Under the pieces are notes generated by a model. The model had not been told where the DNA came from and did not search any database. It saw only the letters and a list, made by a program, of their open reading frames with translations. 29,323 nucleotides of DNA from a virus. Of this stretch, positions 1-29,323 are shown piece by piece; positions within the stretch are counted from its first letter, which is position 1, and each line of letters begins with the position of its first letter. The stretch is taken from positions 1 to 29,323 of IMG/VR virus record IMGVR_UViG_3300018423_000044. The stretch is one strand, 5' to 3'. The translations under genes were made by a program, and so were the position numbers.

Positions 1-56
1 ACAAGTGATGCTGCGAAAATAACACCGCTACATGCGGCAAGGATTTCTTTTTTCAT
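1..56 (-). CDS. Partial N-terminus of a small protein with a hydrophobic leader
   Basis: Only the first 18 codons are inside the window; the gene runs off the left edge. The visible peptide begins MKKE and continues with a hydrophobic stretch (ILAACSGVIFAASL), which looks like a signal peptide or a first membrane segment. An AAGGA ribosome-binding site lies about 8 bases before the ATG and overlaps the hsp20 stop codon, so the gene is probably co-transcribed with hsp20. LAAC resembles a lipobox, but cysteine at residue 9 leaves too short a leader for a normal lipoprotein signal. The function is unknown. Confidence 0.55.
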   Translation of the reverse strand, partial: MKKEILAACSGVIFAASL

Positions 57-66
57 TTTAACGTCC

Positions 67-498
67 TTAGTGAGATTTGATTTCTATCTTTCTCGGACGC
101 TGTTCTTCGGGCAGTTCAACTCTGAGTTTGATCACAAGTAAACCGTTGACGAATTCAGCTCCATCAACGACAACGTGGTCAGCGAGTCTAAAGGTCTCCA
201 CAAATTTCTTTGTGGTGATACCCTTGTGAAGATAGGTTTTACCCGTCTCTTCTTCAGGGTTCCCTCGAATGATCAGAACACCGGGTTTTGCCTCGATCTC
301 TAGATCTTTCTTCTTGTAACCACCAAGTGCAAATTCCATAGCATACTCTTCGTCACTATACTTCACAATATTGTGACGAGGAAACCCTTTTTCATTTGCG
401 CCAACGGCAGTTAGTTTTTCTATCTCATCCCATACGTGGTCGAAACCAATGAAACGAGAATGTGGGAACGAAAACACTTTAGTTCGTGTATTAACCAT
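67..498 (-). CDS. hsp20: Small heat shock protein Hsp20 (alpha-crystallin family)
   Basis: The 143-residue product matches the IbpA/Hsp20 family in length and layout. A short N-terminal arm is followed by an alpha-crystallin beta-sandwich from about residue 40 to 130, including EYAMEFALGGYKKKDLEIE and the late GLLVIKL segment typical of the conserved A-x-x-x-N-G-V-L strand (here AEFVNGLLVI). The family works as ATP-independent holdases in the cytoplasm, and hsp20 genes are common in marine T4-like phages. The start has a strong AGGAGG site. A sigma70-like promoter lies upstream, so early, independent expression is likely. A role in protecting phage or host proteins, or in virion assembly, is inference. 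Confidence 0.9.
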   Translation of the reverse strand: MVNTRTKVFSFPHSRFIGFDHVWDEIEKLTAVGANEKGFPRHNIVKYSDEEYAMEFALGGYKKKDLEIEAKPGVLIIRGNPEEETGKTYLHKGITTKKFVETFRLADHVVVDGAEFVNGLLVIKLRVELPEEQRPRKIEIKSH

Positions 499-565
499 AT
501 TTGCCTCCTAATCTTTTAGCAAGGTTGTTGTCTAACTTCCGGACCATTCCGCGAAGTCGATAATA

Positions 566-594
566 TATATAACATAAAAGATCTCTAGAGTCAA
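566..594 (-). promoter_or_regulatory. Sigma70-like promoter for hsp20
   Basis: On the minus strand a TTGACT -35 box (589-594) is separated by 17 bp from a TATATA -10 box (566-571). The predicted start lies about 60 bases before the hsp20 ATG. The promoter lies between hsp20 and the divergent plus-strand gene; its -35 box ends six bases before that gene's TTG start. Confidence 0.65.
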
Positions 595-599
595 GTTTT

Positions 600-1217
600 T
601 TGAAATTAAAATTATTATCTGAAAAAGATTGTGCTGATGCAACTTCTTACATGCTGGAGTTAGAAAAAGAAGGTGCCTTGAAATATGAACGAGACCATGA
701 GTTTGGTCCTAGAAACAAAGAAACACTTCGATCATATATGGATCCATACTTCTGTGCATTAGCATTACAAGTCCAACCTCAACTCGAAGCGGCATGGGGT
801 ACACAACTCTATCCAACCTACACCTATACCCGGTTGTATAAAGAAGGGTTTATACTCAGACCTCATACTGATCGTCCTGCGTGTGAGTTATCTTCAAGCA
901 TCACTATTGGATATGGTGGGCGAGACACTCCTTGGGAACTGTATATTGAAAACGACGATAAAGAAGAAGTAGAATACATTTTAGAACCGGGCGAAGGTTT
1001 ATTATACGAAGGAAGAAAGTACACTCACTGGAGATACCCGTTAGATGAGGGTTGGCAAATTCAAACCTTTGTTCATTACATTCAAATTGGTGGTGAAGTA
1101 TATCAACAGGTAAAATACAAACAACCAGACTTTGATTTTTCTATTCCATTTCAGGACTTTGATTACACATCCGCTAAGGGAAGTAAAATGTTTATCAACA
1201 AATTGCCTAACTTCTAG
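600..1217 (+). CDS. 2-oxoglutarate/Fe(II) oxygenase-like protein, only plus-strand gene
   Basis: This 205-residue protein carries an H-x-D pair (H89, D91 in RPHTDRP) and a distal histidine (H143 in THWRYP) with the spacing of the double-stranded beta-helix fold of 2OG/Fe(II) dioxygenases. The usual C-terminal 2OG-anchoring Arg about 10 residues after the distal His is not obvious; R145 or glutamines near 153-155 are the nearest polar residues, so the co-substrate is less certain. The frame opens at a TTG codon with only a weak upstream purine stretch, and no upstream ATG is in frame; the next in-frame ATG is at 651. It is convergent with regA and shares its stop region. The substrate is unknown. 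The opposite strand to all its neighbours suggests separate acquisition. Confidence 0.7.
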   Translation: MKLKLLSEKDCADATSYMLELEKEGALKYERDHEFGPRNKETLRSYMDPYFCALALQVQPQLEAAWGTQLYPTYTYTRLYKEGFILRPHTDRPACELSSSITIGYGGRDTPWELYIENDDKEEVEYILEPGEGLLYEGRKYTHWRYPLDEGWQIQTFVHYIQIGGEVYQQVKYKQPDFDFSIPFQDFDYTSAKGSKMFINKLPNF

Positions 1218-1624
1218 ACTTTGTTTCCGATATTATACTTCGGACACAACTCCCAATCTTTTTTATCTTTGTGTGGGATAACTTTGATTTGACGTAGAGG
1301 AGCACAGTTAGTGATCTGACTTTTCTCTACGACTTTAACCAGACCCCAGTCTGACAATAGCGTAGTGATTGTGTTGCGTCTTTGAACATCGTTCTCTGTT
1401 AAGTTTGTTTTCTTACCGTCTAGTAAAAACAATTCTTTGAAATGAACGATAAAGTATCTACCCTGCTTGTGCAGAATATGACATGATTGAAATAGTTTAT
1501 TTTCTTTACGTGAAGCAACACCGATTCTCGTGAGAGTTTCACGGATCTTTAAAAAATCATCGGGTTGTTCGATGACGATCTCTACCATATCAGACGGAGA
1601 CCATTGTACGTTATTTTCTTCCAC
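1214..1624 (-). CDS. regA: RegA translational repressor
   Basis: The 136-residue product is recognisably T4 RegA, which is 122 residues. It keeps the DDFLKIRETLTRIG N-terminal segment, the LFQSCHILHKQGRYFIVHFKE core and the WELCPKYNIGN C-terminus. RegA binds the ribosome-binding region of several early phage mRNAs (in T4 including genes 44, 45 and rIIB) and shuts down their translation. The gene overlaps the end of 62 by 14 bases, as expected for translational coupling in the 44-62-regA operon. Its extra length is mostly a short N-terminal extension. In T4 the next gene is DNA polymerase 43; here that place is taken by a convergent oxygenase-like gene. Confidence 0.95.
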   Translation of the reverse strand: MEENNVQWSPSDMVEIVIEQPDDFLKIRETLTRIGVASRKENKLFQSCHILHKQGRYFIVHFKELFLLDGKKTNLTENDVQRRNTITTLLSDWGLVKVVEKSQITNCAPLRQIKVIPHKDKKDWELCPKYNIGNKV

Positions 1625-1985
1625 CTTTATCCACCTTGTGTAAAATTACTCTAAGTTGTTGCTCAGATAATAGAGGAAGAACCTGTAACGCTTTTTCCTC
1701 ACTGTATCCATAGTATTCTTTTATAGCAGATACTTCTTTAGATTCAGTATTCTTTTGCCATTTAGAAAACCGCTTTCTTTTTCTAAGAGTATTTATAAAA
1801 AAATCATATTGTAACCTAGAATCTAGGTGGTTCCACCTATTCATTTCGTTGGCAAGCAAGACGCTGTCCATAAAATATGACAAGGATCGATTGGTAAGAA
1901 AAGAATTATAATATGTTTCGTTTTCATCTGTCATAATATCTTTCTTAGTATCATTAACAGAATTCACAAAGTCAAACGGGTTCAT
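1611..1985 (-). CDS. 62: Clamp loader small subunit gp62
   Basis: This 124-residue protein sits just before regA, where T4 has gene 62. The N-terminus (MNPFDFVNSVNDTKKDI) and the Tyr/Lys/Arg-rich middle (WNHLDSRLQYDFFINTLRKRK) fit the short marine-phage version of gp62; the T4 protein is longer (187 residues). gp62 joins a gp44 tetramer to form the ATP-dependent loader that places the gp45 clamp on primed DNA. It overlaps the upstream oxygenase gene by 14 bases and regA by 14 bases, so translation is probably coupled. Identification rests on synteny plus a moderate sequence match. Confidence 0.85.
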   Translation of the reverse strand: MNPFDFVNSVNDTKKDIMTDENETYYNSFLTNRSLSYFMDSVLLANEMNRWNHLDSRLQYDFFINTLRKRKRFSKWQKNTESKEVSAIKEYYGYSEEKALQVLPLLSEQQLRVILHKVDKGGRK

Positions 1986-2532
1986 TATGCCTCACATTAA
2001 ATGCTATACAAATTCTGGTTGATTCAAATGCTTTTGAAGGGTTCACCCCGTGCATTACGGGAGAACCGAACAGCACAAGGTCACCGGACTTTGGTTCGAT
2101 TTCAGTTTCTAATTCCGGAAAAAATATTTCTCCGCAACCCGGTGTGGTCTTGAGATAGTACACGCCAGCAAAATCATTCTCATGCCCGTGTCCGTGAGGA
2201 CCACACGACTCTTCTGGTTCATATACCAAACCCCAAGCGTCTGCCATGGCATAGAAATTCTTGTTGCCTTTCATGTCTAGTCTTTCAAGCATCAGGTTAA
2301 TCAATTGACTTACCCTTCCGCAAAAAGGATTGAGATCTTTTCCGCCCCAATGAGCAGGTTGATAAATTTTACAATACGCTCTGTCCATACGAATAGAAGT
2401 CTGCTCTTGTTTATAAGATGCGTTCTCAGTAACCATGTTAGTCCACTTGTCCATTTCTTCTGGACGAAGAGAAAAATTAACCTTCGCAAGAAAAGGTTTT
2501 TGATTGTAAACTGTTATGTCTTCTTTTCGCAT
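1972..2532 (-). CDS. 2OG-Fe(II) oxygenase, PF13759-like
   Basis: The 186-residue protein has a histidine cluster HGHGHEND (113-120) followed by FAGVYYLKTTPGCGEIFF, then FGSPVMHGV with the distal His161 and STRICIAFNV with Arg173. This order (W...H-x-H...SGVYY...P.G.L.F...H.V...R.s.aFN) is that of the putative 2OG-Fe(II) oxygenase family PF13759, which is frequent in marine phages. Fe(II) would be held by the His cluster and H161, and 2OG by R173. It overlaps the preceding oxygenase gene by 19 bases and gene 62 by 14 bases, so it is embedded in the clamp-loader operon. The substrate is unknown; a virion protein, host protein or nucleic acid are all possible. Confidence 0.85.
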   Translation of the reverse strand: MRKEDITVYNQKPFLAKVNFSLRPEEMDKWTNMVTENASYKQEQTSIRMDRAYCKIYQPAHWGGKDLNPFCGRVSQLINLMLERLDMKGNKNFYAMADAWGLVYEPEESCGPHGHGHENDFAGVYYLKTTPGCGEIFFPELETEIEPKSGDLVLFGSPVMHGVNPSKAFESTRICIAFNVRHNEPV

Positions 2533-2969
2533 GCCTTATACCATGTTGCTATAACATATCTTTTGCCAGTTTCTATTCTTCCAACAGCATGACGATAAAA
2601 CATGCCATCAAAAAACAATCCACGTCCTCTTCGAGGAGAGACACTTATGTCATCGAACAAGGTATCTCCACCAAAATAATCATCGTTCAAATAGATTATG
2701 CTTGCAAGCGTAGTGTCTTCTTTTCCCGTGTCTATATGAAACGGCATTTGAGTACCCGGTTCCCACACGACTGTTTGCCACCAGTCTATCCTAGAATTAT
2801 TTAGATTTTTTGCAACAGAATTTAATCTGCCCCATAGATCTATCTCATCCGTAACGCCAGTAGTTTTTTGTCCGTGAAACTCTTTCTTCCACTGCTTTTT
2901 TTCTGCAGCAGATATCAACTCATAACATTCTTCATCGTCAAGAAAATTATCAATGATTTGAAAACTCAT
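2514..2969 (-). CDS. Small 2OG-Fe(II) oxygenase, prolyl hydroxylase-like
   Basis: The 151-residue product has a complete 2OG/Fe(II) dioxygenase signature: H78 and D80 (MPFHIDTG), distal H127 (FYRHAVG) and the 2OG-binding R137 (GKRYVIATWY). The segment SIIYLNDDYFGGDTLFDD between the two metal sites is typical of prolyl-4-hydroxylase-like double-stranded beta helices. Its ATG overlaps the gene 44 stop in an ATGA, and its end overlaps the next oxygenase gene by 19 bases, so the two oxygenases are likely made together from the gene 44 mRNA. Hydroxylation of a protein side chain is the most natural guess, but no substrate can be read from the sequence. Confidence 0.9.
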   Translation of the reverse strand: MSFQIIDNFLDDEECYELISAAEKKQWKKEFHGQKTTGVTDEIDLWGRLNSVAKNLNNSRIDWWQTVVWEPGTQMPFHIDTGKEDTTLASIIYLNDDYFGGDTLFDDISVSPRRGRGLFFDGMFYRHAVGRIETGKRYVIATWYKACEKKT

Positions 2970-3904
2970 ACGAACTCTACGTTAGTCATAACTTCTGTGA
3001 AACAAGCAACAAGATTCAACTCGTGATCTGCAACAAAAGCATTCTTATACTGGTAGTCTGCAAGAATTAAAACTAATGCCGGGATAGATTGTGGTTTGAT
3101 GTTGTCTGTCATTCTATCGTATACGGTACGAAATATAACAGTAGTATCAAGGTCCACATTAGACGCTACCCACTTGCGCATCTTGTTAAAATCTTTCTCT
3201 TTAAGATGTTTGAAAAGCGAGTCATAGTTGTCACTGCTAATTGTCGCGTCTGCAGATACGCCTCCGATAACAGATCGCTGCAACTCGTTAACGATTCTAC
3301 GCCAGTCGGGTGCGTGACGCATGATCAGTTTAGCAATGCTTTCTCTTTGAGGTGCGGCATTGCCGTATCCCTCTTCTCTGAGAATATGACACGCTCGTTT
3401 CAAGAACTGATCGCACAAACCAACCATATCTTTTTTGGTGGTATTGAATTCATACACACCACAACGAGAATGTAACGGTTCGATGATCCGGTTCTTAAAA
3501 TTACACGTAAGAATAAATCGGCAGTTGTCAGAGAACTGCTCAATGAATCCACGCAAAGCAGGTTGGGTTGATTGCGGGTTAAGGTAGTCTGCCTCATCGA
3601 GAATGACCACTTTGTACCCAGCAGATAAAGATACCGTAGAAGCAAAATGACGAATCTTCCCTCGAAGAGTGTCGATGTTACCTTCTTCAGACCCATTGAT
3701 TACGATGTAATCGAGTCCTAGTTGTTCGCACAAGGCACGTGCAACCGTAGTCTTACCCAGACCAGCAGTCCCACAAAACAACATGTTAGGCAACTCTCCA
3801 CTTTCTAAGAGAGAAGTAAACGTTTGCTTAAGTGTATCGGGAAGAATACAGTCCTCAATCTTTTGAGGTCTATATTTCTCTACCCACAAAAAGTCTTTTG
3901 CCAT
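2966..3904 (-). CDS. 44: Clamp loader ATPase large subunit gp44
   Basis: The 312-residue protein (T4: 319) is a AAA+ sliding clamp loader subunit. It opens with FLWVEKYRPQ and has Walker A GTAGLGKT (45-52), Walker B VVILDEAD (99-106) and the SRC motif in PLHSRCGV (about 146-148), which supplies the arginine finger in trans. With gp62 it loads the gp45 clamp for DNA polymerase and, in T4-like phages, for late transcription. The ATG has a GAGG site, and a strong hairpin terminator lies just upstream, between this gene and the small gene after 45. It overlaps the following oxygenase gene by 4 bases. Confidence 0.97.
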   Translation of the reverse strand: MAKDFLWVEKYRPQKIEDCILPDTLKQTFTSLLESGELPNMLFCGTAGLGKTTVARALCEQLGLDYIVINGSEEGNIDTLRGKIRHFASTVSLSAGYKVVILDEADYLNPQSTQPALRGFIEQFSDNCRFILTCNFKNRIIEPLHSRCGVYEFNTTKKDMVGLCDQFLKRACHILREEGYGNAAPQRESIAKLIMRHAPDWRRIVNELQRSVIGGVSADATISSDNYDSLFKHLKEKDFNKMRKWVASNVDLDTTVIFRTVYDRMTDNIKPQSIPALVLILADYQYKNAFVADHELNLVACFTEVMTNVEFV

Positions 3905-3920
3905 TTCTTTTCCTCATAAT

Positions 3921-3951
3921 AAAAAAATAAAAGAGCGGCAAGATGCCGCTC
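3921..3951 (-). terminator. Rho-independent terminator between the gene 45 unit and gene 44
   Basis: On the minus strand a perfect 8-bp stem GAGCGGCA/TGCCGCTC with a TCT loop (3933-3951) is followed by TTTTATTTTTTT. It lies after the 74-codon-frame gene and before gene 44. No sigma70-like or late promoter is visible between it and the gene 44 ATG, so gene 44 must depend on read-through or antitermination. Confidence 0.88.
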
Positions 3952-3972
3952 ACCAAAACGGAAAAGATAAAT

Positions 3973-4185
3973 TTAGACTTCTTCAGGAGTTTCTTCAGCG
4001 GGTGCTGGTGCTTCTACACCCTGTGCTGCTTCGATCATCTGTACCAAAGCGATACACTGATCACGCAACTGACCAATCGTAGAGAGTTCTTCTCCACGGA
4101 ATGCTCCTCGTGAAGTCATAGTATCAATTACAGCAACGGTGCTGCGAGTGATACGATTACCAAGGTCCATCATTTCTTCGTTCAT
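3973..4185 (-). CDS. Small acidic conserved-position protein between 45 and 44
   Basis: This protein of about 70 residues is not assigned to a family. It is predicted to be mostly helical (MNEEMMDLGNRITRSTV..., QLRDQCIALVQMIEAAQ) with an Ala/Pro/Glu-rich acidic tail. I chose the ATG at 4185 because GGAG lies 6 bases upstream and the ATG follows the gene 45 stop by one base. An earlier in-frame ATG at 4197 lies inside gene 45 and has no ribosome-binding site. Its place after the clamp and before a terminator means it is made with gp45, so a clamp- or replication-related accessory role is possible. The sequence itself does not prove this. Confidence 0.75.
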   Translation of the reverse strand: MNEEMMDLGNRITRSTVAVIDTMTSRGAFRGEELSTIGQLRDQCIALVQMIEAAQGVEAPAPAEETPEEV

Positions 4186-4186
4186 C

Positions 4187-4861
4187 TTATTCTCCATAAG
4201 TGCTAGATTTTTCGAGTGCTACCCAATATTCAATCTTGGTATTTTTATTAACAAAGTGTGAGATGCCTAAATGAGAGATGCTAACATCATAGTCACCTTC
4301 AACCATCTTCAAGTTATTAATGTTAAAAACAAAATTGAAATCTTCTTTTGTGTATGTCCCGTCTAGTTCAACCACATAAGCATTAGAAGTACTATCGCTA
4401 TTGTCTGCAACTGACAAACACACGATACTATCTATACACTTTACACTGACTTCTGTGTGTCCTAGAACAGAAGATGCTCTTCGGATTTTAGAAAGCGTGT
4501 TGTGATCAAGGACAAACTTTACGTCTGCATCCATGTTCTTCACGGGTCCAGAAGGTTTGGTAAGAATATCAATATCAGAGTAGTAATACTTGATACGTGT
4601 TCTACCAACGGAGTCACACACAGTGACAAAATCATCCTCAAATTTCAGTTCTGGTTTGTCAACAAGATTGAGTACCGCAAGGAACTCGTTCAAGTCGAAG
4701 ACACCGAACTGTTTCGGAAACTCGACATCAACTATACATTTACTGACAACGTTTTTTGCTTCGGAAATCGTCTGCAAAACATTGCCTTCGTTGATAACGA
4801 TGTTTGGATTTATTGACGCAAAGTTTTTTAGAACTTGCATGGTCTGTTCACTAATCATCAC
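4187..4861 (-). CDS. 45: Sliding clamp gp45 (DNA polymerase processivity factor)
   Basis: The 224-residue protein has the length (T4: 228) and position of gp45. Recognisable segments are FASINPNIVINEGN near the N-terminus, LNEFLAVLNLVDKPEL and the VEGDYDVSISHLGISHF C-terminal region typical of phage clamps. A gp45 trimer encircles DNA, tethers the polymerase, and activates late transcription by contacting gp55. Translation can start at GTG 4861 (7 bases after AGGA) or at ATG 4858 (10 bases after); both are given by the same site. A consensus sigma70-type promoter directly upstream gives this gene its own early transcription. Confidence 0.95.
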   Translation of the reverse strand: MMISEQTMQVLKNFASINPNIVINEGNVLQTISEAKNVVSKCIVDVEFPKQFGVFDLNEFLAVLNLVDKPELKFEDDFVTVCDSVGRTRIKYYYSDIDILTKPSGPVKNMDADVKFVLDHNTLSKIRRASSVLGHTEVSVKCIDSIVCLSVADNSDSTSNAYVVELDGTYTKEDFNFVFNINNLKMVEGDYDVSISHLGISHFVNKNTKIEYWVALEKSSTYGE

Positions 4862-4888
4862 AATTTATTCCTCAAAAAGTTATACACC

Positions 4889-4916
4889 ATTATACACGAT
4901 AGAAAGGTTTTGTCAA
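4889..4916 (-). promoter_or_regulatory. Sigma70-like promoter for gene 45
   Basis: A perfect TTGACA -35 box (4911-4916) and a perfect TATAAT -10 box (4889-4894) are separated by 16 bp on the minus strand. The predicted transcript would start about 24 bases before the gp45 start and carries a TGAGGA ribosome-binding site. The promoter fills the short gap between the oxygenase gene at 4913-5515 and gene 45, with the -35 box overlapping the oxygenase stop region. Confidence 0.85.
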
Positions 4917-5515
4917 CCATTCTTAGGTCCCCATGCCCATCCAACCAAAGAAGCACGAACACCTTCCTGCACGGGACAAACTCGATGGTAGGTTCTACTT
5001 GGAAACACAACCATAGATCCAGTGTTATCGAGTTTGTGAAGGGTCTTAATTATTGCCTTGCCTTCTCTAGTAAAACTTGAATGTAATTGAAACTGTCCTC
5101 CCGTATATGATTTGGGATCATTTAGAAGAACAGTGAAACTTAATTTTCTATTCCTTGGTTCAGTAGTATCGAAGGCATCTTTGTGCCAAGAGTAGTGCCC
5201 ATCTTTAGAGTAGATGCCCAATTGAAAAGCTTCAAATTCATTGATATCATATTTCCAAAGCATCTTATTGACTTCACCAATCTTAGAGACAATTCTATCT
5301 CTCAATTTAGTATGCCGGAACCAATATAAAGTAGTGTTTCTAACAGTAAGATCTACTGCTCCGGACCCGGATCCTATTTGTCCTTGACTACCCCTTCCGT
5401 GTTTTTGTCCATATTGAATTGCTCCTTGACATTCTTTTAGAGTAAGAACGTTTGGCAGAACAATATATTCTGGCATTGCCTCGTACTCTTTTTCAGCACG
5501 GTTTAAATATTTCAT
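4913..5515 (-). CDS. 2OG-Fe(II) oxygenase, PKHD-type hydroxylase-like
   Basis: The 200-residue protein has a full 2OG/Fe(II) set: H111 and D113 (YSWHKDAF), distal H177 (SRTYHRVCPV) and R187 (GVRASLVGWAWGP). LSFTVLLNDPKSYTGGQFQL between them is typical of PKHD-type and prolyl-hydroxylase-like enzymes. It starts inside the end of gene 46 (ATGA overlap) and ends at the gene 45 promoter, so it closes the 47-46 operon. In T4 this interval between 46 and 45 holds rpbA and small genes. The substrate is not readable; a protein side chain is the usual target of this family. Confidence 0.9.
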   Translation of the reverse strand: MKYLNRAEKEYEAMPEYIVLPNVLTLKECQGAIQYGQKHGRGSQGQIGSGSGAVDLTVRNTTLYWFRHTKLRDRIVSKIGEVNKMLWKYDINEFEAFQLGIYSKDGHYSWHKDAFDTTEPRNRKLSFTVLLNDPKSYTGGQFQLHSSFTREGKAIIKTLHKLDNTGSMVVFPSRTYHRVCPVQEGVRASLVGWAWGPKNG

Positions 5516-7218
5516 GCTACCTTGCTAAAGTTTTTGTCTTTAACGAACTCGATCTTACGATCAAACTTGTTGTCTAACAGTTCGCCTTTGTGAGATATGA
5601 TAAACACATTAGTGTCATTGTCAAGAGTGTCTAGGATCTTCAATAGATTCTCAACACCGTCAGCATCAAGAGAGGAGTCAAACGTCTCGTCAAGAATCAA
5701 CAGATTAGTAGCAACAGAGTTTTTCATCTTCGCAATCTGTCTCCACGTAAACAGAAGAGCAAGATCTATCCGTTGCTTCTCGCCCTCACTAAACGAGGAA
5801 TAACTGAATGCGTCTCTGTGTCTTGATCGTATTGTCTCGTTGAACCCCTCATCCAAGTCAAAGTGGACATAGAAGTCGAGGACTTGCAGGTACTGATTCG
5901 TGAGTTTATTAATAACGGGCAAGTATTGTTTGATGATTTTGGTTTTGATACCTGAGTCTTTGAGCAATTCTGTAATAACGTTATTGTATTCCCGCTCCTC
6001 TGCGAGGTCCATTTTCCTTTGCACGATCTCTTCACGAGATCTTCGAAGATCTTCAAGCGTAGATTTTGCGGTTTGCAAACTATCCAAGTCCTGCCCCCCT
6101 TGGGATAGATCACACTGTAGACTTCGAATCCTCTCTTGGGTTCTTTTAATGTCACGCCTGTACACCTCGACATCTTGGAACTTAGATGTTTCTTCGGACA
6201 AAAGGTTTTCATTATCTGCTATCTCTTTTTGAGAAGATATTATTTCGAATCCCAACGTGACGGATGCGTCTTCGATTTCTTGTCTTGATTCTGAAGTTTC
6301 TTTGATTTTTCTATTTTTGGTATCAACGGTGATCTCTTGATCGCAGGTGGGACATGTGTCGTTATCCTCATAAAAGGCAATATCCTTATCAAATTTCTTT
6401 AGTTTAGATTCAAACTGAAAGTCAAACTTCTGCATTTCAGTAAGTTTTTTCTTACTAACATATAACAACTTTTCTATTTCTCGAAGTCGAGTATCAGTGT
6501 ACCCTTCGACGAGTTCCTCCAAGCGGGCCAACTCTGCTTGCTGCTCAGTGAGTTCAGTCTCAAGTTTGTCTTTAGCAGATTCAGAGATTTTTTCTAGTTC
6601 GACGATATGATCTTTCTGGGTATCTATCTTCGAATCATTCAGTTCAAGAGCATACTCGTTCTCTCGAATCGAATCTTTTAGCACAGCAATCTTCTCTTTA
6701 AGAACCGTGTTCATTTTTGAGAAGACGTTGATATCTAATAGATCTTCAATCACCTCACGGCGGTGTTGTGCGGGGAGTTGCATAAAAGGAATGAAACTGC
6801 TACTCCCCAGCACAACAATCTGGTGAAAAGATTTGTGGTTAAGTTTTAGAATGTTCTGTTCTAAAATCTTTTGATATTCTTTGGCATGACTATCTTGATT
6901 GATCATAGTACCGTCTTGCCAAATCTCAAACTTTGCTGGTTTAATACCACGAACAATTTTAAATTGCTGTCCCAACGCATCAAACTCTACTTCAACCAAA
7001 CAGTCTTTGTTGTTGACGGTGTTGATCAACTGTGGTTTGTTGACGTTTCGGTGTGCCTTACCGAACAAAGCAAACGACAAAGCGTCGAGCATGGTAGACT
7101 TACCTGAACCGTTTTGACCAACCACCAATGTAGAACTGGTATTAGTTAAATTGATTTCGGTGAAGGTGTTACCTGTGGATAGAAAATTTTTATAACGAAG
7201 TTTTGTAAATACGATCAT
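5512..7218 (-). CDS. 46: Recombination nuclease subunit gp46 (SbcC/Rad50-like ATPase)
   Basis: The 568-residue protein (T4: 560) is an SMC/Rad50-type ATPase. It has Walker A GQNGSGKS (34-41), a long coiled coil, a zinc-hook CPTC (289-292), a second coiled-coil arm, the ABC signature FSEGEKQR (476-483) and Walker B LLILDE (506-511). With gp47 it resects double-strand ends for recombination-dependent replication and degrades host DNA. The start overlaps the gene 47 stop as ATGA, which supports fixed-ratio translation. All catalytic elements look intact. Confidence 0.97.
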   Translation of the reverse strand: MIVFTKLRYKNFLSTGNTFTEINLTNTSSTLVVGQNGSGKSTMLDALSFALFGKAHRNVNKPQLINTVNNKDCLVEVEFDALGQQFKIVRGIKPAKFEIWQDGTMINQDSHAKEYQKILEQNILKLNHKSFHQIVVLGSSSFIPFMQLPAQHRREVIEDLLDINVFSKMNTVLKEKIAVLKDSIRENEYALELNDSKIDTQKDHIVELEKISESAKDKLETELTEQQAELARLEELVEGYTDTRLREIEKLLYVSKKKLTEMQKFDFQFESKLKKFDKDIAFYEDNDTCPTCDQEITVDTKNRKIKETSESRQEIEDASVTLGFEIISSQKEIADNENLLSEETSKFQDVEVYRRDIKRTQERIRSLQCDLSQGGQDLDSLQTAKSTLEDLRRSREEIVQRKMDLAEEREYNNVITELLKDSGIKTKIIKQYLPVINKLTNQYLQVLDFYVHFDLDEGFNETIRSRHRDAFSYSSFSEGEKQRIDLALLFTWRQIAKMKNSVATNLLILDETFDSSLDADGVENLLKILDTLDNDTNVFIISHKGELLDNKFDRKIEFVKDKNFSKVA

Positions 7219-8276
7219 ACAATTTCTAAGGACTGTGCCTCTATCATCAAACTACGAACATTAGATTTGATACGTTCTTTATCGAGATCCGTATCTACAG
7301 CATCTATGTAACTATACAACAATTCATCAGTGCTGTCAACATTTATTTTATCGTCCTCAACCTGTGCACCAGCAAAGTCTTGAAAGTTCTCTGCAATCTG
7401 TAACCCGTGAATCTTCTGGAAGTTTACGCGATCTAGAAACTTCTCAAACTCTGCGGGTTTGGTTTTATTGACAACAATGATCTTAACAAAATGATCATTC
7501 ATTTTAGAAACATCAATCAAGTTAGGATTCTTTTCTTTGTCATCATACAAGATCTTAGAAAAGATAGTGACTGGGTTTTCTACGGCAGTCAGTTCACGAG
7601 TCTCGGTGTCGAGGACATGAAAGTACTTACGATCATTGCAGTCGGACCAGAAGAATTCCATTTGCGAACCAAGGTAGTGGATGTTGTTTGCTTGTGACTT
7701 GGTGTGAAAGTGTCCAGATAGAACCATCTCAAACTTACGAAAGGTGCTAGGGTCCATACCATCATGACAAGGAATGCCTGCCTGCATATCAAACCCTGCT
7801 AATTCAAGATGAGCAGCACACATATCTGCTTTACAAGTAGCAATAGCATACTTGACCTTCTCCTCGTTCTCTGTGTTGATCCATGGGAGAAGAAGCATCT
7901 TCAAACCATCGTAGTCCATCACCGTAGGTTCTTCTACGATGTTCACTTCGTTCATGTAGTGACCAAGCAATTCTTTCAGGGCATTTAATCGATTGGTGTT
8001 TTTGTAGTAAACATCATGATTACCCGGAATAATATCCATGTGGATACCACGATCCCTAAGAACGTCAAGGAATATTCTGCGATTGTGGTTAAGTGCTTTA
8101 AAATTGATCGAAGTTCTATTTTCATAATAGTCTCCCAGATGTAGAATCTTTTTGATTCCTTGTTCTTCCAGATATGGAAAGAAAACATCTCGATAGAATT
8201 TCTCCTGATAGTCCATAAAGATTTCAGAAGAGTTTCGTATACCACAATGGGTATCATTTAGTATTGCTATTTTCAC
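7215..8276 (-). CDS. 47: Recombination nuclease subunit gp47 (SbcD/Mre11-like)
   Basis: The 353-residue protein (T4: 339) is a calcineurin-like phosphoesterase. Metal-binding motifs are present in order: D8 and H10 (NDTHCG), D49 (LGDYYENR), N86-H87-D88 (GNHD), H156 (AAHLEL) and H189/H191 (GHFHT). It is the nuclease partner of gp46. It starts with GTG, which shares bases with the TGA of the upstream 52-residue gene (GTGA), so translation is probably coupled to that gene. No strong ribosome-binding site is visible before the GTG. Confidence 0.96.
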   Translation of the reverse strand: MKIAILNDTHCGIRNSSEIFMDYQEKFYRDVFFPYLEEQGIKKILHLGDYYENRTSINFKALNHNRRIFLDVLRDRGIHMDIIPGNHDVYYKNTNRLNALKELLGHYMNEVNIVEEPTVMDYDGLKMLLLPWINTENEEKVKYAIATCKADMCAAHLELAGFDMQAGIPCHDGMDPSTFRKFEMVLSGHFHTKSQANNIHYLGSQMEFFWSDCNDRKYFHVLDTETRELTAVENPVTIFSKILYDDKEKNPNLIDVSKMNDHFVKIIVVNKTKPAEFEKFLDRVNFQKIHGLQIAENFQDFAGAQVEDDKINVDSTDELLYSYIDAVDTDLDKERIKSNVRSLMIEAQSLEIV

Positions 8277-8431
8277 CAGTTATGCACCACGTTTGCCATT
8301 ATAAAAAAACACGTAAGAAAATTAACCCCCACAATAATAGTGCGTAAGACTGCAACATAATTATCATAAGGTTCCGTTTTGTCATCTGAGAATCCTCCAA
8401 GGGCGTACTTCCAAATAGTCCAAAATTTCAT
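8273..8431 (-). CDS. 52-residue predicted membrane protein between 55 and 47
   Basis: This short frame encodes MKFWTIWKYALGGFSDDKTE at its start, a DNYVAV linker and a single hydrophobic segment (about residues 31-48, TIIVGVNFLTCFFIMANV), ending VHNW. It fits tightly between its neighbours: the ATG overlaps the gene 55 stop (ATGA) and its TGA overlaps the gene 47 GTG. Such perfect packing, and its residue composition, argue that it is a real gene. The layout suggests an inner-membrane protein with a short aromatic N-terminus in the cytoplasm; topology is inferred. I recall similar small proteins at this spot in marine T4-like phages, but the function is unknown. Confidence 0.85.
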   Translation of the reverse strand: MKFWTIWKYALGGFSDDKTEPYDNYVAVLRTIIVGVNFLTCFFIMANVVHNW

Positions 8432-9018
8432 TCCATAAATTCCGTTAAATCAGAGTCAACACGAGGAGTTCTTTTCTTTCGCTCCTTCTTGCCATACTCT
8501 TTTACAGCATCATCATTTTCTTTTACTGCATCAATACGTTCACGCAATTCATCGACAAATGCTTGTGTAGCACGGGCAGCAGGGTTATCTTCAAACTCTT
8601 CAGACACTAGTTGTTCTATTCCTGATTCAGTCAGATATTTAAGTTTGATGTCTTGCTGCTTCTTTTCTTTTTGAATGCGTCTAAGAAAAGCATACCAAGA
8701 GATCTGAGTAAAATATGCAAACGCATTAGGTTTTCCTGTTCGAGTAGCAGTCTCAAGATTATAATTCTCGATTGCTTTGAGGCAGTTCTCCACCGCGTCC
8801 ATCACCATCTCTTCACGATAAGTATACCGAACAAAGTTTGCCTTGTGTGATAGTCCTTCTGCGATTTTAAGAAAGCACCGTGCAATGTAATCAGGGACCA
8901 CTGGTTTAACTACTCCCTTGGATGCTGCTTGATTAGCATTCGTTACATACTCTACCACCGCTTGAGAAAACTCTGCGTTGTTTACATAGTGTGGTTTGTC
9001 TTTTGGTTTCACGTTCAT
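8428..9018 (-). CDS. 55: Late-transcription sigma factor gp55
   Basis: The product (196 residues from the chosen ATG; T4: 185) has the T4 gp55 core. A sigma region 2-like helix set runs through FVRYTYREEMVMDAVENC, NAFAYFTQISWYAFLRRI and KEKKQQDIK. In T4, gp55 replaces sigma70 on host RNA polymerase, recognises TATAAATA and is activated by the gp45 clamp. The extreme C-terminus (DSDLTEFME) is a short acidic-hydrophobic tail like the clamp-binding tail of T4 gp55. The ATG at 9018 is preferred because GAGG lies 5 bases upstream; a GTG two codons earlier lies on that site. The matching late promoters are found elsewhere in this window. Confidence 0.93.
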   Translation of the reverse strand: MNVKPKDKPHYVNNAEFSQAVVEYVTNANQAASKGVVKPVVPDYIARCFLKIAEGLSHKANFVRYTYREEMVMDAVENCLKAIENYNLETATRTGKPNAFAYFTQISWYAFLRRIQKEKKQQDIKLKYLTESGIEQLVSEEFEDNPAARATQAFVDELRERIDAVKENDDAVKEYGKKERKKRTPRVDSDLTEFME

Positions 9019-9037
9019 AGTCACCTCAAATAGAAAT

Positions 9038-9065
9038 ATTATACATTATAAAAAAAATTTGTCAA
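9038..9065 (-). promoter_or_regulatory. Sigma70-like promoter for gene 55
   Basis: TTGACA (9060-9065) and TATAAT (9038-9043) on the minus strand are separated by 16 bp; the spacer contains a run of eight T. A second TATAAT (9045-9050) overlaps the spacer but is too near the -35 box. The transcript would begin about 13 bases before the ATG. The gap between gene 55 and the upstream gene (9019-9126, about 108 bases) holds this promoter and an inverted repeat, and no gene. Confidence 0.85.
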
Positions 9066-9076
9066 TAGGGTTGACA
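9060..9076. repeat. Inverted repeat TGTCAA-N5-TTGACA at the gene 55 promoter
   Basis: Perfect 6-bp arms flank TAGGG. The minus-strand arm is the -35 box of the gene 55 promoter. The plus-strand arm is another perfect TTGACA, with a poor -10 match (TACCCT) 17 bp further on. It could be an operator over the promoter, or the relic of back-to-back promoters. Position is certain; function is inference. Confidence 0.5.
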
Positions 9077-9126
9077 CGCTAACGAAAGTGTGTTACCCTA
9101 AAGCTTAACTCGAAAGGGGGAATATA

Positions 9127-9582
9127 CTAATGAATTGTACCATCATCATCATAAGGAAATTGAATGACGTTGCTCGGAAGAGTTGGTTCAACTTCTTCTT
9201 CCTTTTTGTTTTTTGCTCTGGTTATCGCTTCAAGAGTAGATTTTAATTTCATTGCTTCTCTTCTTTTGAAATCATCAATTCTTGACTCAGCAATATCTTG
9301 CATATCTTTTACTGCAGAATAGTATTGCATTCTAAGTAGTTCGTTAGGTTCACAGTTACCAATAACTTGATTAGTTTTTATCATAATATTTTCATGGGGT
9401 TGTTCTATATAAAGAAACCAAGGACGGAACATGTAGACTCTTTCGTTATTTTCAAACATGTTAGTTTCTACTGCCATAGCATTTCTAACAATAATCTCGT
9501 CACCATCAGTATCATATTCCATAACTTCGCAAAGTACTTCTTCACCGCTTGCTAATCTGATTTGCTGAACTGGATGACTCAT
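9127..9582 (-). CDS. Small protein with possible Sm-like N-terminal domain
   Basis: The 151-residue product is not assigned with certainty. Residues 1-70 read as a small beta barrel (QQIRLASGEEVLCEVMEYD, then IIVRNAMAVE, then PWFLYIE and IMIKTNQVIG), in the style of Sm/Hfq-like folds. A charged helix follows (KDMQDIAESRIDDFKRRE to about residue 125), and a disordered acidic C-terminus ends in YDDDGTIH. It starts inside the end of uvsW (4-base overlap) and closes the uvsY-uvsW operon. If the Sm-like reading is right, RNA binding would be the natural role beside the helicase UvsW. That is inference from pattern only. Confidence 0.75.
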   Translation of the reverse strand: MSHPVQQIRLASGEEVLCEVMEYDTDGDEIIVRNAMAVETNMFENNERVYMFRPWFLYIEQPHENIMIKTNQVIGNCEPNELLRMQYYSAVKDMQDIAESRIDDFKRREAMKLKSTLEAITRAKNKKEEEVEPTLPSNVIQFPYDDDGTIH

Positions 9583-11063
9583 AAGGGCACCTTTGTTATT
9601 CTAGTTTTAAACTGCTCCTTAGTATATATGTCTATTCGTTCTGCGCAATGGCGCATGGTAAAATTTGCCTTCCCCTTAAATCTAAGGTCATCTGCAATAT
9701 CGTAAAGTCTTGTTGTACGGGCATCGTCTGATACACGCAAACCCCTTCCAATTGATTGTAAGACTCTGATTTGGGACTTGCTGGGGGAAGCAAATATGAT
9801 GTTGTGAATATTCCTAATGTTAATGCCAGTGCTAAAAGTCCCAAGACTTGCAAGCAAGATTGAATTATCCATCTTTTCAACAACACCCCTAACGAATTCT
9901 CTATCACTAGTTTTTGTCTCGCCGCTAACGTAAAATAATTTCCTGCCACTTTCAATTTTATCCTCTATTAGATCCTTTAATACTTTGCCATGTTTCTCTA
10001 CGAGGTTAAATAATACAAGGGTATTACCATCAAGAGAAAGAGCAAGGTTACGAATAAATCTGTTCCTACGGTCATGAGTAACCAAGAAATCGATTTCATC
10101 TTGATACGTAGCATCTTTAAGTTTAGCACGAACTTCTTCCTCGTATTTAAGCAACACAATATCTATATCTAGTTGAGCGAGTTGTTTCTTTTCTTGCAGT
10201 GCTGCAGTGGTGGTGACTTTATGCACCGGACCAAACAAACCTTTCAGAACCATTTCGTTTGTTTCTGTCCCGTCTAACGTACCCGTTGTTCCAAATCTAT
10301 ACTCAGCATTGATTGCTTTGTTCATGATGCTTGATAATGATTTTGCTTTGAAACCATGACATTCGTCACCGAACACAGCACCAAAGTCTTCGAACCACTT
10401 TGGTCCTAGTTTGTGTATTGATTGCCACGTGGTGATTACGACACGTCTGTTCGTTGCCTTCTCTTTACCGCTGTAAATTAGATGGCAATTATTTTCTACA
10501 TCAAACCCATAGTCTGCGAAGTCTTTATACATCTGCTCGACAAGACCAGTCGTAGGAACAATAACTAGAATTTTTTTATCATGACTGTCGAAGTAATATC
10601 GCATCAAAAGATAGATAATCATTGACTTGCCAGACCCAGTAGGCGAGACTAGCACACATCTCTTGTTTTCTAGAGCATGCCCAAAAGCATCATACTGATA
10701 ATCTCTGGGTGCAAACGGAAGACCCAACTTGGAGATCCATTCCATGTTGCGTAAATGATTGAGTTTATTTTTATCATACGGGAGTCCATATTCAGTTTCG
10801 TGGCACTTGGTCATGTATCCTTTTTGACCAGCAAACTTGCGGATCTCCTGATAAAGACCAGCATTGATCTCTCCGTTCATACGATTGAACAGACGTATCT
10901 TACCGTCCCAGACCTTTCGTTTATACGGTTGCATAAACTTGTATCCGGGTACATAGAACGAGAAATGATCTGACAACTCCGCAGCAACACCGCTAGAGCA
11001 ATTCACTCGCAGCATGCTGTAGTCTTTCATCTTCAGTTCGATTGTCTCAAAATCCTGCTTCAA
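9579..11063 (-). CDS. uvsW: UvsW RNA-DNA/DNA helicase (superfamily 2)
   Basis: The 494-residue protein has superfamily 2 helicase motifs: APRDYQYDAFGHAL (Q-motif-like, about 118-131), Walker A SPTGSGKS (140-147), DECH box (233-236), TGTLDGT (260-266) and QSIGRGLR near the C-terminus (motif VI). T4 UvsW has about the same length; it unwinds R-loops at origins, branch-migrates and regresses forks, and so helps the change from origin- to recombination-dependent replication. The N-terminal 100 residues match the T4 UvsW accessory domain. It overlaps uvsY by 17 bases, so the two are co-expressed. Confidence 0.95.
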   Translation of the reverse strand: MKQDFETIELKMKDYSMLRVNCSSGVAAELSDHFSFYVPGYKFMQPYKRKVWDGKIRLFNRMNGEINAGLYQEIRKFAGQKGYMTKCHETEYGLPYDKNKLNHLRNMEWISKLGLPFAPRDYQYDAFGHALENKRCVLVSPTGSGKSMIIYLLMRYYFDSHDKKILVIVPTTGLVEQMYKDFADYGFDVENNCHLIYSGKEKATNRRVVITTWQSIHKLGPKWFEDFGAVFGDECHGFKAKSLSSIMNKAINAEYRFGTTGTLDGTETNEMVLKGLFGPVHKVTTTAALQEKKQLAQLDIDIVLLKYEEEVRAKLKDATYQDEIDFLVTHDRRNRFIRNLALSLDGNTLVLFNLVEKHGKVLKDLIEDKIESGRKLFYVSGETKTSDREFVRGVVEKMDNSILLASLGTFSTGINIRNIHNIIFASPSKSQIRVLQSIGRGLRVSDDARTTRLYDIADDLRFKGKANFTMRHCAERIDIYTKEQFKTRITKVPL

Positions 11064-11490
11064 ACTGTTTCCATCTTATCATGTTACCAATCGTCTGATG
11101 TCTCCACTTAAGGTTCTCAACAATCTCTTTCGTAGTATCTATACAAGTCTTAAGGTACTCGATCTTCGCTTCGCTTTCTACCAGTTCTGGATCTGCTTCG
11201 ACGTAGTGTTCCATCTCTCCTTTGAGAATTTTTAGTCCATCAAAAGGATCGGGCACCCATCCCAACCGCTCTATTTCTTCTTGGGATAACTTCCCGTTAT
11301 ACCACAACCACTTATACTTCATGAGTTCTTTCTGTTTGAACTCTGCTTGCTTGAGTTTTAATTTAAACTCTGATAAGATCTGAAGGTATTTGGCGTGTAG
11401 TTCAGGGGTTTGTCGTGATGCTTCGTCAATAGCAAGAGCATCGATGCGACAGTCTTTCTGCCACATAGCATTGATTTGTTCTAATGTCAT
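11047..11490 (-). CDS. uvsY: UvsY recombination mediator
   Basis: The 147-residue protein (T4: 137) is mostly helical and ends GNMIRWKQFEAGF, which matches the T4 UvsY C-terminus. Basic aromatic stretches (KQKELMKYKWLWYNGKLS) are consistent with single-stranded DNA binding. In T4, UvsY hexamers load the UvsX recombinase onto gp32-covered DNA. It is the first gene of a uvsY-uvsW operon with its own sigma70-like promoter. The leader is short and carries no clear ribosome-binding site (only TTGAG), which is odd for an abundant mediator. Confidence 0.92.
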   Translation of the reverse strand: MTLEQINAMWQKDCRIDALAIDEASRQTPELHAKYLQILSEFKLKLKQAEFKQKELMKYKWLWYNGKLSQEEIERLGWVPDPFDGLKILKGEMEHYVEADPELVESEAKIEYLKTCIDTTKEIVENLKWRHQTIGNMIRWKQFEAGF

Positions 11491-11513
11491 AGGAAACTCA
11501 ATTAAATAATATT

Positions 11514-11542
11514 ATTATATCACTTGATCTCAAAGTAGTCAA
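11514..11542 (-). promoter_or_regulatory. Sigma70-like promoter for uvsY-uvsW
   Basis: TTGACT (11537-11542) and TATAAT (11514-11519) on the minus strand are separated by exactly 17 bp. The -35 box and spacer lie inside the last codons of the upstream tail-tube-like gene. The predicted leader is about 17 bases. This is the boundary between the late structural block and the early/middle block. Confidence 0.8.
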
Positions 11543-12020
11543 ATCGAAAGGTTGCGGGAAAGGTGATATACTCCCCGTCTGATGTTGAAGCAAACTGAAC
11601 ATCACCTAGTCCTATAGGCAATGCATTCTTATATAGTATGCTGAAATTAGCATTGTTGGATGAGGTGAGAATAGTTACCGTCAAATCGTGGTATGTTGTA
11701 GGGACGCTGCCTTCCCGACTAAACTTTTTAGATTGCGGTGTGTGCTCCTCGTTGATTGTTCGAAGCATCCAATCGTACATTTCTTTATACGATTCAAAAT
11801 TTTCGTCAGCAAGGATGTCTAGCGTAACGGATCCGTTTTCTATCTGATTGCCAGCAAAGGGAATGTTTGATACCCTTTTGAATCCTAACTCAACAGGACT
11901 TAATTCTACTGAGGGGTGCTGAATAGACTGAGCAAAATATTGTAGGTGTGACTGATACTCACGAGTAATCGTGATACGAAACCCATTGGGTTGAAGTCCG
12001 TTGAAGTTATCTATTTCCAT
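11520..12020 (-). CDS. Tail-tube-like structural protein (gp19-like fold)
   Basis: The protein of about 167 residues (from the ATG at 12020) begins with the pattern NGFRITITREYQSHLQYFAQSI and then GSVTLDILADENFESYKEMYDW, TTYHDLTVTIL, FSILYKNALPIGLGDVQF and FPATFRFDYFEI. This strand order is that of T4-type tail tube proteins. It is distinct from gp19 at 26367-26894. Its place after gp23 is one where marine T4-like phages carry a tail completion gene, sometimes called gp3, so that is the main alternative name. An in-frame GTG at 12050 lies inside a terminator stem and is unlikely as a start. The ATG lies only 5 bases after a late promoter box. Confidence 0.7.
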   Translation of the reverse strand: MEIDNFNGLQPNGFRITITREYQSHLQYFAQSIQHPSVELSPVELGFKRVSNIPFAGNQIENGSVTLDILADENFESYKEMYDWMLRTINEEHTPQSKKFSREGSVPTTYHDLTVTILTSSNNANFSILYKNALPIGLGDVQFASTSDGEYITFPATFRFDYFEIK

Positions 12021-12025
12021 GAGAT

Positions 12026-12033
12026 TATTTATA
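12026..12033 (-). promoter_or_regulatory. T4-type late promoter, tail-tube-like gene
   Basis: TATAAATA on the minus strand lies between the gp23 terminator and the next ATG. By T4 spacing, transcription would start at or next to the A of the ATG (12020). Confidence 0.8.
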
Positions 12034-12036
12034 CTC

Positions 12037-12061
12037 AAAAAAAGGGGCACCGTAGTGCCCC
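12037..12061 (-). terminator. Rho-independent terminator after major capsid gene 23
   Basis: The minus-strand RNA folds as a perfect 7-bp stem GGGGCAC/GTGCCCC with a UACG loop closed by C-G, a member of the very stable UNCG tetraloops, followed by seven T. It lies about 30 bases after the gp23 stop and directly before the next late promoter. Confidence 0.93.
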
Positions 12062-12091
12062 CTAAAACTTATTGTTTTTATTCTACCTGTC

Positions 12092-13528
12092 TTAGGCGAG
12101 GATGTTGTCCACGCGGAAGATACGATAGTATTGGTTGTTACGCGCAGCGGCAAGACCATCGGCAGCAGCAGTGCCCACGAATGGGTTAGATGCCATACCA
12201 TAACGAGTCTTGAACCCGATGCGTGGTTGGAAGTCATTCTCACCAACCGCACGTACCATCTGGAGAGGGACGTATGGGCAGTAGAACACACCAGCGTCAT
12301 AAGGGTTAGTGCCCTTATAACCAACCGTTACGTAGTCAGCAACCGCATATGGGTCGATGAATACTTTAGTGCGACCATTCAAAACACCAGCAAAGGTGTT
12401 ACCCGTGTCATCTACGTTCAAAGAAGTAGACAATGCAGGGGCATAGTCAAGCATACCAGCAGCAGTCAGAGCAGTAGCAACGTCTGAAGAACAAACGATT
12501 ACATTACCCTTACCACGACGAGTTTCTTTAGCGATTACGTTACACTCACGCTCCAATTGAACAAGGAGTCCCTTGAACTTTTCAACTGACCAACGACCAT
12601 CAGCATCAGTGCTAAGATCGAAGATACCAGCAGTTTGAAGACCCGCTTGACGCGAACCAATTTTTGCTTGTGAGTTAATCGTTCGGATGATTTCACGGTT
12701 AATTTCCGCAAGGATTTCCGTTGACAAAATGTTTGCCAATTCAGTTTCAGCGTCAAGACCATGAATTGCTTTCAAGTCTTGTGCAAGTTCGAGAGAGTAC
12801 TCTGCTTTCAAAGCACGTGAACGTGCAGTAACAGTTGCTTTCTCGATGGTGAAACCCATTTCTGCAAACGCAGATCCATCGGCATAACCCAATTTCTCAG
12901 CGTTCTTAGTTTCCATCGCAGGTGAGTAACCTTCGGTGTAAGGTTGTGCACCCAAACCAGAAGGAACATAAACATCACCAGAGTCAACGATAGATGAATC
13001 AGCTTGCGGACTAGTGGCACCGGGAGCAGACGTGTCAGTTACGCCAGCAAGACCTGAAGGACCACGTGACTCGCCAGTGCTGAAGTCAACAGAAGAGTCA
13101 CCAGAATAAGGTACAACAGCTTCTGCACCAGTGACACCAGCAGCGAATGCTTCGTCACCAGCAGTTGCGCCACCACGAGTAGACTTGTATACAGAACGCA
13201 TGGCGAAGATAAGACCAGTAGGACCAGTCATAGGTTGAACGCCAGCAAGTTCGTATGCCATCAGGTTAGGCATAGCACGACGAACCAGTGCGATAAGCAC
13301 AGGGTTCCAGTTAGCACCCGTAGGATCAGCAGCACCACCAGCACCAGTTACAGCAAAGTTGGTGTTAGTAGGACCTTCCATGAGGGATTGTTCTTTAGCA
13401 AATGCTTGCTCTTGGTTTTCGAGAATAGCAGCAGTTACTGCACGACGATGTGAATCGCTGATCTTACCAGCAGATTCTTCGTTGAGTACTGGAGCCCACT
13501 TCTCGACTAAACGATCATAAGTTTCCAT
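12092..13528 (-). CDS. 23: Major capsid protein gp23
   Basis: The 478-residue protein has the gp23 landmarks: VEKWAPVLNEE and HRRAVTAAILENQEQ at the N-terminus, NLMAYELAGVQPMTGPTGLIFAMR, ELANILSTEILAEINREIIR, and a C-terminal PFVGTAAADGLAA segment. In T4 the first ~65 residues are removed by protease gp21 after an (L/I)-x-E motif; here L49-M50-E51 followed by GPTN is the best candidate. Gp23 forms the hexamers of the head shell. The start has AAGGAG 8 bases upstream, and gp22 ends four bases earlier. A strong terminator follows. No gp24 vertex gene is present next to it. Confidence 0.97.
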   Translation of the reverse strand: METYDRLVEKWAPVLNEESAGKISDSHRRAVTAAILENQEQAFAKEQSLMEGPTNTNFAVTGAGGAADPTGANWNPVLIALVRRAMPNLMAYELAGVQPMTGPTGLIFAMRSVYKSTRGGATAGDEAFAAGVTGAEAVVPYSGDSSVDFSTGESRGPSGLAGVTDTSAPGATSPQADSSIVDSGDVYVPSGLGAQPYTEGYSPAMETKNAEKLGYADGSAFAEMGFTIEKATVTARSRALKAEYSLELAQDLKAIHGLDAETELANILSTEILAEINREIIRTINSQAKIGSRQAGLQTAGIFDLSTDADGRWSVEKFKGLLVQLERECNVIAKETRRGKGNVIVCSSDVATALTAAGMLDYAPALSTSLNVDDTGNTFAGVLNGRTKVFIDPYAVADYVTVGYKGTNPYDAGVFYCPYVPLQMVRAVGENDFQPRIGFKTRYGMASNPFVGTAAADGLAAARNNQYYRIFRVDNILA

Positions 13529-13532
13529 TTAA

Positions 13533-14492
13533 TTACTCCTTAGAGGTTTTTTTAAGGGCAGACAAATACATATCCATAACACCTGATGATGCTACTTCTT
13601 GTGCTTCGCCTTCCCAATCTTCTACGATTTCTTCTGTTTCAGTAGAAACTTGCTTCTTGAAGTAAGATTCTTTAACAGTCTTAACTTTCTGTTCGAATAC
13701 TTCTTCAGATTCGAAGTCAAGTGAAGAAACCAGTGAATGTAATTTCTCTACCTGAGTGTCAGCAAGATCACGAGCATTCTCAGCAATAATTGCTTCGCGC
13801 TGGTATGCTTCTAACTTCTCAGACATTTCCATTACGGATGCAGTTTGAGCATTGAGTTTTTCTTCCAACTCATCTACTTGATCTGCGAGTTCGTCTACTA
13901 GGTCAACCTTAGTTTCAGGAACCTCGATGTAAGATTCTTCGAACAACTCTTTGAGTCGATCCATGAATCCTTCAGCGATTTCAGTACGCAAACCTTGCTC
14001 AACAGCAAGAGCGTTCTCTTCCATCCACTGCTCAACCACGTAGTTGAGGTAGTTATCAACTTTCTCAACGAGATCGTCTTGAATAGACTGAGTCTCTTCG
14101 TCGAGTTTTTCTTGATATTCATCTTCCAAGCGGGAGACTTCTTCCGCAATTTTGGATTTGATAGCAGTTTCGAAGATGATAGCAGTCTTTGCCTTGAACT
14201 CATCAGACAGCGTTGCTTCTGATTCGACAAGAGCATTTAAGTCATCGCTAAAGTCATAAGTAGATTCTTTGTGTGAACCCTGTTCTGGTTTCCCAGCACC
14301 GTTGCCATTGGCAGCAGGTTCATCCTTAGCACCTAACTTATCGCCTTTACGAGCAGGCTGCTTCTTCCCAGTCTTTTCTGCTTTCTTTTCAGACGCAATT
14401 GACTGATCTTCAGTCCCTACAGGCATTTGTTCCGCTTCCTCAAGGGACTCTTCTTCTGCAGCAATATCCATATCTAAATTCTCTTCAGACAT
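13533..14492 (-). CDS. 22: Prohead core scaffold protein gp22
   Basis: The 319-residue protein lies between protease 21 and capsid 23, as in T4, where gp22 has 269 residues. The first third is low-complexity and charged (Lys/Glu/Gly/Asn-rich). From about residue 85 it is one long helical coiled-coil protein with many Glu and Lys (for example SRLEDEYQEKLDEE and ADQVDELEEKLNAQ). Gp22 is the main component of the inner scaffold around which the shell assembles; in T4 it is later degraded by gp21. The ribosome-binding site is AAGGAG. Confidence 0.93.
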   Translation of the reverse strand: MSEENLDMDIAAEEESLEEAEQMPVGTEDQSIASEKKAEKTGKKQPARKGDKLGAKDEPAANGNGAGKPEQGSHKESTYDFSDDLNALVESEATLSDEFKAKTAIIFETAIKSKIAEEVSRLEDEYQEKLDEETQSIQDDLVEKVDNYLNYVVEQWMEENALAVEQGLRTEIAEGFMDRLKELFEESYIEVPETKVDLVDELADQVDELEEKLNAQTASVMEMSEKLEAYQREAIIAENARDLADTQVEKLHSLVSSLDFESEEVFEQKVKTVKESYFKKQVSTETEEIVEDWEGEAQEVASSGVMDMYLSALKKTSKE

Positions 14493-14495
14493 GAT

Positions 14496-15161
14496 TTACT
14501 CCTTATAGTTTGATTTGAGTAACGAGAGGAAATTCTTGAACTCACGCGCTTGCGTCTCATAGAGATTTTTGCGTGGAGCATTTTTAATTTCAGTCTCCAT
14601 CTTTTCAATTACTTGAGGTTCGATAACGCCATTATTCCATACCCACTCTACGCCTTCCATAATCCCATTAACAAATGCTGCAGGCGCAGATGGATCTTGA
14701 ACGATGTCAACAGTGTTGAGGATGAAATCCTCTTTCACATACATCGTGCCGTTTCGTTGCTCAAGACTACCCATACCACGAGTTGATACACCTAGTCTGA
14801 CTCCCCCATCAAGAAGACCTTTAACAATCTTACCATTCGGAGTATCCAGTATAGATGCTTTTCCTACCACATCATTTCCTTCGAATCGAAGATCTGTGAT
14901 GAGGTGAGAAACTTTGTCAAGGTTAACAGTCGGACCTTCGGGATGATTTAGTTCTCCCACTGATCGCTTTTCTTTAACCTGTTCTGTAACGTACTTGTTT
15001 ACCGCATTCTCCATAATAGGTCTAGGATAAACACGTCCGTTTCTATTCTTTTGTTCTGCTTGTGCAAAGACACCTTCGATAGCATAAGACTTACCACCGC
15101 CTTCTTTTGCTTCGGTGATTACATGCAAGTCCTGTTCGGTGTATTCTGAAATAAGTTTCAT
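14496..15161 (-). CDS. 21: Prohead maturation protease gp21
   Basis: The 221-residue protein (T4: 212) is the prohead serine protease of the T4/herpes assemblin fold. Conserved parts are EGVFAQAEQKNRNGRVYPRP, the catalytic His in GELNHPEG (H73) and the catalytic Ser in LGVSTRGMG (S126). It is packed into the prohead core and, once activated, cleaves gp23, gp67, gp68 and gp22 after (L/I)-x-E motifs. The start has AAGGAAAT at good distance. The gene directly follows the 68-residue gene with no gap. Confidence 0.96.
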   Translation of the reverse strand: MKLISEYTEQDLHVITEAKEGGGKSYAIEGVFAQAEQKNRNGRVYPRPIMENAVNKYVTEQVKEKRSVGELNHPEGPTVNLDKVSHLITDLRFEGNDVVGKASILDTPNGKIVKGLLDGGVRLGVSTRGMGSLEQRNGTMYVKEDFILNTVDIVQDPSAPAAFVNGIMEGVEWVWNNGVIEPQVIEKMETEIKNAPRKNLYETQAREFKNFLSLLKSNYKE

Positions 15162-15368
15162 CTACATTTCCTTTGCAAAAGCAACACCCATCTTCTCTGC
15201 TTCTCGCTGACTACGATAGGTGTCTAATTTTTCACCGTCAATATAAACAGTGAATCCCTTCTTGTCTTTGTGAACCATGACATTAGTCTTGTTCACTTTC
15301 TTAGAAAACACATGATCACCCGGAGGCATCTTCTTTGCCGCTTCTCTGATTTCCTTGAATGTTCTCAT
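15162..15368 (-). CDS. 68-residue basic protein in the prohead operon (gp68 position)
   Basis: This 68-residue basic protein (KEIREAAKKMPPGDHV, then VMVHKDKKGFTVYIDGEKLDTY, then an EKMGVAFAKEM tail) lies directly before gene 21, where T4 has prohead core gene 68. T4 gp68 is about twice as long, so equivalence is only positional. A short beta hairpin flanked by helices is likely. Its ATG overlaps the end of the methyltransferase-like gene (ATGA). The function is unknown; a role as a prohead core or internal protein is inference from the neighbours. Confidence 0.75.
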   Translation of the reverse strand: MRTFKEIREAAKKMPPGDHVFSKKVNKTNVMVHKDKKGFTVYIDGEKLDTYRSQREAEKMGVAFAKEM

Positions 15369-16129
15369 TTAATATTCTCTATATTAACGAATCTCATTTC
15401 CCAAGTACCGTCAAATCTTTTAAGTCGGCAGTTATCTTCTAAGATTGCCATCTCATCAGATGGCATTTTCTTATCTATCGATCTTGTTGATATCAGAACT
15501 TCTTTGATACCATACTTGCGAAAATTCGCAAAGATCTTTTTTATCTTTCCTGCGTTAGGTTCCACGAACTGTGAATCCCACACCGGGAAAAACCTATGAA
15601 GTATCGCGGTTTCTATTCCTTCGTCTTCGAAGTTTTTAGAACCGTCTCTACTTCTAATTTCAAAGTTCTCGTCGTAGATACTGTTGCAAATATAATTGCA
15701 CATGTGATCTACACCGTAGAACTTTCTAAACCTCTGGAAGAATCTTTCTTGTCCTTCCCATTCTGCACCCACAACATTCTTTTGATTGTTGTAGTGCTTG
15801 AACCAGAATTCGAAATAACCGCAACCTGATCCAAAATTTAAATACCTAACATCTCTTTCTAAGTAATGTGAATAGAGTCCATGATGATGTAAAAAATGAT
15901 TATGATGAACTCTAGTACACAAATACTGCATCAGACTTACATGTTGTTGTTCTAATTTAGTAGGGTCATCTTTTCTAATTTTTATCCAATCCTCGAAGGT
16001 ATCGAATAAAAAGGAATATGTTTCTACTAAAAAATCTTCAACGCGGTCCTGTGCAAAATGATCGTAAAGATTACCCATACCTCGGGTTCGATCAAAATTT
16101 AATAAAGGACCTAAGTCTTCAACTTTCAT
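15365..16129 (-). CDS. Class I SAM methyltransferase-like protein
   Basis: The 254-residue protein contains RYLNFGSGCGYFEFWF (about 95-110), which fits motif I of class I SAM-dependent methyltransferases (hhDxGxGxG, with Asn in place of Asp). An acidic residue follows the next strand (VVGAEWEGQ), as in motif II. A histidine-rich stretch HHNHFLHHHGLYSHY (75-89) precedes it. No DPPY/NPPY-type catalytic motif of DNA adenine or cytosine-N4 methylases is seen, so the target may be protein, RNA or a small molecule. It sits between prohead core gene 67 and the 68-residue gene, with its own late promoter 7 bases before the ATG and no ribosome-binding site. Confidence 0.65.
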   Translation of the reverse strand: MKVEDLGPLLNFDRTRGMGNLYDHFAQDRVEDFLVETYSFLFDTFEDWIKIRKDDPTKLEQQHVSLMQYLCTRVHHNHFLHHHGLYSHYLERDVRYLNFGSGCGYFEFWFKHYNNQKNVVGAEWEGQERFFQRFRKFYGVDHMCNYICNSIYDENFEIRSRDGSKNFEDEGIETAILHRFFPVWDSQFVEPNAGKIKKIFANFRKYGIKEVLISTRSIDKKMPSDEMAILEDNCRLKRFDGTWEMRFVNIENIK

Positions 16130-16136
16130 GTTAAAT

Positions 16137-16144
16137 TATTTATA
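16137..16144 (-). promoter_or_regulatory. T4-type late promoter, methyltransferase-like gene
   Basis: TATAAATA on the minus strand, followed by ATTTAAC and then the ATG at 16129. It lies between the gp67-like stop and this gene. By T4 spacing the leader would be about two bases. Confidence 0.8.
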
Positions 16145-16150
16145 AAAATT

Positions 16151-16486
16151 TTAATTTTCAGTTTCAGTTTCTTCTTCGTCTTCTTCGAAGTCTACTTCAA
16201 CTTCGTCTTCAAACTCTTGCTGATCTTCCTCTTCTACTTCAGGTTCTACTTCAGGAAGTTCTGCATCAGTTTGTTGGAAAATCTGTCCTGCGATCTTTGC
16301 TTTCTGTTGATCCAGTACATCACCAAGTCTTCCTCCAATCATATCTTTGAAAGTTTTTTCTGCTTGGTTGAAATTACTTTGATTTATGTGTTGAATAAAA
16401 TCTTCGATGTCTTTGCGAGCAGACTTAGCGTCTGATGAATTGACATCGGGTGTAATATCCGGTGTGATTTTTTCTGGTTCTGCCAT
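16151..16486 (-). CDS. 67: Prohead core protein gp67-like
   Basis: The 111-residue protein has a helical part (DIEDFIQHINQSNFNQAEKTF, then GGRLGDVLDQQKAKIAGQIF) and an extremely acidic C-terminal 40 residues made mostly of Glu and Asp. Small, acidic core proteins near portal and protease genes are typical of T4 gp67 and its relatives, which are cut by gp21 to internal peptides; an LPE motif at the helix/acidic boundary fits that protease. The ribosome-binding site is AAGGAG, as in genes 22 and 23. T4 gp67 is about 80 residues, so this one is longer. Identification rests on composition, pattern and context. Confidence 0.8.
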   Translation of the reverse strand: MAEPEKITPDITPDVNSSDAKSARKDIEDFIQHINQSNFNQAEKTFKDMIGGRLGDVLDQQKAKIAGQIFQQTDAELPEVEPEVEEEDQQEFEDEVEVDFEEDEEETETEN

Positions 16487-16496
16487 AATTTACTCC

Positions 16497-17177
16497 TTAT
16501 TTTTGAAAAGCAAGATACTCTTTTGTCTTGAGCGTCTTATCTACTTCAGTTTTCACATTAGTTAAGTCACTGTCTATGTTGTTAACCAATTCGCCATACG
16601 ATCCAACGGTAGGATTCGCACGAGTTCTTTCCCAAACAAGTCTTGCAATGTCTGCTTTGACTTCTTCGGTAATAGAAATACTTCCAAGAATTTCGTCGAA
16701 TTCGAATGTCGTTGCATCTACAATAGAAGAACGAACTAAGTTCACGGTAACACCACTTTCTGGTATTACAGGGTTTTGACCCGATTCACGTGTATATATG
16801 TTTCCCTTAATTGACAATACGTATCCTACGTTTGTGGTATACGGTTTTATCCTCCAACCGTTTTCTAAGAAGAATGATGTTCCCACAAAAGTATTTGCTT
16901 CAATCTGGTCACCACCAATAGCACTAATTGCAATTGGCCAAGCACCGGGTAAAGGGTCCTCTGGACTAACGGTGACCCATTCTTTCCAAGCAGAATAGAT
17001 ATCTGCTTTCACTTCAATTTCAGTTTCGCCTTCGTTAATTAATATCCATTTGTTGTAAGGATCAAACGTTACTTTTTGCCCCGAATAACATTTGTTACCG
17101 CCACCGTAAGCATAATTTGGTCCGTCTGAATCTCTCCAGAACTGCCAATTGTTATAGTTGACATGTATGAAAGGCAT
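16497..17177 (-). CDS. Virion structural protein (226 residues), unassigned
   Basis: This protein resembles a family seen in tailed phages with the pattern KWILINEGETEIEVKADIYSAWKEW, then GAWPIAISAIGGDQI, FFLENGWRIKP and SIKGNIYTRESG. The N-terminal 150 residues are beta-rich; the C-terminal 70 are helical (EEVKADIARLVWERT, NNIDSDLTNVKTEVDKTL), like a short coiled-coil tail. No enzyme motif is seen. Its stop lies 11 bases before the gp67-like ATG, and its start overlaps the previous stop (TAATG), so it is co-expressed with the 683-residue protein. A tail, fibre or baseplate component is likely from these neighbours. Confidence 0.75.
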   Translation of the reverse strand: MPFIHVNYNNWQFWRDSDGPNYAYGGGNKCYSGQKVTFDPYNKWILINEGETEIEVKADIYSAWKEWVTVSPEDPLPGAWPIAISAIGGDQIEANTFVGTSFFLENGWRIKPYTTNVGYVLSIKGNIYTRESGQNPVIPESGVTVNLVRSSIVDATTFEFDEILGSISITEEVKADIARLVWERTRANPTVGSYGELVNNIDSDLTNVKTEVDKTLKTKEYLAFQK

Positions 17178-19228
17178 TACTGGACAATTTCTTTCCAGTT
17201 AATTGTGACCATAAGACGAGCACCATTGGGATGTAGCGACTTACGAGTTTTACCAAAGAACGACCAGATCACACGAGAACCTCTAAACCCTTTGAAGTAT
17301 CCAGTGTTTGAAGTGAATGCAGCAAATGCAGACGTGTCTAGTGGCGTGTTAAATGTTTTAGTAACGTCATCGTAACCCGCGTATACTTCTGCTTGGTTAT
17401 ATGCAATAGGTTTCAAATAGTAATAGTTGCCTTCAAGCGAAGTCCAACCAGCAGGCATATTATAAAACTCAAACTTCCCGTTGTATTCGTTAACGTTGAT
17501 GGGAAACGTCACACCTCCTTGTGCTTCTGGTTCTCTTGCTTCCATACGCTCGCCGAGTTTAACTGTGACCACAGCAGGATTTGCTTGAGTAATAGAACCA
17601 ACATTGTTTACAAAGGTGCCACCGTCATCAGATAAGTTTTTCAGTGCGCCATACTGAAAGTTGTTGTAAGTGTCAGTAAGTTCTGCTTCGTATCTACCAG
17701 CAAACATTTCTTCTAAACGTACTTGCCCAAATTCATAACTAGTGCCAGCAGTTGAAAGGTCTACTGTAGTGCCAGTGATAGTTGAAAAGTCGTGCCCAGA
17801 GTGAACACAGTTAATTTCCCCTTTAATATCCATCACTGCATCAATACCGTTTGTGGCATCCGAGTCAAATGCATATGCTGAAATAGATGTTGGTTGATAC
17901 AGGGAATGGTTAGTTTCAGTGTTACTTAATGCAGGAACAGGAGAAAGAGAGAAAAGGTATTGCCATCCAGTATCAGCATATCCCTTACCCTGTGTTACAA
18001 GATTGTGATTGGATGCCCACGTTTTTGGATTACCTTTTTCATTCAAATCAATATCTGATTCAGTCCACATACTTGCAGACCATGCCTCAAGGTATTGTTC
18101 TGTTGAAGGTCCAGATACTGCAGCAACTGCGAAACAAGTCGGCAGCGAAGCAGTCTGTGACATTGCATATTCATAGTTGTTTGCGTGAATATATGAATGC
18201 ATTACAACACGTTGCCCGTCAAGGTATGTTCCAAAACGAACACGCCCAGCACCGTGCCACTGAACATCAATCCACCAGATATTGTCTTTAGTCACATCTA
18301 ATGTTGCTTGTGAATCGCCGCTACCATCTGCCTTATCGCCGTTCCAATCTGACTGTGGAATAACAAGGTCTTTCTGTGCTGCTTCGGCAATAGAACTACG
18401 AATGACTACACTGAATGTGCCATCGGCAGCAAGCTGAAAAAAGAATCCGTTATTAGCATCAAAGATACCCCATCGTTTAATAGTACCAGTTGATACCCCA
18501 ATACCGGAATTAGAACGAACTGCCGCCATATAAAGATGAGAACTTCCCGGAATATAATGATGATATGTATTACTAGACGAAGCAGCAAACCCTGTGTTTG
18601 CGACATAATCGGGATCGCCTGAACCTACAATACCAACTTGAATTGAATTGCGATTGTTTGAGTATCTACCAAACCCGCCGTTAACAGCAGTGGTTGAAAA
18701 GTTTTCAGTATATTTTTCTTGTTGTCCGAATACGTAACTACCAATGTGTGTGCCGCCTGCTACACGCAATTTACCCCATGCGTCTAATTGAGGAAGACCT
18801 TCCGCAAATCGAACGTTTGCTGAACCTGTGATGTCAACATCCATACCGTATTCTGGATTGTCATAACCCATAATGTTTTGAGCAGGAATATAAACGTCAT
18901 AAGCATCTTTAACACGAGCGATATTCGTTCCATTAAAACTAATCCAAGAATCTAATTCAGGAACCGCATTTTCATATTTAGCACTTTTGTTATAGTGAAC
19001 GGCAAGAATACCTGTACCATCACCTTTGTCGTAAACACCGTGAACGTGAACATCACCGCCTAAAAAACCGGAAATATCATATCGAGAACCAGTTTTCCAA
19101 CTGTGATCAGTATCACCGCCTTGCGCGTCTAATTTCTGATAGAATTCGAGTTCAGCGGTATGTACCATATACATACGGTCACCCGTACTACGCGGTGGTA
19201 TCTGTGTATATCGTTTTTCTCCCGCCAT
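17177..19228 (-). CDS. Large virion structural protein (683 residues), fibre or decoration-like
   Basis: This protein has no catalytic motif I recognise. It is Gly/Asn/Ser/Thr-rich and beta-rich throughout. The middle part (RWGIFDANNGFFFQLAADGT, TKDNIWWIDVQWHGAGRVRF and DGQRVVMHSYIH) resembles a concanavalin-like jelly roll found in marine phage structural proteins. The first 130 residues look like a separate attachment domain and the last 100 (GRYEAELTDTYNNFQYGAL onwards) another beta domain. It has its own late promoter 34 bases upstream and a GGAG site. A host-facing fibre or capsid/tail decoration protein is the likely role. Confidence 0.75.
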   Translation of the reverse strand: MAGEKRYTQIPPRSTGDRMYMVHTAELEFYQKLDAQGGDTDHSWKTGSRYDISGFLGGDVHVHGVYDKGDGTGILAVHYNKSAKYENAVPELDSWISFNGTNIARVKDAYDVYIPAQNIMGYDNPEYGMDVDITGSANVRFAEGLPQLDAWGKLRVAGGTHIGSYVFGQQEKYTENFSTTAVNGGFGRYSNNRNSIQVGIVGSGDPDYVANTGFAASSSNTYHHYIPGSSHLYMAAVRSNSGIGVSTGTIKRWGIFDANNGFFFQLAADGTFSVVIRSSIAEAAQKDLVIPQSDWNGDKADGSGDSQATLDVTKDNIWWIDVQWHGAGRVRFGTYLDGQRVVMHSYIHANNYEYAMSQTASLPTCFAVAAVSGPSTEQYLEAWSASMWTESDIDLNEKGNPKTWASNHNLVTQGKGYADTGWQYLFSLSPVPALSNTETNHSLYQPTSISAYAFDSDATNGIDAVMDIKGEINCVHSGHDFSTITGTTVDLSTAGTSYEFGQVRLEEMFAGRYEAELTDTYNNFQYGALKNLSDDGGTFVNNVGSITQANPAVVTVKLGERMEAREPEAQGGVTFPINVNEYNGKFEFYNMPAGWTSLEGNYYYLKPIAYNQAEVYAGYDDVTKTFNTPLDTSAFAAFTSNTGYFKGFRGSRVIWSFFGKTRKSLHPNGARLMVTINWKEIVQ

Positions 19229-19262
19229 TGTTACTCCGTAATCTTTTAGGATTAATAATCTT

Positions 19263-19270
19263 TATTTATA
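19263..19270 (-). promoter_or_regulatory. T4-type late promoter, 683-residue virion protein
   Basis: TATAAATAAAG on the minus strand begins seven bases after the stop of the preceding gene and ends 34 bases before the next ATG. Confidence 0.85.
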
Positions 19271-19276
19271 ATATTT

Positions 19277-21262
19277 TTACGCTGGGTTTCTATAATTTCT
19301 ATCTGCGACCTGATTGCTTGGAAAACTATTGTTATCTGCAGTGATAGATTGACCAGTATTTAAAATAGGATCAGATCCCGTTCGGTATACCAAAAAATCT
19401 ACAGTCGTACCACTTGCAATTTGAAACTGGTATCTAGCATCAATTTTTTCAACCGTAACTGTTAATGAGTTAGCAGAATTCAACAAAGTGCCAAAGGCAG
19501 AAGTGAACCCAGAAAACGTTGTAGTTGTATCTATAGTGGACGCAGAAGGTGTTCCTGAAACTTCAAACTCATCAAATAAAAATAACGAAGGGTTCACACT
19601 GTTATCTCTCACTGTAACACGAATACGATCTCCTGCCGCTAGAGATACAGGAATCAAACTTGAGTCTGATAATACTCCGCTAAAACTACTACCACTTGAG
19701 TTGATTCTTACTGTGGTGTTATCAGAATATGTTAGATCTGTTACAGTGTCAGCACTGACGGTTTCTACTGCATCAAAAGAAGAAACTGCAGGTTGACCAC
19801 CTGTACCGTCCCATGAATAAGGAGAAGGACTATTAAGAACAGTAACTTCTGTGTTGCCAAGCAATCGTGTAATGCTTGCTGTAACGTTTGCTACAACGGT
19901 TGTTGTTGCATTCACACCATTACGAACAGTTACGTTAGTGCCTCCATCGACATTAATTGTGACTGCACCACCTGAATTATTATAAACCATCGCATCAGTT
20001 GATCCTGAGTTAGATGTGTTGTTGGTTCCGGGATTGGCAGTTGAATAACCAGAAAAATTCCAATTAGTAAAAGAATAAGTACCTGTCGCTGTTATATACA
20101 CAGCGTGACCAGATCCACCACTTGTAAAAGTAAAATCAGTTTGGTTCGTCGTCTGCCCGTTTGTGTCAAGTAATATTGCACCGAGTGCAGAAGATGTAGA
20201 TCCTGATATTGAAATGTCGCTTGCGGTAATCGTTGCAAAATCCAATTGACCACAACCAATAAAGGTTGTACCAGTAACTTGTCTTGTCGTGCCGCCAGAT
20301 ACAGGGAAACTCATTGACCCCATATCCAAGATCGTGCAGTCTGTAATATCTAAAACATTGATGTTCGTATCTGTCATGTCCCAGATTGCACCTTCACCGG
20401 GCGATGCCATTACAGTATTGTTTAATACGAATGAGTTAGTACCTGTTGAATTACCGAATACTCTGAAGATCCAATTGCCTGATCCGATGCCAGTGCCATC
20501 TAAGAAAATCTGTTCGTTGGTTGATGAAAAATAAGAATCGCCAGTGCCTGAATCGCCAAACTCTGTTGATGCATAGAGCGTATATGATGCACCCGGACCA
20601 GACGCAAACAATCCCCAACCATTTGTACTTGTATTGTCTTGTGACACAAGTGTTGCGAGAGTAATCGGCGTACCAGATGTTCCTTGATTGACTGTAAATG
20701 CATAAGAGTTATTTGCATTAGAAGTAATACGATCAACCCATAAGTTGTTTACGTTACCACGAGCAGCAGTTACGTGTAAAGAACCGTATCCAATATCTGT
20801 GACAGCAGTCGTACTCAGGTTACCTAATGTACCGTTGTGTGCAAACGAAGAAAAAGATCCGATATTACTGACATCTAATCGAATACAATAATATGTTTTA
20901 CCAAGAACAAGTCCGGGATTATCGTTTCCGCCAACGTAAAAACCAATGATTGCTGAAGCACCACCAGTTCCGTTTGCTAATACGATTTGAAAACCGCCGT
21001 TTGCCTGTGTATCAATCAGGTTATCTTTTACCAATAACCAAACAGTCGAGGCAGATAAGTCTTCATTGAGAGCAGTACCAGCGGAGTTTTCACCGACTAT
21101 GATATACTCTTGAGCGTTAGTAAACTGAGCGCCCATGCATTCTGAACCTTCATAGTAAACTTCGTCACCAGAAGACACACCCTGCAAATCGGGGTTGTCG
21201 GTTCCGTTCCAACCTGCATCCTGCTCGCAATCATTGAGTTCTGTGCGATTGTCTACTGCCAT
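19277..21262 (-). CDS. Beta-helix-like virion/fibre protein (661 residues)
   Basis: The sequence is dominated by Ser, Thr, Gly and Asn with repeating short strands, for example GGTTRQVTGTTFIGCGQLDF, DISISGSTSSALGAILL, GHAVYITATGTYSFTNWNF and GGAVTINVDGGTNVTVRNG. This is the pattern of right-handed parallel beta-helix (pectate-lyase-like) phage fibre and receptor-binding proteins. The N-terminal 120 residues and the C-terminal 150 are separate beta domains. No hydrolase catalytic triad can be picked out by eye. The C-terminal end (QVADRNYRNPA) matches the end of the 637-residue protein two genes upstream. The start follows the small acidic gene with no gap. Confidence 0.75.
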   Translation of the reverse strand: MAVDNRTELNDCEQDAGWNGTDNPDLQGVSSGDEVYYEGSECMGAQFTNAQEYIIVGENSAGTALNEDLSASTVWLLVKDNLIDTQANGGFQIVLANGTGGASAIIGFYVGGNDNPGLVLGKTYYCIRLDVSNIGSFSSFAHNGTLGNLSTTAVTDIGYGSLHVTAARGNVNNLWVDRITSNANNSYAFTVNQGTSGTPITLATLVSQDNTSTNGWGLFASGPGASYTLYASTEFGDSGTGDSYFSSTNEQIFLDGTGIGSGNWIFRVFGNSTGTNSFVLNNTVMASPGEGAIWDMTDTNINVLDITDCTILDMGSMSFPVSGGTTRQVTGTTFIGCGQLDFATITASDISISGSTSSALGAILLDTNGQTTNQTDFTFTSGGSGHAVYITATGTYSFTNWNFSGYSTANPGTNNTSNSGSTDAMVYNNSGGAVTINVDGGTNVTVRNGVNATTTVVANVTASITRLLGNTEVTVLNSPSPYSWDGTGGQPAVSSFDAVETVSADTVTDLTYSDNTTVRINSSGSSFSGVLSDSSLIPVSLAAGDRIRVTVRDNSVNPSLFLFDEFEVSGTPSASTIDTTTTFSGFTSAFGTLLNSANSLTVTVEKIDARYQFQIASGTTVDFLVYRTGSDPILNTGQSITADNNSFPSNQVADRNYRNPA

Positions 21263-21526
21263 TTACTTGTCTTCCAAATAAGATTCTATCTCGCCAGCAA
21301 GTCCTTCGTCCATTTCTTTTTTGAATTCGAGGACTTCGTTCAGATCAAATGTCCATTCAGAAGTTTCTTTACCTTCTACGAATGATACTGTTCCATCATC
21401 ATTATAAACCATGTCGTTATCTGGTTCGAAAGTGGCAGTTAACCTCTTCTCATTGTTAGCAATATACAAAACTTCATCTGAAGTTCGGTTTAAAATACTG
21501 GCAACCTGTTCAAGGGATATCTTCAT
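21263..21526 (-). CDS. Small acidic protein (87 residues) with HTH-like N-terminus
   Basis: I do not recognise this protein. From the chosen ATG at 21526 (GGAAA 6-7 bases upstream) it begins MKISLEQVASILNRTSDEVL, which has the spacing of a short helix-turn-helix as in excisionase-like domains. A beta-rich middle and an acidic helical end (VLEFKKEMDEGLAGEIESYL) follow. A TTG at 21538 extends the frame by four codons but has no better site. It lies between two large virion genes, after a hairpin, without a late promoter of its own. It may be a chaperone or assembly factor for the next fibre protein; this is a guess from position. Confidence 0.65.
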   Translation of the reverse strand: MKISLEQVASILNRTSDEVLYIANNEKRLTATFEPDNDMVYNDDGTVSFVEGKETSEWTFDLNEVLEFKKEMDEGLAGEIESYLEDK

Positions 21527-21545
21527 AATATTTTCCAAAGTATAA

Positions 21546-21568
21546 GGGGGGGGGCACCGGAGTGCCCC
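21546..21568 (-). terminator. Hairpin after the 637-residue virion gene, C-tract instead of U-tract
   Basis: The minus-strand RNA has the same 7-bp stem as the gp23 terminator (GGGGCAC/GTGCCCC), again with a UNCG loop (UCCG). It is followed by five extra C and then TTATAC, not by a U-run. The plus strand therefore carries nine G in a row (21546-21554). It may act as a weak terminator or as an mRNA-end stabiliser. Confidence 0.65.
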
Positions 21569-21578
21569 TAATCAATTA

Positions 21579-23492
21579 TTATACTGGGTTGCTGTAGTTT
21601 CTTTCTACAGCAGAGATTACAGAGTAGGACTGGTTGTCAACCCTATCGATAATCTGACCACCTAGTTCCACCCAGTTACCGTTTTCTAATCCGATTGCAC
21701 GGATTACAATAGCAGGGTCTACGGCATCAGCAGAAGTCCTTCTATCTTTCTGACTGTTACCGTCATAGTCATATGCGAAGGAGAAAGTTTCACCTGCGCC
21801 TGACAAATTAGCAGGTGCTAATGTTGCGGTAATACCACCAGTGTTCTCAACGGCAGTACCCGCAGAGTCTACTAAAAGCGATCCCGGAGAGTTCAATGGA
21901 TGAGTATACAAAAACGCTCCGACTTTAGTTTCCGCGCCAAGATCAACGTCATCTATAGTATTGACTCGTAGGAAATTAGTTCCAGTTGTTCCAATTACCT
22001 TAAGAATCGTATCGTTGTTTCCGGGAGTTGAAGTAAATCCGCCCAAACGAATATAGTTGTCGCCTTCAGTTCCAGCATCAATACCACCAGTTGTGATTGG
22101 GTTTGCAGCAAGTCCTGTGGTTCCAGAGAAACCAGTCAAAGTAATATTGGCACTATCTAATGCAGAATTACCAGCAGCAGGACCAACGTTTGCGATATCG
22201 ATCTGAGATGAACCTCCACCATAAGCTCGTGTATAATCGTAGTATACGAAGAACTTCGCAGAAGAACTGTCAAGTTTAATTTCGTTAGAGAAACTAATAG
22301 ATCCGTTTGCGGTGAATGGGAAAGATCTTTCAGCACCAGCATTATCACGGAATACCAAGTTGTTCACGTCAGTCGATAAGAAGTTCTGAATTGCTACTCC
22401 TATACCACCGCCATCAATATTGGTAACGTTTTTAGTTTTAAGGGTAGGACCAACGAACTCAAGAAGTTCGTCTTGCAATTTACCGATCTTAGAAGCACCA
22501 GCAGAGTCTTCAATATTAAGATCTGAACGAAGACGGAATTGAACCCATGAATACAGTTCTTGTGCTCCAAGGTTAGCACCGCCATCACCTGCAACCGCGT
22601 CAATAACAACACCAAAGTTTGCGGTACCACCAGTCAAAGGTTTGGTGTATCCAAGGTTTGACTGTTCAATTGTGTTAGTTCGGTAAATAATCTTAGGACC
22701 AGCATTGTCTGCGGAGTCATAACGATTATTTGTATTCAATCTCAAATTAGCATCGGTAATCGAAACGTTAAGATCTTGACCTTCTACAAGCGGGAATCGC
22801 TGCGTGTTATACGGCAATACCGACCCTGCCGCGATACCGATATCTCTTGTGTCAGTTTGGTCATAGGTTTTGCCTTCTTCACGAATAAACAAACGAAGAA
22901 TATCCCCACGATAATCAGTACCACCGTTAATATAGGTGTTGATTGCTTGGTTTACTTCTCCGGGGAAAGAGAAGTTAAGAGCACCAGATTTAGGACCATT
23001 GGTTGCTGAATCAAAGAAAGCATAATAAACAAGATCCTGATCTGTAGCACCGATTGTTCCTGTTTGAACACCATCGATGTTACCCAAAGATACAACACCA
23101 AGATATTCACGGTTCAGGGTAGTGTTGTTTTCTGCGTATTCTCTCCATCCACCAAAACGAATTAAATCTCGCGAACTATCATCAGACATCTTCCATCCAT
23201 AACGGAATTCGAACTGTTCTGGTGTAATAGCAATCAAGGGGAAAGGATATGCGATCAACTGTTTATTTACAGGATCGTCTTTCCATTGCTGTTTAAGAAA
23301 ACTGTACAATGCCTGCATGGAAACTCCGTCTTCGTTAAGAAGAGCACCAGAAGCATTAGTATCTGTTCCGTCTTGTCCGTTGTTTAATCGGATAGTCCTA
23401 TTCGCCGTATTAATAAAAACATTAGGACCCGTAGCGGAGACTTTATTGCTCGCGCTGTCTGTTAAAAAATCCGGATCTATGATTGTTGCCAT
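21579..23492 (-). CDS. Large virion structural protein (637 residues)
   Basis: No family is assigned with certainty. The N-terminal 150 residues (MATIIDPDFLTDSASNKV..., then QALYSFLKQQWKDDP and EQFEFRYGWKMSDDSSRDL) look like an attachment domain. The rest is beta-rich and Gly/Asn/Asp/Thr-rich, as in baseplate or fibre proteins of marine phages. The C-terminus ISAVERNYSNPV matches the end of the 661-residue protein. It has its own late promoter 34 bases upstream, an AGGGGA site and its own downstream hairpin, so it may be made in large amounts. The context says virion component; enzymatic motifs are not seen. Confidence 0.75.
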   Translation of the reverse strand: MATIIDPDFLTDSASNKVSATGPNVFINTANRTIRLNNGQDGTDTNASGALLNEDGVSMQALYSFLKQQWKDDPVNKQLIAYPFPLIAITPEQFEFRYGWKMSDDSSRDLIRFGGWREYAENNTTLNREYLGVVSLGNIDGVQTGTIGATDQDLVYYAFFDSATNGPKSGALNFSFPGEVNQAINTYINGGTDYRGDILRLFIREEGKTYDQTDTRDIGIAAGSVLPYNTQRFPLVEGQDLNVSITDANLRLNTNNRYDSADNAGPKIIYRTNTIEQSNLGYTKPLTGGTANFGVVIDAVAGDGGANLGAQELYSWVQFRLRSDLNIEDSAGASKIGKLQDELLEFVGPTLKTKNVTNIDGGGIGVAIQNFLSTDVNNLVFRDNAGAERSFPFTANGSISFSNEIKLDSSSAKFFVYYDYTRAYGGGSSQIDIANVGPAAGNSALDSANITLTGFSGTTGLAANPITTGGIDAGTEGDNYIRLGGFTSTPGNNDTILKVIGTTGTNFLRVNTIDDVDLGAETKVGAFLYTHPLNSPGSLLVDSAGTAVENTGGITATLAPANLSGAGETFSFAYDYDGNSQKDRRTSADAVDPAIVIRAIGLENGNWVELGGQIIDRVDNQSYSVISAVERNYSNPV

Positions 23493-23526
23493 TTAGTTTC
23501 CCCTGAATCTTGGTGGTAATATGTTT

Positions 23527-23534
23527 TATTTATA
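23527..23534 (-). promoter_or_regulatory. T4-type late promoter, 637-residue virion protein
   Basis: TATAAATAAAAC on the minus strand starts two bases after the stop of the collagen-like gene and ends 34 bases before the ATG of the next gene. Confidence 0.85.
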
Positions 23535-23535
23535 A

Positions 23536-24624
23536 TTATGAATACGTGAAGGTTAACCTGTTATCCCATATTTTTGTAAAATCTGCGGTTCCTTCTGCCC
23601 ACAATATATTATAATCATGACCAACTTCTTCGATTCGTTTGATACGCCACTTCGCTTCTGCAGTTCCTGTACCGGGTTGTGCTTCTCCTACGTAAGTGTA
23701 AGGAGATTCACAGTCGATTAGTTTGTTGTATTGTGTCTCCACGTCTACTTTCAACCTCTGTAATACTTCTGACATATTGGTCACGACAAATTTTTTCTTT
23801 GTCGGATCATATATTAATATAGAATCTTCTTCGACAACAGAAAGTTGTTTGTATTCAACATCTGCGTTATCAAGAATTTTATAAGAACCACCGCCGCCAA
23901 GTGTACTCAAAGAACGATTGATGCGATCAATCTGGTTCTGTATATTTTTATCGACTGTGCTTTGATTCTCTGTCAGTCTTACATTAAATTGTTCTAATGC
24001 TTTTTCAAATTCTTCTCTATAGTCTGGTGCTGGTGTTCCGGGTTCTCCCTTTTCTCCCTGCGCTCCATCCTTGCCATCGCGTCCAGCAACTCCGGGTATG
24101 CCTTGTTCACCTTTTTCACCGCGTTCTCCACGAGGTCCTTGTGCTCCGGTTTCGCCTTTGTCTCCCTTAACGCCGCGTTGTCCTGTCTTCCCTCGTTCTC
24201 CTTGCGGACCTGTCTCACCTCTTTCACCTTTTTCACCACGAAGTCCAGTATCTCCTTTGTCTCCTTTGATACCTTTTTCACCACGTTCGCCTTTGTCTCC
24301 CTTATCTCCTTTGACACCTTGGATTCCTTGGGGACCCACATCTCCTGTGTCGCCCTTGTCTCCTTTCTCTCCGGTGTCTCCTTTTTCTCCGGGGATACCT
24401 TGGAGACCTTGTTCACCAATAGGTCCGGGTGATCCATCATTACCAGCGGGACCACGTTCTCCGCGTTCGCCTTGATCGCCTTTATCCCCTTTGAGACCCA
24501 TTGGTCCCTCAGTTTTCTGAACTTCTTCCAGAACATCGAAGATCCTGTCTTCTAACTTTTTAATTTCTTCCTTTGTGTGTGCAATAGCAAACGCAGAAGA
24601 AAGTATTGGATTAACCTTCTTCAT
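23536..24624 (-). CDS. Collagen-like repeat virion protein
   Basis: The 362-residue protein has a helical N-terminus ([20 protein letters not shown]), then 53 uninterrupted Gly-X-Y triplets (residues 40-198). A helix likely to be a trimeric coiled coil follows ([19 protein letters not shown] through NRSLSTL), then a GGGG hinge and a beta-rich C-terminal domain. The triplets are rich in GEK, GDK, GER and GDT, so K-G-E/K-G-D ionic pairs known to stabilise triple helices are frequent. Such a protein would form a trimeric rod on the virion. It overlaps the end of portal gene 20 by 14 bases and has only a weak ribosome-binding site, so translation is probably coupled to gp20. Confidence 0.9.
24028..24507 (-). 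repeat. Collagen Gly-X-Y repeat tract
   Basis: This tract encodes 53 consecutive Gly-X-Y triplets without interruption. At the DNA level the nine-base units are degenerate. The opposite strand reads as a long Pro/Ser-rich open frame, which is a shadow of the repeat and not a gene. Confidence 0.9.
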
Positions 24625-26305
24625 TGATCTTGTTCATATACCTTGTCATTTCTTCGAGTAACTCATCTTCATGTGAGGGTATATATTTTTCTTGTTTCTT
24701 TTTCTTTTCTGTTTCTTTTTTATCAACGTCTCCGTTCCCGCTGACATTAATCGTCACGGGAGCAGGAGCAGGAGCCGGTTCTGGTGCAGGTTCTTCTTCT
24801 TTTTCTTGCTCTCCTTCTGGTGGTTCAGGTGGATCTTCTCCTTCAATCTGTTTTAGCATTTCTTCAATTTCATCGTCATCTAAACGAAGAACATTTTTGT
24901 AGATCCATTCCTTAGACAAGTACTCCCCGGCAAACTGAACTGCTTCTGACATAAGACCCAGACGATCACGTAATACTTCCGCTTCTTTAAGTTCTGTGAA
25001 GTGATTGTCTTTTACAAAATCGACATACAAATCATCTTTCCACATATCCCAATCTTGCTCTGTGATAATTTGTTTGAGCAATAATTGTTTGCGTAAAATA
25101 TTTAAGAAGACTTGTGAGAAACGTCTGCGCAAACGATCTACAAATTTTTGAAACTTAACTTCGTCTCTACTAATTTCAGCAGATCTTCCTAGCGAGAATT
25201 GTGCTTCCTGTTCCAAACGATTGACTGGAACATTGAGAGATCGATACAATCTTTTCTGGAAATAAATGATGTCTTCAATCTGACCAAGGTTGTCTCCACC
25301 GGGAAGAGTAGAAATCTCAGTGCCTCTACCGCCTTCTCGACGTGGTAACCAGAAGTCCTCAAGCATAGACATGTGCTTGCGATCATCTTTTAGTTCACCA
25401 GTGTTTGCATCATAGACCAATTTATTACGATACTTGGTCATGATGTCTTTCATGTACTGTTCTGCTTTACCACGTGGCAAGTTACCTACATCGATATAAA
25501 AGATTCGACGTTCGGGTGCACGTGCAAGACGATAGATGACAAGACTGTCTTCCATCATACGTAACTGGTTGATTGGTTTCAGCGCCTTGTGTAGGTTTGA
25601 TACGACCTTTTTCTTTCTGTCGTCCAGCAAACCTGAAGTAACATATGTTATAGCATCATTTGAAAACTTAACCGCTGCCTGATTAGAACCGGGTTTTTCT
25701 TCGTAGAGATAGAACTCCTCTACCTTATCAATAATCTTGGCACCAGTTACTGGGTCTTTCTTGGTTTTAACATTTTTAACTTTGCGCATTTTTGCTGCGT
25801 CAATATTACGAATCTCTTGAATGCCTGCTTTCATGTTCGATTCGTTTACTAGTAGATGATAATATATTCTGCCATCGACATACCAAGAGCGGAATATATC
25901 ATGACCTAACTCATTGAACTTGAGCATACGAAGAACTGATTTGAATTCTTCTCGCATACTATTTTTAACTTTTTCAGAAGCATCTATTTCATCAAGTGAT
26001 AACTCAACACTAGAAGTTAATTCTGAAGCAGTAATAGTTTCATTGACAATCTCTTCAATTGCCATATCGACTTCGGGGTTCATCGCAACGCCACGATACT
26101 TCATAATCAAAGAGTGGATATCTTTAGAGTTGTCACCCTCTAAGTTTACGTACTGCCCATAATAACCAGCAGACGTTGTTACATATCCAGCACCATCGTC
26201 ATCTGTGGGAGGCACAACAGATTTAAGAGAAGTGGTAGGTTTACTATCCTTCTTTGATCTTTTTAATTCAAATCCAAATAATTTAAGTAAGCTATCGTCT
26301 GCCAT
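24611..26305 (-). CDS. 20: Portal vertex protein gp20
   Basis: The 564-residue protein (T4: 524) has gp20 landmarks: [75 protein letters not shown] and [20 protein letters not shown]. Twelve copies form the portal through which DNA is packaged and the neck attaches, and the portal starts head assembly. The C-terminal 90 residues are unusual: a Pro/Glu/Ala-rich linker ([19 protein letters not shown]) leads to a Lys-rich end with a final helix. The ATG has an AGGG site. It follows the gp19 terminator, and no late promoter consensus is visible in the gap (only CATAAATG at the start codon). Confidence 0.96.
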
Positions 26306-26324
26306 TTATGTGCCCTAAAGTTAG

Positions 26325-26350
26325 AAAACAGGGGATTCTTACGAACCCCC
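26325..26350 (-). terminator. Rho-independent terminator after tail tube gene 19
   Basis: The minus-strand RNA can form an 8-bp stem GGGGGTTC/GAATCCCC (one G-U pair) with a GUAA loop, a GNRA tetraloop, followed by TGTTTTC. It lies 17 bases after the gp19 stop. Confidence 0.8.
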
Positions 26351-26366
26351 CTTATCTATACGAGTA

Positions 26367-26894
26367 TTAACTCGTCGTATTTGATTCCCAATACTGATAC
26401 GCAAACTCAACATCGAACTGTTCGATTGCTGTTTGCTGATCATAGTCTAGTGGTATTGCACTAACAGATACGGGGAAAGCACCACGAAAATCATATCTCT
26501 TAAGAACTTTTTCGTTTCTATCTAACTGCTCTACTGTAAGGTCTGCCTGATAATCTACAGGGTTAACCAAACCAGTGTTTGCAGAATGAGAATTGATACC
26601 ATTGACCCAACGTTCGAAAGAATCTCTTACGACGAATCCAGTATCATTCAAGATAGTTACCTGCCAGTTCTCGAAAGTACGATCACCTGCCATCTTGAGG
26701 ATACGTCCTCTGAAAGGAACCTCAATAGTCCCAGTGGATGCAGCAGGAATTGCAGCGGTGCGACAAAGGAAAGATGTCAGTTCGACATCTCCCCCTGCGT
26801 ATGCTGGAAAGTTAAGTGTAACCTTAAATAGATTAGCACGTGCACCACCACCAGTCAGTTTTGATTTAAAGTCATCGACTCCTAAAATTGCCAT
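26367..26894 (-). CDS. 19: Tail tube protein gp19
   Basis: The 175-residue protein (T4: 163) follows the sheath gene as in T4. It starts MAILGVDDFKSKLTGGGARAN and has VEVPFRGR-type and FENWQVTILND strands, an ERWVNGIN helix and the C-terminal AIEQFDVEFAYQYWE characteristic of T4 tail tubes. Hexamer rings stack to make the inner tube that is driven through the host envelope when the sheath contracts. The start has AAGGAG 7 bases upstream. A strong terminator after the gene suggests a separate abundant gp18-gp19 transcript. Confidence 0.95.
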   Translation of the reverse strand: MAILGVDDFKSKLTGGGARANLFKVTLNFPAYAGGDVELTSFLCRTAAIPAASTGTIEVPFRGRILKMAGDRTFENWQVTILNDTGFVVRDSFERWVNGINSHSANTGLVNPVDYQADLTVEQLDRNEKVLKRYDFRGAFPVSVSAIPLDYDQQTAIEQFDVEFAYQYWESNTTS

Positions 26895-26904
26895 CAGACT
26901 CTCC

Positions 26905-28590
26905 TTATACTACGCCAACCACTTCTTCAAACTCTACTCCGGTTCTAACCGCAACGAAGTTCAACGTTACGAAGTTAATAGAACGTGCAGGTTTGATGAA
27001 GATGCTTGCAACGAAACGATTTGAATCGATCACAGCAGCAGTGTTGTTTGTTTCATCACACACAACTCTGAAGTCCGTGATCCCCCTTCTTCCTTGAATC
27101 TCACGCAAGAACGGTTCAACGATTCCGACAAACTCTGATCGAGTAAACTCGTCGTTAAATTCAAACAAGACATTCTCTGACGCTTGCTTGATTGCTCTTT
27201 CGATGTTAAGGAAAAGTCTTCGTACATTGATACGATCAAATGCGCTGGGACGCGACTCTTTGGTCTTGTCTCCGTATAGAAGAATCCCCTGTCCGGGAAG
27301 ATTTACAATCGGGTTGATACCACTCTTATACAATTCATCACGATGCTCTCTAGTAGCATTCCATGCAAGAGAAGTTACTCCGAAATAGATCCCTCTTCGC
27401 TGTCCAGCAGGAGAGAACCATGGTGCTGCTACCTGATCAGTCAAAGCACAAAGTCCAGCAGTGGAACTAGCAGCAGGGATAAACACATACTTATCGTTAT
27501 ACTTGTCGTATACTTTTAAGAAGTTGTTATCACAGATCAAGTATGAACTTGGTGCATAGTTTAGAGGACTTGCAAGAATCGCATCTTTGATATCGTTAGC
27601 ACTTGCTTGATTAAGAACCGCATCTCTGCTAGGTGAAGCAAAAGCAACACAATCTTTACGAGAAGAAGCAGCGATACCAGTAACATAATCTACGACTGAT
27701 TTGTGATCTGCGTCGTTAACCATACTAGGGCAGATAAGAAGATCAACTGTAATATTTTCGGGATCATCAAAAGTATCCCAACCAGTTTGATAATCACCAG
27801 TGTCAAGAGCAGGAGAGTCAACACCACCCGAAAGTGCTACTGAGTTATTAGCAACAGCATTATAGGTTGTAGAAGCAGCTCCGCCTAACTGAGCAAGTTC
27901 GGTAATGTCTTTACCCCATACATATGCAGATTTAGCGTTGAGTACATCCATGACGTAGTTTGCACTTCCGTCATAAGTTTTTGCTCCAGCAATCTGAGAT
28001 ACATAAGCAAACTTTTCAAGGACTGTTCCGGGAACTCCAGAAAATACACCGTCATCATCTACGATAACTACGTGCATTTCGTCGGTGAGACCACCCGCTG
28101 CAGTTGCCCAACTAGAGGTGCCGGGAGAAGAATCAAATTCATCAGCATATGCCCATGCATCGAAGTTAGCAGCAGCATTACACCAGTGTAATGTCAAACT
28201 GTTTCCTGCAGCACCTGCATATTTTGCAATGATTTCTTCGCCTGCCAAACCGGATTCTTTATAGTCCCAATCTGCTCTGTTTTTAATCAGAACACCAGAA
28301 CCATCTCCGGTTGCGTTAACAGCACCAGTATTTACAGCACGAACTACATATAACGTGCTTGCATACTTAAGAAAGTAAGACGCTGTGATAAAGTCTATCG
28401 CATTGTCTGTTGGTGGGGTTCCAAAGGTCTCTGCCAATCCTGCCTCGTTAGAGATTAAAACTGGTTGTTCCACTGGTCCCCAATTAAAGTCTCCTACAAA
28501 CGCACCAGTTGAAGAATCGACTGAGGGTACTACACCCGATAAGTCAATTTCTTTTACTGTAATGTTCGGAGACGCGAATTGATTAGCCAT
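26905..28590 (-). CDS. 18: Tail sheath protein gp18
   Basis: The 561-residue protein begins with NITVKEIDLSGVVPSVDSST and GAFVGDFNWGPVEQPVLI, the conserved start of T4-like contractile sheath proteins. It ends with the conserved C-terminal domain (NVRRLFLNIERAIKQA, FVGIVEPFLREIQGRRGI, RSINFVTLNFVAVRTG). T4 gp18 has 659 residues, so the outer protruding domain is somewhat reduced here. The sheath contracts around the gp19 tube during infection. It has its own late promoter 64 bases upstream and an AAGGA site. Confidence 0.96.
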   Translation of the reverse strand: MANQFASPNITVKEIDLSGVVPSVDSSTGAFVGDFNWGPVEQPVLISNEAGLAETFGTPPTDNAIDFITASYFLKYASTLYVVRAVNTGAVNATGDGSGVLIKNRADWDYKESGLAGEEIIAKYAGAAGNSLTLHWCNAAANFDAWAYADEFDSSPGTSSWATAAGGLTDEMHVVIVDDDGVFSGVPGTVLEKFAYVSQIAGAKTYDGSANYVMDVLNAKSAYVWGKDITELAQLGGAASTTYNAVANNSVALSGGVDSPALDTGDYQTGWDTFDDPENITVDLLICPSMVNDADHKSVVDYVTGIAASSRKDCVAFASPSRDAVLNQASANDIKDAILASPLNYAPSSYLICDNNFLKVYDKYNDKYVFIPAASSTAGLCALTDQVAAPWFSPAGQRRGIYFGVTSLAWNATREHRDELYKSGINPIVNLPGQGILLYGDKTKESRPSAFDRINVRRLFLNIERAIKQASENVLFEFNDEFTRSEFVGIVEPFLREIQGRRGITDFRVVCDETNNTAAVIDSNRFVASIFIKPARSINFVTLNFVAVRTGVEFEEVVGVV

Positions 28591-28654
28591 AATCGTGTCC
28601 TTTTTCGTTTACCTATGATAAGAAAACATAATACGGAGAGTTTCACTATGGTTT

Positions 28655-28662
28655 TATTTATA
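28655..28662 (-). promoter_or_regulatory. T4-type late promoter for gp18-gp19
   Basis: TATAAATAAAAC on the minus strand lies between the gp17 stop and the gp18 ATG. The leader is about 60 bases and ends in a normal AAGGA ribosome-binding site. The 28591-28674 gap holds nothing else I can identify. Confidence 0.85.
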
Positions 28663-28674
28663 AAATATCAGAAT

Positions 28675-29323
28675 TTACCACGTGTTTTCGACATCTACGG
28701 GTTGCCAAATACCCCATGCCTTTCTCTCCATATCTTCTCGCGTCTCTAGTTCTTCGATGTATTCACTACCATCGTCGATAACACCAAAAGGAACGACATC
28801 TGCCTCGATATCTTTCATGCGTTGTTCGAACAACATCTGCTTAAGATCAATGTCAGACATATTGTAGAACATCTCTGTACCCACAAAGAAACCAAACATA
28901 ACTAAGTTCATCATCAAGTCATCATGGTTGCCTTCTGATGCCTCGTATGACTGACCTTTGAGGACAAAAGTGGAGATCTCCATGATAGTTTCTTCATCGA
29001 CAATATCTAATTTCTTTTCTTCCAATAGATCTTTGATACCAGAACAACCGATACGCTTAGTCCTGCGGTTCATTTCAACGCCGATTTGTGAGGACTTGAT
29101 AGCGGAAGAGACGTGCACATTTTCATACTCTATGTCGTAATATAGTCCATTGCAGACTACAGCACCCTGATCATTATTCTCAATAACGACATATGCATTG
29201 TTGTAAACGGCAGCATACTTATATATAATATTAGGGAAGAGTATTGGAGAGATAGTATTGTTCCGATACACAGCCACTTGTTTAAATGGGCGGGTCGAAA
29301 TGTCGATGACAGTGAACGTAGAG
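28675..29323 (-). CDS. 17: Terminase large subunit gp17, C-terminal part (cut by window edge)
   Basis: About 215 C-terminal residues are visible; the reading frame is open to the right edge (upstream codons give TFTVIDISTRPFKQ before VAVYRNN), so the GTG at 29277 is not the start. This is the RNase H-like nuclease domain of gp17. PILFPNIIYKYAAVYNNAYV leads to the catalytic Glu in VVIENNDQG, and NHDDLMMNLVMFGF carries a catalytic Asp; these correspond to the T4 E458 and D542 motifs. The ATPase domain must lie outside the window. Gp17 cuts concatemeric DNA and pumps it through the gp20 portal. It is followed by gp18 after a short gap with a late promoter. Confidence 0.95.
   Translation of the reverse strand, partial: STFTVIDISTRPFKQVAVYRNNTISPILFPNIIYKYAAVYNNAYVVIENNDQGAVVCNGLYYDIEYENVHVSSAIKSSQIGVEMNRRTKRIGCSGIKDLLEEKKLDIVDEETIMEISTFVLKGQSYEASEGNHDDLMMNLVMFGFFVGTEMFYNMSDIDLKQMLFEQRMKDIEADVVPFGVIDDGSEYIEELETREDMERKAWGIWQPVDVENTW

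Follow-up and report, generated by a model that had tools for sequence, protein, structure and literature searches.

T4-like cyanophages are known to carry many genes for 2OG/Fe(II) oxygenases. Phage S-SCSM1 encodes 24 of them with a mutual identity of at most 44.2% (PMC9602691), S-CREM1 encodes ten (PMC9964418), and the list of Sullivan et al. (2010) includes as many as five 2OG genes together with a GC615 'ferrochetalase' gene (PMC3037559). Ferrochelatase genes also figure in the literature among the auxiliary metabolic genes of marine phages, with an interpretation in terms of iron or haem: a 'ferrochelatase' of the phrog_2954 type was described as co-occurring with, and always adjacent to, a 2OG oxygenase (PMC9599517), and phrog2954 was used explicitly as a ferrochelatase co-occurring with 2OG oxygenases (PMC11561400).

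We analyzed a 29.3-kb fragment of a T4-like marine phage (the window), whose virus record holds no further contigs and in which four 2OG-type genes (genes 1–4) lie in or beside the replication block. Like the cyanophage genomes described by these authors, which each carry many small, dissimilar PF13640/PF13759 genes, the locus showed no difference in kind from the known expansion. The reading that we consider very likely is that the four genes are 2OG/Fe(II) oxygenase superfamily members that differ widely from one another and belong to a common phage set, that gene 1 does not encode a ferrochelatase, and that no coordinated programme is needed to explain them.

Arrangement of the four genes

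The major capsid gene was the only part with near DNA-level matches in phage records, which makes the phage new at the genome level. Its gp23 was 62% identical to that of C48C1, the nearest relative found, and approximately 56% identical to those of T4-like phages of cyanobacteria, Pelagibacter, and Methylophilales. The order on the minus strand was gp55, gp47, gp46, gene 4, gp45, a small ORF, gp44, gene 3, gene 2, gp62, regA, and hsp20 (Table 1). All four ORFs reported in the initial annotation were present, and the motif contexts that it had named for each gene were present and conserved. Its placement of the genes among replication genes held for genes 2–4, which lie inside the gp47-46-45-44-62-regA block, but not for gene 1, which is on the plus strand between hsp20 and regA, converges with regA with a 4-base overlap, and thus lies outside the replication transcription unit.

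Table 1. Features around the four 2OG-type genes of the window
Feature	Position	Strand	Basis
Hsp20, adjoins gene 1	67..498	-	
Gene 1, phrog_2954 family ('ferrochelatase' in PHROGs), assigned here to the predicted 2OG/Fe(II) oxygenase fold	600..1217	+	
RegA translational repressor	1214..1624	-	
gp62 clamp loader subunit	1611..1985	-	
Gene 2, PF13759 / TIGR02466-like putative 2OG-Fe(II) oxygenase	1972..2532	-	
Gene 3, PF13640 prolyl-4-hydroxylase-like; phrog_2297, labelled 'DNA endonuclease'	2514..2969	-	
gp44 clamp loader ATPase	2966..3904	-	
gp45 sliding clamp	4187..4861	-	position and alignment to C48C1
Exact sigma-70 consensus (TTGACA, 16, TATAAT) between gene 4 and gp45	4889..4916	-	consensus match only
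Gene 4, PF13640, PiuC/PKHD-type hydroxylase-like; phrog_61	4913..5515	-	
gp46 recombination endonuclease subunit	5512..7218	-	
gp47 recombination endonuclease subunit	7215..8276	-	

There is a 4-base overlap between the start of gene 4 and the gp46 stop, the start of gene 3 overlaps the gp44 stop, and gene 2 overlaps gp62 by 14 bases and gene 3 by 19 bases. These overlaps indicate that genes 2–4, and not gene 1, are packed into the replication block. Genes 2–4 are probably co-transcribed with the replication and recombination genes that they overlap, and the same overlap suggests that they may be active early, which does not apply to gene 1. The start codon of gene 1 is uncertain, TTG at position 600 having no clear ribosome site.

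Family assignment and conserved residues

Profile searches, as proposed in the initial annotation, placed gene 2 in PF13759 (E = 7e-11, 42.8 bits) and genes 3 and 4 in PF13640 (E = 1.5e-9, 39.1 bits and E = 9e-17, 62.3 bits, respectively), the Pfam cut-off being 27 bits in each case, and gave no Pfam match for gene 1. In global alignments, no pair of the four exceeded the score of shuffled sequence by more than 2 sd, so they are not close copies of each other, as had been claimed. The claim that each gene carries a His/Asp set and a distal His was borne out for genes 1, 3, and 4, which have an invariant HxD...H, but not for gene 2, which has HxH...H.

In the gene 4 family, H111xD113...H177...R187 were all invariant. 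In the gene 3 family, H78xD80...H127 were invariant, and the anchor position R137 was occupied by R or K. The nearest solved relatives by sequence were prolyl-4-hydroxylases for gene 3 and the PKHD-type PiuC for gene 4, and the same proteins were the nearest to gene 1 by fold; their identity to the phage proteins was low, about 10–20%, and the likeness is one of similarity only. Sequence evidence thus strongly supports the assignment of genes 3 and 4 as predicted 2OG/Fe(II)-type oxygenases.

In the gene 2 family, H113, H115, and H161 were invariant, with HxH...H in 8/8 aligned relatives and an Arg 12 residues after the distal His. The HxD/E...H ligand pattern and a conserved Asp were absent from these eight relatives, indicating that the family lacks the usual Asp/Glu ligand. 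The family profile matched the TIGR02466-like solved proteins 2RG4 and 3BVC (PF13759; E = 1e-14), both of which share the HxH, whereas gene 2 alone scored under the TIGR02466 cut-off. Gene 2 is supported at the family level as a putative 2OG/Fe(II)-type oxygenase, by PF13759 but with HxH in place of the usual ligands.

Gene 1 matched phrog_2954 in PHROGs with E = 5e-38 and had no match in Pfam or NCBIfam, and no PDB chain was matched by the sequences of its family. Relatives were collected with 12 phage seeds in a scan of viral contigs, which gave at least 599 confirmed stretches, the best 80 of which were used. In an alignment of 64 sequences (gene 1 and 63 relatives), Y74, R78, Y80, H89, D91, R92, C95, S98, G131, Y136, H143, R145, Q155, and H159 were invariant, including the H89/D91/H143 set that corresponds to the HxD...H iron ligands. 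No canonical 2OG-anchoring Arg/Lys was present some 10 residues past the distal His; Q153 occupies this position and varies in the relatives, and R145 (+2 from the distal His), R78, and Q155 are invariant where the canonical anchor is missing. Other branches of the superfamily anchor 2OG differently, so the missing Arg makes gene 1 less canonical and leaves its fold assignment in place. The gene 1 product could use another cosubstrate or could be inactive, given the missing Arg.

The AlphaFold2 model of gene 1 built on the alignment of 64 had a mean pLDDT of 86.9 and showed a double-stranded beta helix of the prolyl-hydroxylase type; the single-sequence model had a pLDDT of 34, a good model being obtained only with the alignment. 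The PDB matches listed by Foldseek for this model were all of the 2OG-oxygenase type, including a prolyl-4-hydroxylase (E = 2e-8), PHD2, and PiuC. VIA gave Z 17.0 to PiuC (9ghl), with an rmsd of 2.7 over 155 residues, and Z 16.5 and 16.4 to the Pseudomonas putida prolyl-4-hydroxylase and PHD2, respectively. By hhalign, the gene 1 and gene 3 families were aligned with a probability of 94.8, their HxD and distal His coinciding, and no significant alignment was obtained with the gene 4 family (probability 2). It is thus the match to the gene 3 family and the fold that place gene 1 in the superfamily. A few family members had weak PF13532/PhyH matches. Iterated HMMs merged all four families, and this result was set aside as homology evidence because drift via fused proteins is possible.

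The initial annotation had named the lack of a double-stranded beta helix, or the loss of the residues in relatives, as grounds for rejecting the oxygenase assignment; for gene 1, the helix was predicted and the residues were invariant. Fold and invariant residues make gene 1 a well-supported predicted 2OG/Fe(II)-type oxygenase. The claim of four such oxygenases was thus upheld with a strength that varies by gene, by Pfam for genes 2–4 and by conservation, profile-profile comparison, and fold for gene 1.

2OG genes in related phages and possible functions

We counted 2OG genes as the merged matches to PF13640, PF13759, and phrog_2954 per genome. S-P4, S-SSM4, S-RSM4, S-RIM50, ACG-2014f, S-SCSM2R, S-CAM8, P-SSM2, and S-T4 had 7, 12, 13, 13, 9, 13, 8, 21, and 9 such genes, respectively, a range of 7–21 across these nine T4-like cyanophages, and their maximum numbers within 5 kb were 2, 3, 7, 3, 3, 4, 5, 4, and 4, respectively. 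Five of the nine, like the window, thus have at least four 2OG genes in some 5-kb stretch. The podovirus HTVC023P had three. The block from gp44 to gp46 contained two 2OG genes in S-T4 and one each in S-P4, S-SSM4, ACG-2014f, and S-CAM8. P-SSM2 had six 2OG-type genes in its gp47-regA block, one of which has the same 4-base overlap with the gp46 stop as gene 4; two lie directly before gp44, and further ones lie between gp44 and gp62. The P-SSM2 block differs in that it holds other family members, the phrog_2954 type not being among them. These counts and the published cases indicate that four dissimilar 2OG genes in 5 kb among replication genes are ordinary for this phage group, and the cluster is one further example of the known 2OG expansion. 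The earlier view that a single 2OG gene is normal and four are exceptional was not supported, given the 7–21 genes of the cyanophages, the seven in 5 kb of S-RSM4, and the six in the P-SSM2 block.

The four genes are predicted, from sequence and conservation and for gene 1 also from fold, to encode single double-stranded-beta-helix domains of about 150–205 residues, and they belong to the large, fast-turning-over 2OG gene set of marine T4-like phages. Each protein would most likely bind Fe(II) via its conserved facial residues and then hydroxylate a substrate using O2 and 2-oxoglutarate. Since genes 3 and 4 have prolyl-4-hydroxylases and PiuC as their nearest relatives of solved structure, their likeliest reaction would be a peptidyl or small-molecule hydroxylation directed at a target from the host or the phage. 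Gene 1 would belong to a family of oxygenase fold whose cosubstrate anchor has changed (no Arg at +10, with R145, R78, and Q155 invariant) and whose members usually adjoin a second 2OG oxygenase or are fused to it. Points against this reading include the missing canonical Arg in gene 1 and the HxH in gene 2, which has no carboxylate at the usual place.

The location beside recombination and replication genes could also point to DNA or nucleotide chemistry, that is, AlkB- or Tet-like repair or base modification. Such a role has been suggested for 2OG genes that adjoin uvsX and uvsY in Syn9 (PMC2984593), and weak Tet_JBP and Oxygenase-NA matches occurred in relatives, but genes 2–4 had no AlkB Pfam match and, among solved proteins, prolyl hydroxylases and PiuC rather than AlkB are the nearest by sequence, which makes this role unlikely.

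We consider it quite unlikely that the four genes make up a single hydroxylation programme that acts early and jointly on a shared target such as clamp-loader or recombination proteins or host ribosomal or nitrogen-control proteins. The overlap of genes 2–4 with replication genes would fit such a programme, as would the frequent adjacency or fusion of gene-1-family and gene-4-family genes in other phages, which makes it probable that at least these two families share a pathway. However, C48C1 has the same replication block with no match to PF13640, PF13759, or phrog_2954, indicating that the replication genes do not need the oxygenases; the same families lie beside tail-fibre or structural genes in other phages, and gene 1 is encoded on the other strand.

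Hydroxylation of a virion protein, the collagen-like product of the ORF at 23536-24624, is likewise rather improbable. This ORF of the window contains 53 Gly-X-Y triplets with 16 Lys and 5 Pro in the Y position, genes 3 and 4 resemble prolyl-4-hydroxylases, and C48C1 lacks both collagen and 2OG genes. On the other hand, 7–13 2OG genes occur in S-RSM4, S-RIM50, S-CAM8, S-T4, S-SSM4, and S-P4, none of which has a match to PF01391, and this excludes collagen as the general substrate.

The 'ferrochelatase' label of the gene 1 family

The gene 1 family is the same as the phrog_2954 / phrog_3531 / T4-GC615 'ferrochelatase' group and differs from its label in that the predicted fold and the residues are of the 2OG-oxygenase type, not the ferrochelatase type. 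That gene 1 encodes a true ferrochelatase or another haem enzyme, partnering oxygenases through iron or haem supply, is extremely improbable: the PHROGs label and the published interpretation favour it, but the ferrochelatase model PF00762 had no match at E ≤ 1 in the window and 11 phage records (10/14 control genomes were positive) and none in the 64 family members, the predicted fold is that of a 2OG oxygenase (Z 17), and the 'ferrochelatase' of P-SSM2, PSSM2_169, exceeds the PF13640 cut-off. Judged by predicted fold and conserved residues, the phrog_2954 family is almost certainly another oxygenase.

The label matters because the two papers cited above read phrog_2954 as a ferrochelatase alongside 2OG oxygenases. 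With its members probably being oxygenases, the published 'ferrochelatase plus 2OG oxygenase' pair is probably two oxygenases. Among the 80 family loci, which are the best-scoring ones and not a random sample, 64 were fused with or directly adjoined a same-strand 2OG gene, compared with 168/724 for the other genes of those contigs, and a second, canonical 2OG domain was fused to 17/80 members. A natural fusion of the gene 1 and gene 4 types is ACG-2014f AIX23399.1, and S-CAM8 and S-RIM50 encode homologues of gene 1. We give about even chances to the more specific proposal that phrog_2954 is an unrecognised 2OG branch with an altered cosubstrate anchor, working in tandem with a PiuC/P4H-like oxygenase of the gene 4 type, sometimes as a fusion, in a two-step pathway. 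If the family members are oxygenases, what the earlier papers found was a pair of oxygenases, and the matter to settle is then which substrate two adjacent or fused 2OG oxygenases act on; the abundance of the family in viral contigs makes this worth an experiment. The re-annotation of the gene 1 family is a useful new point of this analysis; no paper doubting the phage 'ferrochelatase' label was found in the open-licence literature.

Two further labels were affected in the same way. The 'denV' of P-SSM2, PSSM2_163, a member of phrog_274 ('DNA endonuclease V'), was above the PF13640 cut-off and had no Pyr_excise homology (PF03013); the PF03013 match of P-SSM2 was another gene, PSSM2_151, annotated as a DNA binding protein. 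The phrog_2297 'DNA endonuclease' of S-RSM4 was also above the PF13640 cut-off. By these profile matches, the tested members of phrog_274 and phrog_2297 are predicted 2OG proteins.

2OG genes in related cyanophages

The nearest relative found of the window phage was C48C1 (record L001), which belongs to Kyanoviridae. Its whole 156 kb genome gave no match to the 2OG/Fe(II) oxygenase models PF13640 and PF13759, to phrog_2954 (labelled 'ferrochelatase' but assigned to the 2OG-oxygenase fold) or to collagen, whereas a search for 2OG genes in nine further T4-like cyanophages found them in every one. In Prochlorococcus phage P-SSM2, the gene named denV encodes a 2OG-type protein, and the homologue of the PF03013 pyrimidine-dimer glycosylase is instead PSSM2_151 (record L124, 5641–6171), annotated as 'DNA binding protein'.

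Other features of the window

The collagen-like protein contained 53 Gly-X-Y triplets, with Lys at the Y position in 16 and Pro in 5. Neither of the two large ORFs had a PHROG match. The second gp19-like copy was flanked by uvsY and gp23.

Features located in the window
Feature	Position	Strand	Match or setting
Candidate promoter	4916–4889	−	Exact sigma-70 consensus (12/12); immediately upstream of gp45
Strong terminator-like hairpin	3951–3933	−	Precedes gp44
gp19-like tail-tube paralogue, first copy	11520–12050	−	phrog_45
gp19-like tail-tube paralogue, second copy	26367–26894	−	phrog_45
Large ORF, 661 aa	19277–21262	−	Within structural genes
Large ORF, 637 aa	21579–23492	−	Within structural genes
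Collagen-like protein ORF	23536–24624	−	Adjoins gp20 portal gene
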